DNA of 64,000 bases, taken from assembly GCA_013297775.1 (NCBI GenBank), contig JAAFIL010000001.1:125711-189710 (forward strand), written 5' to 3'. Both the position numbers and the translations under genes were made by a program. Each line of letters starts with the position of its first letter. The stretch's first letter is position 1. Below are positions 1 to 64,000 of the stretch, one piece after another. Source of the stretch: Bacteroidota bacterium. GTDB lineage: Bacteria > Bacteroidota > Bacteroidia > B-17B0 > Aurantibacillaceae. Below the pieces are notes generated by a model, which saw only the letters and a list, made by a program, of their open reading frames with translations, had not been told where the DNA came from and did no database searches.

Positions 1-591
1 TGTGTGTTCTTTTTCTTGAACTGCAATACCAACGGCGTAGTTGTTCCATTGCGAACGTAAACCGTAGCTATTGAACTCAGGTTGCGATGAAGGACGTGTT
101 CCAATTGCCAACCATTTGTTTGGATTTTTAGAGGTAACTGGCGTACCAAAATCTCCTTCGCTCACTAAACCAATATTATCTGGATTAGGAAATTTACCAC
201 AATTACTTTCTACTTCTCCGCCACCACGCACCAGAAACTTAGGAAGAAACGGTGGAATACTAGTAGATGGAGTTTCTCCAACAAATACGCGACCGTTATT
301 ACGAGCTCCCTCATAACCTGGGATATCTTTATTTGGTTGCATCCAAATGTTGCGAGCTGCCTGGAAGATGTCAGTTGCTTCTTTCAAATCGCAGCTAGGA
401 ATTCCGTAAAGACCTAAGTTACCATCGAATACTTGAATATTCGAAAACTTACTGCCATGATATGGATACGGCGAAATTAAACTTGGACTTAGATTTGCTG
501 GTTGCAAAGCTGTGAACTGAGCGTTCATTTGGGCTGTGAGGAGAGTTGCTATAGCAACTACTGCACTTTTTTTTGTAATTGATGTTTTCAC
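1..591 (-). CDS. secreted protein of unknown function (5' part, cut by window edge)
   Basis: An uninterrupted reading frame of 197 codons starts at a GTG at 591 and runs off the left edge. Residues 1-25 form a good signal peptide: Lys-rich start, hydrophobic stretch of Val, Ala, Ile and Leu, then a cleavage-like N-A-Q. The mature part is rich in Asn, Pro and Gly (for example IPSCDLKEATDIFQAARNIW) and matches no domain I recognise. No in-frame ATG lies upstream of the GTG; the ATG inside the signal peptide would destroy it. Probably exported to the periplasm, outer membrane or cell surface. The C-terminus, which could carry a secretion or anchor domain, is outside the window. Sure that it is coding, unsure of function. 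Confidence 0.7.
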   Translation of the reverse strand, partial: MKTSITKKSAVVAIATLLTAQMNAQFTALQPANLSPSLISPYPYHGSKFSNIQVFDGNLGLYGIPSCDLKEATDIFQAARNIWMQPNKDIPGYEGARNNGRVFVGETPSTSIPPFLPKFLVRGGGEVESNCGKFPNPDNIGLVSEGDFGTPVTSKNPNKWLAIGTRPSSQPEFNSYGLRSQWNNYAVGIAVQEKEHT

Positions 592-978
592 TTGTGTAAG
601 GTGTTAATTGATTTGTATGTTGAGTAGAACAACACCTTTTTGAAATGGTTTATTTTTTTGAAAGACCCGTTTCGTGAAACGAGCCAAAAAAGAAGCCTTT
701 ATTTTAAAAGCACTTATAAAATTTATAAACTAATTTTCTTTGTTTAACGCTTAATAGCCCATTTCATTACGATTAAAGAAAATCGTTAAACAAAGTCAAT
801 TTTAACGTTTATTAAAAATCTTTATGTATCTCATAAAGATCTTAAATGAAGATGAGCCATTATTTTATGAATTTGACACTTGAAATTGTCATTTACTAGC
901 TCTGATTTCTAATTTATAAAACGCATTTGGTGTTGGGTTTATTTTCTAAAGGAATACTTTTTAACTATTTTTTCGATT
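592..978. other. non-coding stretch upstream of the secreted protein gene
   Basis: About 390 bases without a convincing gene on either strand. It holds a short palindrome, CGTTTC-GT-GAAACG, near 668-681, and otherwise A+T-rich sequence. It should contain the promoter of the leftward gene that starts at 591, but I see no good TTTG/TAnnTTTG pair there. Confidence 0.4.
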
Positions 979-1218
979 TTGCTCTCTATTTTAAGAAAAA
1001 TAGAGAATGTTTTGTTTTTAGTAACTTATTACAAGCGTTTATTAAAGGGTTGTTTAAGAAAACAAACTTTAGTTAATACTCTTGAAAGCATTGATTATAC
1101 AGAGCTTAAGCCTCTTCTCAAAGAACACTTAGCGGATTTAATGCTCGATTTAAAACATTCATATAGCAACGTTTCTAAAAAGTTCAAAGCAGAATTTATA
1201 CCATTTATACAGGCGTAA
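979..1218 (+). CDS. doubtful small hypothetical ORF (79 aa)
   Basis: Open frame of 79 residues from a TTG codon, rich in Leu, Lys and Glu; the second half (ESIDYTELKPLLKEHLADLM) looks like an amphipathic helix and is protein-like. No ribosome binding site, promoter or recognised family supports it, and the start is a non-ATG codon inside very A+T-rich DNA. It may be a gene remnant or chance. It ends about 175 bases before the MITE-like element. Confidence 0.2.
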   Translation: MLSILRKIENVLFLVTYYKRLLKGCLRKQTLVNTLESIDYTELKPLLKEHLADLMLDLKHSYSNVSKKFKAEFIPFIQA

Positions 1219-1385
1219 TAGCATTAAACCGTAAATAGATAATAGAAATCTATCACAAAACAAAATCTACGCCAGCTATTAGAAATGCTCGGTTCTGCGG
1301 TCCTCAAAATAGCGTCAGCTTTTCTTACAGTCCTCGAACCTACACTTCCTAATACCCTTGCAGCTTTTGTCTTTCACTACGATTT

Positions 1386-1393
1386 CTTAAAAT
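1386..1393. repeat. left copy of 8-bp target-site duplication
   Basis: CTTAAAAT immediately before the left inverted repeat; identical to 1605-1612 directly after the right inverted repeat. The uninterrupted form of the surrounding sequence, CGATTTCTTAAAATCTCGG, occurs at 21849-21867 in a related repeat, which is what an empty site should look like. Confidence 0.7.
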
Positions 1394-1604
1394 GGGTCAG
1401 GGTTAAAAGTTGGGGATAAAGTTGGAATTAATTTTAACGACAAAATAAGCGAGCCAAACTCGCTTTCGTATTGAAATGAGAATAAGTCGCCAACGCACTA
1501 TCCTACGTTGACTTATTACCCATTTCAACACGACATCAAATAAATCATATTTATTTTAATTTTTTGATTTCATTTTTCTAATCCCCGACTTTTAACCCTG
1601 ACCC
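1394..1604. mobile_element. MITE-like element with 24-bp terminal inverted repeats
   Basis: Left end 1394-1417 begins GGGTCAGGGTTAAAAGT and is repeated in inverted orientation at 1581-1604 with a single mismatch in 24 bases. The element is flanked on both sides by the same 8 bases, CTTAAAAT, at 1386-1393 and 1605-1612, as expected for a target-site duplication. Inside, 1471-1495 and 1505-1528 form another imperfect inverted repeat, and 1448-1464 a small hairpin (AGCGAG/CTCGCT). There is no ORF inside, so it is non-autonomous and would need a transposase in trans. Several DDE transposase families make 8-bp duplications; which one is involved cannot be told from here. Confidence 0.75.
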
Positions 1605-1624
1605 CTTAAAATCTCGGTTAAAAC

Positions 1625-1659
1625 AAAAAAACGGAAACCAAAATGGCTTCCGTTTTTTC
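1625..1659 (-). terminator. rho-independent terminator of rng
   Basis: A stem made of AAAACGGAA and TTCCGTTTT with a short loop, flanked by A- and T-runs, lies just beyond the rng stop codon at 1682. Read on the minus strand it ends in a run of T after the hairpin. Confidence 0.75.
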
Positions 1660-1681
1660 AAATGATTTTATAAGAGCAGAC

Positions 1682-3238
1682 TTAAATTACTATTTCATCT
1701 TGCTCTTTATTTAAAAAGCGGTACTCCATAAATCCGTAGCTCACCATACTTTCTACTTTAATCCATTGTTTGTATTCAAAATACCATTTCCATTGCTTGC
1801 TGCGTAAAAACCCACCTTTTTTAATAAACCCTTCAATGTAAGGATGTACGTTTAAGGTAACTGATTTTTCGTTTTGTTCGTTTACAATAAAGCGGAGTGC
1901 ATTTTCAATTTGGTCAACAAACAATAAACTGGGTTGCACTTTGCCAGTTCCGCCACAACTCGGACAGGTTTCTAGCACCTCAACATTAACCTCGGGGCGC
2001 AAACGTTGACGGGTTATTTGAACTAACCCAAATTTGCTAGGCGGTAAAATATTATGCTTAGCCCGATCGGTTTTCATTTCCTCTTTCAGTTTATCGTAAA
2101 GTAGTTTACGGTTATCCTGATTGTGCATATCAATAAAGTCAACAACAATAATGCCTCCCATATCGCGCAAACGCAATTGACGTGCTACTTCTACTGCCGC
2201 TTCTAAATTTACCTCTAGTGCATTTTCTTCTTGGGTGCTATCGCTTTTGGCTCGGTTTCCGCTGTTAACATCAAATACATGCAATGCTTCGGTATGCTCT
2301 ATTACCAAATAAGCACCACTGCGCATGTGGACTGTTTTTCCGAATAATCCTTTAATTTGTTTTTCGATACCAAGCGCATCAAAAATGGGACCGCGCCCCG
2401 AGAATAATTTTATAATATCAATTTTATTAGGCGCAATGTTTTTAATGTATGTTTTTACCTCTTCATACATTTTTACATCGTTAACATGAATGGCATTAAA
2501 CGATTCGTTTAAAAAATCGCGCAACATGGTGTTGGTTCTATCCATTTCGCCATGCACACGGGTGGGCGGCTCGGCTGTTTTTAATGTTTTAAAGCAATCG
2601 TCCCATTTTTTAATTAAATCATTCAAATCACCTTCAAGTTCGGCCACCGTTTTATGTTCGGCTACCGTTCTTACAATCACCCCAAAATTTTTGGGTTTAA
2701 TGGCGTTCATTAATTCCTTTAAACGGTTTTTTTCTTCAAGATTTCTGATTTTTGAAGACACCGAAATTTTATCGTTGAATGGAATAAGCACTAAGTAACG
2801 ACCAGCAATACTAATTTCGGTTGTTATGCGAGGCCCCTTTGCACTGATGGGTTCTTTGGCCACTTGCACTAAAACGTGCTGTCCGCTTTTAACGACCTCA
2901 TTAATTTTTCCATCTTTTTTAATATCGCCTTCGTTTTTAAAATACATGAGGTTGCTAACGTTTTGCTTACCGTTTCTTACTCCTTCTACATATTTGTTTA
3001 ACGATTGCGCTTGAGGGCCTAAATCGAGGTAATGCAAAAACGCATCTTTTTCGTATCCAACATCTACAAACGCCGCATTTAGCCCTGTCATTACTTTTTT
3101 GGCCTTGCCAAAGTATATATCACCTACCGAAAATTGGGAATTACTTTTTTCTCTGTGAAGCTCAATTAAACGTTTTTCGCTTAATAGTGCAATAATAACT
3201 TCGTTAGGCGTTGAATTGATTACTAACTCGTGGTTCAC
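1682..3238 (-). CDS. rng: ribonuclease G / RNase E family endoribonuclease
   Basis: Single-strand-specific endoribonuclease of the RNase E/G family, acting in rRNA maturation and mRNA turnover in the cytoplasm. 518 residues, close to the RNase G length. An S1-type RNA-binding domain starts near residue 38 (VGDIYFG). The DNase I-like catalytic core carries both conserved acidic motifs, DVNSG and VVDFIDM, which bind the catalytic metal. The zinc-link motif CPSCGGTG is at 425-432, so the dimer interface is intact. The gene is last in a minus-strand group with HU, the TPR protein and the 29-residue basic protein, a familiar Bacteroidota order. Its terminator lies at 1625-1659. Confidence 0.95.
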   Translation of the reverse strand: MNHELVINSTPNEVIIALLSEKRLIELHREKSNSQFSVGDIYFGKAKKVMTGLNAAFVDVGYEKDAFLHYLDLGPQAQSLNKYVEGVRNGKQNVSNLMYFKNEGDIKKDGKINEVVKSGQHVLVQVAKEPISAKGPRITTEISIAGRYLVLIPFNDKISVSSKIRNLEEKNRLKELMNAIKPKNFGVIVRTVAEHKTVAELEGDLNDLIKKWDDCFKTLKTAEPPTRVHGEMDRTNTMLRDFLNESFNAIHVNDVKMYEEVKTYIKNIAPNKIDIIKLFSGRGPIFDALGIEKQIKGLFGKTVHMRSGAYLVIEHTEALHVFDVNSGNRAKSDSTQEENALEVNLEAAVEVARQLRLRDMGGIIVVDFIDMHNQDNRKLLYDKLKEEMKTDRAKHNILPPSKFGLVQITRQRLRPEVNVEVLETCPSCGGTGKVQPSLLFVDQIENALRFIVNEQNEKSVTLNVHPYIEGFIKKGGFLRSKQWKWYFEYKQWIKVESMVSYGFMEYRFLNKEQDEIVI

Positions 3239-3327
3239 GCTCTAAAAATATTTTATGGTTAATAACTCAACAACTTACAAACCTAAGTTTATAGGCTGCT
3301 GGGAAATTGATAAATAAATACCAATGA

Positions 3328-3360
3328 CTAAAACGGATAAAAAGTTCTTATCCGTTTTAG
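3328..3360 (-). terminator. 13-bp perfect hairpin between the small basic gene and rng
   Basis: CTAAAACGGATAA (3328-3340) pairs perfectly with 3348-3360 across a 7-base loop. It follows the stop of the 29-residue gene in the reading direction and precedes rng. There is no strong T-run after it on the minus strand, so it may be an attenuator, a processing site or a weak terminator. Confidence 0.45.
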
Positions 3361-3392
3361 AAAAAAGGTTTCTAACAAACAGGTCTTTCTGT

Positions 3393-3482
3393 TTATTTTT
3401 TCTTGTGGCGATTTTTTCTTAAACGTTTTTTGCGTTTGTGAGTTGCCATTTTATGTCTTTTTCTTTTCTTTCCGCTAGGCAT
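3393..3482 (-). CDS. 29-residue conserved basic protein
   Basis: A 29-codon gene starting MPSGKKRKRHKMATHKRKKR and ending NRHKKK; well over half of the residues are Lys, Arg or His. It has an ATG start and sits between the TPR protein gene and rng on the same strand. Near-identical tiny basic proteins occur at this place in many Bacteroidota genomes, to my recollection, and are usually left unannotated. The composition fits an RNA-binding or ribosome-associated role, but that is inference. It is easily missed because of its length. Confidence 0.8.
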   Translation of the reverse strand: MPSGKKRKRHKMATHKRKKRLRKNRHKKK

Positions 3483-3512
3483 AATCTGCTTTTTTAATGG
3501 TTTATACTTTTT

Positions 3513-4322
3513 TTACTTTGACTTTAATTCTTCAATATATTTTTGAACTTCTAGTTTACCTGTAACATCGGTGGTTTTAGAAGCATACTTTTCTAACATT
3601 GCTAACGTATTCGTCTTATCTTGATTTTGGTCGTAAATGTCGGCCAAATAAAGATAAGCCTCTAAATACGTGCTATCTATTTGTAAAACTTTATTAAACC
3701 GCTTAATGGCTTTATCGGTTTGGCCGCTTTTCATTGAAAAAGAAGCAAAAGCCAATTGCAGTTGAACATTGTTGCTATCTGTTTTTTCGACTTCGCGTAA
3801 AAGACCAATGCCTTCCATTGGTTTTTCGGTACCTTCCACGTAACACGATGCTAGTAAAATTTTTGTTTTACTTTCCTTACTTCCCTTTTCGATGGCTGTT
3901 TTTAAGCAGCGAATGGCGCATTGGTATAAGATAGGTAATTCTGTATTATCTTTCACAAAACGGGCCGCGCCGTAATACCTTTCGCCAGCGTTTAACCAAT
4001 CGGCAGCCGTTTGTAATTGTATGGCTTTTTGTTCGGCAAAATAAGCTGCCAAATCGGGGCGTTTGCTTTTCGACCAAAAGTTTAAAATAGAATCGTTTTG
4101 CTTTGCTTGTTTGAAATTAGCTAACAAAGCTTTGTCGCTTTCCGAAACATTTTTTTCAGCGGCCACTAAGAAGGCATCTAACACCGTTACGCTGGTGTTT
4201 TCTTCGGCATGGTTATGGCCTTCGTGATTATCGGAATGGGTTTTAGGAGCAATATATAAAAGAACGGCTAAACCAACAGCACCTACTAAAACGCCAATTA
4301 TTGTTTTCTTGGTAGTGCTCAT
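3513..4322 (-). CDS. membrane-anchored TPR-repeat protein
   Basis: 269 residues. An N-terminal membrane segment (about residues 7-25, IIGVLVGAVGLAVLLYIAP) is followed by a His-rich stretch (HSDNHEGHNH) and then helical repeats that read as tetratricopeptide units (for example DKAIKRFNKVLQIDSTYLEA). It is therefore probably a periplasmic, inner-membrane-anchored scaffold. It lies 11 bases after the HU gene in the same direction and upstream of the small basic gene and rng. The short His/Asp/Glu stretch could bind metal, but nothing else supports that. Partner and process unknown. Confidence 0.8.
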   Translation of the reverse strand: MSTTKKTIIGVLVGAVGLAVLLYIAPKTHSDNHEGHNHAEENTSVTVLDAFLVAAEKNVSESDKALLANFKQAKQNDSILNFWSKSKRPDLAAYFAEQKAIQLQTAADWLNAGERYYGAARFVKDNTELPILYQCAIRCLKTAIEKGSKESKTKILLASCYVEGTEKPMEGIGLLREVEKTDSNNVQLQLAFASFSMKSGQTDKAIKRFNKVLQIDSTYLEAYLYLADIYDQNQDKTNTLAMLEKYASKTTDVTGKLEVQKYIEELKSK

Positions 4323-4333
4323 GGTTTATAATT

Positions 4334-4648
4334 TTAATCGTTATTTTTAGGTTCAGGTTCGGCAGTTTTTACATTGCGCTTTACTCGGTCGCTAAAGGTT
4401 TTAGCAGGTTTAAACGATGGAATGTAATGCGCAGGAATAACTACTGTGGTATTTTTGCTGATATTTCGTCCAATTTTTTCGGCGCGTTTTTTAACAACAA
4501 AGGTTCCAAAACCTCTTAAATAAACATTTTTACCTTCAATCATTGTATTCCGAATACATTTCATAAAGGCTTCTACCGTAGCTTGAACCGCAATTTTCTC
4601 TACACCGGTTTTTTCTGAAATCTCATTTACTATATCCGCTTTTGTCAT
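4334..4648 (-). CDS. HU/IHF-family DNA-binding protein
   Basis: Histone-like nucleoid protein that bends and compacts DNA as a dimer. 104 residues: the normal HU fold (MTKADIVNEISEKTGVEK start, then the GFGTFVVKKR strand, then the DNA-grasping arm around residues 55-75) plus a short charged tail (NVKTAEPEPKNND) beyond the usual end at about 90. The arm reads IGRNISKNTTVVIPA, where HU usually has RNPxTG, so this is the diverged Bacteroidota version. It is first in the leftward group ending in rng and has a good promoter at 4694-4722. Confidence 0.92.
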   Translation of the reverse strand: MTKADIVNEISEKTGVEKIAVQATVEAFMKCIRNTMIEGKNVYLRGFGTFVVKKRAEKIGRNISKNTTVVIPAHYIPSFKPAKTFSDRVKRNVKTAEPEPKNND

Positions 4649-4693
4649 TACAATTTATTTATAATCAATTAATTAATTATTTTAAAGGGACGG

Positions 4694-4722
4694 CAAAGAT
4701 AGCATTTTTATTATAATTCAAA
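4694..4722 (-). promoter_or_regulatory. Bacteroidota-type promoter of the HU operon
   Basis: On the minus strand TTTG (4722-4719), a 17-base spacer and TATCTTTG (4701-4694), an exact match to the TAnnTTTG -7 box. Transcription would start near 4688, giving a leader of about 40 bases before the HU ATG. Confidence 0.7.
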
Positions 4723-4852
4723 CAGAAAAGGAAAAAAATGCCAATTATTTGGAGAAAAAGAGGGGATGTTGACTAAAAACGAATTTGAATTTAGACTTTT
4801 AACTCAGGTTTGAACTTTAAAAAACTCCAAAATGAGTCCTAAAAATCATTTT

Positions 4853-5563
4853 TTAACTTGATACTGGCTTGTTCCACTTTTTAACTCTAAAATAATAATT
4901 AAGTTGCAAGCTAAACGTTTGCTGGTATGCGTATTTAAACTCAAAATGTTGGCTAGTGAAATACTGAAACTTGGGTGGTGGTAGTAAGCCATGAAAAATA
5001 TTCAAATCTATTTCCATATTTGAAAATTTATAACCCAAATTAAACCGAAAACCCGCATCAACAGGCTGAAAAAACTCAGCACCAAACCATCTATCAATTT
5101 CGCCTTCAAACGTTAGCCCAGACGCAAGTACTTGCTTTTGATAAGAATACCAATGCGCTTTAATCAAAATACTTCCTTCTAAACCACCACCTATATAAAA
5201 ACGTTTATATTTGAAATTCATAGTAATCGGAAAAGAGGCATAATGACAGGTATAAATCTCTAAGTTTTTTAAATAGTAGATAGGTGTATCATAAAGATAA
5301 CTGAACCTTACCCCACGTTGTGTATAGTATAATCCGCTTTTAAGTATCAAAAATGGATTTATCGAATCTTTAAATACAATGCCAATATTAGGTGTAAAAC
5401 GGTTATGATACCCAAAGCTTACAGGCGCTACAACCTTATTTTCTTTTACCTGAGTATTATAGCCAAAACCAATATGAACGCCAAAACGGCTTTCTTTTTT
5501 TATTGGAGTTTGTGCCAATAAACAATTTGCAATTAGTATTAAAATAAAATAATAATTTCTCAT
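4853..5563 (-). CDS. outer-membrane beta-barrel-like protein
   Basis: 236 residues with an N-terminal signal peptide (MRNYYFILILIANCLLAQ). The mature part has alternating hydrophobic/polar strands with many Tyr, Phe and Gly, such as GVHIGFGYNTQ and ILKSGLYYTQRG, and ends in an aromatic strand (FSLQLNYYFRVKKW). It resembles the small outer-membrane barrels of the PorT-like/OMP_b-brl type. It follows the Cys-rich lipoprotein gene by 10 bases in the same direction, so the two are probably co-transcribed. The pair lies in an accessory block separating HU from mutY. Specific role unknown. Confidence 0.65.
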   Translation of the reverse strand: MRNYYFILILIANCLLAQTPIKKESRFGVHIGFGYNTQVKENKVVAPVSFGYHNRFTPNIGIVFKDSINPFLILKSGLYYTQRGVRFSYLYDTPIYYLKNLEIYTCHYASFPITMNFKYKRFYIGGGLEGSILIKAHWYSYQKQVLASGLTFEGEIDRWFGAEFFQPVDAGFRFNLGYKFSNMEIDLNIFHGLLPPPKFQYFTSQHFEFKYAYQQTFSLQLNYYFRVKKWNKPVSS

Positions 5564-5573
5564 AATTTAAAGT

Positions 5574-6209
5574 TTAAAAATTTCCTGAACACGTGAAATT
5601 ATACCCCCCACTATTACTACACATGATAGACACGTCTGGGTCTGTTGATATTACAACTTGTATTTGTACCTGAGATAATGGATCACCATTATAAGAACCA
5701 GATAATACATAATACGTGTTATTACCTTGATTTGTTTTTGTTGGTGTAAGTTGAATGCAAAAGCTGGATGGCATACAGGGGAAACACGGAGGCTTACCAA
5801 CAAACTTTGCGGTAATTGTATTACAGTCGAAGTAACATAAAGTTAACTGAGTAGTTACATTGTTGTAGGGGGAGTTACAAGCACTCGTTCCCGCTAGAGC
5901 TGGGTCTAAGGTTACACATTTATTCCAAGTTATTGTTTTACTATACGAAGAAGCATTACCGCCTAATATGGTTTGTATTATTTGTAATCCACCAGAATTA
6001 GGACATGCACTAGGCAATGAATTATCGCAATAACAACTAGCTTCGGGTTGGTTTATTTTAGCAGCTTCTTGCCCCATTAAATCCAAATGTGTTGTATCGC
6101 ATAGTGTACACGATTTTTCTCGGTGGCATCCAAAAAATGGTAATAGAAATAATAAAAAAGTACCTTTACAAAAAAATGCACTAAACGGGTTTGATCTTTG
6201 TGTTTTAAT
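5574..6209 (-). CDS. Cys-rich lipoprotein with non-canonical (ATT) start
   Basis: From the first ordinary start codon (TTG at 6086) the protein would have no export signal, yet the same frame is open upstream to a TAA near 6237. This upstream part encodes a basic start (KTQRSNP), a hydrophobic stretch (GTFLLFLLPFFG) and Cys, a clear lipoprotein signal with lipobox FFGC. The only plausible start there is ATT at 6209 (211 residues). A TAAATTTG -7 box at 6239-6232 would put the transcript start just upstream of that ATT. The mature protein has about 15 Cys residues and many Asn/Ser/Thr, so it is probably disulphide-bonded at the cell surface. Alternatives are a mutated start codon or a sequencing error. 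No family recognised. Confidence 0.6.
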   Translation of the reverse strand: MKTQRSNPFSAFFCKGTFLLFLLPFFGCHREKSCTLCDTTHLDLMGQEAAKINQPEASCYCDNSLPSACPNSGGLQIIQTILGGNASSYSKTITWNKCVTLDPALAGTSACNSPYNNVTTQLTLCYFDCNTITAKFVGKPPCFPCMPSSFCIQLTPTKTNQGNNTYYVLSGSYNGDPLSQVQIQVVISTDPDVSIMCSNSGGYNFTCSGNF

Positions 6210-6231
6210 GGCGTTGATGTGATTGGTTAAA

Positions 6232-6239
6232 CAAATTTA
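6232..6239 (-). promoter_or_regulatory. -7 box upstream of the lipoprotein gene
   Basis: TAAATTTG on the minus strand, about 23 bases before the ATT start at 6209. No clear TTG box sits 17-20 bases further up, so support is partial. Confidence 0.35.
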
Positions 6240-6339
6240 TAAAATAAATTTAATGCTTAAAAAAACACCTTGCTATTAATAATATGTATATTCGTATCAC
6301 TATAACGCATATTGTATAACTGAATTTATAACTTAAATT

Positions 6340-6696
6340 ATGATTGGGTCACGTATTAAAAAAATCAGAGAGCAAAAACACTATTCGCAAGAGTATATGG
6401 CAGAGCAGTTAAAAATTACCCAAGCTGCTTATTCCCGAATTGAATCTGATCAAATTCAAATTAATGTAGAGCGTTTACGTGAAATTTCTAAATTATTAGA
6501 TGTTAATGAAGGCGATTTAATAAGTGGTGATACCAATGTGTTTAATTTTCATAATAATCAAATTACAAACGCCTATGCTGTTTATCAAACAAATCTTGAA
6601 TTACTAGAAAAAACAATTGAGCTTTTAAAAAGTGAAAATGATTATTTGAAGCAATCCAATGATCGTCTTTTGAGTTTATTAGAGCAGAAAAAGTAA
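6340..6696 (+). CDS. XRE-family transcriptional regulator with coiled-coil tail
   Basis: 118 residues. The first 65 or so are a Cro/CI-type helix-turn-helix (IKKIREQKHYSQEYMAEQL, then the recognition helix ITQAAYSRIESD). Residues about 85-118 form a Leu/Glu/Lys/Gln coiled coil (ELLEKTIELLKSENDYLKQS), likely the dimerisation region. It is divergently placed from the lipoprotein/barrel pair (130 bases between the two starts), so local control of that pair is a reasonable guess. It ends 36 bases before mutY on the same strand. Confidence 0.85.
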   Translation: MIGSRIKKIREQKHYSQEYMAEQLKITQAAYSRIESDQIQINVERLREISKLLDVNEGDLISGDTNVFNFHNNQITNAYAVYQTNLELLEKTIELLKSENDYLKQSNDRLLSLLEQKK

Positions 6697-6732
6697 TTAG
6701 TGATTACTTAAAAAATTCCGAACTTTACACTT

Positions 6733-7788
6733 GTGGATTTTAGCAAAACACTTATCAAGTGGTATCAGCGGCACAAACGCGAGTTACCTTGGCGGCACGA
6801 AACCGACCCTTATAAAATTTGGCTCTCAGAAATTATACTTCAGCAAACCCAAGTGGTGCAAGGGCAAAGCTATTACCTTAAATTTATAGAAACGTTTCCA
6901 ACGGTTAACGATTTAGCTGCCGCAAGCGAAGACAAGGTGTTAAAGCTATGGCAAGGTTTGGGGTATTATAGCCGCGCCCGAAATTTACATGCGGCGGCTC
7001 AATATATTGTTAACACGCATGGCGGTAAATTTCCAAATACATTTGAGGCTATTAAGCATTTGAAAGGTGTAGGGTCTTATACCGCTGCTGCCATTGCAAG
7101 CATTGCCTTCCAATTACCTCATGCCGTAGTTGATGGAAATGTATATAGGGTATTGAGTCGTATTTTTGGGGTTGAAACACCGATTGATTCTACAGCAGGG
7201 AAAAAAGAATTTCAGGCTTTGGCCGATTCGTTATTGAATACGAAGATGCCTGATATTCACAACCAGGCTTTAATGGAGTTTGGAGCTTTACACTGCCGAC
7301 CCGTAAATCCAGCTTGTGATACATGTGTATTTAACACCAATTGTTTGGCCCTAAAAACCCGAAAAGTAGCACAGTTACCAATTAAAGAAAAGAAAATAAA
7401 AAGTAGAGAACGTTACTTAAATTATTTTGTGATACTCGATAAGAATGCTTGTGTGGCTGTTAATCGCCGAAACGAAAAAGATATTTGGCAAGGACTATAC
7501 GAATTTGATTTGATTGAAACCCATGAAAGTACTTCACTAGAAGACCTTTTAAAGTTAGATGCAACAAAAATACTTTTAGGATCATCGTTTCGTTTGGCAT
7601 ACAATTCCAACGAGTATAAACATATTTTGTCGCACCAAAACCTAAAAGCTAAATTTTTCGTATGTCAATTGAACGAATCGTTTGCTAAGAAAAAAGCCAG
7701 CATTTCTCTAAAAGATTTACATGCTTTGGCGTTTCCTCGGCTTATCGAAAAGTTTTTAAAAGATTGCAAACTTGAAAAATTAGTTTAA
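6733..7788 (+). CDS. mutY: adenine DNA glycosylase
   Basis: Removes adenine mispaired with 8-oxoguanine in base-excision repair. 351 residues from a GTG start (next in-frame Met would cut the catalytic domain). The helix-hairpin-helix/Gly-Pro-Asp region LKGVGSYTAAAIASIAF leads to the catalytic Asp in VVDGNVYR; the catalytic Glu is Glu33 in WLSEIILQQTQ. Four Cys at 188, 195, 198 and 204 (C-X6-C-X2-C-X5-C) hold the 4Fe-4S cluster. The C-terminal third is the NUDIX-like 8-oxoG recognition domain. Normal length, complete. In related genomes mutY and HU are neighbours; here three accessory genes separate them. Confidence 0.95.
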   Translation: MDFSKTLIKWYQRHKRELPWRHETDPYKIWLSEIILQQTQVVQGQSYYLKFIETFPTVNDLAAASEDKVLKLWQGLGYYSRARNLHAAAQYIVNTHGGKFPNTFEAIKHLKGVGSYTAAAIASIAFQLPHAVVDGNVYRVLSRIFGVETPIDSTAGKKEFQALADSLLNTKMPDIHNQALMEFGALHCRPVNPACDTCVFNTNCLALKTRKVAQLPIKEKKIKSRERYLNYFVILDKNACVAVNRRNEKDIWQGLYEFDLIETHESTSLEDLLKLDATKILLGSSFRLAYNSNEYKHILSHQNLKAKFFVCQLNESFAKKKASISLKDLHALAFPRLIEKFLKDCKLEKLV

Positions 7789-7807
7789 TTTTGAGTAAAT
7801 ATTTATT

Positions 7808-8353
7808 ATGCAAAAATTATTTTTTTTAATAGCCGCAGGTCTCACCTTAAATGTAAGCGCGCAAATTTATAAAGTGAAAACCACTAACGTTTCATTTTAT
7901 TCAAAATCGCCACTCGAAGATATTGAAGCCAATAATAAAAGTTCGGTACAAGTTCTTAATACCACCACTGGCGATTATCAAATGCGTTTAACCATTATTG
8001 GCTTCAAATTTAAAAATGCTTTAATGGAAGAGCATTTCAATGAAAATTACATGGAAAGCACCAAGTTTCCAAACGCTGTGTTTAAAGGAAAAATAGAAGA
8101 AAAAGTAGATTATGAAGCAACTAACGAACAAGCTGTAAACGTTAGTGGCAAAATGGAAATACATGGCGTAACACAAGATGTAAAAATTCAAGGAACAATT
8201 AAAAAAGTAGGTGCTGATTTAGTTCTTAACGCTAAATTTAAAATCAAAGTAGCCGACTACGGCATCAAAGTACCTTCGTTGTATGTAAAAAATATTGCCG
8301 AGGTGGTGGATGTAACCATTGATAGCACCTTAGAACCTTTCCAAAAAAAGTAA
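7808..8353 (+). CDS. secreted YceI-like domain protein
   Basis: 181 residues with a signal peptide (MQKLFFLIAAGLTLNVSAQ). The rest has the YceI lipocalin-like pattern: VSFYSKSPLEDIEANN near the start, MEEHFNENYMESTKFPNAVF in the middle and the GKMEIHGVTQDVKIQG strand pair. YceI proteins bind isoprenoid or amphiphilic ligands in the periplasm; the ligand here is unknown. It starts 19 bases after mutY and is followed by the DUF5777 gene in the same direction, a common pairing in this phylum. Confidence 0.85.
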   Translation: MQKLFFLIAAGLTLNVSAQIYKVKTTNVSFYSKSPLEDIEANNKSSVQVLNTTTGDYQMRLTIIGFKFKNALMEEHFNENYMESTKFPNAVFKGKIEEKVDYEATNEQAVNVSGKMEIHGVTQDVKIQGTIKKVGADLVLNAKFKIKVADYGIKVPSLYVKNIAEVVDVTIDSTLEPFQKK

Positions 8354-8382
8354 TTCGTTATTTAACTCTTAAAAAATAATAC

Positions 8383-9321
8383 ATGCGTTATTTTACCCTA
8401 ATTAGTGCACTTGCCATAACCTGTTCGTCGTTTGCCCAAGATGATTTATTAAGTTTGGTAGAAGATAAAAAAGATACCAAACCCGAAAAAGTATATGCCA
8501 CTTTTAAAACCTATCGTTTAGGAAACGCTTTAACAACCGAAACTGTAAAAGCGAAACATCTTGATTTTCGAATCTCGCATCGGTTTGGTAATATTTACGA
8601 TAATACCTTACAAAACCCTATCAATTCAACCTTTCAAACCTTTTTTGGTTTCGATGGTGCCGAAGACATCCGCTTTAGTTTCGATTATGGCCTCACCCGA
8701 AACGTTACCTTAGGCATTGGTCGAAGCCGCGCCAATAGTTTATTAGATGGTAGTGTAAAATGGCGTATTTTAGAACAAACGACCAACTTTAGTATGCCCG
8801 TTTCGGTAGCTTACTTTGGCGATGTAGGTTATACGCATAAAACCGTTAATAGCTTATACCAAGGCGTGGTAAAAGATTTTCAAACCAACGAATTACACCG
8901 CTTTAATTTTTTCAATCAATTAATTATTGCCAGCAAATTAACCCCTTGGTTATCCCTCGAAATTTTACCAAGCTATTTTCACCGCAACTTTATTCCAGAG
9001 CGGATTAACAAAAAAGATTTAAGCGAAGATCAAAATGGGCTTTTTTCGTGTGGCTTTGGCGGACGCATTAAACTTACCAAACGCCTGTGTTTAATAGGCG
9101 ATTATTTCTACAACTTTTCGCCTTTTTATGTAAACAATGCCGATGTGTTTAACCCCCTTTCGTTTGGTGTAGAGATGGAAACAGGTGGACACGTATTTAG
9201 CTTATTTTTTACCAATGCAAGTGGTTTAATCGAAAACAATTATTTAACCAGCACCCGCGACTCGTGGGCAAAAGGACAAGTTAAATTTGGTTTCGCCATT
9301 TCGCGCGTGTTTGCACTTTAG
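8383..9321 (+). CDS. DUF5777-family beta-barrel protein
   Basis: 312 residues, signal peptide MRYFTLISALAITCSSFAQ, then DDLLSLVEDKK and a Tyr/Phe/Gly-rich strand pattern (RFSFDYGLTRNVTLGIGRS, then FGVEMETGGHVFSLFFTNAS). The lines HLDFRISHRFGNI and GHVFSLFFTN are typical of the DUF5777 barrel family. Likely an outer-membrane protein. It lies directly after the YceI-like gene and may act with it. Confidence 0.75.
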   Translation: MRYFTLISALAITCSSFAQDDLLSLVEDKKDTKPEKVYATFKTYRLGNALTTETVKAKHLDFRISHRFGNIYDNTLQNPINSTFQTFFGFDGAEDIRFSFDYGLTRNVTLGIGRSRANSLLDGSVKWRILEQTTNFSMPVSVAYFGDVGYTHKTVNSLYQGVVKDFQTNELHRFNFFNQLIIASKLTPWLSLEILPSYFHRNFIPERINKKDLSEDQNGLFSCGFGGRIKLTKRLCLIGDYFYNFSPFYVNNADVFNPLSFGVEMETGGHVFSLFFTNASGLIENNYLTSTRDSWAKGQVKFGFAISRVFAL

Positions 9322-9342
9322 AAATTAGGCCTCTGATAAATT

Positions 9343-10059
9343 ATGGAATCGATTTCTATTTTTCAGGGACATACCTTAAAACCTATACATCAATATCCCA
9401 TTTTTAGAAATGGCGACGATCTGATGTGGCCTTCGCTCTTTTTACTCCTCGTATTTGCTTGCATTGTTTGGGTAAGAGTAGGAATGCGTAGTAAATTCGA
9501 TAAAATAATGTTGGCCACCTTTAGCCTACAAGCCACGCGGCAAATCGAACGCGAAGATTTTAATCCCTTTAAACCCCTTTCGCTATTATTGACCTTAATT
9601 TTTTGTTCACTCGCCAGCTTTTTTGTTTATCAAGTCAATAAAAATTTAGGCTCCGTATTTGAAAATAAACCACAACACATTCAATTTCTTTCTTTTTTTA
9701 CCATTATTCTTTTCGCCTTTATCCTTAAAAATTTATTTTCCCATCTAATGGGGCAATTAACAGAAACCGGACCACTTTTTAATGAATACCTCTATAGCAA
9801 TTTACTAATCAATCAAACCACTGGCATTATTGTTTTCCCGTTTTTAGTGATAACCGAACTCAGCCAACTACCCGCCATTTATTTACTTTTGCCTTGTTTA
9901 CTCATCTTCTCTTGTAACCTGCTCTTAAAATGGTTCAGGGGCGTGCGTTTTAGTGCCTTTGAACAACGTATAGGTTTTCTCCAAATTTTTATATACTTTT
10001 GCGCCGTGGAAATTCTACCAAACTTAGTACTCATTAAATTTATTATTGTTAATTTTTAA
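9343..10059 (+). CDS. DUF4271 integral membrane protein
   Basis: 238 residues with several membrane segments (SLFLLLVFACIVWVRVG, LLLTLIFCSLASFFVYQV, FFTIILFAFILKNLF, and others near 165-235). Polar stretches contain FRNGDDLMWPS at the N-terminus. It matches the DUF4271 family, which in Bacteroidota lies next to hemD, as here (10-base gap). A role linked to tetrapyrrole metabolism is suggested only by that neighbourhood. Confidence 0.8.
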   Translation: MESISIFQGHTLKPIHQYPIFRNGDDLMWPSLFLLLVFACIVWVRVGMRSKFDKIMLATFSLQATRQIEREDFNPFKPLSLLLTLIFCSLASFFVYQVNKNLGSVFENKPQHIQFLSFFTIILFAFILKNLFSHLMGQLTETGPLFNEYLYSNLLINQTTGIIVFPFLVITELSQLPAIYLLLPCLLIFSCNLLLKWFRGVRFSAFEQRIGFLQIFIYFCAVEILPNLVLIKFIIVNF

Positions 10060-10069
10060 ATCTAACTGA

Positions 10070-11128
10070 ATGGCGACCAATAAATCAAAGGTAAAAGCAA
10101 AAAAGACGGTATTGGTTTCTAAAAAGCCTGCTAAGAAAACCAAAGCACCAGCAAAAAAAATGGTGGTTAAATTGGCCGCCAAAAAAGTAAGCAAAGCAAA
10201 GGTGGCACCAACTAAAAAGGTAGCTGCAAAAAAAGTAGTAGTAGCTGTTGCAGAAAAAGATCAAAAAGCAATTGCAACTACTTTTATTAAAGAGCGTAAA
10301 AAAAGAGGTTCTGGAAAAATTACGTTTAAGTTAGCTCCGCCACCTAAAATAGAAGTGAGTCAGCATCCTAAAACAAAAATAAAAACGCTTTTAATTTCGC
10401 AACCCAAGCCAGTTGATATGGATAAAAATCCATATTTAGATTTAGCCAAAAAATATAACTTAAATGTTACCTTCCGCCAGTTTATTAAAATCGAAGGCAT
10501 AAATCCTCAAGATTTCAGAACCCAACGTATTGATATTTTAGCACACGGTGCCGTTATTTTAACCAGTAAATTAAGTGTTGACCATTACTTCCGCATTTGT
10601 AACGAGATGCGTGTAACCGTGCCCGAAACCATGAAATACTTTTGTATCAATGAACAAACGGCCTACTACCTTCAAAAATATATCCAATACCGCAAACGAA
10701 AAATTTTCTTTGGCCACGGCACCATTTTAGATTTAGTAGATGTGATTAAAAAAAATAAAAGCGAAAAATTTTTATTACCCGTTAGCGATGTTCACAAAGA
10801 ACAAATTGTAGAGTTTTTAGACGAAATGCACTTAACCTACACCAAAGGCGTATTCTATAAAACGGTTAGTGCCAATTTAAGCGACATAAAAACCTTAAAC
10901 GAATTTGATGTTTTAGTATTTTTTACGCCAGCAGGTATCAAATCATTGAAACAAAATTTTCCGAGTTTTAAACAAGGCAACACACGCATTGCGGCTTTTG
11001 GCTATACAACGGCGCAAACGCTAAAAGATTTAGGCTACCGTTTAGATATATTTGCTCCCAATCCGATTAACCCAAGCATGACGGGGGCATTAGAAACCTA
11101 TTTACGCGAATCGAATAAACGCACCTAG
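10070..11128 (+). CDS. hemD: uroporphyrinogen-III synthase with H1-like N-terminal extension
   Basis: Cyclises hydroxymethylbilane to uroporphyrinogen III in haem/tetrapyrrole synthesis. 352 residues, about 100 more than needed. Residues from about 107 (IKTLLISQPKPVDM) to the end form the two-lobed HemD fold, with AVILTSKLSVDHY and VLVFFTPAGIKSLKQ at the usual places. The first ~100 residues are almost only Lys, Ala, Val, Thr and Pro (KKPAKKTKAPAKK-type repeats), like eukaryotic histone H1 tails or bacterial AlgP/Hc1-type proteins. Upstream neighbour is DUF4271; hemE is 12 kb away. The tail could bind nucleic acid or reflect a different start, but frame and codon use are continuous. Confidence 0.85.
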   Translation: MATNKSKVKAKKTVLVSKKPAKKTKAPAKKMVVKLAAKKVSKAKVAPTKKVAAKKVVVAVAEKDQKAIATTFIKERKKRGSGKITFKLAPPPKIEVSQHPKTKIKTLLISQPKPVDMDKNPYLDLAKKYNLNVTFRQFIKIEGINPQDFRTQRIDILAHGAVILTSKLSVDHYFRICNEMRVTVPETMKYFCINEQTAYYLQKYIQYRKRKIFFGHGTILDLVDVIKKNKSEKFLLPVSDVHKEQIVEFLDEMHLTYTKGVFYKTVSANLSDIKTLNEFDVLVFFTPAGIKSLKQNFPSFKQGNTRIAAFGYTTAQTLKDLGYRLDIFAPNPINPSMTGALETYLRESNKRT

Positions 11129-11244
11129 CTGTTGTAAAACCCTTTTAAAAAGCATCGTTTTAGCAACCAACGTTAAATTGTACCGTTCGCCGACTATTTT
11201 ATACCAATGACCTTTGCGGATTAAACTCGCATTTTGATTTTAGT

Positions 11245-11252
11245 TACCTTTG
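11245..11252 (+). promoter_or_regulatory. -7 box upstream of the outer-membrane receptor
   Basis: TACCTTTG matches TAnnTTTG and lies 17 bases before the ATG at 11270. No TTG box is found at the right distance upstream, so this is partial evidence. It does argue against the TTG start at 11234. Confidence 0.35.
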
Positions 11253-11269
11253 ATTTCTCTCTTCAAACG

Positions 11270-13864
11270 ATGCAACATTACACTACATATTTTAAAGTAA
11301 AAAGTTTCAACTACTTATTTCTACTTCTCATTTCTCTTTCTAACGCAAACTTTGCGCAATTTGGTAACAGCGGTGGTGGTGGCGGAAACCGTGGCAATGC
11401 CAACGACATGATGAAACTAATGAAAGACATTAAAGGTCGTGTATATGGAAAAGTAGTAGATGGAACTACCAAAAAACCGGTTGAGTTTGCAAGTGTTATT
11501 GTATTGTGGTATAATAAAGACAGTGCCATTGCTGGAGGCTTTACCGAAGCCAACGGCGACTTCAATTTAGAAAATTTACCCCCCATGGGCGGCTACCGTT
11601 TGCGCGTTACATTAATTGGTTACAAAAATTTCGATACCAAAATTTATATTCAAGCGCCTAATAAACTAGAGCAAGATTTAGGAAACATTCGTTTAGATGT
11701 GGACGAAAAAGTATTAAAAGAAATTGAAGTTGTTGGCGAAAAAAGTACCTTTCAAATGGGAGTTGACCGAAAAATTTATAACGTTGATAAAGATTTATCG
11801 GTACGTGGCGGAACAGGAATTGACGTTTTAAAAAACATTCCTTCGCTTACCGTAGATGGAGATGGTAACGCCACCCTGCGCGAAAAAGGAGTTATGATTT
11901 ACATTGATGGGAAACCCACTACACTCACCATGCAGCAAATTCCAGCCGACCAAATCGAACGTGTAGAAGTCATATCTAATCCTGGTGCAAAATACGAAGC
12001 CGCTGCCAGTGGTGGCATTGTGAACGTTGTACTTAAAAAAAATCTGAAACCTGGGTATAATGGGATGGTAATGGGTAGCATTGGCACAGGCGACCGTTAT
12101 GGCTTAACCTCTAGTGTTAATATAAAAGAAAACCCTTGGAATTTATCAATGATTTTTACAGGAAACATTACCAATACCAATCAAACAAAAGGCTACACAC
12201 GCAATACTACCTATAATTTTAATAACCCCATTACTGGCACAAAAGGCGACGACTTTTTTGCACAAGATAACTCCCTCACCAATAAAAATCAATTTTACTT
12301 TGGAAGAGTTGGTTTAGATTATTCGATTAATAACCGTAACACCATTGGCGGTGGCATTGCTATTGTAAACGGTTTAATGGGGTTTAACGATCAACAATTT
12401 TTCAGAAATACCTCGGGCCTTGGCTTAGAATACAGCAAAGGCAAACGGGTTAACGAACAAGAATCTAACTTCAAAAATTATACAGGGCAAATCACCTACA
12501 AAAAAACATTTCCAGAAGCAGGAAAAGAATTAACCATTGATGCCAATTACAACGTTAACGACGCCACAAATGGATTTGTATTTACAACCGAAAATCAAAT
12601 TTTAACCAACAACGCCTTTCAATTTTTACCCAATGCCATTCAAAAAAATGTTGGCGGAACATCTAGTCAACAATATGTTTTTCAAACCGATTTTATTAAC
12701 CCCATTAGCGATACCAGAAAATTTGAAACTGGGATGCGTCTGTTTTTAAAAAACTCAAACTTTATAAACGATGCCCAACGCAACCTCATTCCTTCGGGCG
12801 ATTTTGTAACCGATACCTCGCAAACCAACCGCTACATTATACAAGATATGGTAAATGCAGCTTATGTTACTTACACCGGAAAAACCTTTTGGGACTTAGG
12901 CTATCAAGGCGGTCTTCGTTTCGAGCAAACGTATTACACGGGCGAATTAACTGATAAAAATCTATCGTTTAAATATGCCTATCCCGATGGAGGAACCAAT
13001 TGGCTTTACACATTATTTCCTTCTTTATACCTCAGTAAAAAAATTGGCAAACACGAAATCCAATTTAACTTGAGTCGTAAAATAGACCGCCCTAATTTTT
13101 TCCAATCTATGCCCTTTGTAATGTTTAGCGATAATCGGAACTACCGCATCGGTAATCCAGCCTTAAAACCCGAACTCATTAATATTGGCGAATTAAATTA
13201 TAACCTACAATTTGGAAAAGGCAATTGGTTAACCTCGGCCTATACCCGTTTTAGTCAAAATCCTATCACTAATTTTCAGTACCCCTCCGATGCCGACCCC
13301 AACATAACCGTAAGCACTTGGGTTAATGCCAAAAATATTTGGCGCTATGGTTACGAAAATACCTTACGTTTAAACTTGCATAAAAATTTTAATACCACAC
13401 TTAATTTCGATGTATTTTATGTGTTTCTAAATGGAGGCATCATTAATAATCAACCAGTTCAAAATGCAAAGGGCTGGAGTTATAAAGCAAAAGTAGCCTT
13501 CAATTATACGCTTCCTTGGAAACTTCAATTGCAGGTTAATGGCACTTACGATGCGCCCAAAATTATTTTAAATGGGCTTACTTTTAATAATTACTTCATG
13601 GATATATCGTTAGGAAAAACTGTAAACACAAAACTTATTTTTAACCTCACTCTCAGCGATGTGTTTAATACCAAACGGTTTGGGTCCGACATTACAACCG
13701 ATTTCATTGCTCAAGAAATATTGCGCCGCCGCGAAGGTCGGTTTTTACGATTTAGTGTAACTTACTTATTTGGCAAGTTCGATACCTCGCTGTTTAAACG
13801 TTTTGGTAAAGGAAATAAAAATGCTGCTCAACCTTCTATGGGCGGTCAAGATGGATTAGAATAA
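11270..13864 (+). CDS. outer-membrane receptor with carboxypeptidase-like N-domain (OMP_b-brl_3 type)
   Basis: 864 residues from the ATG at 11270; an in-frame TTG at 11234 precedes the signal peptide and overlaps the promoter, so I reject it. Signal peptide MQHYTTYFKVKSFNYLFLLL..NFAQ, then Gly/Asn-rich FGNSGGGGGNRGN, then a carboxypeptidase-regulatory-like domain (GKVVDGTTKKPVEFASVIV), a TonB-type plug (GVMIYIDGKPTTLTMQQIPA, then IERVEVISNPGAKYEAAASG) and a long barrel. This is the TonB-dependent-receptor-like family common in Bacteroidota. Substrate unknown. The C-terminal tail (GNKNAAQPSMGGQDGLE) extends past the last strand. folB follows after 10 bases. Confidence 0.88.
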   Translation: MQHYTTYFKVKSFNYLFLLLISLSNANFAQFGNSGGGGGNRGNANDMMKLMKDIKGRVYGKVVDGTTKKPVEFASVIVLWYNKDSAIAGGFTEANGDFNLENLPPMGGYRLRVTLIGYKNFDTKIYIQAPNKLEQDLGNIRLDVDEKVLKEIEVVGEKSTFQMGVDRKIYNVDKDLSVRGGTGIDVLKNIPSLTVDGDGNATLREKGVMIYIDGKPTTLTMQQIPADQIERVEVISNPGAKYEAAASGGIVNVVLKKNLKPGYNGMVMGSIGTGDRYGLTSSVNIKENPWNLSMIFTGNITNTNQTKGYTRNTTYNFNNPITGTKGDDFFAQDNSLTNKNQFYFGRVGLDYSINNRNTIGGGIAIVNGLMGFNDQQFFRNTSGLGLEYSKGKRVNEQESNFKNYTGQITYKKTFPEAGKELTIDANYNVNDATNGFVFTTENQILTNNAFQFLPNAIQKNVGGTSSQQYVFQTDFINPISDTRKFETGMRLFLKNSNFINDAQRNLIPSGDFVTDTSQTNRYIIQDMVNAAYVTYTGKTFWDLGYQGGLRFEQTYYTGELTDKNLSFKYAYPDGGTNWLYTLFPSLYLSKKIGKHEIQFNLSRKIDRPNFFQSMPFVMFSDNRNYRIGNPALKPELINIGELNYNLQFGKGNWLTSAYTRFSQNPITNFQYPSDADPNITVSTWVNAKNIWRYGYENTLRLNLHKNFNTTLNFDVFYVFLNGGIINNQPVQNAKGWSYKAKVAFNYTLPWKLQLQVNGTYDAPKIILNGLTFNNYFMDISLGKTVNTKLIFNLTLSDVFNTKRFGSDITTDFIAQEILRRREGRFLRFSVTYLFGKFDTSLFKRFGKGNKNAAQPSMGGQDGLE

Positions 13865-13874
13865 CAATTATAAC

Positions 13875-14243
13875 ATGACACACACCATTGCTATTGAAGG
13901 CATCAAACTTTACGGGTATCACGGTTGTTTAATCGAAGAATCAAAAATTGGCGGACACTACATTGTGGACGTTTACATGACTACCGATTTTACGGAAGCC
14001 GCTAAAACCGACGATTTATCGAAAACTATTGATTACTGCGCCATTTACGAAATTGCCAAAGCACACGTTGCCATAAGAAGCCAGTTAATTGAACAAGTTT
14101 GCGAACGTATTTACACAACTATCAAAAATGATTTTCCACAGTTGAAGAGCTTACAAGTTAAGTTAACCAAACTTTTACCACCAATGAATGGCAACGTCGA
14201 AAAAGTAAGCGTAGAACTCAAGGAAAATTTTTCAAACGATTAA
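13875..14243 (+). CDS. folB: dihydroneopterin aldolase
   Basis: Converts 7,8-dihydroneopterin to 6-hydroxymethyl-dihydropterin in folate synthesis. 122 residues, the usual length. The start IAIEGIKLYGYHGCLIEE carries the conserved Gly-Tyr-His-Gly and Glu of the pterin site, and the catalytic Lys sits in VKLTKLLPP near residue 98. It follows the receptor gene closely and runs convergent to the next gene, whose stop overlaps it by 4 bases. folE is elsewhere in the window (22140-22859). Confidence 0.9.
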   Translation: MTHTIAIEGIKLYGYHGCLIEESKIGGHYIVDVYMTTDFTEAAKTDDLSKTIDYCAIYEIAKAHVAIRSQLIEQVCERIYTTIKNDFPQLKSLQVKLTKLLPPMNGNVEKVSVELKENFSND

Positions 14244-14764
14244 AACACTTGCGCTACCTCTTTCTTCAAAAACTCTAATGCAATTTCATTAGGCATTTTT
14301 TTATCTACGTTAGCGGTAATATTTAAAACCATCATGGCCAAATCGTTGCTACTATTATCGTGTGGTACTTTAGTAGATGAAATATTTATCAATTTAATAA
14401 TTTCCTCCTTTGCAGTTTTAACCAACTCCCAAGCCGACGAACTCACGTAAATTTGCTGCGATAAATTATGCTCGTACTCCGCTTTAACGGCTTTTATTAA
14501 TTCTTGATGCAACTGATGGCAATTGATGCCGTGTTTATTAACCCGCACCACCAACATATTGGGATGAATGCGCTCTAAAAAAATAACCAAACGTTCGTAA
14601 GCCTGTATTTTTAAAGGCGTAATAGCGGCTTGAGCCATTTTTTTTAATTCGTAATCCCGGCGCTTTTGATCATTATCCATAAACTTGTTTACCAAAAAAA
14701 ATACAGCTGCAAACACCGCTCCAGCAGGCAAAACAATTTTTAAAATTTCTACAAATGCTTCCAT
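14240..14764 (-). CDS. conserved membrane-anchored protein of unknown function
   Basis: 174 residues. One N-terminal membrane segment (about residues 8-26, ILKIVLPAGAVFAAVFFLV), then a charged helical cytoplasmic or periplasmic part (KRRDYELKKMAQAAITPLKI). A short motif, YERLVIFLERIHPNMLVVRV, looks conserved in Bacteroidota homologues as I recall them. Function unknown. Its stop overlaps the folB stop by 4 bases in convergent orientation. Confidence 0.7.
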   Translation of the reverse strand: MEAFVEILKIVLPAGAVFAAVFFLVNKFMDNDQKRRDYELKKMAQAAITPLKIQAYERLVIFLERIHPNMLVVRVNKHGINCHQLHQELIKAVKAEYEHNLSQQIYVSSSAWELVKTAKEEIIKLINISSTKVPHDNSSNDLAMMVLNITANVDKKMPNEIALEFLKKEVAQVF

Positions 14765-14976
14765 ATACCAATTAACGCCAAAAAAGATAATACTGTAAAA
14801 ATCGGTAATTTATTTAGCATTTAAAAACAATACAAAGTTGTGTTTAAGATATTTTAAGAAGCCACCCGAAAATTAGCGTCAACTAACGAATTAAAAATGT
14901 AGTTTAGTATAGCAAAGTTAAACCCCAATTATGGAATTATAAATTGGGTAGCATCTAAATAGTAAACGTGTGAGTT

Positions 14977-17900
14977 ATGTCAATAAAAAAGAAGCCCAGT
15001 ATTTTAGCTACCATAGTAGCGGTTGTTGTTTTAACCATTACCTCAATTTCAGCCTATAACTTCAAAAGTAAAAAACAAAGCTATATGTTTACATTTCCTC
15101 CCAACGACACTTACACCCAACTTTGGAAAAAGGTTGAAACCGCCGAGGATAAAGGATTAACCGAAGATGCTCAACAATTAGTAGAGGGCATTTACAAAAA
15201 AGCTCAAACCGAAAAAAATCCACCACAGATTGTAAAAAGTATTATTTACCGCTTAAAATTTTTACAATTTAAAGAAGAATACGCCATCGAAAAAAGTACC
15301 GAAGAACTAAAAAAAGAAATTGATAAAGCTGATTTCCCTGTTAAGCCTGTGCTACAAAGTATTTTAGCAGATACCTATTGGCAATACTACCTCAACAATA
15401 CTTGGAAATTTTATAACCGAAGCCAAACAGTTGCATTTAGTGCTACCGATGTTAGTACTTGGGATTTAAAGAAAATTATTTATGAAACGGTTGTCAATTA
15501 TAAAGCCTCACTTCAAAACGCCGATAGCCTTAAACGTACTAAAGTAAATTTATACGATGAAATTTTAATAAAGGGTAGCGCCGAAGCCCGCTCGTGGCGA
15601 CCAACACTCTACGATTTACTAGCCCACCGTGCTTTATCTTTTTTTAAAGACTCGCAGGCCGATGTAAGCAAAGCCGCCGATCAGTTTAATGTTAACGCCG
15701 ATGCGTATGCCAAACCTTATCCCGAATTTTTAAACCTCAAAATAAATGCCCCTACCGATAGTTTAGAACTTAAATATTACGCCGCCTTACTTTATCAAGA
15801 TTTGTTAGCCTTCCATTCAGAGGCCCAACGTAACGATGCGCTACTCGATTTAGAAATGGAACGCTACGATTTTATTTTAAGCTACTCCCAAAATCCTATA
15901 AAAGATTCGTTGTACTTACAGGGCATTAAATGGTTATCCGAAAAAATGGCCAGCTTGGCTTATGTCAGTAATGTAAAATTTCGCGAAGCACAATGGTACT
16001 TCAACAAAAGTTCGCAATACAAAGCATTAGAAAGTGAGGCGTATAAATCCTTCAGACAAACCGCTGTTAACTTATGCAATGCCATCATTAAAACCTATCC
16101 TAAAACCAATGGCGAACGTCAGGCTAAAAATCTTTTACTAACTATTAATGCCAAAGCCTTAAACATCCAATCCGAACAGGTAAATGACCACCAAGCCGCT
16201 AATCGTGTATTAGTGAATTATACCAACGTGGATAAACTCTATTTTAAATTGGTAAAAACCAATCGTACCGAGATGCGAAAATTGATAAGTCGTTACTACG
16301 ATGAAAAGGTAATTCCTAAATTATTAGAATTGCCAACCGCCCTCGAATTTGAACAAACCTTACCCGAAGACAAAGATTATAATCCACACAAAGTAGAAAT
16401 AAAAATACCTGCTACTGATTTTGGCTACTACTTTTTATTAGCTTCTACCTCGCCTAAATTTACTGCCGAAAAAAACATTACTTGTTACTCCTCTTACCTA
16501 GTTAGCAACATCGGCTTTTTTGATCGAAACGACCCCAATGGTGGCCGCGAATTTTTTGTAATGAACCGCCAAACAGGTCAACCCTTAAAAGAAGTGCAAT
16601 GCCAAATCTATACCGAAGAATACAGTTACGAAAAGCAAGAATACATCACTAAAAAAGGAAAACGTTTTACCACTAATACCGATGGATTTATCGCAATCCC
16701 GCCAAGCGATTACCGTTCTAACCAATCGTTCTTTATCGAATTTATAAACGGCAACGATAACCTCTGGAGCGATAATACATTTTACGTTTATTCACAACAA
16801 GATTATAATTCGACAACAACAACTTCACACTTTTTTACAGACCGTGCCATCTACCGTCCGGGGCAAACCATTTATTTTAAAAGCATACTTTTACAAAGTC
16901 AAAAAAATAATAAACATAAAATACTTCCCAATTATCCTACCATTGTAAATTTATATGATGTAAACGGTCAAATTGTAAGCAAACAACCTTTAACCACTAA
17001 CGAGTATGGAACCGTTTCGGGAAGTTTTACAGCACCACAAGGCGTGCTAAATGGTAACATGCGTTTGGGCGATGATTATGGTTCCATTTCGATTAGCGTA
17101 GAAGAATACAAACGCCCAAAGTTTGAAGTTTATTTCGATACCCTAAAAGGCACTTATAAATTAAACGATAAAGTAACCATGAAAGGATTTGCAAAGGCGT
17201 ATGCTGGCAATCTATTAGACGGCGCAAGTGTGAGTTACCGCGTGAAACGTTCAGTTAATTATCCTTATTGGTATTATTGGTATCGCCCTTACTTCTCTTC
17301 AACAGAGGTCGAAATTACAAATGGCACTCTTAAAACCAACGATAAAGGGGAGTATAACATTGAGTTTACGGCCTTGCCCGACCCCACTGCCAATAACACC
17401 GATAACCCAATCTACACCTACGAAATTTATGCCGATGTAACCGACATCAATGGCGAAACCCACAGCAGTAATGTCTCCTTCCGTGTGGGCACACAAGCCA
17501 TTACCTTAACGGTCAATATCCCTGAAATTATTAATGTGAACGAACTACCAAAAATTTCGTTTTATGCCAATAACTTAAATGGTGTAGAAGAAAATACAAC
17601 GGGCACTTCTAAACTTTATAAATTAAATCAACCACAACATATATTTCGGAAACGCCTGTGGGAGCAACCCGACAAGCACTTATACACCCGCGAAGAGTAC
17701 CACAAATTATTTCCACACGATTTATACGACGATGAAACCAATCGGTATAAATGGGAACGCAGCAAAGTTGTTCTCGAACGTAGCTTTAATACCAAAACCG
17801 ACAAAGAAGTTGTTTTAAACGAACTTAAATCGCTAAGCCCGGGTATTTATTTGTTAGAAAGCATTTGCAAAGATAAATTTGGAGCAGAAGTAAAAGCCAT

Positions 17901-20900
17901 TCAATACCTCACGCTTTACAATCCAGCAAAAGCCGAATTACCCGAACAAACCCCTCAATGGCATTACCCACTTAAAACCATGGCACAACCTGGCGAACAA
18001 GCAGCTTTTGTTTTAGCAAGTTCGTATAAAGATGTGAATTACATTTATGAAGTGGAGTACCAAAGTGGCAACACTACCGAACGCGTGGCCGCAAGTTTAA
18101 TACCGCATCCTATCAACATTACCGAAAGCCAAAGGGGAGGTGTGGTCTATCACACCAGCTTTATGAAATACAACCGCGCCTACTCTGTATCTGGTTACGT
18201 GGCCGTACCTTACATTAACAAAGAATTAGATATTAAATTTGAAACCTTTCGCAATAAATTATTACCCGGACAAAAGGAAGAATGGCGCGTGAGTATTAAA
18301 AATAAAAAAGGCGAAAAAGTAGCCGCCGAATTAATGGTAGCCATGTACGATGCCTCGCTGGACGCGTTTCGATCTAATGATTGGTACTTAAACATTTATC
18401 AAAGCTATTACGCGCGCACGGTTTGGGCTAATAACTTAGAACGCACCGCCCAAAGCACCGAGTTTATGCGGTTTAATCCCGACTACGAAAGTGTAGATAG
18501 CTATTCCTACGATTACCTAAATTATTATGGACTTAATCTTTCGGGCAATGCTTATTACTTTGCAAGAGGAGGAATGAGTGATAAGAGCATGAGTCTTAGC
18601 ATGAATGCCGCCGCACCTATTGCCGCAGAACAAAGTGAAATGGATGAAGCCCCCAAAGAACCAAGAAAAAAAGAAGAAGGAAAACCTGGTAACAACAAAA
18701 CACGAACAACAACAGCGGGCTTTGATCGCGAAACAGACGAAAAGGAACAAAATCCGCTTGGCGAAAATAAAACGACTAATGAACCTAAAGCCGATGTGCC
18801 TTTGCGCTCTAACTTCAACGAAACGGCCTTTTTCTTCCCTTCTTTAGTTACAGATGAAAAAGGCGAATGCAGCATACAATTCACCATTCCTGAAAGCCTA
18901 ACCAAATGGAAATTTTTAAGTTTGGCACATACCAAAGATTTAAACATTGGTACCATGCAAAATACCTGCATCGCCCAAAAAGAATTAATGGTGCAACCCA
19001 ATATGCCTCGTTTTTTACGTGAGGGCGATGAAATACTATTGACTACTAAAATTGTAAATCTTAATCCCAAAGCGTTAAGCGGAACAGTCACCTTACGGTT
19101 ATTAGATGCGCTGAGCAATAAAGACATTACTAACGAAAGTATAATTAACGGAGGTAACACGCGTCCATTCAGCACTCCTGCCAAACAAAGTACCGCCGCC
19201 GATTGGATGGTAAAAGTCCCCAACCAATACCAAGCTATTTTATACAAAGTAACGGCGCAGGCCGATAACTTTAGCGATGGCGAAGAAGCCGCTTTACCTG
19301 TGCTAACCAATCGCATGTTAGTAACTGAAAGTATGCCATTACCCATTCGCAGCAAACAAACTAAAGAGTTTAATTTTACAAAATTCATTCAACAAAATAA
19401 TAACTCTAGTACTTTAAAAAATCATGCTTATACGCTAGAGTTTACCGCCAACCCCGCTTGGTATGCCGTGCAAAGCTTGCCCTATTTAATGGAATACCCT
19501 TACCAATGTAACGAACAAACCTTTTCACGTTACTATGCCAACGCTTTAGCTTCGCACATTGCCAACTCTACTCCAAAAATTAAAGCCGTTTTTGAAACGT
19601 GGAAAAACCAAAGCCCCGAAAGTTTTTTATCTAACCTCGAAAAAAATCAAGAACTAAAAGCGGCTTTGTTAGAAGAAACCCCGTGGGTAATGGATGCGGC
19701 TAACGAAAGCGAAAGCAAAAAGCGAGTAGCGTTGCTGTTCGACTTAAATCGCATGAGTGCTGAGTTAAACCGTGCCTTAAAAAAATTACAAAAAGCACAA
19801 ACAATAAATGGAGGCTGGCCTTGGTTCGAGGGCATGGGCGAAGATTGGTACATCACTCAATACATTGCAACAGGTATGGCACATCTCAATAATTTAAACG
19901 TTGTAAAAGTACGCGAAAATGCAGAGGTGTGGGCCATGATTACCAAAGCCTCACAATTTTGTGATAACGAACTTCGCCAAAACTTTGAAGAAATTAAACG
20001 CTTAGATAAAGATTATTTAAAAAATAATCACCTTAGCGGCATTGTCATTCAATACTTATACATGCGTAGTTATTTTAAAGATATTCCTCGCAATAAACGA
20101 AACGATGCCGCCTTCGACTACTTCTTAAAACAATCGAAAACGTATTGGCTATCCCAATCGCGTTACATGCAAGGCATGATAGCTTTGGCTTTGCACCGCA
20201 ACGACGATAAAACCACCGCTTTAGTAATTATGAAATCTTTAAAACAAAACGCACTCAATAACGAGGAAATGGGAATGTATTGGAAAGAAAATTATGGTGG
20301 CTATTATTGGTACCAAGCTCCTATTGAAATGCAAGCCTTAATGATTGAAGCATTCGACGAAGTTAGTAACGATACCAAAAGTGTAGAGGACTTAAAAACC
20401 TGGTTACTAAAAAGTAAACAAACACAAAACTGGAAAACCACACGAGCTACTTCAGAAGCCATTTACGCCCTGTTATTAAGAGGTAGCAATTGGCTAAGTA
20501 CCGAATCGAATGTAAGCATCCAAGTTGGTAATATAACGGTTGACCCAAAAACCGATATAGATTTAAAAACCGAAGCTGGAACTGGCTACTTTAAAAAAAC
20601 GTGGCATGGTTCCGATATTAAGCCTAGTATGGGCAAAATTAAAGTCAGTAAAAAAGATGAAGGCGTAAGCTGGGGAGCTGTGTATTGGCAATACTTTGAA
20701 CAACTCGATAAAATTACACCACACGAAACGCCCTTAAAAATAAATAAGAAATTATTCCTTCAAAAAAATACAAGCAGTGGTCCTGTAATTGAACCCATTA
20801 CCGAAAGCACGCCCTTAAAACCTGGCGATAAATTAAAAGTGCGCATCGAGTTGCGCGTGGATAGAAACATGGAATACGTTCACATGAAAGACATGCGTGC

Positions 20901-21153
20901 TGCGGGATTTGAACCCACCAATGTATTTAGTGGTTACCGTTGGCAAGATGGATTAGGGTATTATGAAACCACCAAAGATGCCAGCACCAATTTCTTTTTT
21001 AGTTATTTAAATAAAGGCACTTATGTATTTGAGTATCCTTTAATTGTTAACCATGCAGGTAATTTTAGCAATGGCATTACAACTGCACAATGTATGTATG
21101 CCCCCGAATTTACCAGCCACAGCGAAGGCATACGCGTTAAAGTAAATAAGTAA
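14977..21153 (+). CDS. alpha-2-macroglobulin family protein with thioester motif
   Basis: 2058 residues. N-terminal signal or membrane anchor (ILATIVAVVVLTITSISAY), a helical region to about residue 400, then macroglobulin (MG) beta-domains; FFTDRAIYRPGQTIYFKSIL is the hallmark MG2 line near residue 625. A charged linker (about 1215-1285, Glu/Lys/Asn-rich) separates the first half from the A2M core (FFFPSLVTDEKGECSIQFTI). The thioester motif CNEQ begins at Cys1511, so covalent trapping of attacking proteases is possible. The C-terminal MG10-like domain follows. Bacterial homologues act as periplasmic protease traps; the common partner PbpC is not present here. The DUF3820 gene follows after 2 bases. 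Confidence 0.92.
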   Translation: MSIKKKPSILATIVAVVVLTITSISAYNFKSKKQSYMFTFPPNDTYTQLWKKVETAEDKGLTEDAQQLVEGIYKKAQTEKNPPQIVKSIIYRLKFLQFKEEYAIEKSTEELKKEIDKADFPVKPVLQSILADTYWQYYLNNTWKFYNRSQTVAFSATDVSTWDLKKIIYETVVNYKASLQNADSLKRTKVNLYDEILIKGSAEARSWRPTLYDLLAHRALSFFKDSQADVSKAADQFNVNADAYAKPYPEFLNLKINAPTDSLELKYYAALLYQDLLAFHSEAQRNDALLDLEMERYDFILSYSQNPIKDSLYLQGIKWLSEKMASLAYVSNVKFREAQWYFNKSSQYKALESEAYKSFRQTAVNLCNAIIKTYPKTNGERQAKNLLLTINAKALNIQSEQVNDHQAANRVLVNYTNVDKLYFKLVKTNRTEMRKLISRYYDEKVIPKLLELPTALEFEQTLPEDKDYNPHKVEIKIPATDFGYYFLLASTSPKFTAEKNITCYSSYLVSNIGFFDRNDPNGGREFFVMNRQTGQPLKEVQCQIYTEEYSYEKQEYITKKGKRFTTNTDGFIAIPPSDYRSNQSFFIEFINGNDNLWSDNTFYVYSQQDYNSTTTTSHFFTDRAIYRPGQTIYFKSILLQSQKNNKHKILPNYPTIVNLYDVNGQIVSKQPLTTNEYGTVSGSFTAPQGVLNGNMRLGDDYGSISISVEEYKRPKFEVYFDTLKGTYKLNDKVTMKGFAKAYAGNLLDGASVSYRVKRSVNYPYWYYWYRPYFSSTEVEITNGTLKTNDKGEYNIEFTALPDPTANNTDNPIYTYEIYADVTDINGETHSSNVSFRVGTQAITLTVNIPEIINVNELPKISFYANNLNGVEENTTGTSKLYKLNQPQHIFRKRLWEQPDKHLYTREEYHKLFPHDLYDDETNRYKWERSKVVLERSFNTKTDKEVVLNELKSLSPGIYLLESICKDKFGAEVKAIQYLTLYNPAKAELPEQTPQWHYPLKTMAQPGEQAAFVLASSYKDVNYIYEVEYQSGNTTERVAASLIPHPINITESQRGGVVYHTSFMKYNRAYSVSGYVAVPYINKELDIKFETFRNKLLPGQKEEWRVSIKNKKGEKVAAELMVAMYDASLDAFRSNDWYLNIYQSYYARTVWANNLERTAQSTEFMRFNPDYESVDSYSYDYLNYYGLNLSGNAYYFARGGMSDKSMSLSMNAAAPIAAEQSEMDEAPKEPRKKEEGKPGNNKTRTTTAGFDRETDEKEQNPLGENKTTNEPKADVPLRSNFNETAFFFPSLVTDEKGECSIQFTIPESLTKWKFLSLAHTKDLNIGTMQNTCIAQKELMVQPNMPRFLREGDEILLTTKIVNLNPKALSGTVTLRLLDALSNKDITNESIINGGNTRPFSTPAKQSTAADWMVKVPNQYQAILYKVTAQADNFSDGEEAALPVLTNRMLVTESMPLPIRSKQTKEFNFTKFIQQNNNSSTLKNHAYTLEFTANPAWYAVQSLPYLMEYPYQCNEQTFSRYYANALASHIANSTPKIKAVFETWKNQSPESFLSNLEKNQELKAALLEETPWVMDAANESESKKRVALLFDLNRMSAELNRALKKLQKAQTINGGWPWFEGMGEDWYITQYIATGMAHLNNLNVVKVRENAEVWAMITKASQFCDNELRQNFEEIKRLDKDYLKNNHLSGIVIQYLYMRSYFKDIPRNKRNDAAFDYFLKQSKTYWLSQSRYMQGMIALALHRNDDKTTALVIMKSLKQNALNNEEMGMYWKENYGGYYWYQAPIEMQALMIEAFDEVSNDTKSVEDLKTWLLKSKQTQNWKTTRATSEAIYALLLRGSNWLSTESNVSIQVGNITVDPKTDIDLKTEAGTGYFKKTWHGSDIKPSMGKIKVSKKDEGVSWGAVYWQYFEQLDKITPHETPLKINKKLFLQKNTSSGPVIEPITESTPLKPGDKLKVRIELRVDRNMEYVHMKDMRAAGFEPTNVFSGYRWQDGLGYYETTKDASTNFFFSYLNKGTYVFEYPLIVNHAGNFSNGITTAQCMYAPEFTSHSEGIRVKVNK

Positions 21154-21155
21154 AT

Positions 21156-21383
21156 ATGGAATGGCAACCCGAACTATTAAGAGATTTACTAAAGCAAAAA
21201 ATGCCCTTTGGTAAATACGAAAACTGGGTTTTATACCAATTACCCGTTTCGTATTTAGAGTGGTTTAATCGCAAGGGATTCCCGAAGGGTAAACTTGGTA
21301 TGCAGTTACAAACCCTTTACGAAATCAAGTTAAATGGTTTAGAATTTTTACTAATCGAATTAAAACGTAGAGAAGGTTTGTGA
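21156..21383 (+). CDS. DUF3820-family small protein
   Basis: 75 residues. MPFGKYENWVLYQLPVSYLE and WFNRKGFPKGKLGMQL give the full DUF3820 pattern (also called putative quorum-sensing-regulated virulence factor family). These proteins have a small helical fold; biochemical role not settled. It begins 2 bases after the macroglobulin stop, so it is translated from the same message. Confidence 0.85.
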   Translation: MEWQPELLRDLLKQKMPFGKYENWVLYQLPVSYLEWFNRKGFPKGKLGMQLQTLYEIKLNGLEFLLIELKRREGL

Positions 21384-21423
21384 ATCAAAAAGGTATAATT
21401 CCATCTAACTCATTTTTTAAATG

Positions 21424-21484
21424 TTGATTTTAAGTATTTTACACAGTTAAACGTTTTATTCTAGATCATCCGATTTCTTGAAAT
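21424..21484 (+). repeat. 61-bp direct repeat, copy 1
   Basis: Equal in length to 21801-21861, with about 48 of 61 positions the same by eye. Shared blocks include TATTTTACA, TTTTATTCTA and TCCGATTTCTT. The two copies bracket interspersed repeat copy A (21506-21767). Confidence 0.6.
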
Positions 21485-21505
21485 GACGGTTTATTAAAAA
21501 TTTTT

Positions 21506-21767
21506 GGGCGTGTCCCCTATCAAGTTTTACTTAGCTTAGTGTGATAATTACACTATCAGTTTCAAGGTAACGCAGGTTCTACTTTGGGGTCGGGTCATCC
21601 GCTTTAGCCCCTTGGGCGTTTTGCTATTTTGCTTCTGCCTCGCCGAGCCTGCCCAAGTCGCTGCGGGGTCTTCGTGCCTCAGCCTCCTCGCTCGTGCAAA
21701 ATTAGCAAACGCTCTTCGGGGGCTGCCGCTTGTTTTATATTGAGCGAAGTCGAAATACCCCTCACGC
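21506..21767 (+). repeat. GGGCGTG...CACGC interspersed repeat, copy A
   Basis: Begins GGGCGTGTCCCCTATCAAG and ends CCCTCACGC. Shares with copy C (40264-40510) the block GGTCGGG(C/T)(T/C)ATC(C/G)GCTTTAGCC and a near-identical 48-base stretch containing GTCGCTGCGGGGTCTTCGTG and CCTCAGCCTCCTCGCT. Shares with copy B (33163-33305) TTGAGCGAAGTCGAAATA just before the end. G+C-rich compared with the flanks, no ORF of note. The ends GCGTG and CACGC are inverted with respect to each other. Confidence 0.75.
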
Positions 21768-21800
21768 AGTATGGTTCTCCATAAATTTATGTTGCATAAT

Positions 21801-21861
21801 GTGGTTTTAAATATTTTACAGAGTTAGCTATTTTATTCTAAAGTGTCCGATTTCTTAAAAT
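21801..21861 (+). repeat. 61-bp direct repeat, copy 2
   Basis: Pairs with 21424-21484. Its end, CGATTTCTTAAAAT, followed by CTCGGTTAAA, is the uninterrupted version of the site occupied by the MITE-like element at 1394-1604. Confidence 0.6.
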
Positions 21862-21970
21862 CTCGGTTAAAGCCTACGATGAAGACACATGGAATATTCT
21901 TTTGGAAATGTAATGCTGAAAAAAATTCACTTGCTTTTGAGAGTATGTAAAAGGTAACTTATTTCTTATC

Positions 21971-21998
21971 ACTCTTTGTTTAAAGAAAAGAGTTTTTA
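21971..21998 (+). terminator. possible weak terminator
   Basis: ACTCTT and AAGAGT form a short stem followed by TTTTT on the plus strand. It lies about 590 bases beyond the DUF3820 stop codon, so it may end a long 3' untranslated RNA or belong to an unseen transcript. Confidence 0.3.
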
Positions 21999-22065
21999 AA
22001 TAAGTTTAAAATCTACTTCTAAAAGTTTGATTTCTAAAATTTACAATAAGTTATATAAAAATAAA

Positions 22066-22112
22066 CACGCCCTTGAAATTTGGTAGAATGTACCAAATTT
22101 CAAGAAAGCGTG
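22066..22112 (-). terminator. terminator of the PTPS-folE operon
   Basis: A long hairpin: CACGC/GCGTG at the base, then CTTGAAATTTGGTA pairing with TACCAAATTTCAAG across GAATG. On the minus strand it comes 28 bases after the folE stop and is followed by TTTATTTTT. Confidence 0.8.
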
Positions 22113-22139
22113 ATTGTGAATTAAATTGTAGGATACAAC

Positions 22140-22859
22140 TTAATAATTTGTTTTCAATTCTAAGTACTTTAAAAACTCTTGACGGGTGGCTTCTTGTTCA
22201 AATTTACCACCATAAAAACTGGTTACCGTTGCTGAGTTAATATCTTGCACCCCACGCGAACTCACACACAAATGTTTCGCATCTATAATCACCGCAACAT
22301 CTTCGGTTTTTAAAATCGCTTGTAACTCTTTCGCAATTTGCATGGTTAAACGCTCTTGCACCTGTGGGCGTTTTGCAAAATATTGTACCACTCGGTTTAA
22401 CTTACTTAAACCAATAACGCTGCCATTAGAAATATAAGCAACGTGAGCTTTCCCAAAGATTGGTACAAAGTGATGCTCGCAATTACTAAAAAAGGTAATG
22501 TCTTTTTCAACCAACATTTGATTGTATTGGTATTTATTATCGAACAAAGCTATTTTAGGCTTATTAGCTGGATTTAATCCACTAAAAATTTCTTTTACAT
22601 ACATCTTAGCCACCCGTTGGGGCGTGCCTTTCAGGCTGTCATCGGTCAAATCTAAACCCAAAGTTTCCATAATTTGGGTGAAATGATTGGCAATCGTTTT
22701 AATTTTTTCTTCGTCGCTCATGGCAAAGGCATTCGCTTTCATTGGGGTTTCAATACCAGTACTCAAATGCTCGTCGCCAATTTCTTCTGCGCTCAATTCA
22801 CTGAGTGTGATTTTATTATCACTCAACAGGGAATTCAACAAAATTTCTTTCGGTTTCAT
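22140..22859 (-). CDS. folE: GTP cyclohydrolase I
   Basis: Converts GTP to 7,8-dihydroneopterin triphosphate, the first step of folate and biopterin synthesis. 239 residues. The core starts near residue 55; zinc and active-site motifs are SNCEHHFVPIFGKAHVAYI and HLCVSSRGVQD, with LNRVVQYFAKRPQVQERLT between them. Residues 1-50 are an acidic extension without known role. Its start overlaps the end of the upstream PTPS gene by 41 bases, so the two are co-translated. The product is the substrate of that PTPS and, after dephosphorylation, of FolB. Confidence 0.95.
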   Translation of the reverse strand: MKPKEILLNSLLSDNKITLSELSAEEIGDEHLSTGIETPMKANAFAMSDEEKIKTIANHFTQIMETLGLDLTDDSLKGTPQRVAKMYVKEIFSGLNPANKPKIALFDNKYQYNQMLVEKDITFFSNCEHHFVPIFGKAHVAYISNGSVIGLSKLNRVVQYFAKRPQVQERLTMQIAKELQAILKTEDVAVIIDAKHLCVSSRGVQDINSATVTSFYGGKFEQEATRQEFLKYLELKTNY

Positions 22860-23238
22860 ATAGCGTTAATTTAAGTTCATATCGGTTATCTAACTGTTTT
22901 CGTAAAATATCGTAGATAACCATTACAATATTTTCGGCGGTTGGGTTCAAATTTTTAAAATGCGCAACATCTAAATTTAAGTTCTTGTGATCCAATTCTT
23001 CTAAAACATAAGTCTTAATAATATCACTCAAAATCTTTGTATCTATAACATAGCCCGTTTGCTCATCTAACACACCCGTTACCCGAACAATCAACTCATA
23101 ATTGTGCCCATGGTAATTAGGATTGTTACACTTCCCAAACAATTGTTTATTAGTTGCATCATCTAATGATGGATTGTGCAACCGATGTGCCGCATTAAAA
23201 TGCTCTTTACGGAAAACCGCTATTTTCTTTTGATTCAT
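22819..23238 (-). CDS. 6-pyruvoyl-tetrahydropterin synthase / QueD family
   Basis: 139 residues. Zinc ligands His18 (HFNAAH), His43 and His45 (NYHGHNYE) and catalytic Cys37 (GKCNNPNYHGH) are all present. The spacing CNNPNxHGHNY and the line LDHKNLNLDVAHF resemble animal PTPS more than E. coli QueD (short CxxxHGH form). The overlap with folE supplies dihydroneopterin triphosphate directly. It could make 6-pyruvoyl-tetrahydropterin (towards biopterin-type cofactors) or 6-carboxy-tetrahydropterin (towards queuosine); sequence favours the first but does not decide. No other queuosine gene is in the window. Confidence 0.88.
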   Translation of the reverse strand: MNQKKIAVFRKEHFNAAHRLHNPSLDDATNKQLFGKCNNPNYHGHNYELIVRVTGVLDEQTGYVIDTKILSDIIKTYVLEELDHKNLNLDVAHFKNLNPTAENIVMVIYDILRKQLDNRYELKLTLYETERNFVEFPVE

Positions 23239-23484
23239 AGTTACGAGTGATACAGATTAAAACGCTTTACTTTCGCCGAAATGGAAGTTTGCCATTCAAA
23301 CAAAACGATAAAAAAGAACTATCTTAACATTTCAAAATTTGTACTAATCTAGTAAACAAAACAACACCAATAAAGTTTAGTTTTTGTTTTAACCAATTTT
23401 GACTTTAGTTTTTAATACACCTTAGTAAGCGCATTTACCAACTAAGATAAGACATTTCTATGATAAAAGACCCAATTTAAGGCG

Positions 23485-23492
23485 TAACTTTG
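23485..23492 (+). promoter_or_regulatory. -7 box immediately before hemE
   Basis: TAACTTTG ends only 6 bases before the hemE ATG at 23499, so the transcript would start at or next to the start codon. I do not see a clear TTG box about 20 bases upstream. Confidence 0.45.
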
Positions 23493-23498
23493 CAAGCT

Positions 23499-24524
23499 AT
23501 GCTTAAAAACGATTTATTAATGAGAGCTGCTAAAGGCGAGTTTGTAGAACGTGTACCCGTTTGGTTAATGCGTCAAGCAGGTCGTGTGTTACCCGAATAC
23601 CGCGCCACACGCGCCAAAGCAGCTAATTTTATTGAGTTTGTCAAAAATCCAGAACTAGCCGCAGAAGTTACCATTCAACCGGTACATATTTTGGGCGTAG
23701 ATGCCGCTATTATTTTTAGCGATATTTTAGTGATACCCGAAGCCATGGGCTTACCGTATCAAATGATTGAGTCGAAAGGCCCTTGGTTCGAGAAAACCAT
23801 TAAAAATGCCGCCGATATTGAAGCCTTGCACATTGCCGAAGCCGACGATTTAGGATACGTTATGCAAGCCTTGCAATTAACTAAAAAACAATTAAATAAC
23901 GAGGTGCCGCTCATTGGCTTTTGCGGCGCACCCTGGACCATTTTAGCCTACATGATTGAAGGTAGCGGTAGCAAAACGTTTAGTAAAGCCAAACAATTTT
24001 TATACACCCAACCACAATTAGCACATCGCTTGCTCGAAAAAATAACAGCCTCTTCTATTAACTATTTAAAAGGACAAGTTGCCGCTGGAGCCGACCTCAT
24101 TCAACTGTTCGACAGTTGGGCTGGTGTATTAAGCGAAACGCATTTTTATGAGTTTTCGTTACAGTACATGCAGCAAATTTGCGATGCCATTTCGCCTTTA
24201 GTACCCGTAACTATTTTTGCTAAAGATGCGCACTACGCCATTGAACGCATAGCGCAAACCTCGTGTAGCAGCATTGGTTTAGATTGGACGATTAATCCGC
24301 ATCACGCGCGTACACAGGCCAATGGCAAAACCCTGCAAGGTAATGCCGACCCTTGCTTACTCTATGCCAACGAAACAACCATCGTTAAAGAAACACACGC
24401 CATGTTGAAAGACTTTGGCAAACAAAACTACATTTGTAATTTAGGGCATGGTCTTTATCCCGATTTGCCTAAAGAACACGTAAAACTATTTGTAGATACT
24501 GTAAAAGCATTCACACAGTATTAA
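23499..24524 (+). CDS. hemE: uroporphyrinogen decarboxylase
   Basis: Decarboxylates the four acetate groups of uroporphyrinogen III to give coproporphyrinogen III. 341 residues from ATG 23499; the in-frame TTG at 23490 lies inside the -7 box and is rejected. [16 protein letters not shown] is the family signature at the substrate site, followed by [11 protein letters not shown] and, later, [16 protein letters not shown]. Complete, normal length. hemD, which makes its substrate, is 12 kb to the left. The promoter geometry suggests a leaderless or nearly leaderless message. Confidence 0.95.
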
Positions 24525-24569
24525 TACGAAACATTGCACTCTTCCTTCACGCCAAAAAACAAATACTGT

Positions 24570-24599
24570 TTTGTTTTTAATAAATTATTGCTAAGTTTA
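24570..24599 (+). promoter_or_regulatory. promoter of the S41 peptidase gene
   Basis: TTTG (24570-24573), 18-base spacer, TAAGTTTA (24592-24599), one base off the TAnnTTTG consensus. Start of transcription near 24606, about 15 bases before the ATG. Confidence 0.55.
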
Positions 24600-24620
24600 A
24601 AACCATATTAACTTGCGTTT

Positions 24621-26033
24621 ATGCGGCACTTTATTTTTTGCTTTGGTTTAATCATGTATTCCACCTTCTACTTAGTACAGCAAAAAAGTAAAGCCGATTT
24701 ATTGCAAGACATTCGATTCTTAAACCAAGCATTAATCCCTTCACATCCCACACAACTAAAATACCCAACTGCGCAACTCAACCAAACACTTTTAGAAACA
24801 ATAGAAAAAAACACCAACGATTCGATAGACGCATCGTATTACGAATTATGCTTACGAAATGCCGTAGCGGCTGTTCGTTGCGCTCACACCTATATTACCA
24901 AACCACCCTTCTCAAAAAAGAAACAAAAAACGTTCACTTTTCCATTTCAACTATTTGCTAGTAACGACTCCTTGTATGTAGCCGACGAAGCAATAGATAC
25001 AAGCAAAACCCTAGTTCGTAATGGCTCGTGTATCGAATCCATTAACGGCATGGATGCTGCTAACATCGTTCGAGCGTTAGTAAAATATCAACCTGCCGAT
25101 GGCACAGCCCTTAGCTTTGGTTACCGCTTAATTAATCTCAACAGTCGTGCTTTAATAGGTCGCTTTTACGGGCAAAGCGACAGTTCTTTTCGAGTACAAT
25201 TTAAAAGCGGAAGCAATGTACTAACAGAAGTATGGAATAACACCCTACGCCTTAAATCAAAAGTTAATGCTACTCCTAAACCAAAAGCCGATGCAACGGT
25301 TTTAAAAGGGTCGCAAGCCTATTTTAAATTAATAAACGAAACTACTGGGTATTTAAAAATTGAACATTTTAGCAACCGTTACTACAAATCCTTTTATAAA
25401 AAAGTAATGCGAACGTTACAAGAAAAAAATTGTAAGCATTTAATAATAGATGTAAAAGATAATTTAGGAGGCAATCGTTATAATGCAGCGTGTTTGTTAG
25501 CCTACCTCATTAAAGAACCTGCACATTACAACATCATTCGCCCCAATTCAAAAATTATAAAATACCTCAACTTCAGTAATGCCTGTAAATTTATGTTGAG
25601 TTATTTATATTACGATTTAGGGCATTTCTATCAACGTCGAAAAAACGAAAACAGAAAGGTCCTGTTTAAAAATACAATACGTCCGCATCGCCAAACGTTT
25701 AATGGTAATGTAGTTGTTTTAGTAAATGGCTACTCCAGTTCTTCATCGGTCATTTTAGCCAATAACTTAAAATACCACGGCCATTCCGCAACCTTCGTTG
25801 GCGAGCAGCCCATGGGTGGCGAAAGCGGCATCAACGGCGGCTCATACCCCCAACTGAAATTACCAAAATCAGGCGCACGTTTACAAACTTCTACTTACGC
25901 TTTTGAGTTTGATAATGCCGCTAATAATCCAAGTGGATTAGTACCAAATATTACTATCAAAAAAAATTACCAAAATTTTTGGGACGAAACTTTAGAATTA
26001 AATGCGGCCTTAAACTTTTTAAAAACTAAATAA
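24621..26033 (+). CDS. S41-family (tail-specific type) serine peptidase
   Basis: 470 residues. N-terminal hydrophobic segment (FIFCFGLIMYSTFYLV) acts as signal or anchor. The C-terminal half is the S41 peptidase fold: KHLIIDVKDNLGGNRYNAA is the Asp-Asn-Gly-Gly loop, and VVLVNGYSSSSSVILAN (Ser run at about 371-376) carries the nucleophile. GEQPMGGESGINGG and the NPSGLVPNITI end are also typical. No clear PDZ domain. Likely periplasmic or outer-membrane-facing. The gene for a membrane protein starts directly after its stop (TAA then ATG). Confidence 0.85.
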   Translation: MRHFIFCFGLIMYSTFYLVQQKSKADLLQDIRFLNQALIPSHPTQLKYPTAQLNQTLLETIEKNTNDSIDASYYELCLRNAVAAVRCAHTYITKPPFSKKKQKTFTFPFQLFASNDSLYVADEAIDTSKTLVRNGSCIESINGMDAANIVRALVKYQPADGTALSFGYRLINLNSRALIGRFYGQSDSSFRVQFKSGSNVLTEVWNNTLRLKSKVNATPKPKADATVLKGSQAYFKLINETTGYLKIEHFSNRYYKSFYKKVMRTLQEKNCKHLIIDVKDNLGGNRYNAACLLAYLIKEPAHYNIIRPNSKIIKYLNFSNACKFMLSYLYYDLGHFYQRRKNENRKVLFKNTIRPHRQTFNGNVVVLVNGYSSSSSVILANNLKYHGHSATFVGEQPMGGESGINGGSYPQLKLPKSGARLQTSTYAFEFDNAANNPSGLVPNITIKKNYQNFWDETLELNAALNFLKTK

Positions 26034-26690
26034 ATGGAATTACTCTTTAAATTACTTTTAATTATTCATGTTACAGGTGGCATGATTGGTTTATTAATCG
26101 GTTCAATTATTATGTGTTTAAAAAAAGGCGATAAGCGACACCGCTTGCTCGGCAAAATTTTTGCGATTGCCATGTTAAGTGCAGCCATTCCATCATTAAT
26201 GCTGGCTTACCTTCATCCCAATTACTTTTTATTTATTATCGGGATATGGACCATTTACATGACGCTGACGGGATATAGAGCCTTGCGTTTCAAAAAAGAA
26301 CAAAAAGCTAATTACCAATGGTTCGATTTTTTAATTAGTGGCGGCATGTTTTGCTTTGCACTTATCTTTTTAGCATTAGGTATTTTTAATTTAATACGCC
26401 ATAATTCATTTGGAGTAGTATTTGTAGTATTTAGCGGCCTTGCTTTGTTAATGGTATATCAAGATAGCGTATTTTATAGAGGTAAAAGTAAATTCAAAAA
26501 CAATTGGTTAATTGTTCATTTACAACGTATGATAGGCACCTACATTTCTTCTGCCACAGCGTTTCTGGTAGTAAACAATACCTTCTTACCGGCGGTGTTG
26601 GCCTGGCTATTGCCAACCGTTATACTAGTTCCATTCATTGTAAAATGGTCTAAAAAATATGGAATAGTATTGCCGAAAGTACAACGGTGA
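26034..26690 (+). CDS. multi-pass membrane protein, DUF2306-like
   Basis: 218 residues with about seven membrane segments. The His in LLLIIHVTGGMIGLLIGS and the loop KKGDKRHRLLGKIFAIAML are typical of the DUF2306-like predicted membrane family. Function unknown. Its ATG follows the S41 peptidase stop with no gap, so the two are likely co-expressed. Confidence 0.75.
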   Translation: MELLFKLLLIIHVTGGMIGLLIGSIIMCLKKGDKRHRLLGKIFAIAMLSAAIPSLMLAYLHPNYFLFIIGIWTIYMTLTGYRALRFKKEQKANYQWFDFLISGGMFCFALIFLALGIFNLIRHNSFGVVFVVFSGLALLMVYQDSVFYRGKSKFKNNWLIVHLQRMIGTYISSATAFLVVNNTFLPAVLAWLLPTVILVPFIVKWSKKYGIVLPKVQR

Positions 26691-26722
26691 ACTCTTTTTT
26701 CTTTGCGAATCACTTTGCGAAC

Positions 26723-26797
26723 TTTGCGCCTTTGCGTGCCATTCAAAAACTCATCACAACACTCAACCCATCCCCCTCTTTGCGCCTTTGCGTGCCA
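26723..26797 (+). repeat. pair of 19-bp direct repeats (TTTGCGCCTTTGCGTGCCA)
   Basis: TTTGCGCCTTTGCGTGCCA occurs at 26723-26741 and again at 26779-26797; shorter CTTTGCG units precede the first copy. It lies between convergent genes. Similar CTTTGCG-type strings are widespread in bacterial intergenic DNA. Confidence 0.6.
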
Positions 26798-26856
26798 CTT
26801 TTCTCAAGCCCCATGTATTTAGCCTTCATTTTAAAAAGACTATCTCCACATCCAAT

Positions 26857-27582
26857 CTACTTTTCCAATTTTAATTTCTTAAAAATAGAAACATGCCAAA
26901 AAATAATGGTAGCTGGTGCAAATGCTGGAATTAAAGCAAACGGAAACCCTGTGATATCAATAACTCCCTGACTTCCTGTTTCTAAGTTTTGTTTCGTTAA
27001 ATAAAGTGCCGTAAACAACACATTTAATATATCGCATAAGCCGATAACATTCCAAATCAACGTAATCGTTTTATAATATTTGTATTTCTTATCAATACAT
27101 TGGGCAACAACAATAGCTGTTAGCGCGGCGAAAATATCGCCTAAGCCTGCCGAAAAAGCAAAGTAAGTAGGCAATGCGTCATAATACCATACAATGATAA
27201 AGAAAACACCAATAAGCCGAAAAACATGTAAGCGAACTAACACCGATAAAGGAATAGCATTTAAAAGCGTTTGGTAAACTTGCGTTCTAAAAATAAACAC
27301 AAAGTAAAAAAGTAAAAGTGGTAAAGTTGTAAAAAGTATAATTCGCGGCGGCATGGTGTTTACAAGAAAAAAGCCCGACCAACACATACACGCTACATAA
27401 AAATAATAAGCCAAGAAAAAAATAAAAGTGCCAATGACCAACTTTGAAACAACTGATTTTTCGAGTTTAGCAGCAATGCCGCCTTGTTTAAGAACTCGAC
27501 TTAAAAGGAAAACAGGAATTAAAATGCTTACTAAAAATAAAAGCGATACCCATTGCGGAACTGAATTGGTGAATACATCCAT
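26857..27582 (-). CDS. multi-pass membrane protein of unknown function
   Basis: 241 residues with seven or so hydrophobic segments (VSLLFLVSILIPVFLLSRV first, LIPAFAPATIIFWHVSIF last). Conserved-looking polar positions include the loop MPPRI and YDALPTYFAFSAGLGDIFAA. No enzyme motif seen. It lies 73 bases downstream of a Crp-like regulator in the same direction, so it may be its target or operon partner. Confidence 0.65.
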   Translation of the reverse strand: MDVFTNSVPQWVSLLFLVSILIPVFLLSRVLKQGGIAAKLEKSVVSKLVIGTFIFFLAYYFYVACMCWSGFFLVNTMPPRIILFTTLPLLLFYFVFIFRTQVYQTLLNAIPLSVLVRLHVFRLIGVFFIIVWYYDALPTYFAFSAGLGDIFAALTAIVVAQCIDKKYKYYKTITLIWNVIGLCDILNVLFTALYLTKQNLETGSQGVIDITGFPFALIPAFAPATIIFWHVSIFKKLKLEK

Positions 27583-27655
27583 AACTTTAATTATTTAATT
27601 AATGGAACAAAGATGAATTAAACTTTAATCAATACACTTCGCATTTGACAAGAAA

Positions 27656-28237
27656 TTACTTTTGTGTAATTTCTTTTCTGATTCGACTCAACGAAGTATC
27701 TGTAATACCTAAATAAGAAGCAATTATTTTAAGCGACACATTTTGAAAAATAGCGGGATGCTGTTCGATGAGTTTTAAATAACGCTGTTCGGCAGTATCT
27801 TTAATCATACCAAGCATTCGCACTTTTAAATTTGAATAATTCGTAATCAGCATCATACGTCCTAACTCTCTAAACTCTGGCATCCCATGAAAATTAGCCT
27901 GCACATCTTCGTAACTCATTTTCCAGAGTACACAAGGCGTTATCGTTTGAAAATTTTCGGTACAGGGCTGTTGTTTAAAAAAAGATAACACATCGTTTAC
28001 AAAACAAAAAGGCGAATAAATATTGGTGGTTACTTCGTTGCCCTTGCTATCTAAGGTAAACGATCGTATAAATCCCGTTTCTAAAACAAAAGTTGCTTTT
28101 GAAATTTTACCTTCAATATATAAGTATTCATTTTTTTCAAGCTCTACCCTTTCAAATTTATTAGCCAATACCTGTGCCTTTTCATTGGTCATAGGAATGG
28201 TACGTTGAATAAAATGTTGCAAGTGTTCTGTACTCAT
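27656..28237 (-). CDS. Crp/Fnr-family transcriptional regulator
   Basis: 193 residues. Residues about 20-115 form a cyclic-nucleotide-binding-like beta-roll (KNEYLYIEGKISKATFVLET). The C-terminus holds a helix-turn-helix (NVSLKIIASYLGITDTSLSR). The phosphate-binding cassette of true cAMP receptors is not evident, as usual for these short Bacteroidota members. It probably controls the downstream membrane protein gene or itself. Confidence 0.85.
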   Translation of the reverse strand: MSTEHLQHFIQRTIPMTNEKAQVLANKFERVELEKNEYLYIEGKISKATFVLETGFIRSFTLDSKGNEVTTNIYSPFCFVNDVLSFFKQQPCTENFQTITPCVLWKMSYEDVQANFHGMPEFRELGRMMLITNYSNLKVRMLGMIKDTAEQRYLKLIEQHPAIFQNVSLKIIASYLGITDTSLSRIRKEITQK

Positions 28238-28353
28238 AAAAAAAGATAAACAACTTTATGCCAATAAATATACTGCTATTCTTTTCTCATCAACAACTAT
28301 TTTAAATAACTTCTTACAACACTGCAATGTCAATCTTTATTTTTTTACACGTA

Positions 28354-30765
28354 TTAAAACTTCAGCTTTAACCCTGCTAAAAAATTAAGAGGTGCAGCGG
28401 GCGCCAAATTGGTATAAGTATTCAACGTTTCGCCCACGTAGGCTGCATAAGTATAACCATTGGTAATATAACGGGTGTTAAATAAATTATAAATGCCTGC
28501 GGTAATAACAAGTTCTTTTAAAAGTTTACCACGGATGGTATAACCCATCAACACATCCATAACCTGATACGACGCAATAGAACGTTTTATGGTACTGGTA
28601 TTGTCTAAAAATTGTCTGCCCACATGTTTCCCTTGAAAAGTAATATCCAATTTTTTAATGGGCTTCAGCGTCATTCCAATGGCGGCAATACTATTGGGCG
28701 AAAACGAAATAGATGTATTTTGATGTTGAATAGCAACTTGCTTTACAAAGTTAAAGTTCACATCATTACTATCCACATATTCTGTAAACGATAAAATTTT
28801 ATTTTGTGAAAGCGTGAGGTTCCCGCTCAATCCTAAGAATGGTAACGCTTGCCAAACAAGCTCCAACTCTACACCTCTTCTAAAACTAGTACCTGCATTA
28901 ACACGGTTATACGCGCCCACATTATTAACTTGTCCGTTTAAAACTAACTGATTATTGTATTGCATTTGGTAAACATTTGCCACCCAATTTAATTTTTGAT
29001 ACTGTTGTCGCCAACCCAATTCCACATCTATCAATTGCTCGGCTTTAGGGCGAGAGTTAGGCGTAGATTGCACAAAGTCATCGCGGTTAGGTTCTTTATT
29101 TGCAATGGCAATAGAAGTATAAAAATTTGTATGTGCATTAACATCCCAACTCATGCCAAACTTCGGATTAAAAAATTTGAATTGGACAACTTGTGTTTTT
29201 TCATTTAGCAAATCATCAAAGCCTCTAAACCTATAATATACTTGGCGCATCTGTAAATCTAAAAACACATTGAATAAAGCACTGGGTTTAAAATTCGCTT
29301 TCAAATAAACATTCGCATCGTTTTTAGTAGCTGTATTAAAATAGTACTGGTGATCGAATCCTTTTGGGTTATTCTCGGCATTGTTAACCACCCTCCCAAA
29401 ATGCTTGTTGTGATAGGTGTTGTAACCCCCTCCCAAGGTTAAATCTAATCGGCTAGAGGCTTGATAATTTAAGTTACCCAGCCCACCCACAAACTGATTA
29501 GATAACCACAACCGCCTCACCATATCGCTGTTTGTAATAAGTTGCCCATCTCTCTCAAAATTTGAAAGGCCATATTTTTCAAATGCTTGATTTTGTTTAA
29601 ACTGCTCGTAATACCCCTTGCCCGCTGTGTGGTGCGCGGTTACATTAAATCGCCATTGCTTATTAATGGTATGAATAAAATGAAGCTGTGTGTTATTTTG
29701 ATTATAATTATCTGTTTCATTAGGATAATACTGAACCTTGCCAGCGGCATCGTAATACAAGCCCGCTGGGTTAAACGTGCGGTTTCCTTTTTTGATGCTA
29801 TCCTCTGGCACATAATACCACGCTTGATAGGTTTTCTCCCAACCATTAAAGTTAATGGCCTTCACTACTGTTTTTTTTCCATAGTAAGCCGCCGATGCGT
29901 AATACGACCGTAATAAAGAACTGGCGCGGTCTATGTAACCATCGCTTGTAATTTGTGAGCCTCTTAAATCAACGGAAAATTTTTTATTTAACAAACCACT
30001 GCCCACCGCTAAAGTATTACGAAATGTATTATACGAACCCGCCGTAGAAATAAGTTGTGCATAAGGTTTTTCGTTAAGTGTATTCGTTTCTAAATTGATA
30101 CTAGCTCCAAAAGCCCCAGCACCATTGGTAGAGGCACCCACTCCTCTTTGCACTTGAATGCTATTTACCGACGATACTAAGTCGGGCATGTTTACCCAAA
30201 ACGTTCCTTGCGACTCGGCATCATTAACAGGCACGCCGTTAATCGTAACATTTACACGCGTTGCATCGCTTCCACGGATGCGAATGCCTGTGTAACCAAT
30301 ACCATTGCCCGCATCGCTACTAACCACTACGCTTGGTAAATTATTTAACAAGAGCGGTACATCTTGTCCCAAATTTTGCTTATCCAATTGTGCTTTCGAT
30401 ACATCACTAAAAGCCATGCCACTGCCTTTGTTAACCCGCGATGCACTTACCATTACATCATCTAAGTTAACACCGCCCTCACTTAATACCAAGTTAAGAG
30501 GTTTGGTTTGCGGCACATCTATAGTGTCTAACACCGTTCTATAGCCCACCATTTTTGCACTCAATACATAACGCCCGGGTTTCACATTCAAAAAACGAAA
30601 CTGACCTTCTTCGTTACTTGTTGTGCTGTAATACGTTTGTAAAATACCAATGGCTACAAAGGGAGCAGGATTGCCATTACTAAAAACAAGATTACCTTGC
30701 AGCGTGTGTTGTGCTTTCATACAACAGCTTAATACTAATAGTAGTACTAAATTATACGTTTTCAT
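28354..30765 (-). CDS. TonB-dependent receptor, probably for thiamine or a thiamine precursor
   Basis: 803 residues. Signal peptide (MKTYNLVLLLVLSCCMKAQ), carboxypeptidase-regulatory-like domain (GNPAPFVAIGILQTYYSTTS), TonB plug (GYTGIRIRGSDATRVNVTI, then GVGASTNGAGAFGASINLET) and a 22-strand-type barrel with a C-terminal Phe. The gene is preceded by a TPP riboswitch at 30811-30924, which switches off thiamine genes when thiamine pyrophosphate is abundant. TPP-riboswitch-controlled outer-membrane receptors are known in Bacteroidota, so this receptor very likely takes up thiamine or a related compound. No thiamine biosynthesis gene is adjacent. Confidence 0.9.
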   Translation of the reverse strand: MKTYNLVLLLVLSCCMKAQHTLQGNLVFSNGNPAPFVAIGILQTYYSTTSNEEGQFRFLNVKPGRYVLSAKMVGYRTVLDTIDVPQTKPLNLVLSEGGVNLDDVMVSASRVNKGSGMAFSDVSKAQLDKQNLGQDVPLLLNNLPSVVVSSDAGNGIGYTGIRIRGSDATRVNVTINGVPVNDAESQGTFWVNMPDLVSSVNSIQVQRGVGASTNGAGAFGASINLETNTLNEKPYAQLISTAGSYNTFRNTLAVGSGLLNKKFSVDLRGSQITSDGYIDRASSLLRSYYASAAYYGKKTVVKAINFNGWEKTYQAWYYVPEDSIKKGNRTFNPAGLYYDAAGKVQYYPNETDNYNQNNTQLHFIHTINKQWRFNVTAHHTAGKGYYEQFKQNQAFEKYGLSNFERDGQLITNSDMVRRLWLSNQFVGGLGNLNYQASSRLDLTLGGGYNTYHNKHFGRVVNNAENNPKGFDHQYYFNTATKNDANVYLKANFKPSALFNVFLDLQMRQVYYRFRGFDDLLNEKTQVVQFKFFNPKFGMSWDVNAHTNFYTSIAIANKEPNRDDFVQSTPNSRPKAEQLIDVELGWRQQYQKLNWVANVYQMQYNNQLVLNGQVNNVGAYNRVNAGTSFRRGVELELVWQALPFLGLSGNLTLSQNKILSFTEYVDSNDVNFNFVKQVAIQHQNTSISFSPNSIAAIGMTLKPIKKLDITFQGKHVGRQFLDNTSTIKRSIASYQVMDVLMGYTIRGKLLKELVITAGIYNLFNTRYITNGYTYAAYVGETLNTYTNLAPAAPLNFLAGLKLKF

Positions 30766-30810
30766 TCGATATTTTTTATTGGCATAGCAAGAGGTTTGCT
30801 AACCGTATTA

Positions 30811-30924
30811 CTTTTTCCTACGCAGGCATTACCCTGATCAGGTTTCCGGAATGGCCCTGTTGACCGACTTTCCGAAGGGTATCATCTCAGCTTATTTATA
30901 ATTTAATAAAAACAAGCACCCCTA
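30811..30924 (-). promoter_or_regulatory. TPP (thiamine pyrophosphate, THI-box) riboswitch
   Basis: On the minus strand: AGGGGTGCTTG at the 5' end, CTGAGATGATACCCTTCGG in the pyrimidine-sensor arm, and ACCTGATCAGGGTAATGCC then TGCGTAGG in the pyrophosphate-sensor arm. These are the conserved TPP aptamer segments in the right order. A short hairpin (TAGCAA-ACCTC-TTGCTA) follows at 30785-30801 and may be part of the expression platform. The receptor ATG is 46 bases downstream of the aptamer. Confidence 0.95.
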
Positions 30925-30933
30925 AAGACATGG

Positions 30934-30965
30934 CGAAATTATAAAATAATTAAATGGTGTGCAAA
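30934..30965 (-). promoter_or_regulatory. promoter of the TPP-riboswitch transcript
   Basis: Minus strand TTTG (30965-30962), 20-base spacer, TAATTTCG (30941-30934), one mismatch to TAnnTTTG. Transcription would start near 30927, right at the 5' edge of the aptamer. Confidence 0.65.
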
Positions 30966-30997
30966 TTTTATGACAACAGCGTATCTTTTAAAGATGA

Positions 30998-31016
30998 TGT
31001 TGGTATTACACCAACA
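30998..31016. repeat. short hairpin between ispG and the riboswitch
   Basis: TGTTGGT and ACCAACA form a 7-bp stem around ATTAC. There is no T-run after it on either strand. It could mark the end of the ispG message, but this is weak. Confidence 0.25.
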
Positions 31017-31135
31017 AAAGAATTTCGTTTACGCAAAAAAATTATCTAAGATTTGAATTAGATTTGCCATTATATAAATAAGATTACCTCTGCAAATGCC
31101 CCCAACGCATACTTTAAAATTAATCGGCTAGGGCA

Positions 31136-33085
31136 TTACTTTTTCTCTACCCAATCGCCATGCGTTTTAATAAGTTCAATTAACTCATCCACCGCCTCTT
31201 CACTCTGAATATTTTTCTTTACCACCTCTTTGCCCTTATACAAACTAATTTTACCAGGACCCGTGCCCACGTAACCATAGTCGGCATCGGCCATTTCACC
31301 AGGCCCGTTTACAATGCAGCCCATGATTCCAATTTTTATCCCCTTTAAATGATCGGTACGCAAGCGTATTTTTTGGGTCGTTTCTTGCAAATCAAATAAA
31401 GTACGCCCACAACTTGGGCAACTGATGTACTCCGTTTTACTTATGCGCGTGCGAGTAGCTTGCAAAATTCCGAAACCCGTGCTGTTGCAAAGTTGCGTAC
31501 TCACACAACCTTTTTGTTTAATCCAAATGCCGTCTCCAAAACCATCTAACAACAAGCCTCCCAAATCGGTGCTGGCATACAATTGAAAATCCGATTCGCT
31601 TAAATCCTTAAAATTGCGTTTTAAAATAATAGGAGTTTTACAATGGGCAACCAACAAGTCTATTACCATGCGGCGAATTTCGGGCATAGCTGCTTCATTA
31701 AAACTATCTAAAACCAAAACAACCGTAGTCGTTACTTTCAGTTTTTCAATAAATGCAGGAGTCAGCGTTTTAATATCTACCGCCACAAAATTAAGTTGTG
31801 GATGTGTTTCTGCCGCCGTAAAAAATTCATCGGCACAAAACAAAGGATAACTACGCGGACTTACTTTTTTTTGCAACCACGTTTGACAATTATAAATAAT
31901 GCCCAACGTACCAGGAATCTCGAAACTCACATCCAAATCGCCCGCAAACACATAGTCCACCGCCATATCGCTCAAGTTCCATTTATCCAATGGCACCGAG
32001 TAATTGTAGCCTACACCAAACAAAGATGCCGCCGTAATTTCTGTTCGCATACTATAATCAGCAATAATACGTGGCACTTGATGCCCACCAATCGTAAGAA
32101 TTTCTTGCGTTTGACGGCGGTTATACTCAAATGGATTATACGGCAAATCGTTTGTTAATGCTGGCATAGCAGGGTGTTGCGCTCTCTTGGTATAACGCTC
32201 GGCTAAGGCTTTCGCAACTGGTATTTCAAACTCGGGCTCTTCTGTTAAACTCACCCGAATCGTATCGCCCAAACCATCCTCAAGCAAAGTACCAATGCCT
32301 ACTGCCGATTTAATGCGGCCATCTTCTCCATCACCAGCTTCGGTAACTCCAAGGTGCAATGGGTAATTGCGATGACTCTCTATCATTTTTGCCACCAACA
32401 AACGGTAAGCCTGCACCATCACCTGTGTATTACTCGCCTTCATCGAAATCACAATGTTATGGTAATTATGTTCTTCACAAATTCGTAAAAACTCAAATGC
32501 ACTTTCTACCATTCCTAAAGGCGTATCGCCATACCTACTCAAAATACGATCGCTTAAACTCCCGTGGTTAGTGCCAATGCGCATCGCCGTTCCATACTCC
32601 TTACAAATTTTCACAAGCGGCGTAAACCGTTCGCGAATGCGCTCTAACTCTGCCTCGTAGGCTTGGTCGGTATAATCAATGGTTTCAAATTTTTTCTTAT
32701 CGGCATAATTACCAGGATTCACGCGCACCTTTTCTATAATACGCGCAGCAAACTCGGCAGCATTTGGTGTAAAATGAATATCGGCACACAAAGGTGTATT
32801 GAAGCCCGCCAATTTTAATTCATTTTTAATAACTTGTAAATTTTTTGCCTCATTTAAACTAGGTGCAGTAATGCGCACCAATTCGCAACCCGCTTCTATC
32901 ATACGAATACTTTGAGCCACCGTGGCCTTTGTATCCATGGTATCGGTGGTAGTCATACTTTGCACACGAATAGGGTGGTGTGCGCCCATTAGCAAATCAC
33001 CAATACGCACCTCGCGCGTAACAAAACGGTGGTAAGCAGTTAAACTAGGAGCATAAATAAGCGGAGCGATTTTCATATACTTCAA
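31136..33085 (-). CDS. ispG: (E)-4-hydroxy-3-methylbut-2-enyl-diphosphate synthase, long form
   Basis: 4Fe-4S enzyme of the MEP isoprenoid pathway; converts MEcPP to HMBPP. 649 residues, against about 370 in E. coli, because the Bacteroidota and plant form has an extra domain between the TIM barrel (residues about 25-310) and the C-terminal cluster domain. Cluster ligands are the two Cys of CPSCGRTLFD and the Cys of GCIVNGPGEMADADYGYVG; the Glu there is catalytic. ATG at 33085 used; ATG at 33076 is equally possible. The -7-like sequence TACCTTTA lies upstream. Confidence 0.95.
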   Translation of the reverse strand: MKYMKIAPLIYAPSLTAYHRFVTREVRIGDLLMGAHHPIRVQSMTTTDTMDTKATVAQSIRMIEAGCELVRITAPSLNEAKNLQVIKNELKLAGFNTPLCADIHFTPNAAEFAARIIEKVRVNPGNYADKKKFETIDYTDQAYEAELERIRERFTPLVKICKEYGTAMRIGTNHGSLSDRILSRYGDTPLGMVESAFEFLRICEEHNYHNIVISMKASNTQVMVQAYRLLVAKMIESHRNYPLHLGVTEAGDGEDGRIKSAVGIGTLLEDGLGDTIRVSLTEEPEFEIPVAKALAERYTKRAQHPAMPALTNDLPYNPFEYNRRQTQEILTIGGHQVPRIIADYSMRTEITAASLFGVGYNYSVPLDKWNLSDMAVDYVFAGDLDVSFEIPGTLGIIYNCQTWLQKKVSPRSYPLFCADEFFTAAETHPQLNFVAVDIKTLTPAFIEKLKVTTTVVLVLDSFNEAAMPEIRRMVIDLLVAHCKTPIILKRNFKDLSESDFQLYASTDLGGLLLDGFGDGIWIKQKGCVSTQLCNSTGFGILQATRTRISKTEYISCPSCGRTLFDLQETTQKIRLRTDHLKGIKIGIMGCIVNGPGEMADADYGYVGTGPGKISLYKGKEVVKKNIQSEEAVDELIELIKTHGDWVEKK

Positions 33086-33162
33086 TAAAAATAAATAAAA
33101 CTTAAAGGTACAATTATTCCTTTTTATAACAGACCGTTAAAAGCATTGTTTAAAATATATTA

Positions 33163-33305
33163 GCGTGCCCCCTATTCAGTTTTTGGTGGTAAAAAGTTAG
33201 ACCAGTTAATGCAGTTTAGCTGAACGTGAAGTTAAAGGTTGGGGTCGTGCTGTCCATTATAGCTACTCCCTTTGTGTTGAGCGAAGTCGAAATAATCACT
33301 CACGC
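33163..33305 (+). repeat. GGGCGTG...CACGC interspersed repeat, copy B (short)
   Basis: Begins GCGTGCCCCCTATTCAG and ends ACTCACGC followed by AAAAAAAGG. Contains GGTTGGGGTCGTGCTGTCC (compare GGGGTCGGGTCATCC in copy A), TATAGCTACTCCC and TTGAGCGAAGTCGAAATA. It lacks the 48-base G+C-rich core of copies A and C, so it looks like an internally deleted form. Sits between ispG and uvrC, which diverge here. Confidence 0.7.
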
Positions 33306-33364
33306 AAAAAAAGGTAATGCAGTAGGTACTTGATCTTTTCTAAAAATCGAAATGTAAAAGTAGG

Positions 33365-33396
33365 TTTGCTTTTTCTTTTTTTCAAGCGTAACTTTA
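33365..33396 (+). promoter_or_regulatory. promoter of uvrC
   Basis: TTTG (33365-33368), 20-base spacer, TAACTTTA (33389-33396). The first possible start codon of uvrC, GTG at 33401, is only 4 bases beyond the -7 box, so the message has almost no leader. Confidence 0.65.
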
Positions 33397-33400
33397 AACT

Positions 33401-35212
33401 GTGGTTGAAACGTTTAGCACGCACATTATAACAATTTTAAAAACGCTCCCCGATACCCCGGGCGTTTATCAATACTTCGATAAAGACGAAAAACTATTGT
33501 ATGTAGGGAAAGCTAAAAATCTTAAAAAACGAGTAAGCTCCTATTTTACCAAACAGCACGACAGTAGCCGACTGCAACTAATGGTGCGAAAAATAGTAGA
33601 TATTAAAACCATTAAAGTAAACACCGAACTCGACGCACTTTTACTCGAAAATAATTTAATCAAAAGCCTCAACCCACGTTATAATATTAATTTACGCGAC
33701 GATAAAACCTACCCATGGATTATACTTAAAAAAGAACGCTTTCCCCGCTTGTTTCATACCCGCCAACAAATTAGAGATGGTAGCGACTATTTTGGTCCCT
33801 ATGCCAATGTAAAAATAATGTTTACACTCCTCGAAATTATTCGGCAAACTTATACCCTGCGCACCTGTAGCTACGACCTCAGCGAAGAAAATATTAAAAA
33901 AGAAAAATTTAGACCTTGCCTCGAATACCACATTGGCCGCTGCAAAGCCCCTTGCGCCAACAAGCAAAGTCTTAGCGATTACGAAGCCAACATTCACGAA
34001 ATTCGTCAAATTATTAAAGGAAATACCCACACCATTTTGCGCGAATTAAAACAAAAAATGAACCACCATGCCGAGGTGTATGAATTTGAAAAAGCCGAAG
34101 AATTAAGAGTAAAAATAGAACTTTTAGAATCTTATAAAAGTAAATCCACCATTGTTCATCCCAGCATTACACAAGTAGATGTATTTAATTTAATAAGCGA
34201 CGAAAAAAATGCTTACATCAGTTACTTTAAAATGGTAGATGGTGCCATTGTGCAAGGACACACTTTAGAACTCCGAAAAAAAATAGAAGAAACCGATCAA
34301 GATTTACTCATCTTCGCTATTCTCGAACTACGTCAACGGTTTAACAGCAATAGCCGCGAGTTAATAGTACCCTTTGAACCAGAAATAACGTTACCCGACT
34401 GCACTTACACCATCCCGAAAATCGGCGATAAAAAACAATTACTCGATTTATGTTACCGCAATGCTGATGCCCACAAACGCGAGCGCGAAAAACAAATTGC
34501 ACTTACCGATCCCGAGCGGCATACCGAACGCATCATGCAACAAATGATGAAAGACTTGCGCTTAACCGAAGAGCCCCGCCACATCGAAGGCTTTGATAAC
34601 AGTAACATACAAGGCGCGTATGCCGTTAGTGCCATGCCCGTTTTTATAGATGGAAAACCCGCTAAAAAAGAATACCGTCACTTTAATGTTAAAACCGTAA
34701 ATGGCCCCGACGATTTTGCAACCATGGAAGAAGTTATTTTTCGTCGCTACAGCCGGGTGTTAGAAGAAAATTTACCCATGCCTAATTTAATTGTTATTGA
34801 TGGCGGCAAAGGACAATTGGGTGCCGCCATGAATAGTTTGCAAAAATTAAACCTTGTAGGAAAAGTAGCTGTCATAGGCATTGCCAAACGTTTAGAAGAG
34901 ATTTATTTCCCTGGCGACTCCCTCCCTTTGTATTTAGACAAACGCAGCGAAACACTCAAAGTCATTCAACACATTCGCGACGAGGCGCACCGTTTTGGCA
35001 TTACCCACCACCGCAATAAACGTAGCCGCCAAACGTTTAAAACCGAGTTAAGCGACATCAAAGGCATCAGCGAAAAAACCGCAGATAAATTATTACTCAC
35101 GTTTAAAAGTGTAAAAGCCATTAAAGAAACACCCCTCAGCGAATTAGAAAACGCCATCGGTAAAAGCAAAGCCGCCTTGGTATTTCAATACTTTCAAGAA
35201 AACAAAGAATAG
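33401..35212 (+). CDS. uvrC: excinuclease ABC subunit C
   Basis: Makes the two incisions around a DNA lesion with UvrB in nucleotide-excision repair. 603 residues. GIY-YIG nuclease near residues 15-95 (GVYQYFDKDEKLLYVGKAKN), Cys-rich loop (RPCLEYHIGRCKAPC), UVR domain near 225 (HAEVYEFEKAEELRVKIELL), RNase H-like second nuclease (EGFDNSNIQGAYAVSAMPVF and LIVIDGGKGQLGAA) and C-terminal helix-hairpin-helix (LSDIKGISEKTADKLLLTF). The start may be GTG 33401 or TTG 33404; ATG is absent. Very short leader, see promoter. Confidence 0.95.
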   Translation: MVETFSTHIITILKTLPDTPGVYQYFDKDEKLLYVGKAKNLKKRVSSYFTKQHDSSRLQLMVRKIVDIKTIKVNTELDALLLENNLIKSLNPRYNINLRDDKTYPWIILKKERFPRLFHTRQQIRDGSDYFGPYANVKIMFTLLEIIRQTYTLRTCSYDLSEENIKKEKFRPCLEYHIGRCKAPCANKQSLSDYEANIHEIRQIIKGNTHTILRELKQKMNHHAEVYEFEKAEELRVKIELLESYKSKSTIVHPSITQVDVFNLISDEKNAYISYFKMVDGAIVQGHTLELRKKIEETDQDLLIFAILELRQRFNSNSRELIVPFEPEITLPDCTYTIPKIGDKKQLLDLCYRNADAHKREREKQIALTDPERHTERIMQQMMKDLRLTEEPRHIEGFDNSNIQGAYAVSAMPVFIDGKPAKKEYRHFNVKTVNGPDDFATMEEVIFRRYSRVLEENLPMPNLIVIDGGKGQLGAAMNSLQKLNLVGKVAVIGIAKRLEEIYFPGDSLPLYLDKRSETLKVIQHIRDEAHRFGITHHRNKRSRQTFKTELSDIKGISEKTADKLLLTFKSVKAIKETPLSELENAIGKSKAALVFQYFQENKE

Positions 35213-35289
35213 ATTTGTTTTAGGGGGATATTAAAAGTAACTATACTTTAGGCCAATCGTTTAATAAAAATTGACATTACTTTAAAAAC

Positions 35290-36162
35290 CTACTTTTTCT
35301 TCGGAATAATAATCGTATCAAAAAAAGGAGCATACCCCACAAAGCAACCAAACACCTCTTCGGGGTCGTTGTAATTACTTTTTACATTGGTTGGTGCCGA
35401 AAATGGATTGCCATTGCTGGCTTTGTTTTGGTAATAGGTATTCCAAAATTGATATTCACCAGTGCCTATCTGACAAAATTTAACGATAACCGTATCGCCC
35501 CGTTTATAAAACCCACGCTCGGGGTCGTCGCGAAAGGCTTGTACTTCATTGGGCTGTGGCCCACGGTCATAAGCAAAATCAAATCCTTTGCCATCTATAA
35601 ATTTATCTTCAAACGCACTATTAAAGGGTGCTGCAAAAAATTGATCTTTCGTTTTACGTTTCGAAAACCAACGGTAACAATTTCCTAAACCCGCTGGCTC
35701 ATTAAACCGTTGCCAAATAAACCCTAAACTATCTTGCTCGCCTTTAAAATACAAGCTATCTAATTTTACAGGCTCGCGTATAACCGTTTGACCCGTTATT
35801 ACTTTATCATTAACTCGAACCGTTAAAAAATACGTTTTACCTTGTTGCCCAATTACTTTTGTACCCAAGTAGAGGTAACCATTTTGTGGGTCGAGTTCTT
35901 TAAGTGTATCTATTACACTACCATCGCTTACGGTTACCAAAGCCCCTTTAATAAAGGCTTTTTGAGGTTGCGTAAAATCAAAACTTCCAAAGTAGGGAAT
36001 GGTATAAGACAGAAACACAATGGCAGGACCTCCTGTTTCGATGCTGGCCTCTACCACTATTTTTTGTTTAAACGCTGGTAACTTCACCTTCACATCTTTA
36101 CGACAAGAAACGAATGCAAGCCACACCATGAATACAACAACTATATATACTATCTTTTTCAT
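35290..36162 (-). CDS. DUF4249-family lipoprotein
   Basis: 290 residues from ATG 36162 (a TTG one codon earlier also fits). Lipoprotein signal with lipobox FVSC (Cys20), then the DUF4249 pattern: VEASIETGGPAIVFLSYTIP, GALVTVSDGSVIDTL and GKTYFLTVRV. The ATG overlaps the stop of the upstream TonB receptor as TGATG, so translation is coupled. Such receptor/lipoprotein pairs resemble SusC/SusD arrangements, with the lipoprotein probably helping substrate capture at the surface. Substrate unknown. Confidence 0.85.
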   Translation of the reverse strand: MKKIVYIVVVFMVWLAFVSCRKDVKVKLPAFKQKIVVEASIETGGPAIVFLSYTIPYFGSFDFTQPQKAFIKGALVTVSDGSVIDTLKELDPQNGYLYLGTKVIGQQGKTYFLTVRVNDKVITGQTVIREPVKLDSLYFKGEQDSLGFIWQRFNEPAGLGNCYRWFSKRKTKDQFFAAPFNSAFEDKFIDGKGFDFAYDRGPQPNEVQAFRDDPERGFYKRGDTVIVKFCQIGTGEYQFWNTYYQNKASNGNPFSAPTNVKSNYNDPEEVFGCFVGYAPFFDTIIIPKKK

Positions 36163-38609
36163 CAAAATTTAAAGTTCCAAGTAACACTAGGCAAAATAGG
36201 AAACAGCGTAACTTGTTTGGCTCCTACTTTCAACGAACCATCTGCAAAATCGCCAGTTCGTGTAAAGTAAATAAAGTAAGGATTATAACGGTTATACGCA
36301 TTAAACACACTTAACGTCCAACTGTTTTGAAAACGTTTTAACCAAGGTTTGCACACGTTTAAGTTTGTCGTATCCTTCCCCTGCTCTTTGTAAAGATTTA
36401 ATACACGCTGTTTTCGACGTTCGAGTTTAGCACTTCTATCGGGCGTAAACGTTACATTCAAATCCATGCGGTGATAGTCGGCAAACTTATACGAATTACG
36501 CAAGCCATAATCGTTACTGGTTGTGCCCTCATAAATAAAAAACGAATTGGGTAAAGTGCCACGGTTGCCAGTGCCATACACCCAAACCATGCCAAAGTCC
36601 CACTTTTTGTTGGGCGAATAGGTTAATACCAAACTCGCATCATGCCTTCGATCGTACTTGGCTAAATACGGTTTCCCAAAATTAATTTCATCAAACTGTC
36701 GCCAAGTCCAACTTAACGTATAACCAATCCAGCCCGTCAATTTACCTTGTGTTTTTTTCACGAAAAATTCTGCACCATACGCCCAGCCCCTTCCAAACGT
36801 AAACGCATTGTCCGGATTATCAAATACATTATCACTCGGTTGCGCCCCTTCTTTATAATCAATCTGCCGACTCATGTCTTTGTAATACACCTCCACAGAA
36901 GTTTCGTACAAATCATTTTTAAAATTTTTAAATACACCAACCGCATATTGGTTAGCAATTTGCGGACGTATTACTTCCGTACTTGGCATCCACACATCGG
37001 TTGGTAAACTCACACTCGAAATAGAAGCCAAATGGATGTATTGAAAATTTCGAGTATAACTTGCTTTTAAAGAAGTAGATTTATTGAGGCTGTAACGCAA
37101 GGACAATCGAGGTTCTAGCCCGTTATAATTAGCCACTACTTTACCTTGCGAATACCTTACCGTATCATTAATGCGTCCGATAATATCTTTTTTGTAACGT
37201 GTAAATGGCCCTACCTGTGTAAAGTTACCAAAACGTAAACCTATGTTTGCTCGCCATTTCGGACTCAAATCCCAATCATCGCCTACATAAATGGCCGCAT
37301 CGTGCGCATACAACTTTATCACTTTCCCCAAATCAAAAACCGTTTCGCCTTGTTTAGCACTTACACTGGTAGGTATAAACGTGTGAAAAATATAATTGAT
37401 ACCCGCTTTTATACTGTGGCGCGAATTGGGAAAATAATTCACATCGTATTTTAAATTATAATCCGTTATGCCCGATTTAATGGTTAACTCAAAATCTTGT
37501 TGAGCCGCTCCAAAACTAAAATCGTATTTGGTAAAAATAGCCGATGCGTTTGAAAACAATTTAGAATTAAATACATGATTCCACCGCAAGCCCGCTGTGG
37601 TGTTGCCCCAAGGGATGCGGGTACTAAACCCCCCCTCTTCATCTTTAAAATCAAATACATCCTTACCATGGTAGCTACTAAAAAATAAACGATTCTTATC
37701 ATTAAGAATGTAATTAAACTTTACATTCAAATCATAAAAATAATACGAAGTGCCTTTAAAATCCGATTTATTAATAAAAGGTTTAGCCAATACATCAATG
37801 TAAGTGCGGCGGGCACTCACAATAAATGAACTTTTATTTTTTTGAATAGGCCCTTGTATAGTAAGCCGCGAGGCAATAACACCAATGCCGCCCTCGGCCT
37901 CAAAATGTTGATTGTTGCCTTCCTTCATTTGAATATCTAACACCGACGATAAACGACCTCCATACTCGGCGGGCATACCTCCTTTAATAAGATTTACATT
38001 TTTAATAGCATCGCCATTAAACACCGAAAAAAATCCAAGAAGATGCGACGCATTATAAATATTGGCTTCATCCAATAAAATTAAATTTTGATCAGGACCA
38101 CCGCCTCGCACATAAAACCCCGTGTTGCCATCGCCCGCACTTTTTACACCCGGAATTAATTGTATTGTTTTTAAAATATCTACCTCGCCCATAAACGATG
38201 GAATTTTTCTTATCTCTGCCATATCCAAGTTAACACTACTCATCTGCGAACTTTTCACATTCTCATCGCTGCCCTTAGTAAACACTTCTACTTCGCCTAA
38301 TTGATTTTCGATGGCTTGAATAGCGACGTGTAACGTTGTATTTTTATCTAACACCACCGTTTTAGAAACACTTTGATAACCCAAGTACGAAAACACTAAA
38401 GTATATTGTCCCTTGGGTGCTGTAATAGAATAAAACCCGTATTGATTGGCACTGGTGGCTTTGTTGAGTTCTTTTATAAGCACCGTTGTTCCTATCGCTA
38501 ACTCGCCATTAGAAGCGTCGGTAATATTGCCGCCAATTGTAAAATTTTGAGCAATGGCAGATGCAGCAATAATCAGAAACACAACAACCCCTATTACTTG
38601 CTTTAACAT
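36162..38609 (-). CDS. TonB-dependent receptor paired with DUF4249 lipoprotein
   Basis: 815 residues. Signal peptide (VIGVVVFLIIAASAIAQ), carboxypeptidase-regulatory-like domain (GNITDASNGELAIGTTVLIK), plug (GVKSAGDGNTGFYVRGGGPD, then IKGGMPAEYGGRLSSVLDIQ) and barrel ending FPILPSVTWNFKF with a C-terminal Phe. The plug pattern with YVRGGGPDQNLILLDE is typical of receptors encoded with DUF4249. Uptake or surface-adhesion role; ligand not predictable. It follows lpdA at a distance of 72 bases on the same strand. Confidence 0.9.
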   Translation of the reverse strand: MLKQVIGVVVFLIIAASAIAQNFTIGGNITDASNGELAIGTTVLIKELNKATSANQYGFYSITAPKGQYTLVFSYLGYQSVSKTVVLDKNTTLHVAIQAIENQLGEVEVFTKGSDENVKSSQMSSVNLDMAEIRKIPSFMGEVDILKTIQLIPGVKSAGDGNTGFYVRGGGPDQNLILLDEANIYNASHLLGFFSVFNGDAIKNVNLIKGGMPAEYGGRLSSVLDIQMKEGNNQHFEAEGGIGVIASRLTIQGPIQKNKSSFIVSARRTYIDVLAKPFINKSDFKGTSYYFYDLNVKFNYILNDKNRLFFSSYHGKDVFDFKDEEGGFSTRIPWGNTTAGLRWNHVFNSKLFSNASAIFTKYDFSFGAAQQDFELTIKSGITDYNLKYDVNYFPNSRHSIKAGINYIFHTFIPTSVSAKQGETVFDLGKVIKLYAHDAAIYVGDDWDLSPKWRANIGLRFGNFTQVGPFTRYKKDIIGRINDTVRYSQGKVVANYNGLEPRLSLRYSLNKSTSLKASYTRNFQYIHLASISSVSLPTDVWMPSTEVIRPQIANQYAVGVFKNFKNDLYETSVEVYYKDMSRQIDYKEGAQPSDNVFDNPDNAFTFGRGWAYGAEFFVKKTQGKLTGWIGYTLSWTWRQFDEINFGKPYLAKYDRRHDASLVLTYSPNKKWDFGMVWVYGTGNRGTLPNSFFIYEGTTSNDYGLRNSYKFADYHRMDLNVTFTPDRSAKLERRKQRVLNLYKEQGKDTTNLNVCKPWLKRFQNSWTLSVFNAYNRYNPYFIYFTRTGDFADGSLKVGAKQVTLFPILPSVTWNFKF

Positions 38610-38681
38610 TCTACTAACCTTATAAAAAATAAAACGGCTACACGTTTACTGAAGTAGGGTAGCCCTTGCGCGTTAACACTT

Positions 38682-40088
38682 TTAAATATGAATCGGGCGT
38701 TTGGCGGTAGCATCTAAACACGCCTCTTTAAAACTTTCGGTAAAGGTAGGGTGCGCATGGCTCATACGCGATACATCTTCGGCACTGGCTCTGTATTCCA
38801 TAGCCGTTACCGCCTCGGCAATCATATCGGCGGTGCGTGGCCCTATCATGTGAACACCTAAAATTTCGTCGGTTACCTCATCGGCTAAAACTTTCACAAA
38901 GCCATCGGTATCCATACTTGCGCGCGCACGTCCACTTGCTTTAAACGGAAACGAACCTACTTTGTATTTTTTACCTTGCTCCTTCAATTGCTCTTCGGTA
39001 TAACCAACTGCCGCCACCTCGGGCCAAGTATAAACCACTCCCGGAATTAAATTATAATTAATATGTGGTTTTTGCCCCGCCAATTGCTCGGCTACAAATA
39101 CACCTTCCTCTTCGGCTTTATGCGCTAACATTGCCCCATTAATCACATCGCCAATAGCATAAATGCCTTCAACAGAAGTGCGGAGGTGTTCATCTACTTC
39201 TATCTTTCCACGCTTATCAAGTGTAACCCCAATTTTTTCGAGACCCAAGTTATCCGTGTATGGTCGGCGACCAACTGCTACTAAACAATAATCGCCTTTC
39301 AATTCAATCACTTCATCTTTAGCATTGGTAGCGGTTACCGTAACCTCTTTCGCCTTGGCCGCAACACCAGTTACCTTATGTTTTAATAAAAACTCGAACC
39401 CTAAATTTTTCTTTAATACCCGTTGCAACTCTTTACTTAAAGCCCCATCCATGCCCGCTATAATACGATCCATAAATTCAACCACCGTTACTTTACTACC
39501 CAAACGCCCATACACACTGCCCAACTCTAACCCAATAACACCGCCACCAATAATGATAAGGTGTTTAGGTACTTCTTTCAACTCAAGAGCTTCAGTAGAT
39601 GTAATAATACGTTGTTTATCTACTTCAATTCCCGGCAAGGTAAAGGGCTTCGAACCCGTAGCAATAATCGTTTTGGCACTTTCAATTTGTTCTTTGCCTC
39701 CATCAGCCTTTGCAATTTCGATAGTTTGCTTAGTAACAAACGAACCATGCCCTGTATAAACCGTAATTTTATTTTTCTTCATTAAAAAATTAATACCATC
39801 ACAGGTTAGTTTCACTACGCCCGCTTTACGCGCTATCATTTGCGCTAAGTTCACTTTAGGCGGCTTAATATCTATTCCATGCTCTTCAAAATGATGAACA
39901 GCATTGTAATAATGCTCACTACTATCTAACAACGCTTTAGAAGGAATGCACCCCACATTTAAACACGTACCCCCAAGTGTTGGGTATTTTTCGATTAGAG
40001 CTGTTTTAAACCCAAGCTGGGCGCAACGTATAGCGGCCACATAACCACCAGGTCCCGAACCAATTACTGTAACATCAAATTTTTCCAT
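38682..40088 (-). CDS. lpdA: dihydrolipoyl dehydrogenase
   Basis: FAD- and NAD-dependent E3 component of pyruvate/2-oxoglutarate dehydrogenase or glycine cleavage complexes. 468 residues from ATG 40088; the TTG at 40109 adds residues not found in the family. FAD motif VIGSGPGGYVAAI, redox-active Cys42/Cys47 in GGTCLNVGCIPSK, NAD motif IIGGGVIGLELGSVYG and catalytic His-Glu near the end (HAHPTFTESF). Complete. A TAAATTTG -7-like box lies just upstream. No E1/E2 genes nearby. Confidence 0.95.
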   Translation of the reverse strand: MEKFDVTVIGSGPGGYVAAIRCAQLGFKTALIEKYPTLGGTCLNVGCIPSKALLDSSEHYYNAVHHFEEHGIDIKPPKVNLAQMIARKAGVVKLTCDGINFLMKKNKITVYTGHGSFVTKQTIEIAKADGGKEQIESAKTIIATGSKPFTLPGIEVDKQRIITSTEALELKEVPKHLIIIGGGVIGLELGSVYGRLGSKVTVVEFMDRIIAGMDGALSKELQRVLKKNLGFEFLLKHKVTGVAAKAKEVTVTATNAKDEVIELKGDYCLVAVGRRPYTDNLGLEKIGVTLDKRGKIEVDEHLRTSVEGIYAIGDVINGAMLAHKAEEEGVFVAEQLAGQKPHINYNLIPGVVYTWPEVAAVGYTEEQLKEQGKKYKVGSFPFKASGRARASMDTDGFVKVLADEVTDEILGVHMIGPRTADMIAEAVTAMEYRASAEDVSRMSHAHPTFTESFKEACLDATAKRPIHI

Positions 40089-40263
40089 ACTGCTTAAAAA
40101 TGCGTACAAATTTAGCGAAAATATTGGAATAGCTTAGTGGCTAAGGTGCTATTAAAACCATATTTCAAGAAAGTATTTCTTTAAAACATAAGCTACAATT
40201 TCCTAACGTTTGATGGCAAAACACTTTAATAAAGCCCACTTATACATCTAATTGTTATTCTTT

Positions 40264-40510
40264 GGGCGTGCCCCCTTATCTATTTCTAATGCTTGCACTC
40301 AAGCAATAGCTGTGTGTATAACTAAAGGATTATACTTAACGTTTAAATCGAGGTCGGGCTATCGGCTTTAGCCAATGCGGCTTTGGCGGCTTTTGTTGCG
40401 GTCTGCGCTGAGCCTGCCGAAGTCGCTGCGGGGTCTTCGTGCCTCAGCCTCCTCGCTCACACAAAAGCAAGCCAACGCCCGCATTGGGCTATCGCCTCTA
40501 TCCCTCACGC
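40264..40510 (+). repeat. GGGCGTG...CACGC interspersed repeat, copy C
   Basis: Begins GGGCGTGCCCCCTTATC and ends ATCCCTCACGC followed by AAAAAAAG, the same 3' flank as copy B. Carries GGTCGGGCTATCGGCTTTAG and the same 48-base G+C-rich core as copy A (CCGAAGTCGCTGCGGGGTC, then CTTCGTGCCTCAGCCTCC). Also holds a local near-palindrome pairing AATGCGGCTTTGGCGG with CAACGCCCGCATT. Lies upstream of the GIN-domain gene with no coding content. Confidence 0.75.
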
Positions 40511-40575
40511 AAAAAAAGTTCTTGATATTACAAATATTTTATTCAATCCAAATTATGCAATAGAACTCTACATCT

Positions 40576-40631
40576 CGTCCTTGTTTAGCGAAGCGTAACG
40601 AGGACGTTTGAGAGCTGCGTTTGTAACGCAG
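40576..40631. repeat. two adjacent palindromes upstream of the GIN-domain gene
   Basis: 40576-40606: CGTCCT at the left and AGGACG at the right with further pairing (GTT/AAC, GC/GC) around a GAA loop. 40615-40631: CTGCGTT-TGT-AACGCAG, a perfect 7-bp stem. The first contains TTTAGCGAAGCGTAACGAGG, a string that looks like a repetitive extragenic palindrome. Confidence 0.5.
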
Positions 40632-40730
40632 GTAAAGTAAGAAAGTCCTCATTCTAAAAAAATAAAAAGAGTTGTAACTTTTTTATTTGGTCATTCGTCT
40701 TAACTTTAATAATTCTTAAAATACATGCTT

Positions 40731-41411
40731 ATGAAAAAATTAATTTTAGCCAGCCTACTCTGTTTTGGCTTTATTTTCGAAACAAACGCACAATCAAAAC
40801 AAGATCGCACCGTTGAAGGATTTACAAAAATAAAGGTAAGTTCTGCCATCAAATTAGTTATCACCATGGGCAGCCAAAACAAAGTAATGGTTGAAGCCGA
40901 AGAAAAAATAATAAATAAAATACTCACCGAAGTAAAAGACGGGCAATTAAAAGTATATAGCAAAGAAGGCTATAACACCACACAACCCGTTGTGGTTTAT
41001 GTAACAGCCACAGAGTTAAATAACCTCCAGGCAAGTGGTGCCGCATCCGTTAAGTGCACTAACCTCATTAAAACCAAATCATTTGCATTAGAGGCCAGCG
41101 GCGCCTCCTCGCTAATGTTAGAGTTAAACGCCGATGCCATCAAAATGGAAGTGAGCGGCGCTTCGGTAACCACCATAAAAGGTGCAGCCTTGCAGGTTGA
41201 CGTAACCGTTTCGGGTGCATCGTCGTTAAAACTAGAAGAACTCATCAACAAAGAAATTCAAATCAATGCCTCGGGCGCATCAAGTGCTAAAGTATATGCC
41301 AGCGAGGTCTTAAAAGCAAATGCCAGCGGAAGCAGCACCATCAAATACTTTGGTAGCCCAAAAGATAAAAGCATCGAAACCTCGGGTTATAGCAGCATCA
41401 AAGAAGGGTAA
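40731..41411 (+). CDS. GIN-domain (DUF2807) secreted protein
   Basis: 226 residues from ATG 40731 (ATG 40725 gives two more). Signal peptide KKLILASLLCFGFIF..NAQ. The mature part is a right-handed beta-helix-like repeat fold (GIN domain), seen as recurring SGAS and SGASS turns at about every 20 residues (LEASGASSLMLEL, INASGASSAKVYA). Found widely in Bacteroidota envelope proteins; may act in adhesion or ligand binding, not proven. A single gene by its spacing. Confidence 0.85.
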   Translation: MKKLILASLLCFGFIFETNAQSKQDRTVEGFTKIKVSSAIKLVITMGSQNKVMVEAEEKIINKILTEVKDGQLKVYSKEGYNTTQPVVVYVTATELNNLQASGAASVKCTNLIKTKSFALEASGASSLMLELNADAIKMEVSGASVTTIKGAALQVDVTVSGASSLKLEELINKEIQINASGASSAKVYASEVLKANASGSSTIKYFGSPKDKSIETSGYSSIKEG

Positions 41412-41504
41412 TTAAACTGTAATTTTAGTGCATAATTTTAATCACAAATGCCTTACGTTTAAGGGCAATTAACTAAATTAAAAGTCACTAAAATTTAATT
41501 AAAC

Positions 41505-42320
41505 ATGGAAAAACAAATTAAAGCAATTACACCCTTACACTTTACACAAAAAAGTAGCGGCTTCAAAACAGTAGATGTGTTTCATACTGAATTTCAGTTG
41601 GAACCCTTTTTAGTGTTTACCGAATTTTACATGAACCGTCCTATTTTTGGGCCGCATCCACACGCAGGCGTTTCAGTAATGACGTATATGTTGCCCGATA
41701 GCGAAGGCTCGTTTTTAAACCGCGATAGCAGAGGCGATAAAAGTACCATTGAACCTGGTGGCATACATGTAACGCAAGCTGGAAGCGGTGTAAAGCACGA
41801 CGAAGTTCCCGAAACAAATGGAATAGATTGCCATGGTTTTCAAATATGGATTAACCACGCCGATAAAAATCGTTTGGTTGAACCCAAAGCTTTTCATGCA
41901 AAAAGTAATGAAGTGCCTGTATATGCTAAAGATGGCATTAATCTACGTGTGATACAAGGCATGTATAACCATTTAAAATCGCCCATCGAATTGGTAACCC
42001 CCACCACACTTTTTGATGTGAAACTAACCGCCAACACCAGTATAGAATTACACACACAAGAAATGGCTTTTATTTATATGCTTTCGGGTAGTATAAATAT
42101 TGGCAATGATTTTGCCGCAGCAACTCACATTGTAACGTTTGAAACCGAAGGATCGCTTATTCGTTTAACTGCAGGCAACAATGGTGCTAATTTTATGTTT
42201 GCATCGGGCAAGCCACACCACGAACCCATTGTGTATGGTGGCCCTTTTGTAATGACAACGCACGAACAATTAGCCGAAACACAAAAACGTTTGCAACAAG
42301 GGCAAATGGGCGTATTATAG
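41505..42320 (+). CDS. pirin-family cupin protein
   Basis: 271 residues with two cupin barrels. The N-terminal barrel carries the metal-binding pattern of pirins: FGPHPHAGVSVMTYML (His-His), then GGIHVTQAGSGVKHDEVPE with further His/Glu ligands. Some pirins act as quercetinases or redox sensors; the true substrate cannot be told. ATG start, stop followed by a strong hairpin at 42453-42492. Confidence 0.9.
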   Translation: MEKQIKAITPLHFTQKSSGFKTVDVFHTEFQLEPFLVFTEFYMNRPIFGPHPHAGVSVMTYMLPDSEGSFLNRDSRGDKSTIEPGGIHVTQAGSGVKHDEVPETNGIDCHGFQIWINHADKNRLVEPKAFHAKSNEVPVYAKDGINLRVIQGMYNHLKSPIELVTPTTLFDVKLTANTSIELHTQEMAFIYMLSGSINIGNDFAAATHIVTFETEGSLIRLTAGNNGANFMFASGKPHHEPIVYGGPFVMTTHEQLAETQKRLQQGQMGVL

Positions 42321-42452
42321 AGAGTGAAACTAACACGTCTTTACAAAAAGATAAAGTTTATAATTTTATCTTTCAATTCCATACGAGTAGTACCATACAC
42401 GCATCACTAAAAAAATAAATCAAATTATAGAAAAATATACCCACGCAATTGT

Positions 42453-42492
42453 TAAGCCATAAATCAACAATTTATTTTTGATTTATGGCTTA
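42453..42492 (+). terminator. 15-bp perfect hairpin terminator after the pirin gene
   Basis: TAAGCCATAAATCAA (42453-42467) pairs perfectly with 42478-42492 across a 10-base loop and is followed by AATTTTTC. It lies 130 bases after the pirin stop. The stem is A+T-rich but long. Confidence 0.65.
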
Positions 42493-42612
42493 AATTTTTC
42501 AAACTCAATACGTTGAAAAAACGTGTTGTTTATGGCAACAAATCTTACGCTAAAATTTTTTAAAACGCAGCATTTACAGGGCTTACAAGCCTATTTTTTC
42601 TTATACTTTTTC

Positions 42613-42643
42613 TTGCTTTTCCCTCTTTTTTTTCGTATATTTA
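42613..42643 (+). promoter_or_regulatory. promoter of the small XRE regulator gene
   Basis: TTG (42613-42615), 20-base spacer, TATATTTA (42636-42643). Transcription near 42650 gives a leader of about 115 bases before the ATG, unusually long for this window. Confidence 0.5.
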
Positions 42644-42669
42644 AGTATGTTTTAATCTTCATACAAAAG

Positions 42670-42708
42670 TGGTTTAAACCACGCACCATCGGTTGAGCAA
42701 AACAACCG
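42670..42708 (+). promoter_or_regulatory. palindrome and hairpin in the XRE gene leader (possible operator)
   Basis: TGGTTTAAACCA (42670-42681) is a perfect 12-base palindrome about 20 bases after the predicted transcript start. CGGTTG-AGCAAAA-CAACCG (42690-42708) is a hairpin right after it. Either could be an autoregulatory operator or an RNA element. Confidence 0.35.
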
Positions 42709-42764
42709 TTTTCTAGTTTAAAAAGCTGTTTAAGTATTAAATTATTTTTAAAATCATTTAGTTG

Positions 42765-42983
42765 ATGATGCCTTTACCCGAACGAATTCGCGGTGTACGC
42801 GAAGCTTATGGTTTAACCCAAGCCGATGTAGCCGATGTTTTAGATATTGCGCCTTCCTCGTATGGGCAAATGGAACGGAACGCCACAACGGCCTCTTACA
42901 AATCTTTACAAAAAATTGCAGATGCACTTGGCGTTTCGCTCTTATTTTTACTTGATACTAAAAATCAAAAAATGACTGAATAG
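42765..42983 (+). CDS. small XRE-family regulator (72 aa)
   Basis: A single Cro/CI-type helix-turn-helix: RIRGVREAYGLTQADVADVL, recognition helix IAPSSYGQMERN, and the closing YKSLQKIADALGVSLLFLLD. It has no effector domain. Start at ATG 42765 or 42768; the TTG at 42762 is less likely. It precedes a gene of unknown function that has its own strong promoter overlapping an inverted repeat, a candidate target. Confidence 0.85.
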   Translation: MMPLPERIRGVREAYGLTQADVADVLDIAPSSYGQMERNATTASYKSLQKIADALGVSLLFLLDTKNQKMTE

Positions 42984-42992
42984 CCCGTAAAT

Positions 42993-43008
42993 ACAGGTCT
43001 TAGCCTGT
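42993..43008 (+). promoter_or_regulatory. inverted repeat overlapping a -33 box (candidate operator)
   Basis: ACAGGTCTTAGCCTGT: ACAGG and CCTGT with 6 bases between. Its last base is the first T of the -33 TTTG of the next promoter, a fitting place for a repressor such as the XRE protein encoded just upstream. Confidence 0.35.
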
Positions 43009-43038
43009 TTGATTGGGTTGATTGTGGTTGTATCTTTG
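43008..43038 (+). promoter_or_regulatory. consensus Bacteroidota promoter of the 116-aa gene
   Basis: TTTG (43008-43011), 19-base spacer, TATCTTTG (43031-43038): an exact match to both boxes and the clearest promoter in the window. Transcription near 43044, 24 bases before the ATG. Confidence 0.75.
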
Positions 43039-43067
43039 AAGTATATTAACAATCAAAACCAAATAAG

Positions 43068-43418
43068 ATGAAAACATGGAACAGTGAAAATGCGCAATCA
43101 AAAGTTAAAGAACTTTGTGCCTTATCAGAAAAAGAACGCGAACAAGAAGCAATGACTATTCGTGAAAACTTAAAAGAGTGGGCACAAAACAATTTTGAGT
43201 TTTCGGAGCGTCAAACACAATGTTTGCGACTTTTACCAGAAGCGTACTTAGACGAAACTGGATTTTTATTAGCGCGTGCCATTACTAAAAATTATCCGAT
43301 TGATGTAATTGTAAGCGACGACTCAACACCAGTTGCGGCTCGTAAACGTGGCGATTCGGTCGAAGTTGGATGGTCAGAAAAAGAAGGTTTTAAATCTAGT
43401 TACAAATTTACATTCTAA
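43068..43418 (+). CDS. hypothetical protein with strong own promoter (116 aa)
   Basis: 116 residues, no signal peptide or membrane segment, so cytoplasmic. The N-terminal half is helical and Glu/Lys-rich (KVKELCALSEKEREQEAMTI); the second half is strand-like (PIDVIVSDDSTPVAARKRGD, then SSYKFTF). I recognise no domain. It has a consensus promoter, sits after a small XRE regulator, and is followed by three hairpins including a strong terminator, so it is probably well expressed as a single-gene unit. Confidence 0.75.
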   Translation: MKTWNSENAQSKVKELCALSEKEREQEAMTIRENLKEWAQNNFEFSERQTQCLRLLPEAYLDETGFLLARAITKNYPIDVIVSDDSTPVAARKRGDSVEVGWSEKEGFKSSYKFTF

Positions 43419-43431
43419 TGCGTAACCATTT

Positions 43432-43486
43432 CTACAAACTGGTGTAATGCCAGTTTGTAGTTTATGCCACCATAAATAATTTATGG
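43432..43486 (+). repeat. two hairpins directly after the 116-aa gene
   Basis: CTACAAACTGG-TGTAATG-CCAGTTTGTAG (43432-43460, 11-bp perfect stem) and CCATAAAT-A-ATTTATGG (43470-43486). They start 13 bases after the stop codon and precede the terminator, so they belong to the 3' end of the transcript and may protect it from exonucleases. Confidence 0.55.
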
Positions 43487-43547
43487 ATGGTGTTCTTCTT
43501 ACAACCTTAACACAACCAACAAAGCCATTCTAATACCAATGGTAATT

Positions 43548-43596
43548 AAGCCCCGTGCAGTTCTTAACCCGTAAGTTAAGCTGCCGGGGCTTTTTA
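43548..43596 (+). terminator. strong rho-independent terminator
   Basis: AAGCCCCG, GCAG and CTTAAC pair in order with GTTAAG, CTGC and CGGGGCTT, with only a few unpaired bases and a CCGTAA loop, followed by TTTTT. This is the strongest terminator in the window. Confidence 0.85.
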
Positions 43597-43670
43597 AATA
43601 CCGAAATACAAGTTGATGGCAACATATTAAGTTTTATCTTTATATTCGATAACACTTTAATTAAACACAC

Positions 43671-44717
43671 ATGCGTCAAAAGTACCTCATCTTATTTTTA
43701 CTTGGTTCATTCATCCAATTTCTAAAGGCTCAAGAAACAACCTTTCTAACTAACGACGATACAACGCAAATTTATATCTCGCTAACCATTCAACACCAAA
43801 AACATATTTTCTTATTTGACAATGCCGCACAAAAAACGGTCTTGTTCTTACCCGAAAAAAGTGCCATTAAAAACCATGCCGTACTTTCAAAAACCATGTT
43901 ATCCGATGCAGATAATGCAAAAGACACTGCTTATATTATTCAATCGCATTTATCCATTCCCGAATTAAAAATTCAAAATAAAAAATTTATACTTTTAGCT
44001 GTACCAAAAATACCTAACCAATTAAAACAAAATGGCGTAAGTGGCATCTTAGGGTTAGATGTAATTGATTCCTACGATTGGTTAATTGATTTCAAAGCCT
44101 GTAAAATATATGCTGATAAAAAAATAAAAAATCTAACTACCGACGATTACTTTAAACTAAATACTTGCAGAGATAAAGAAGGCATAATTGCTTTACCTAT
44201 TGAAACCAACACTTTAAAAGATACGTTTACCATTGATTTTGGACACAACCAATGCTTTAGTTCCCATTTAAAAAATATTCACTCCAAATGGGACTATCTT
44301 AAACTATCGCAAGTGTACTCAGTTAACGCCCAAGGAAAATTAGACAGTTCTTACATTGGCTCGGCACCCATCGTAAAATTAAGTAACGCACTTTGCTTGC
44401 AAAATGTACCCGTAACGTATATGAAAGCGAGCGGCTCTAATCTGGTTGGTGTTAGCTTTTTTAAAGTATTTGGTAAAGTGGTGCTTTGGCATTCGAAGAA
44501 CCAATTATTGCTTGCTAAAAAAACACAACATACTTTTACGCTAAACGATAAGGTAATAGCCGATGCTAAAATTGTTGCCATCACCGTTCCTTTAAGCGAG
44601 GCTACACCGAGTAGTAATTTTAATACATGGCTAGGGCGTTCAAATACTGGATTAGCTCCCATCAAAAAAATAAATTTGCCAATTACTTTATTTTCTGAAG
44701 GCGGTGCTTGCAAATAA
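43671..44717 (+). CDS. secreted aspartic-protease-like protein with altered active site
   Basis: 348 residues with a signal peptide (QKYLILFLLGSFIQFLKAQ). The fold hint is the retropepsin/pepsin-like line GVSGILGLDVIDSYDWLIDF (about 122-141), and two lobes. The usual catalytic Asp-Thr/Ser-Gly is Asp50-Asn51-Ala52 in the first lobe (HIFLFDNAAQ) and Asp189-Phe-Gly in the second (FTIDFGHNQ). Either it is an inactive relative acting as a binding protein, or a diverged protease. Ends convergent to aroA with 18 bases between. Confidence 0.6.
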   Translation: MRQKYLILFLLGSFIQFLKAQETTFLTNDDTTQIYISLTIQHQKHIFLFDNAAQKTVLFLPEKSAIKNHAVLSKTMLSDADNAKDTAYIIQSHLSIPELKIQNKKFILLAVPKIPNQLKQNGVSGILGLDVIDSYDWLIDFKACKIYADKKIKNLTTDDYFKLNTCRDKEGIIALPIETNTLKDTFTIDFGHNQCFSSHLKNIHSKWDYLKLSQVYSVNAQGKLDSSYIGSAPIVKLSNALCLQNVPVTYMKASGSNLVGVSFFKVFGKVVLWHSKNQLLLAKKTQHTFTLNDKVIADAKIVAITVPLSEATPSSNFNTWLGRSNTGLAPIKKINLPITLFSEGGACK

Positions 44718-44735
44718 ATTTAATCACCATTCCAT

Positions 44736-45989
44736 TTATATAGTATTCCCTTCTAAAAAAATATAATTTACATCTTCCCAAAACGTAGGATACGATTTGT
44801 CAACTACCTCGGGGTGCTTGATGCAAACCTGCGGCACACGCATTGCCAAAAGTGCCATACACATGGCCATACGGTGGTCGTTATACGTTTCTACTTCTAA
44901 CTGTTTTGGAAATTGTGATGGCTTTACATTAGGCAAGTATAAACTATTCTCTGTAATTTGTACTTCTACATTTAACTTTTTTAATTCGGTTTGTAAAGCC
45001 AGTAAACGATTGGTTTCTTTTCCAACCAATGTTTCTAAGCCATAACAACGGGCTTCAATGCCTAATGCACAACAAAGCACAACAAGCGTTTGCGCTATAT
45101 CTGGGCAATTTGTAAAATCGTATTCAAAGCATTCAGGCAGTTCCTTAGCGTCTTTCTGCAAAACTAATCCATGGGCATTAAACGTGCTGCTTACACCAAA
45201 CACTTCGGCTAGTTTTATAATTACGGCGTCGCCTTGTAAACTATTGGGTTCTAATCCGCTTAAAGTAATGCGTCCCGATTGGCTCAAGGCTACAAAAGCC
45301 ATCCAATACGATGCCGATGACCAATCGCTTTCTACAAAAAAAGTACGCGGCTTTAAATGCAGTTCCGACTCAAGTAAAGGTTTCACGCTAATTACATTGG
45401 CTTCCCAACTTACCTCTATGTCCAATTGACGCATCAACGCAAGCGTCATTGTAATGTAAGAAGCAGATACAACTTTACCTTTCAACGTTAGCGTTAAGCC
45501 ATTTTTAAAACGAGGTGCTACCATTAACAAAGCCGAAATAAACTGACTACTAACTGACGCATCCAATTCAACAGATCCTCCTAACAACTGTTGCCCTTTA
45601 ATTTGTAAGGGCGCAAACCCTTGGGCATTTACATACGAAATGGTGGCACCTAAATGTTGTAAGGCACTTACTAATTCTTTAATAGGGCGTTGCTGCAACC
45701 GCTCAGAGCCTGTGAGCAACCATTCGCCGGGGCATGTACTTAACAACGCTGTTAAAAAACGGAGATCGGTGCCCGCATGACCCACATCGAGTGTTGCGCT
45801 ATCTGTTGTGTGGATAGCTTGTAAAGCGGTTTGTAAATCTAAAGTATCTTTTGCACTAGAGCCATTTTCAATAACTAATTCCGTTTTAAGAACTGCCTTT
45901 AAAATTAATAAACGGTTACTAATACTTTTAGAGGCGGGTAATGTTAACTGACCAGTAAACTTTTCCGAACGTAAATTAAGACACTTCAT
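44736..45989 (-). CDS. aroA: 3-phosphoshikimate 1-carboxyvinyltransferase (EPSP synthase)
   Basis: Sixth step of the shikimate pathway: joins shikimate-3-phosphate and PEP. 417 residues from ATG 45989; an upstream start at 46022 would overlap aroB by 47 bases and adds atypical residues. LPASKSISNRLLILKAV is the N-terminal substrate motif, HAGTDLRFLTALLS the PEP-binding part (GTAxRF in most), and YNDHRMAMCMALLAM the C-terminal one. Slightly shorter than E. coli AroA. Overlaps aroB by 14 bases; last in a four-gene operon. Confidence 0.93.
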   Translation of the reverse strand: MKCLNLRSEKFTGQLTLPASKSISNRLLILKAVLKTELVIENGSSAKDTLDLQTALQAIHTTDSATLDVGHAGTDLRFLTALLSTCPGEWLLTGSERLQQRPIKELVSALQHLGATISYVNAQGFAPLQIKGQQLLGGSVELDASVSSQFISALLMVAPRFKNGLTLTLKGKVVSASYITMTLALMRQLDIEVSWEANVISVKPLLESELHLKPRTFFVESDWSSASYWMAFVALSQSGRITLSGLEPNSLQGDAVIIKLAEVFGVSSTFNAHGLVLQKDAKELPECFEYDFTNCPDIAQTLVVLCCALGIEARCYGLETLVGKETNRLLALQTELKKLNVEVQITENSLYLPNVKPSQFPKQLEVETYNDHRMAMCMALLAMRVPQVCIKHPEVVDKSYPTFWEDVNYIFLEGNTI

Positions 45990-47058
45990 TGATGAGGTTT
46001 TGACGGTAAAACGAAATGGCATCTTTTATTTGCAAAGGTGCAATAGCCACATCGTAAGTCGCTTTTCCGATATGCGTCAACAATACAAAGTTTAACTTAG
46101 CAATTCCATTTTTTTTATCGTGTTGCAAATAGTTAACAAAGGATTCCCAATCGGTATCAGTTAAAATAGGTGCATGGTACAAGGGTTTTAAATACGCTAA
46201 AATACTTTCCAACTCTTTAATGTTAATCCGTTTTTTTATGTACGATAAATAACTTTCGAGCATAAGACCTATGCCTACTGCTTCACCATGAAGCAAAGGC
46301 GTTTCGTGATTCATAAATACACTTTCTAAAGCATGTGCCATGCTATGTCCGAAATTTAATAATTTACGCGGGCCTTCCTCTAAGGGGTCCTTCTTTACAA
46401 TTCGCGCTTTTAAAACAATGGCGCGTTCAATAATTAATTCATTAGTATAAATGGCTTGTGGTTTAAGTTTTCTTAATTGTAGAAACAATAATCTATCGGC
46501 AATGAGTGCCACTTTTATGATTTCGGCCAATCCACTTCTTAACTCTCGTTTGTTTAGTGTTTTTAAAAACGGCAAATGCACAAACACTATTTTAGGTTGA
46601 GTAATTGTTCCAATGTGATTTTTTATCCCCGCTGCATTAATCCCATTTTTACCGCCAATACTCGCATCGGCCATGGCTAATAATGTGGTGGGTAAATTAA
46701 TAAAATCAATTCCACGTTTAAAGGTACTTGCCACAAAGCCACCAATGTCTGACACCACACCGCCTCCAAGATTAATCAATAAACTTTTTCGGGTTGCACC
46801 ATTGTCGGTTAAGGTTTGCCATATATGTTCAACAACACGAATGTCTTTACTTGCTTCGCCAGGTTCTATTTCAATAATGGAGGCCGATTGTAAAACAGGA
46901 CAAGCCAAACTTAAATGTGGCAAGCAATGCACTAATGTGTTGCTATCACACAAAATAAAATAGGAATCGTACGAGGCGTTCTCTAAAAAAGTAGTGAGCG
47001 CAGTCCATCCTTTTTTATCAATGTGTACGTTGTAGTTAACCGCTAGAATAGGTTTCAT
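45976..47058 (-). CDS. aroB: 3-dehydroquinate synthase
   Basis: Second step of the shikimate pathway, NAD- and metal-dependent. 360 residues. NAD region NLGGGVVSDIGGFVASTFKR, substrate/metal residues in DASIGGKNGINAAG, metal ligands in FGHSMAHALE and LLHGEAVGIGLML. Its ATG overlaps the stop of the upstream amidotransferase gene by 4 bases, and its own end overlaps aroA by 14. Confidence 0.95.
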   Translation of the reverse strand: MKPILAVNYNVHIDKKGWTALTTFLENASYDSYFILCDSNTLVHCLPHLSLACPVLQSASIIEIEPGEASKDIRVVEHIWQTLTDNGATRKSLLINLGGGVVSDIGGFVASTFKRGIDFINLPTTLLAMADASIGGKNGINAAGIKNHIGTITQPKIVFVHLPFLKTLNKRELRSGLAEIIKVALIADRLLFLQLRKLKPQAIYTNELIIERAIVLKARIVKKDPLEEGPRKLLNFGHSMAHALESVFMNHETPLLHGEAVGIGLMLESYLSYIKKRINIKELESILAYLKPLYHAPILTDTDWESFVNYLQHDKKNGIAKLNFVLLTHIGKATYDVAIAPLQIKDAISFYRQNLINEVS

Positions 47059-47624
47059 GGTGTATAATTTAGCCAGTTTTTAATAAGTTGTTCGCCATAT
47101 TCACTTAAAATACTCTCGGGATGAAATTGAACCCCGCATACATTATAGTGTGTATGTCGCATTGCCATAATTTGATCATCTGCATCGCGCGCAATTACCT
47201 GTAAAGCCGACTGTGTTTTATCGGCTACGACCCAACTGTGGTAACGCCCTACCGAAAATGTTTTAGGGATAGTTTCAAATAACGGATCTGTGTTATCGTG
47301 AAAAATAGGCGTTGCTATGCCGTGCATCACCGTATTCAAATTTTTTAATTCGTGCCCAAAACACTCGCCAATAGCTTGAAGCCCTAAACATACGCCGAAT
47401 ATGGTGTGCGTGTGTGCGTGTTGTTTCAAAAACGCAGGCATAATACCCGCCTCGCTTGGCAAACCTGGCCCTGGCGATAAAACAATTTTATCGAAGCGTG
47501 CCAACTGCTCTACCGTTATGACATCGTTTAAAACAACTTCCACCTTGGCTTGGCTTACCTTTTCGAGGTAATGTTTTAGATTGTAAGTAAAACTATCGTA
47601 ATTATCGAGGATTATAATTTTCAA
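47055..47624 (-). CDS. class I glutamine amidotransferase (TrpG/PabA type)
   Basis: 189 residues. Glutaminase subunit of anthranilate or 4-amino-4-deoxychorismate synthase; supplies ammonia from glutamine to chorismate. LDNYDSFTYNLKHYL start, LSPGPGLPSEAG oxyanion region, nucleophile Cys79 in FGVCLGLQAIG, and the His-Glu pair in VQFHPESILSEYG. The operon with aroB and aroA leads to chorismate. Whether it serves tryptophan (TrpG) or folate (PabA) is open: no TrpE/PabB gene is in the window. Confidence 0.88.
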   Translation of the reverse strand: MKIIILDNYDSFTYNLKHYLEKVSQAKVEVVLNDVITVEQLARFDKIVLSPGPGLPSEAGIMPAFLKQHAHTHTIFGVCLGLQAIGECFGHELKNLNTVMHGIATPIFHDNTDPLFETIPKTFSVGRYHSWVVADKTQSALQVIARDADDQIMAMRHTHYNVCGVQFHPESILSEYGEQLIKNWLNYTP

Positions 47625-47632
47625 ATGTCAGA

Positions 47633-49405
47633 TTATGCTTCTACCGAAAATATTTTATTGATAAGGCTTATGTGCTGCTCTGTAATCACCTTCCGTTTTA
47701 AAGTTAGCTTTGGCGTAATTTGTCCGCCTTCAATGCTCCACTCCTTATTCACCACTTCAACACGCTTTAATTGCTCGTAAGCGGCCAATGTTTTATTAAC
47801 CTCGCGCAGGTGATCGGTAATTATTTTTTTAATCTCTCCATGTCCACTCATCTCTTCGTTGGTGGTGTAAGGGATGTTACTTTGCTTACAGTATTCTTTA
47901 AAATTAGCAAACGAAGGAACAATAAGTGCCGATGCAAACTTTTGACCCTCGCCCACTACCATACATTGTTCAATGAATTTATTTTCTTTTAATTTATTTT
48001 CGATGGCTACTGGTGCAATGTATTTACCGGCACTGGTTTTAAAAATTTCTTTTTTACGATCGGTAATTTTTAAAAATTTATTCTCAACAAAAGTTCCTAC
48101 ATCGCCCGTATGAAACCAACCTTCGCTATCAATTACTTCGGCGGTGGCTTCGGGATTTTTGTAATACCCTAACATTAAACTAGGCCCTCGCATTAAAATT
48201 TCGCCATCTTCTTCTGCAATTTTTACTTCGAGGTTACTGCAAATAGGCCCTACCGTACCGAAACGAATGTTATCATCTCCATAACGATTTACCGAAATGA
48301 CCGGACTGGTTTCTGTTAAGCCATAACCTTGAAGCATTTTTAATCCGGCGCAAGTAAAAATGCGTTCTAACTTACTATTTAATGCAGCACCACCACTGGC
48401 AATACATTCCATTTGTCCACCCACAGCTGCACGCCATTTTTTATAAACTAAAGCATCGGCTATTTTGTGTTGAATGGCATAAACAGGTCCATTTCCCTTT
48501 TCGTTGTATTGGTGTGCCAAAGCCACACTCCAATCGAATAATTTACGTTTAAAGCCCGTTAATTTTTCGCCTGCCGAACTAATGCGTTCATAAACCCGTT
48601 CAATGATACGAGGCACCGCAACAAAAATTTGGGGTTTAATTTCTCGGCAATTATCACCAATGGTTTCAAAACTTTCGGCATAATAAACGCTAATGCCATG
48701 GTATAAATAAAGGGTACACACCATCCGTTCGTAAACATGATTAAGCGGTAAAAAACTTAAAGCTCGCCAGTGTTTTGAAAAAGGTGCAAAGTGTTCGCAG
48801 GCTGTAATATTCGAAACTAAATTTTGGTGCGAAAGCATCACGCCCTTTGGGATGCCCGTTGTACCCGAGGTATATAAAATAGAAAGTAAATCGTTGGGTT
48901 GTATATTTTTTTTAAGTGCATTCACCACGTCTGCTTGTGGGTTGGCTATGCCTAAAGCCAAAAATTCTGAAAACGGTTTAACGCCTTCTACATCCCCAAA
49001 GGCAAATACATATTTTAAATACGGAAGATTGGCTTCTATGCTTTGGAGTTTAGCATAAATACTTTTATCAGAAATAAACACCACGCAAGCTTCGCTATGA
49101 TTTAAAATAAATTGGAGGTCGTTTAAACTAATCGTAGGATAAATAGGTGCTGTTACAATGCCCGCTAATTGAGCACCAAAGTCCACAAAATTCCATTCGG
49201 GGCGATTATTAGAAATGATAGCAACTTTATCGTTACGGGTTAATCCTAAATGCAAAAGCGCGTAAGCCACTTGATGAGCCGCCTCTGAAAAATTAGTAGT
49301 ACTGTAACTTTTCCAAACCTTATTTTCTTTGGCGTTTAAAATGGTTGAGTTGGCATACCCATTATTGTAACGTTCTAGTATATCAAAAATGCGAGTTATT
49401 TCCAT
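47633..49405 (-). CDS. long-chain acyl-CoA synthetase (AMP-binding)
   Basis: 590 residues. Activates fatty acids with ATP to acyl-CoA. P-loop-like motif LLSILYTSGTTGIPKGVMLS, LQGYGLTETSPVISVN in the middle, GWFHTGDVGTF (A8) and DRKKEIFKTSAGKYIAP near the end: the long-chain FAA1-type subfamily. First gene of a leftward operon with trpG/pabA, aroB and aroA (8 bases to the next gene), an unusual grouping. Divergent from hldD. Confidence 0.92.
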   Translation of the reverse strand: MEITRIFDILERYNNGYANSTILNAKENKVWKSYSTTNFSEAAHQVAYALLHLGLTRNDKVAIISNNRPEWNFVDFGAQLAGIVTAPIYPTISLNDLQFILNHSEACVVFISDKSIYAKLQSIEANLPYLKYVFAFGDVEGVKPFSEFLALGIANPQADVVNALKKNIQPNDLLSILYTSGTTGIPKGVMLSHQNLVSNITACEHFAPFSKHWRALSFLPLNHVYERMVCTLYLYHGISVYYAESFETIGDNCREIKPQIFVAVPRIIERVYERISSAGEKLTGFKRKLFDWSVALAHQYNEKGNGPVYAIQHKIADALVYKKWRAAVGGQMECIASGGAALNSKLERIFTCAGLKMLQGYGLTETSPVISVNRYGDDNIRFGTVGPICSNLEVKIAEEDGEILMRGPSLMLGYYKNPEATAEVIDSEGWFHTGDVGTFVENKFLKITDRKKEIFKTSAGKYIAPVAIENKLKENKFIEQCMVVGEGQKFASALIVPSFANFKEYCKQSNIPYTTNEEMSGHGEIKKIITDHLREVNKTLAAYEQLKRVEVVNKEWSIEGGQITPKLTLKRKVITEQHISLINKIFSVEA

Positions 49406-49452
49406 AGTTCTTAGTCAGTATCTAATATCTTATTATTTTGTGAAAATAACAA

Positions 49453-49460
49453 TATCTTTG
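49453..49460 (+). promoter_or_regulatory. -7 box upstream of hldD
   Basis: TATCTTTG, an exact TAnnTTTG match, 23 bases before the ATG. No clear TTG box at 17-20 bases upstream, so it is partial. Confidence 0.4.
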
Positions 49461-49483
49461 GCTTTAAGTTTAATAATAATAAA

Positions 49484-50449
49484 ATGATAGTTATTACAGG
49501 TGCGGCAGGTTTTATAGGCAGTTGTTTGGTTTCTAAATTGAATGCCGAGGGCTATACTAATTTAATAGTAGTGGATGATTTTAATAAAACCAATAAACAG
49601 GCCAATTTGTTGCATAAAACTTATCGTTTACAAATAGAGCGAACTGTTTTTATAGACTGGTTAAGTGCCCACCACAGCGAGGTAGAAGCCGTTTTGCATA
49701 TTGGTGCCCGAACCGATACGACCGAGTTAAATCCCATTATCTTTGAAACTTTAAATAGCCACTATACGCAACACCTTTGGCAACTGTGCGCTCAACATAA
49801 TATTTCTTTTATTTACGCTTCGAGTGCGGCAACCTATGGTTTAGGAGAGCAAGGTTATACCGACGACGAATCGAAAATTCCATTATTAAAACCTTTAAAC
49901 CCTTATGGCGATAGCAAACAGGTATTTGATGTGTGGGCCTTGCAACAAACGCAACAACCCAAACATTGGCATGGCCTTAAATTCTTCAATGTTTATGGCC
50001 CTAATGAATACCATAAAGCACGTATGGCTTCTGTTATATTTCATGCGTTTCATCAAATACAACAAAGTGGGCAGGTGAAATTATTTCGGTCGCACGATGC
50101 TAATTACACCGATGGCGGGCAGTTGCGCGATTTTGTATATGTAAAAGATGTAGTAGAGGTAATTTATTATTTATTTAAGCAACAGCCCAAAAATGGTATT
50201 TACAATTTAGGAAGTGGGAAAGCCCGAACGTTTTTAGACTTAGCTAAAGCCACTTTTGCCGCATTAGAGAAAGAACCCAACATTGCGTTTATAGATACGC
50301 CTCTTGATATACGCGATAAATACCAATACTTTACCGAAGCCAATATGAATAAGTTACTAGCAACAGGTTACACCAAACCTTTTACCGAGTTGGAAGCAGG
50401 CGTGATGGATTATGTGAAAGAATTTTTGCTGCATACAAAGTATTTATAA
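49484..50449 (+). CDS. hldD: ADP-L-glycero-D-manno-heptose 6-epimerase
   Basis: Makes ADP-L-glycero-D-manno-heptose for lipopolysaccharide core or other heptose glycans. 321 residues, extended SDR. NAD motif TGAAGFIGS, YASSAATYG with the catalytic Ser/Thr, and Tyr-X3-Lys in NPYGDSKQ; KFFNVYGPNEYHKARM follows. It borders the polysaccharide cluster and probably supplies a sugar to it. Confidence 0.9.
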   Translation: MIVITGAAGFIGSCLVSKLNAEGYTNLIVVDDFNKTNKQANLLHKTYRLQIERTVFIDWLSAHHSEVEAVLHIGARTDTTELNPIIFETLNSHYTQHLWQLCAQHNISFIYASSAATYGLGEQGYTDDESKIPLLKPLNPYGDSKQVFDVWALQQTQQPKHWHGLKFFNVYGPNEYHKARMASVIFHAFHQIQQSGQVKLFRSHDANYTDGGQLRDFVYVKDVVEVIYYLFKQQPKNGIYNLGSGKARTFLDLAKATFAALEKEPNIAFIDTPLDIRDKYQYFTEANMNKLLATGYTKPFTELEAGVMDYVKEFLLHTKYL

Positions 50450-50488
50450 AATAAGATGTGTAGATGGCGTGTTTGATGTTATCAATAC

Positions 50489-51442
50489 TTACTCTATGAC
50501 TAAGCCATACTTTGCTAAACGCTCTTGATAGGCCGTTAATACTTTTTGTTGCGTTCCATTGGGATGGTGTTTTTCGGCTTGTTTTTGAGTACGCATGTTC
50601 AAATTAAAATCGGCTTCATTAAAATGTTTAAATTTTTTTCGACGACGTTTTTCCATAAAATGAAACAAACGCTTTTCGAGCCAATCGCCGAAAAAACCAT
50701 TTAAACACTTCTCAAAAAAACTTTTCCATTTATACGTGGGCTGAGGATTTAACAAGGCTTGTTTGTAGTAAGGACGATTGGGCAAGTAATTATCGGTCCA
50801 ATTATTTGCTTCTTGAAAGCGTTGATACAAGGGCAAATTAAAGGTAGGAACAATGGTGCGTACTTCGGTGGCAACAAAGCGGTTGTGATCGGGCACTAAA
50901 AGTCTTCCTTCTTCTAAAAAATAATTCATACAAAAAAAATGTTCCGAACGTTTCAAAAAAAATTTTTTATACCCTCGTAATAAACTCCGACACACCCAAA
51001 GTCTATTTTTAGCAGTAATCACAAAATAATCGTAATCATCACTTTCACGCATCACGCCTTTAGAGTAAGACCCCGACATATACACGCCTCTCACAAACGG
51101 AAAACTGGCTATAACCTTGCTATACCGAATTACATTATTTTTAGCGAGTTGATGCAAACACTCCCCTTGTGTTCGTTTTTCAATCCAATTGACCGACCTA
51201 TCCTTCAAGAAAAAAAAACCATTCTTGGTATCAAGGATTCCCCTGCTAACTAAGTCAAGTAGCTCTTGCTCCACTTCCTTTTTTTCGCAAACCAAGGTAC
51301 TGTTATCAAAAATTTCGGTTAAGGTTAATGGAAATTCAAATACATCGTAATAGCAGATAACTCTTATCAATTGCGCTTGTGCCAAGTTAAAATGGCGCAA
51401 GGGTGTCGTTTTGTTATTTATAGAATCAGAATTCAAAGTCAA
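50489..51442 (-). CDS. nucleotidyltransferase-fold protein in polysaccharide cluster
   Basis: 317 residues. The first 80 look like a winged-helix region (FPLTLTEIFDNSTL, then ELLDLVSRGILDTKNGFFFL). Residues 124-143, GSYSKGVMRESDDYDYFVIT, fit the polymerase-beta-type nucleotidyltransferase motif GS-X(9-11)-DxD (Gly124-Ser125, Asp136/Asp138). C-terminal half is basic, helical (KRRRKKFKHFN). Substrate unknown. Its ATG overlaps the stop of the methyltransferase gene by 4 bases, making it last of the leftward operon. Could be a nucleotidyl-transferring enzyme for a glycan or lipid, or an antitoxin-like fold; context favours the former. Confidence 0.65.
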   Translation of the reverse strand: MTLNSDSINNKTTPLRHFNLAQAQLIRVICYYDVFEFPLTLTEIFDNSTLVCEKKEVEQELLDLVSRGILDTKNGFFFLKDRSVNWIEKRTQGECLHQLAKNNVIRYSKVIASFPFVRGVYMSGSYSKGVMRESDDYDYFVITAKNRLWVCRSLLRGYKKFFLKRSEHFFCMNYFLEEGRLLVPDHNRFVATEVRTIVPTFNLPLYQRFQEANNWTDNYLPNRPYYKQALLNPQPTYKWKSFFEKCLNGFFGDWLEKRLFHFMEKRRRKKFKHFNEADFNLNMRTQKQAEKHHPNGTQQKVLTAYQERLAKYGLVIE

Positions 51443-52104
51443 TGAATTTCAAAGATATAATTTTCTTCCCAACTTATTTTTTTGGATTGAATACAATTAA
51501 AAGATAAATTATATTGGAAAGCCAGTAGTTGGATGCGTTCAATCTCGCAATTGTTGGCCAAAACCATGTAGCAAGTTCCCTCGGGGTGTAGATAGGTTTT
51601 TAAATGGCTAAAAAAAGAAATAAAAAATTCACCTTGTGCTCCACAATTCCAAGCAAGTTGAGAAGTACTCTTAACTTCATTAAAAAAGTAAGGTGGATTA
51701 ATGAACACCACATCGAACAGTTGAGGTGGAATGGATTGAAATACATTGGATTGAAGCACCGTAAATGTTTGTGGCTTAGCTTGCGGAAAATTTTTTTGAA
51801 GATTTAGCTGCACACATTCAACAGCCGCTGGGTTTAAGTCGAAACAGCACACGGTTGCCCCTTTTTGATAGGCTAATAAGCTGATGAAGCCGCTACCTGT
51901 GCATGGTTCGCAAACACGTTTCCCTTTTAGTGGCAAGGTTTCGACAAACGCTGCTAAATATTTTGAACTGAAAAAAAAGCGCGGGTGGAAAACACTTGGC
52001 AAAATTATAAACTGTAATTTTTTATAATGGAAACGGCGTGGCTTTTTTAAATACCATGCTACAAAAGGTTTTACTAATCGCTTTGCTATGTATTGCCGCC
52101 ACAT
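51439..52104 (-). CDS. class I SAM-dependent methyltransferase (NPPY type)
   Basis: 221 residues from ATG 52104, which overlaps the stop of the upstream radical SAM gene (TAATG). The start at 52140 would overlap 36 bases for no gain. SAM motif I CEPCTGSGFIS (65-75), acidic loop FDLNP, and NPPY (136-139) as in N-methyltransferases of the HemK/PrmC or N6-adenine type. Basic N-terminus (KKPRRFHYKKL). It may methylate an amino group on a sugar, protein or lipid precursor. The operon places it with two radical SAM enzymes. Confidence 0.75.
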   Translation of the reverse strand: MWRQYIAKRLVKPFVAWYLKKPRRFHYKKLQFIILPSVFHPRFFFSSKYLAAFVETLPLKGKRVCEPCTGSGFISLLAYQKGATVCCFDLNPAAVECVQLNLQKNFPQAKPQTFTVLQSNVFQSIPPQLFDVVFINPPYFFNEVKSTSQLAWNCGAQGEFFISFFSHLKTYLHPEGTCYMVLANNCEIERIQLLAFQYNLSFNCIQSKKISWEENYIFEIH

Positions 52105-53606
52105 TAGAACCCCTCCGTTTCTGGTTGTCGGTATTTCCAAATTTTATGTAAGAACCGAATTTCTTTTGGGTAGGCGTGTACGCCACTGGCATAGCGCCAT
52201 GCACTAACGGCACGTATCACTTTTTGTTGAAAGGGGCTAAGTTGTATATCTGAACACGAAGGGTAACGGCCGTTTAAGACCGTTTCAAAATTTTTAATTT
52301 TATCAATCATGTAAGGTTTAAGCCAAGGTGTAAGCGGATTTTTGCGTAAATCAAAATTCTCCCAATGCGGGCTAATCCACTCTTCTAATGTTTCAGGAAA
52401 ACGAAACCCTGCTGCCATCACTTGTTCGTATAACTCTGAACCTTCGGTAGGCACAGGGCTGTAGAGGTAGATAATAATTTCGGTATTGGGATTAATGGCT
52501 TTAATTTTTTTAATAAACGCAATGTCCTCATCAATTTGCTGATTAACTTGCGCTTCGGTTTTACCGGGAATTCCTAACACAAACGAGTATTCGGGAATAA
52601 TATTAAAGCGACGCAAGCGTTGAGCAAACTTTAAAATTTGAGCCCCTGTTTGTGTCCCTCCTTTATCCATTTGTTTAAGTACAGCATCGTTACCCGTTTC
52701 GGCACCAAAAAAAATCATTCGGCAACCCGCATCACTTATGGTTTGTAACGACTCATCGCTGTATTTATCCATGGTATCAATACGCGCTTCGCCCCACCAA
52801 GTCATGTTGTGTGGCGCAATTAACTTAGCAAACGCTACGGTTCGTTTTTCGGATACAAAAAAATTATTATCGTGAAACTCAATCGCATCGCCTTTGTACT
52901 TCTCCTTTAAAAAAATAGCATCTTGATAAATTCCTTGTGCCGACTTACCTTTCCAGCGAGCATTGTAAATAGGCACTACTGCGCAAAACGAGCAGGTAAA
53001 CGGACAACCAAAACTACTGTGGTAGGCAATAGTTTTTTTACCTAAATAAGTAGTACATAAATAACTTTCGAGCGAATAAAACGTATTCAATTTATCGTAA
53101 GGTAAGGCTGGCAACTTATCTAAATCTAACAACTCTTCTTTGGCTGTTTTTACAAACGCATTCCCTTCTTTATAAATTAAATTTTTAATCGTGTTAAACG
53201 GCAAATTTGTTTCAATGGCTTTTAAGAGTTGCGGAAAGGCAGTGTCGCCAGGGCCATTAATTATAAAATCTATATAGCCCGAGTTTAAACTAACTTTGTA
53301 TTGATTAGAAGCAAAGTAGCCGCCCCAAATTATTTTAATATGTGGATAGGTTTCTCTAATTTTTTTTGTGAACGGAATGGCTTGTTTTAATTGCGGACCA
53401 GGCATTACGGTGCAACCAAAATATTTTATTTTTCCTGTGAGTAAGTACTCATTTATTTTGAGCCAAGGGTCTGTTTCCTTATTCCCATCTACAATAACCC
53501 AATCGTGTGTGGCATCAATGCTTGCTGCTATTTGCAAAACCGAATTGGGAATGCGGGGATTATAATTGGTAGCACGAGGGTTAAACAGAAGTACAGTATT
53601 TGTCAT
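52104..53606 (-). CDS. B12-binding-domain radical SAM enzyme 2
   Basis: 500 residues from ATG 53606 (ATGA overlap with the upstream gene; the alternative at 53633 is less likely). Residues about 1-140 are a cobalamin-binding-like Rossmann domain (TNTVLLFNPRATNYNPRIPN); the base-off DxHxxG motif is not visible. Radical SAM cluster Cys201-X3-Cys205-X2-Cys208 (FGCPFTCSFC). Later GEARIDTM and AETGNDAVLKQMDKGG are typical. Related to the BchE/PhpK-like group that does methylations or ring chemistry. 35% alike by eye to the neighbour at 53603-55018 in layout, so probably a duplication. Confidence 0.82.
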   Translation of the reverse strand: MTNTVLLFNPRATNYNPRIPNSVLQIAASIDATHDWVIVDGNKETDPWLKINEYLLTGKIKYFGCTVMPGPQLKQAIPFTKKIRETYPHIKIIWGGYFASNQYKVSLNSGYIDFIINGPGDTAFPQLLKAIETNLPFNTIKNLIYKEGNAFVKTAKEELLDLDKLPALPYDKLNTFYSLESYLCTTYLGKKTIAYHSSFGCPFTCSFCAVVPIYNARWKGKSAQGIYQDAIFLKEKYKGDAIEFHDNNFFVSEKRTVAFAKLIAPHNMTWWGEARIDTMDKYSDESLQTISDAGCRMIFFGAETGNDAVLKQMDKGGTQTGAQILKFAQRLRRFNIIPEYSFVLGIPGKTEAQVNQQIDEDIAFIKKIKAINPNTEIIIYLYSPVPTEGSELYEQVMAAGFRFPETLEEWISPHWENFDLRKNPLTPWLKPYMIDKIKNFETVLNGRYPSCSDIQLSPFQQKVIRAVSAWRYASGVHAYPKEIRFLHKIWKYRQPETEGF

Positions 53607-55018
53607 GACATTAATTGTTCGGGTTTTAACCACTGTCTTAATTTTTTCTCGAACGGAAATTGGTAAGCCCTATTTTCGATGCGCCATTTTGCTAACTCTT
53701 GAAAAAGTAATTTTGCAGGCGTACGTTTGTTGTAGGCAAGGTTTTGGTAGAATTTAAAATTTTCGATTTCCTCTATTTTTTCTTCACTTATCCATTCGCT
53801 TTTTTTGGTGCCTACATAATCAAAATCGCTCCACTCTTCGAGGGTAGAAGCAAATTGGTAGCCCTTTGCTAACAACTCATCTGCAATTTTATTTCCGGGA
53901 TAAGGTTTAAAATAAAAAATACCAATATGAAATGTGCTACTCATTTTACGCAATTCTCTTACAATTCGCAATGTTTCGGAAATGCTTTCATCGGTTTCGT
54001 CAGGAAAGCCAACAATAACGCTAAAGTTGATAGCAATGTTGTATTGAATACACTTTTGAGCCGCTTCAAAAATATGATTGACTTTAATATCTTTCTGCAT
54101 CCAATCGAGCATGGCTTGTGTACCCGCTTCCATGCCAATCATTACGCGCTCTAAACCCGATTGCTTACAAAGTTGCCAAACTTCATCATCTAGCCTTACG
54201 CCTTGGTCGGCGCGCATTGTACCAAACCATGATATATTTAATTTTCGATTAATCAACTCTTGTGCTACTGCTTTTACTCGTTTACTGTTGGTGAAAAACG
54301 TTTCATCTTGTAAATGCACGTGTTGAAATTTATATTTTTTCAATAAGGTTTCTAGTTCGTTGCCCATGCGTTCGGGACTAAACCCATACCACCCTCGTTT
54401 ATACATAAATGGATCGGCACAAAACGAACATCGGAAACGGCAACCTTGCGAAGACACGTAATCGAGTTGATTTCGTCCACTCAGTGCCACATATTTTTTT
54501 ACATCTATCAACTCATAATTAAAGGGCGGAAAATCATTAATATCGGCCATTGTTCGTGCGGCGTTATGACTTATTTTTCCATTTAGTTTATACGAAATGC
54601 CTTGCAAGCCCTCTAGCGATTGCTGGTTAACAAAACGTTGCACCAACTCCGCAAAGGTAACTTCGCCTTGTCCGTTTACAACAACATCTATGGCTTCGTT
54701 TTCTAACGTTTGTTGTGGAAAAAGCGACGGGTGCCAGCCGCCCCAAACAATTGGAATTTCGGGAAACTGTTTTTTTACTTGTTGCGAAACTGCAAGTGCA
54801 TCTTTGATTGGGCTACCCGTTAAAACTGTGGTAGCAAAGCAAACGCCATTGTTGGCCAATGCTTCAGAAATTTTAAGAGATGGATTCTTTTCTAAACGCC
54901 CATCAATAATAACCACATTAAATTGTTGAGAATCTAAGTAGGAACCAATGGCAATTAATGCCAAGGGCATGGTATAAAAAACGGCATACGGATTATATAG
55001 AACAACAGTTTTTTTCAA
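53603..55018 (-). CDS. B12-binding-domain radical SAM enzyme 1
   Basis: 471 residues. N-terminal cobalamin-binding-like domain (KKTVVLYNPYAVFYTMPLAL, WGGWHPSLFPQQ), again without DxHxxG. Radical SAM cluster Cys193-X3-Cys197-X2-Cys200 (QGCRFRCSFC), with IGMEAGTQAMLDWMQKDI further on. Same layout as the next gene, whose start overlaps its stop by 4 bases. Five bases separate it from the Wzz-like gene upstream. A role in modifying a polysaccharide lipid carrier or sugar is inferred from the neighbourhood only. Confidence 0.82.
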   Translation of the reverse strand: MKKTVVLYNPYAVFYTMPLALIAIGSYLDSQQFNVVIIDGRLEKNPSLKISEALANNGVCFATTVLTGSPIKDALAVSQQVKKQFPEIPIVWGGWHPSLFPQQTLENEAIDVVVNGQGEVTFAELVQRFVNQQSLEGLQGISYKLNGKISHNAARTMADINDFPPFNYELIDVKKYVALSGRNQLDYVSSQGCRFRCSFCADPFMYKRGWYGFSPERMGNELETLLKKYKFQHVHLQDETFFTNSKRVKAVAQELINRKLNISWFGTMRADQGVRLDDEVWQLCKQSGLERVMIGMEAGTQAMLDWMQKDIKVNHIFEAAQKCIQYNIAINFSVIVGFPDETDESISETLRIVRELRKMSSTFHIGIFYFKPYPGNKIADELLAKGYQFASTLEEWSDFDYVGTKKSEWISEEKIEEIENFKFYQNLAYNKRTPAKLLFQELAKWRIENRAYQFPFEKKLRQWLKPEQLMS

Positions 55019-55023
55019 AGGAC

Positions 55024-55869
55024 CTAAGTTTTATCCAGTAGTTTTTTATCTTTAAACCCGGCGTGTATTAAACTTATTACAAGAAATATGGGAACAAAGA
55101 GTAAAATTAAAAATTTTAACTTAGGCCAAATTGGTTTTTGACTCACCACACAGGGTTTAATTAATTCAAAACTTTCTAAATACGCTTTTTGAACTTCTAA
55201 AACCAATTGCTCTTTATACAACTTCATGGTTGCTTCGTAGGATTTTAAGGGGTCTAAGGGTACATTATACACCAAGCCACTATTGCCTGTTGATTGAGGT
55301 GGTCTAATATTGGCAATAACTATTTTTTTAACACTATCCATTTCACGCATCTCGCTTTTAATTTTGGTAGATATGTTTTCCAAATTAGCAGTGCGCATTT
55401 TTTTTGATTTTTGATAATGATCCGATTTTTCTAAATACTTGAGAATACCGTTTTGAACATTTATAAATTTATCTTTTGTTAGCATTTCAAGTGTAATAAT
55501 AACCGAGCCTAAACTCTCTTTGTCTTTCCCTGTAATGATAGGGAGAACCGTTAGTTTTTTTAATCCTTCTAGTTCTTTTTCATTTACGCTTAGTTCATTG
55601 GCCAGTCCGGCATAATCTCTATCGTTTACCAATCCCACTAAATCCAAAAGCATATTGTAATAATACTTATCGCTTCCGTCGTTAGCCTTTATAATTAGAG
55701 TACCCCCGTAAACAGAAGGGATAGTAAATTTTAAAATAAGGGAGAGCGCAAGTGCCAATGCCATATAGGATATAACCAAAAACTTATACTTAGTAATTAA
55801 TTTAAACGGCGTTAGTACTTTATTTATCAGTAAATAAAAATCAATAATGTCATCTTTCTCTTGCGGCAT
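55024..55869 (-). CDS. Wzz-like chain-length / polysaccharide co-polymerase protein
   Basis: 281 residues with membrane segments at both ends (FLVISYMALALALSLILKFT near 30-50, LIKPC..LKFLILLFVPIFLVISLI near 240-270) and a periplasmic coiled-coil middle (KKMRTANLENISTKIKSEM). This is the layout of Wzz proteins that set chain length of O-antigen or capsule. No C-terminal kinase. First gene of the leftward operon, divergent from the flippase by 67 bases. Confidence 0.82.
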   Translation of the reverse strand: MPQEKDDIIDFYLLINKVLTPFKLITKYKFLVISYMALALALSLILKFTIPSVYGGTLIIKANDGSDKYYYNMLLDLVGLVNDRDYAGLANELSVNEKELEGLKKLTVLPIITGKDKESLGSVIITLEMLTKDKFINVQNGILKYLEKSDHYQKSKKMRTANLENISTKIKSEMREMDSVKKIVIANIRPPQSTGNSGLVYNVPLDPLKSYEATMKLYKEQLVLEVQKAYLESFELIKPCVVSQKPIWPKLKFLILLFVPIFLVISLIHAGFKDKKLLDKT

Positions 55870-55936
55870 ATCTTTTTAAATAAAATTATTTTATTGTTTT
55901 AAATATAGATATTTTTACCGAACCTGTAAAACGGCT

Positions 55937-57388
55937 ATGTCAATTCTTGTTAAGAAGCAATTATTTAAAAATACGGTTTGGAGTCTTTCAGATTTTTTGC
56001 TGTATCCGCTATTAATGATTGTGGCAACGCCTTTGTTTATAAAGCATTTGGGTTACGAACAGTATGGAATTTGGATGGTGGCTACCACAATTAATCAGTT
56101 TATGAATGCGTTTAATTTTGGCTTGGGCGATGTGACCATTAAAACCATTGCAAGTAACCGCGCTTTAAATAATGCAGATGCTATCATAGAGCAAGTTAAT
56201 AAAAATTGGTCATTGGCTATTTTAATATGCTTTACTTGCAGTATTGTTGGATGCTTGCTGGCGTTTTCGGGCATCATTAATTTTTGGTTCCACATCCCCG
56301 AGTCGTTTTCACTTACGGCCAAATGGGTGTTGGGGTTTGTGTTTATAGCCACGTCCGTCAAATTTTTAGAATTGGTGTTATTAAGCGTGTTTAAAGGCTT
56401 TGAGCGTTTTGATGTATCGGCTCAATTATCTATCGTTTCGCGCAACAGTATCATTTTAGTGAACATGTTGCTGGTGGTGTTTGGCGCGCCTTTAGAATAT
56501 ATTTTTTTGAGTACAGTAATAGTATCTGTGTTAAATATAGTAACGCAATGGTTGGTGGTAAAGTCCACGTATCCGTTTCTACAATTTTTTCCAAAATTTA
56601 AAGTAGCTTTTGCATTTGAAAATAAACAACAGTATTGGTATTGGCTGCAATCGGTTATTGGTTTAGTTGGGTTTTTAAGTGATCGTATTTTAGTTGGTTA
56701 CTTCACTAATTTAAAAGTGCTGGGGCTCTACTCGGTTGCTGTGCTAATTGGTAGTCAAATACACAATGCGGTAGTTGGCTTGGGCAGTTTTATGTTTCCG
56801 AAAGTGGCTTACGAAAATGCACTCAATAATAGTGTTTTGCCTATTTACTATAAGTCGCGATTTATTTTGGCAGCTTTGGGCTGGTGCGTTTGTTTAGCGT
56901 TTTTAATAACAGGTTCGTTTATTTTTAAAATTTGGCTAGGGCTCGATTTCTATACAAATAGTATTGCTTATATTAATTTATATTTAGTATTTACGGCCTT
57001 TATATTGCTTAATATTATTCCGTATCAATTTATTAATGGCTCCAATTTTTTAAAGTATAATTCGTTAATGGAGGGAATACTTCGCGCTTCTAATTTACTG
57101 GCTATGTTGGTAGGATTTTATTTTTTTAATGTGATTGGGGTTATTTGGGGTTTAATTATTAGCACCGCTATCAATATGCCTTTTCAATATTTTTTACTTC
57201 ACCGCCTCTTTTTCGGTTGGAAGTCAATTGTGAAAAGTATAAGTGTTATACTTCCACCGCTTTGTTTTATTTTGTTTGTTGTTAGTACGCATGGATTGAT
57301 AACGGCCTTATCTATACTCCTTTTATTACTTAGTATTTATTTTATTTATTTAAAGCCCAGTTCCCTTTTTAGTTGGAAAAAGAAGTAA
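55937..57388 (+). CDS. Wzx-type polysaccharide flippase
   Basis: 483 residues, about 12-14 membrane segments, MATE/MOP superfamily flippase that moves lipid-linked repeat units across the inner membrane. LLYPLLMIVATPLFIKHLGYEQYGIWM near the N-terminus is characteristic. Starts the rightward operon and overlaps the next gene by 16 bases. Confidence 0.88.
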   Translation: MSILVKKQLFKNTVWSLSDFLLYPLLMIVATPLFIKHLGYEQYGIWMVATTINQFMNAFNFGLGDVTIKTIASNRALNNADAIIEQVNKNWSLAILICFTCSIVGCLLAFSGIINFWFHIPESFSLTAKWVLGFVFIATSVKFLELVLLSVFKGFERFDVSAQLSIVSRNSIILVNMLLVVFGAPLEYIFLSTVIVSVLNIVTQWLVVKSTYPFLQFFPKFKVAFAFENKQQYWYWLQSVIGLVGFLSDRILVGYFTNLKVLGLYSVAVLIGSQIHNAVVGLGSFMFPKVAYENALNNSVLPIYYKSRFILAALGWCVCLAFLITGSFIFKIWLGLDFYTNSIAYINLYLVFTAFILLNIIPYQFINGSNFLKYNSLMEGILRASNLLAMLVGFYFFNVIGVIWGLIISTAINMPFQYFLLHRLFFGWKSIVKSISVILPPLCFILFVVSTHGLITALSILLLLLSIYFIYLKPSSLFSWKKK

Positions 57389-58626
57389 CACATACCCGTT
57401 TTCTACCCCTTAAATTATCGCTGCAAAAAATAGTGGCGCATGTTTATTTTTTCTTCAATTCCTTAGGTTTAAAAGGCGGTTTACTTTATACCAATATTCT
57501 GACTCCTTTTTTAATATATTGGATTTTTAGAAAACGGCAACTAAAACTTTTATTTTACGCCATACTCGTTTTAATTCCTTTTTCGTTGATTCATTATCAA
57601 CAAGGCGTTGACTTAAAAACCTTTGCGCTTTCACATGCGCTATTCATTAGCACTATCATTTTTGTGATTTGTGTTTATATTTATTGTTCGCAGTACGCTA
57701 GCTTAAAAACGGTTCTAAAACAAATTCTTGTACTCAACTTTATTCTTGTATTAATTGCTATTCCTTTTTACTTTGCGCCCCTGCCTTATCAAAAATTATT
57801 TTGGTACACAAACTTATTTACAGGGCAGAAACTTTACACCCGTTTGGCCTTATTCACATTTGAAGCATCGTATTACGCCTTGCTTATGATTCCAATCTGT
57901 ACCTATTATTTTTTTAAGCATGCGTTTAACGAACAATTCGTGAAGGGTAAATACGAATTGCTAATGGCTTTTTTACCTATACTGCTATCTATGTCGTTTG
58001 GTGTTATTGGGGCTTTAATTATTTCGGCGTGTTTATTGTGTTGGTGGTTTAGAAAATCAATTGTCCATTATAAAATTCCTGTTCTAATCATTACTTCACT
58101 CGTACTCATTACATTTGTTGCGTTGATATTATTGGTTCTACTTTCTCCAGATAATATGTTGGTGCAACGTATCGGAAATATTTTTTCGGGAGAAGATACC
58201 TCTACCAATGGCAGAACCTTTGAATCGTTTGCTATTGGTTGGAAGGTAGCTCAATTAAAAAGTATTTGGTTTGGTTGTGGCCTTGGGCAAGTTAAGTTAT
58301 TAATGCCCGAAGTTGTGATGCAATTTTTTAGTCATTGGGGTAAAGATAACGCCTACCGCATACCAAATACAGTAGCTGAAACCCTTGCTATATTTGGCAT
58401 TTTTGGACTTATTGTTCGGTTTGGTTTTATATTTTATTTTTTTATTAAAACAAAAGTTTATACCAATTATTTTCGCTTAACCCTATTTTTATTTGTTTTC
58501 ATTTATCAATTTACGGGGAGTTACGTTACTAATAGTGTTGAGTATGTTATTTGGGTGCTGGCATTCACAAATGTTTTTCCTGAATTTAATAGGCGTCAAC
58601 CAAACCATAATTTACCTAACGTTTAA
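57373..58626 (+). CDS. O-antigen polymerase/ligase-like protein (Wzy/WaaL type), first
   Basis: 417 residues with about 10-12 membrane segments and a large periplasmic loop late in the protein (NGRTFESFAIGWKVAQLKSI, WFGCGLGQVKLLMPEV). The loop with Asn-Gly-Arg and Gly-Cys-Gly-Leu-Gly is typical of the Wzy/WaaL family. TTG start at 57373 assumed; ATG codons are absent nearby and the frame overlaps the flippase stop. The next gene starts on its stop (TAATG). Confidence 0.8.
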   Translation: MEKEVTHTRFLPLKLSLQKIVAHVYFFFNSLGLKGGLLYTNILTPFLIYWIFRKRQLKLLFYAILVLIPFSLIHYQQGVDLKTFALSHALFISTIIFVICVYIYCSQYASLKTVLKQILVLNFILVLIAIPFYFAPLPYQKLFWYTNLFTGQKLYTRLALFTFEASYYALLMIPICTYYFFKHAFNEQFVKGKYELLMAFLPILLSMSFGVIGALIISACLLCWWFRKSIVHYKIPVLIITSLVLITFVALILLVLLSPDNMLVQRIGNIFSGEDTSTNGRTFESFAIGWKVAQLKSIWFGCGLGQVKLLMPEVVMQFFSHWGKDNAYRIPNTVAETLAIFGIFGLIVRFGFIFYFFIKTKVYTNYFRLTLFLFVFIYQFTGSYVTNSVEYVIWVLAFTNVFPEFNRRQPNHNLPNV

Positions 58627-59708
58627 TGCCAACAGAAATTAAAATAGCAATGGTGGCTAGGCCCAACTTATACGAGGTGCCTGGAGGCGATACTGTTCAA
58701 ATTGTAGAGACCGCTAAAGCCTTAGTAGCTTTGGGAGTTAAGGTGGATATAATTCTGAATGGTAAAATCACGAATGAAAATTACTCCCTTATTCACTTCT
58801 TCAATATCATTGACCCAGAAGATATTTTAGGACATGTTTATAAATGCACGATTCCATTTGTTGTATCAACCATTTATGTTGATTATAGAGAGTACGATAA
58901 AGAACACCGTTCGGATGCAATTGGAAAATTGAGTCAGTTTTTAGCGAGAGATACGGTTGAATATTTTAAAACGCTTGCAAAATATATTTTAAAAAATGAA
59001 AAGATAAGTACCACCCGTTTTTTTTTAAAAGGACATAGAGGTTCTATTCAATATATTTTAAAGCAGGCGGCGGCTTTGCTTCCTAACTCGCAAAACGAAT
59101 ACAAACGTTTAGAAAAAGATTATGGTATTTCTAAAAATTACTTTGTTATTCCGAATGCGATTAATGTAAAACTTTTTAAGCCAACAGAAATACATGATAG
59201 AGATATTGTGTTATGCGTGGCGCGCATTGAAGGGCAAAAAAATCAATTGAACGTTATACGTGCGTTAAAAGATACCTCGTATAAAGTTATTTTTATTGGA
59301 TCGGCATCACCCAACCAACAGCAATACTATGCGCAATGCAAAGCCGAAGCCACTTCAAACATGGTATTTATAAATAATTTACCACAAATAGAATTGTTAA
59401 ATTATTATTCAAAAGCCAAAGTGCATATCCTAGCCAGTTGGTTCGAAACGACGGGTTTAAGCAATTTAGAGGCGGGAGCAATGGGTTGTAACCTAGTAAT
59501 TGGTGATAGAGGCGATGTGCGCGATTACTTTGAAGACTTGGTTACTTATTGCGAACCAAACGATTTGCAAGCTATTAAAAAAGCTGTTGATGAGGCTTGG
59601 CATTCGGAAACAACACCGCATTTACAATCTAAAATATTTAATACCTTTACTTGGGAAGAAGCGGCAAAGAAAACCTTACACGCTTACGAAACTATTTTAA
59701 AAAGATGA
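58626..59708 (+). CDS. glycosyltransferase, GT4-like
   Basis: 360 residues, GT-B fold. N-terminal VPGGDTVQIVETAKALVALG (acceptor domain), C-terminal donor domain with VARIEGQKNQLNVIRALK and the EX7E signature in ETTGLSNLEAGAMG. Adds a sugar to the growing lipid-linked unit in the cytoplasm. ATG overlaps the polymerase stop by 1 base (TAATG); the 2OG oxygenase overlaps its stop by 4 bases (ATGA). Confidence 0.88.
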   Translation: MPTEIKIAMVARPNLYEVPGGDTVQIVETAKALVALGVKVDIILNGKITNENYSLIHFFNIIDPEDILGHVYKCTIPFVVSTIYVDYREYDKEHRSDAIGKLSQFLARDTVEYFKTLAKYILKNEKISTTRFFLKGHRGSIQYILKQAAALLPNSQNEYKRLEKDYGISKNYFVIPNAINVKLFKPTEIHDRDIVLCVARIEGQKNQLNVIRALKDTSYKVIFIGSASPNQQQYYAQCKAEATSNMVFINNLPQIELLNYYSKAKVHILASWFETTGLSNLEAGAMGCNLVIGDRGDVRDYFEDLVTYCEPNDLQAIKKAVDEAWHSETTPHLQSKIFNTFTWEEAAKKTLHAYETILKR

Positions 59709-60475
59709 TACATTTAGAAGAACTGTTAAGAAACAAAGAGCAGCACCGTTTAAATTTTTTATTAGCTAAACCATTTCCTCATTTAATACTTGATAATTTT
59801 TGCGATGCCGAAAAATTAAATCAACTACATGCGGAGATACCCGACATACAAACAAAAAGTAGAGATTATGTATTTGCGGCCAATAAGTTTGAAAAATCGA
59901 AAATTAAGGATATTTCACCTTTGTTTGCTGAATTACACGACGATTTATTGTCGCCACAATTTGAAACATTTTTAAAATTCGTTACTAATCAAGATGTGTT
60001 TTTAGACAAAGCTTTTCATGGCGGTGGCATTCATCAAGGCAAAAAAAATAGTTTTTTAGACATGCACTTAGATTTTAATTACCATCCTTTACATAAAAAT
60101 TGGTACCGCTACCTCAATTTATTATTGTACGTTAATAAAGATTGGAAAACAGAATATGGTGGGCATTTAAACATTGAAGATTTAAGAACTAACGAAAAAA
60201 CGGCTATTGAAGTACCATTTAATAGAATGGTGATTCAGTTAACTAACAATTACACCTTACACGGGTATAGTGTTACTAATTTTCCCGATGGTAATTTTCG
60301 TACTTCGATAGCAGCTTATGCGTACATGCAACACGCTCACATTGTAGAAACGCCTCGCACAACCGATTGGCATGTAGGCGAAGGCAAGCCTGTTAAACAA
60401 TTTTTAGCTTGGGTATATGACCCTGCCGTGAAGGTTAAGAATAAACTGTTTGGCAGCTCAACGGCAAAAAATTAA
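59705..60475 (+). CDS. 2-oxoglutarate/Fe(II)-dependent oxygenase (prolyl-4-hydroxylase-like)
   Basis: 256 residues from ATG 59705; a non-ATG start at 59651 is rejected because the ATGA overlap is the operon's habit. Iron ligands His121 and Asp123 in FLDMHLDFNYH, distal His186 (TLHGYSV), and the 2OG-binding Arg199 (NFRTSIAAY) fit the double-stranded beta-helix oxygenase. In an exopolysaccharide operon it would hydroxylate a sugar, lipid or glycoprotein. Substrate not predictable. Confidence 0.8.
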   Translation: MIHLEELLRNKEQHRLNFLLAKPFPHLILDNFCDAEKLNQLHAEIPDIQTKSRDYVFAANKFEKSKIKDISPLFAELHDDLLSPQFETFLKFVTNQDVFLDKAFHGGGIHQGKKNSFLDMHLDFNYHPLHKNWYRYLNLLLYVNKDWKTEYGGHLNIEDLRTNEKTAIEVPFNRMVIQLTNNYTLHGYSVTNFPDGNFRTSIAAYAYMQHAHIVETPRTTDWHVGEGKPVKQFLAWVYDPAVKVKNKLFGSSTAKN

Positions 60476-60592
60476 ATGAACGCTTCAATGCCAAATAATA
60501 TGAGGACGACCTATAAATTTATACTACTTACGTTAGTGAGCGAAACAGAATTTAGACGAGCCATTTTATAATTATCATCTATAAGTAAAGGA
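60476..60592. other. intergenic gap inside the polysaccharide operon
   Basis: 117 bases with no ORF or promoter that I can support, the only sizeable break in an otherwise overlapping gene series; it may hold a second promoter. Confidence 0.3.
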
Positions 60593-60598
60593 TTGATT

Positions 60599-61681
60599 GT
60601 GAACATTGCTATTATAGGTACACGAGGTATTCCTAACAATTATGGGGGGTTTGAGCAATTGGCAGAATATTTATCGGTTGCTTTAGTACAACAAGGTTTC
60701 TCGGTCAGCGTTTATAACTCCAGCTTACATCCTTACCCTAGCAAACAATTTAAAGGTGTAAAAATTATTACTTGTTACGATCCCGAAAATTGGATGGGAA
60801 CAGTTGGGCAATTTATTTACGATTGGAATTGTATTTGGCACAGTCGTCAACAAAAGTATGATGTTATTTTACAATTAGGCTATACGAGCAGTTCGGTGTG
60901 GTCGTTTTTGTTTCCTAAAAAAACAAAGGTTGTTACCAATATGGATGGCTTAGAGTGGAAACGAAGTAAATATGGCGCATTAACTAAATGCTTTTTAAAG
61001 TATGCCGAAAAGTGGGCCGTAAAGTATAGCGATGCCCTGGTAGCAGATTCCATAGGTATTCAACGTTACATAAAGCATACTTATAAAAAAGAGTCCAGCT
61101 ATATTGCTTATGGCACAACCGAAACGGTAATTTATAACGATGCCATTTTAAACGACTATAATTTATTGCGTGAAAATTACTATTTGATTATTGCGCGATT
61201 AGAACCTGAAAATAATATTGAATGCATTATCGAAGGTTATTTACTGGCTCAACAAAAACTTCCGCTCGTTATCATCGGATCTACGCAAACTAAGTTTGGG
61301 AATTACTTAAAGCAAAAGTATGCCTCCACAAACATCTTGTTTAAAGAAACCTTATACACCATTGAAAAATTAAATAGTTTACGCAAGCACTGTAAAATAT
61401 ATTTTCATGGGCATTCGGTTGGCGGCACCAATCCATCGTTGTTAGAAGCCATGGCGAGCAATGCGTTTATATGTGCCCACGATAATGAATTTAACAAAGC
61501 TGTTTTACAAACAGATGCCGTTTATTTTAAAGATGAATTCCACATCAAAGAGATGATACTTAATTGGCCTATTAAAGATGAACTATTGTCCTTTAAATTA
61601 AATAACTTTGAAAAAACACGCATGCTTTACAGTTGGCCGAAAATTGTAGAACAATATCAACACCTCTTTATTAATATTTGA
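60599..61681 (+). CDS. glycosyltransferase with DUF1972 domain
   Basis: About 360 residues from GTG 60599 (TTG 60593 gives two more). The start IAIIGTRGIPNNYGGFEQLA is the DUF1972 (rhamnosyltransferase-like) signature, with YDVILQLGYTSSSVWSF. The GT4 C-terminal domain holds IARLEPENNIECIIEGY and GTNPSLLEAMASNAF. Adds a deoxyhexose or similar sugar to the repeat unit. Its stop overlaps the next start (TTGA). Confidence 0.88.
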   Translation: MNIAIIGTRGIPNNYGGFEQLAEYLSVALVQQGFSVSVYNSSLHPYPSKQFKGVKIITCYDPENWMGTVGQFIYDWNCIWHSRQQKYDVILQLGYTSSSVWSFLFPKKTKVVTNMDGLEWKRSKYGALTKCFLKYAEKWAVKYSDALVADSIGIQRYIKHTYKKESSYIAYGTTETVIYNDAILNDYNLLRENYYLIIARLEPENNIECIIEGYLLAQQKLPLVIIGSTQTKFGNYLKQKYASTNILFKETLYTIEKLNSLRKHCKIYFHGHSVGGTNPSLLEAMASNAFICAHDNEFNKAVLQTDAVYFKDEFHIKEMILNWPIKDELLSFKLNNFEKTRMLYSWPKIVEQYQHLFINI

Positions 61682-62931
61682 ACTTGTCGTATAAACACAT
61701 ATTAGATAGTTTACAGTTTAGGTGGGTATGCCTCATTGCTTTTACATTGCCTTTACCTATAAAGTTAAATGCAATAGCCATTTTTTTAAGTTTTGGCGCA
61801 TGGGTTTTAAAAGGTAATCATATAATTGAACTAACGAATGTGCTTAAAACCAAATATGTTTTATGGCTGTGGTCATTTTTTGCACTCTATCTTATACACG
61901 CATTTTTTAGCATCAATACGCACGAGGGCTTTGCCACAGTTGAAAGGCGCGCCTCTCTCTTTTTTTTACCATTTGTTTTAGTCGGACGCTTGTATGCGAG
62001 GGCGGAATTAAAAGGGATTCTATTTTCATTTATAGCTGGGGTTTTGTTTTCATTTTTAATATGTATTATTCAGGCATTTTATACTTATACTCAACATCGA
62101 GATGTAGGTGCTTTCTTTTATCAAGAGTTATCAAAAGTTGTGGGTGGGGGTGCGGTTTATTTGGCCTGCTATTGCATCATTGCCATCCATTGCGTTTTAT
62201 TTTATTACAAGGAAATAAATAAATTTTTAGCATTCGTATTGCTGATTTTATTGGTTACCTTTTGCATTTTACTAAATTCAAAATTGATGTTGGCTTTATT
62301 GTTATTGAGTTTTATGGTAACGATATGGTTAAACTTTAAAAGTAAAATTCGGTATGTATTACTTGCCTCTGCGTTAGTAGCAACCATGTTATGTTTATTT
62401 ATACCAGCCATTAAACAGCGCGTTGTTGTAGAGTTATCCTCGCGTTTATCGGTAGTCAAACAAAGTACTTATCAATACGACACCCCGTTTAGTGGCACTT
62501 CTTTAAGACTTGTACTCTGGAAATTTTCTTTTCAACTTTTGAATGAAAAAAATGCTTGGCTTACAGGGGTTCATACAGGCGATTTTCAAGACTTACTTAA
62601 TACTAAATATAAAACTACTGGTTTATATACCGGAAACCCTGATTTAAAAGATACTGGTTATTTGGGATATGGTCCACACAATCAATACATCGAAATTTTA
62701 CTCAGCATGGGAATAAGTGGCTTAATTGTTTTTTTGGGTTTGCTTTTTCACATAAGTAAATCTATCTTTCGGAATGGAAATTACTTGGCTTTTGCAACAC
62801 TTATCATTTTTTGTTTATTTTTTATCACCGAGTCGGTTCTAAGTATGCAAAGAGGTATTGTTGCTTTCGTATTTTTCACTCTCCTTTTTAGTAATTTACA
62901 GTCTCAAAATAGTGAAGGTTATCAAAAATAA
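61678..62931 (+). CDS. O-antigen polymerase/ligase-like protein (Wzy/WaaL type), second
   Basis: 417 residues with 10-12 membrane segments and the periplasmic loop GTSLRLVLWKFSFQLLNEKN, ending GYGPHNQYIEILLSMGISG, the classic O-antigen ligase/Wzy signature (His and Gln before the last helices). TTG start at 61678 overlapping the preceding stop (TTGA). With the other family member at 57373 it gives the cluster one probable polymerase and one probable ligase; which is which is not clear. Confidence 0.85.
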   Translation: MNLSYKHILDSLQFRWVCLIAFTLPLPIKLNAIAIFLSFGAWVLKGNHIIELTNVLKTKYVLWLWSFFALYLIHAFFSINTHEGFATVERRASLFFLPFVLVGRLYARAELKGILFSFIAGVLFSFLICIIQAFYTYTQHRDVGAFFYQELSKVVGGGAVYLACYCIIAIHCVLFYYKEINKFLAFVLLILLVTFCILLNSKLMLALLLLSFMVTIWLNFKSKIRYVLLASALVATMLCLFIPAIKQRVVVELSSRLSVVKQSTYQYDTPFSGTSLRLVLWKFSFQLLNEKNAWLTGVHTGDFQDLLNTKYKTTGLYTGNPDLKDTGYLGYGPHNQYIEILLSMGISGLIVFLGLLFHISKSIFRNGNYLAFATLIIFCLFFITESVLSMQRGIVAFVFFTLLFSNLQSQNSEGYQK

Positions 62932-63529
62932 TTCTCCGAGTACTCAACTCATAAACGTTATCATTAAACGCCTCATAGATATTATTGTGAGTTTACTCGT
63001 TATTATTTTTTTACTATCGTGGTTTATTCCAATCATTGCGCTTTTAATTAAGTTAACATCAAAAGGCCCTTTGTTTTTTATTCAGCTAAGAAGCGGAAAA
63101 GATAATATTCCATTTAATTGCATAAAGTTAAGAAGCATGACGGTTAATGAAGAGGCAAATACAAAACAAGCCATAGAAAATGATGATAGAGTTACCTACG
63201 TTGGTCGTTTTTTAAGGAAGTATAGCTTAGATGAGTTACCTCAATTTTTAAATGTATTGGCTGGCGATATGTCTATAATTGGTCCACGGCCACACATGAT
63301 TTACCATACAGAAAGTTATGCGCAACTGGTAGATACATATATGGAGCGTTTACAGGTAAAGCCGGGGATAACGGGTTTATCGCAAGTAATGGGCTATAGA
63401 GGCGAGATAAAAAATACAGAAATGATTGCCAACAGAGTACGACTAGATATTTTTTATATTAAAAATTGGAACTTGTGTATAGACTTAAAAATTGCTTTTA
63501 AAACATTAAAATTAATTTTGTTTGGATAA
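62912..63529 (+). CDS. sugar transferase (initiating phosphoglycosyl transferase)
   Basis: 205 residues from GTG 62912 (KVIKNNSPSTQ...); the longer frame from 62858 reads through the upstream gene. One re-entrant N-terminal membrane helix (IIVSLLVIIFLLSWFIPII), then the PglC/WbaP core: KLRSM, catalytic Asp-Glu in SLDELPQFLNV, GDMSIIGPRPHMIYH and KPGITGLSQVMGYRG. Short form without the WbaP N-terminal domain. It would put the first sugar phosphate on undecaprenyl phosphate. Overlaps the preceding gene by 20 bases; last in the operon. Confidence 0.9.
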   Translation: MKVIKNNSPSTQLINVIIKRLIDIIVSLLVIIFLLSWFIPIIALLIKLTSKGPLFFIQLRSGKDNIPFNCIKLRSMTVNEEANTKQAIENDDRVTYVGRFLRKYSLDELPQFLNVLAGDMSIIGPRPHMIYHTESYAQLVDTYMERLQVKPGITGLSQVMGYRGEIKNTEMIANRVRLDIFYIKNWNLCIDLKIAFKTLKLILFG

Positions 63530-63572
63530 CACGATTGATGAAAAGTTAAAAATTCGATCAATACCATTGTAC

Positions 63573-63728
63573 CTAAAGTTCTGTTTTTAAACGAAAGTTG
63601 ATGGTTGCTACATTGGGTTTTATAATTTTTATGGTATCGTAAATGCCTAAACTTGCGTAAACACTACTTCCTGACGAGTTAATATAAAAATAGAAGTATG
63701 GAACTTGACCTAGTGAAGTCCCCTTTCC
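63573..63728 (-). pseudogene. fragment of a duplicated clpP
   Basis: On the minus strand an open stretch without any Met start reads TSLGQVPYFYFYINSSGSSV and continues YASLGIYDTIKIIKPNVATI before drifting off to a TAG. This is plainly the middle part of ClpP (normally INSPGGSVYAGLGIYDTMQ and IKPDVATIC), with the conserved Pro-Gly-Gly changed to Ser-Gly-Ser. It lies 59 bases downstream of the intact clpP 3' end, on the same strand, beyond the terminator. It is a remnant of a tandem duplication or of rearrangement. Confidence 0.75.
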
Positions 63729-63737
63729 TCAATAAAA

Positions 63738-63769
63738 AAAGCGTCTTTCTCACCAGAAAAAGACGCTTT
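63738..63769 (-). terminator. rho-independent terminator of clpP
   Basis: AAAGCGTCTTT pairs with AAAGACGCTTT across a 10-base loop; on the minus strand the hairpin is followed by a run of T. It lies 18 bases beyond the clpP stop. Confidence 0.85.
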
Positions 63770-63786
63770 AGTAACTTTTGATTTTT

Positions 63787-64000
63787 TTATTTTCTTACCA
63801 GCACTTCATCTATCATGCCATAGGCTTTTGCTTCTTCGGCAATCATCCAATAATCACGATCGCTATCTGCCCATACTTTTTCATAAGTTTGTCCACTATG
63901 CAAGGCAATAATTTCGTACAATTCTTTTTTTAGTTTTTGAATTTCGCGTGCTGTAATTTCAATATCTGAGGCTTGACCTTCGGCACCACCCAGAGGCTGA
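63787..64000 (-). CDS. clpP: ATP-dependent Clp protease proteolytic subunit (3' part)
   Basis: C-terminal 70 residues of ClpP, cut by the right edge. It begins at QPLGGAEGQASDIEITAREI, includes ELYEIIALHSGQTYEKVWAD and ends YGMIDEVLVRK, with a TAA at 63787. The Asp of the catalytic triad (in the Asp-Arg-Asp stretch DSDRDYWM) is present; Ser and His lie outside. Forms the barrel protease of the Clp system in the cytoplasm. A degenerate partial copy follows at 63573-63728. Confidence 0.93.
   Translation of the reverse strand, partial: QPLGGAEGQASDIEITAREIQKLKKELYEIIALHSGQTYEKVWADSDRDYWMIAEEAKAYGMIDEVLVRK

Follow-up and report, generated by a model that had tools for sequence, protein, structure and literature searches.

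Five genes lie in a row on the reverse strand of the window, the 64,000 nucleotide stretch of Bacteroidota DNA that was analysed (contig JAAFIL010000001.1, positions 125,711 to 189,710). They encode a Wzz-like membrane protein, two radical SAM proteins of the B12 type (rSAM-A and rSAM-B, or A and B), a methyltransferase (M1) and a protein with a nucleotidyltransferase fold (N) (Table 1). The spacing is as claimed in an earlier note on this DNA, which described five translationally coupled genes: there is a 5-base gap between the Wzz-like gene and A, a 4-base overlap (ATGA) between A and B, a 1-base overlap (TAATG) between B and M1, and a 4-base overlap (TTGA) between M1 and N. The open reading frames listed for B and M1 begin upstream of these junctions, at 53633 (merely the first GTG in frame) and 52140; the ATG codons within the overlaps, at 53606 and 52104, are preferable, and alignments with relatives concur. 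In relatives, same-strand gaps between core genes have a median of −1 base, with 200 of 335 zero or negative, and the B-M1 gap has a median of −1 (54 of the 80 named loci). Therefore, the coupling of the row is not a matter of chance. The junctions suggest that all five products are made jointly.

Table 1. Genes of the row and the gene that converges on it
Feature	Position	Strand	Description
Wzz-like membrane protein	55024..55869	-	First of the row, divergent from Wzx
rSAM-A	53603..55018	-	TTG start; B12-binding and radical SAM protein, rare optional member
rSAM-B	52104..53606	-	ATG start at 53606; B12-type radical SAM protein, conserved tailoring member
M1	51439..52104	-	Class I SAM methyltransferase, NPPY motif, regular neighbour of B
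N	50489..51442	-	TTG start; winged helix and polymerase-beta-type nucleotidyltransferase fold; obligate partner of rSAM-C
hldD, ADP-glyceromanno-heptose 6-epimerase	49484-50449		Converges on the row and ends 40 bases from it

The row adjoins Wzx/Wzy genes, as the note had also observed. Divergently upstream are genes for a Wzx-type flippase and a Wzy_C-type protein, and these are followed by glycosyltransferases (GT4s) and a polyprenyl-phosphate sugar transferase. The Wzz assignment of the window protein is weak, at 14.6 bits with Pfam Wzz against a cut-off of 25.5; a relative in locus L040 that is 45% identical scores 31.0 bits, above the cut-off. All five members of the Wzz-like protein cluster adjoin a divergent Wzx-Wzy pair.

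The row is part of a larger conserved unit, which comprises B-M1, N-C and C-M2-D. C and D are further radical SAM enzymes of the B12 type, and M2 is a methyltransferase. In related genomes, B-M1-N runs on into rSAM-C, M2 and rSAM-D. Relatives of B were confirmed in at least 557 stretches of named genomes, of which the best 80 (64–76% identity) were read. Gene order was counted over 89 loci, a few genomes possibly being counted twice; B-M1 are adjacent in 63, C-M2 in 55, N-C in 25 and M2-D in 24. Longer runs are B-M1-N (23 loci), B-M1-N-C (19) and Wzz-B-M1-N (two). The exact order Wzz-A-B-M1-N, which the earlier note proposed to look for in other genomes, is present in one of the 89 loci, that of the window itself, so that the operon in its exact five-gene form is not the conserved unit.

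The genome of the window carries C, M2 and D on another contig (C74, at about 60.7–64.3 kb of 153.6 kb; L037:5702-9340). There they adjoin a DNA cytosine methyltransferase gene and a MarC-like gene, away from polysaccharide genes. Neither of the two sites is at a contig end, and therefore the split is not a simple assembly break. In two other genomes (L134:8282-16400 and L133:4175-12804), a run of small unrelated genes lies between the N-C pair and D-M2, which gives the impression of a cluster broken up by insertions.

Several other genes recur beside the cluster. One encodes a conserved lipoprotein with a CxxCH motif and no Pfam or NCBIfam match, with 25 members in 25 loci (e.g. L023:15384-16505 and L026:5417-6553), and some loci also have a protein that looks like an arylsulfotransferase. 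An overlapping pair that encodes an amidohydrolase and a methyltransferase is found beside B in 14 loci (e.g. L092:7782-8939 and L111:9087-9860), and may be another optional module. A protein of ~320 residues, also with no Pfam or NCBIfam match, precedes B in several Chitinophagaceae (e.g. L065:8996-9958).

Co-occurrence was assessed in 345 genomes of the Bacteroidota phylum, with C called at E ≤ 1e-100. C is found in 25 genomes and N in 27, and all 25 genomes with C have N (hypergeometric p 5e-36). B (15 genomes, p 5e-20), D (seven genomes, p 4e-9) and A (three genomes) all fall inside the C-N set, where the p-values take no account of the relatedness of genomes; an eighth match for D, in G239, is the C gene itself. 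N and C are adjacent or within about 5 kb of one another in 24 of the 25 genomes, the genome of the window being the sole exception. Because B, D and A occur solely within the C-N genomes, N and C form the core, and B-M1, D and A are add-on modules. At the genus level, B is present in 15 of 25 genomes and A in four of 31; A is solitary in three genomes that were looked at, and in a fourth it has a SPASM radical SAM gene as its neighbour. The genes of the row do belong to a real, evolutionarily conserved functional group. In the tree of B sequences, Mucilaginibacter falls within the Chitinophagaceae, and Ignavibacteria are placed next to a group of Flavobacteriales; these placements suggest some horizontal spread.

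A and B are members of the radical SAM superfamily. CxxxCxxC is present in all 206 sequences of types A–D, and Pfam Radical_SAM scores of 70.2 bits (A) and 41.7 bits (B) are above the cut-off of 29.5. For the B12-binding domain, A scores 49.2 bits, above the cut-off of 32.1, and B 25.0 bits, below it. The N-terminal Rossmann-type B12-binding domain of class B is thus recognized in A by Pfam, and in B by the fold along its length. The AlphaFold2 model of B (pLDDT 85.9) aligns over its whole length with OxsB, AprD4, CysS, MgmA and TsrM (369–436 residues, Z 21–23), and the best PDB sequence-profile match of the B family is AprD4 (E 3.6e-10).

The earlier note had pointed out that both radical SAM proteins of the row have B12-binding-like N-terminal domains that lack DxHxxG. 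Both parts of the description hold, and none of the 206 A–D relatives examined has the motif in its N-domain. Its absence is ordinary in the cobalamin radical SAM class (PMC13331322), and says nothing against cobalamin. In this class, the loop after strand 3 places an Asn (OxsB), an Arg (TsrM) or a Trp (TokK) under the cobalt (PMC13331322). Met68, which is invariant among 40 relatives of B and lies in the loop after strand 3 of the B model, may be the counterpart of these residues. The genome of the window encodes MetH and therefore uses B12, so that B12 chemistry is available. The radical SAM enzymes of the pathway probably use cobalamin.

No NCBIfam or Pfam equivalog names A–D, N or M1 directly. 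With the AprD4 family (NF033070, cut-off 500), B, A, C and D reach 44.9, 61.2, 97.5 and 83.0 bits, and with TIGR04295 (B12_rSAM_oligo, cut-off 400) 29.8, 38.5, 96.7 and 62.1 bits, respectively. The best scores with HpnJ, BchE, PhpK and rSAM_ladder are 106–157 bits, below the cut-offs of 577.6, 481.35, 600 and 360. AprD4 shows that the domain layout alone leaves the reaction unsettled.

M1 is a class I SAM methyltransferase of the NPPY type. It scores 42.6 bits with Pfam MTS (cut-off 23), and NPPY/NPPF is kept in 76 of 79 relatives. Its closest matches are HemK2/PrmC-type enzymes, at 61.8 and 53.2 bits, below the respective cut-offs of 87 and 199.1. N has the hG[GS]...DxD motif and fold of polymerase-beta-type nucleotidyltransferases, with GS...DxD kept in 66 of 67 relatives; it scores 18.4 bits with Pfam NTP_transf_2, below the cut-off of 21, and NCBIfam cut-offs are likewise not reached. 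Its AlphaFold2 model (pLDDT 92.6) combines a winged helix at the N-terminus with a C-terminal domain that resembles ANT(4′)/kanamycin nucleotidyltransferase (Z 8.5–8.7 over about 114 residues); these domains were told apart with VIA-align only, and families missing from the VIA-align list are not thereby excluded. Foldseek with the N model gave no match under 1e-3. On the strand expected to carry the third catalytic acid, which we assigned by our own reading, N has an invariant Asn173 and no Asp or Glu.

The link to polysaccharide genes was assessed from the neighbours of N-C, i.e. proteins within 6.5 kb with the core excluded, and from controls that were arbitrary stretches, mostly of the same genomes. 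Among 140 neighbours, Pfam finds 16 Glycos_transf_1, four GT2, four GT9, four Wzy_C, three GT87 and two Bac_transf matches; none of these families is among the 25 leading ones in 138 control proteins, where one or two hidden matches are possible. BLAST typing gives 35 glycan genes among 209 proteins beside N-C versus 0 among 280 controls, a count that is partly circular because the types were defined from B loci; this does not apply to the Pfam counts. A glycan gene is present within 6.5 kb in 15 of 23 N-C loci and absent from the other eight, and several N-C-M2 loci lie among housekeeping genes. The glycan link is thus a strong tendency and a real trend, but it is not obligatory. The scattering of genes away from polysaccharide loci, which the earlier note took as an outcome that would refute it, is seen in part of the phylum. 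Its proposal that the genes modify a surface glycan is partly supported: it gains from the conserved group and the glycan enrichment, and loses from the five-gene order being confined to the window, from the eight N-C loci that have no glycan gene, from the rarity and frequent solitary occurrence of A and from the location of C-M2-D among unrelated genes in this genome.

The product of the hldD gene beside the row scores 374 bits with TIGR02197 (cut-off 274.6), several genomes of the genus have hldD homologues close to the cluster as well, and GT9 genes near some N-C loci are a further heptose clue. Heptose as the modified sugar can be set aside as a requirement, since hldD is found in just 15 of 25 N-C genomes versus six of 20 others.

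The best explanation for the row is that it represents one half of a modular radical SAM pathway. Such a pathway would build or decorate a sugar-containing metabolite or glycoconjugate, and in this genome would be coupled to the Wzx/Wzy locus; we hold this reading tentatively, at a little below even. What the analysis shows is the gene order, the overlaps, the co-occurrence, the glycan enrichment and the folds; we infer the use of cobalamin, the reactions (C- or N-methylation and nucleotidyl transfer), the substrate, and export and destination. The core would consist of N and rSAM-C, usually with the methyltransferase M2, and B-M1, D and A would be optional modules on top of it. With SAM and probably cobalamin, the radical SAM enzymes would abstract hydrogen from carbons that are not activated, and these would be methylated, deoxygenated or rearranged. 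M1 with its NPPY motif would methylate an amino or amide nitrogen, and N may nucleotidylate either a hydroxyl of the intermediate or a partner protein, or may sense the intermediate. Because the Wzz-like protein encoded opposite Wzx/Wzy is probably co-translated with B, M1 and N, the product in this genome would most likely be carried into, or attached to, an exported polysaccharide.

The strict co-occurrence, the overlapping adjacencies (B-M1, C-M2, M2-D and N-C) and the glycan-gene neighbours argue for this pathway, as does the predicted cobalamin radical SAM fold of B, a class that includes the sugar enzyme AprD4. GenK, GenD1 and AprD4 are precedents for such enzymes acting on sugars (PMC5461906). 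Against it are the eight of 23 loci with no glycan gene, the solitary A in three genomes and the unrelated genes beside C-M2-D here, as well as the scores of N below Pfam cut-offs and the Asn at what we read as the position of its third catalytic acid. A more specific form, less likely than not, is a Bacteroidota pathway that is widespread and so far undescribed. In it, B12-type radical SAM enzymes, from two to four in number, and a winged-helix nucleotidyltransferase that is the obligate partner of one of them would remodel the carbon skeleton of a sugar (C-methylated, deoxygenated or branched), and this sugar would then enter an exported polysaccharide or glycolipid. C-methylation followed by N-methylation, an example given in the earlier note, is possible; it can be put no higher because the closest solved relative of B by profile is AprD4, a sugar dehydratase and not a methylase.

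A glycosylated small molecule, and not a polymer, may lie behind the enrichment of glycosyltransferases, and a free-standing small-molecule pathway is the main rival. Its product would be a secondary metabolite or cofactor-like compound, perhaps glycosylated and with an ABC transporter as its exporter, and the adjacency to Wzx/Wzy here would be incidental or regulatory. ABC transporter and GT4 genes are recurrent in the clusters, many genomes have N-C-M2 on its own amid housekeeping genes (e.g. L127, L129, L130 and L135), pathway members can be dispersed over one and the same genome (L133; A in L170–L173), and the distribution is patchy, at 25 of 345 genomes. However, polymer-type genes (Wzy_C, Bac_transf, GT87, Wzx and Wzz) are strongly enriched in Bacteroidia loci, and the small-molecule reading is doubtful on balance, if a serious contender.

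A lipid or a protein as the target is less likely. BchE/HpnJ-like radical SAM enzymes that modify a lipid (polyprenyl carrier, lipid A or a hopanoid-like lipid) would fit the presence of HpnJ, BchE and rSAM_ladder_B12 among the best NCBIfam matches, and of GT87 genes and heptosyltransferase-like GT9 genes in the vicinity of some loci. The NCBIfam matches all fall well short of the curated cut-offs (e.g. HpnJ, 106 versus 577.6), and RiPP and aminoglycoside enzymes are among them too; they therefore mark the superfamily only; in addition, the conserved set has no lipid-synthesis genes, which makes a lipid target improbable. Equally improbable is a peptide or protein target, where B12 radical SAM C-methylation would be joined by HemK-like (NPPY) methylation of a protein and AMPylation by N. 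The closeness of M1 to HemK2/PrmC-type enzymes, matches to rSAM_ocin_1, ApyD and MgmA, and the AMPylating enzymes among relatives of the N fold are in its favour, but the RiPP-family matches are all below cut-off, and gaps of ≤5 bases in the row, and mostly zero or negative ones in relatives, leave no room for a precursor peptide. A RiPP pathway was rejected for the lack of precursor space inside the row.

Returning to the modular pathway, its components can be compared with known systems. OxsB, TokK, CysS and TsrM share with B the N-terminal Rossmann domain and CxxxCxxC barrel (Z 19–23 over 402–436 residues for the B model), and lack DxHxxG as do A–D. They differ in that identity is about 15%, B is shorter and its cobalamin binding is predicted, and the Asn, Arg or Trp of OxsB, TsrM and TokK (PMC13331322) would be replaced by the invariant Met68. 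AprD4 is a radical SAM diol dehydratase from the apramycin pathway and removes oxygen from the sugar ring of paromamine (PMC5461906). B aligns with it at Z 22.6 over 399 of 453 residues, and the AprD4 substrate contains a sugar; however, B reaches 44.9 bits where the NCBIfam AprD4 cut-off is 500, and in the general inspection of gene neighbours, no AprD3-like reductase was recognized. The C-methylation by GenK and GenD1 and N-methylation by GenN in gentamicin synthesis likewise combine B12 radical SAM enzymes and an N-methyltransferase on a sugar (PMC5461906), and M1 weakly matches GenN structures. Here, in contrast, aminoglycoside scaffold genes were not seen, M1 is nearer to HemK2-type enzymes, and the organisms and gene neighbours are others. 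The TIGR04295 B12_rSAM_oligo family is alike at the superfamily level, with C at 96.7 bits, and differs in that A–D are all below its cut-off of 400. N resembles ANT(4′)/kanamycin nucleotidyltransferase in its C-terminal fold and GS...DxD motif, and differs by the added winged helix and by having a radical SAM enzyme as a conserved partner.

The open-access literature yielded no report of such a radical SAM/nucleotidyltransferase-like cluster, which is weak evidence of absence, and the pathway is apparently undescribed. Each of the proteins adds a member to a known superfamily, and what is new is the strict N-C partnership and the nested modules. To our knowledge, the literature has hardly any radical enzymes that act on exported sugars.

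Up to four radical enzymes, conserved as a set and strictly co-occurring, would offer a defined and testable route to new sugar chemistry. The hosts are common soil and freshwater Bacteroidota (Niastella, Mucilaginibacter, Puia and Pinibacter), several of which are cultured. From the nested distribution, with core N-C and optional B-M1, D and A, an order of reactions can be predicted and put to the test one module at a time. Should the product be a small molecule instead, the cluster would represent an unrecognized class of biosynthetic gene cluster.
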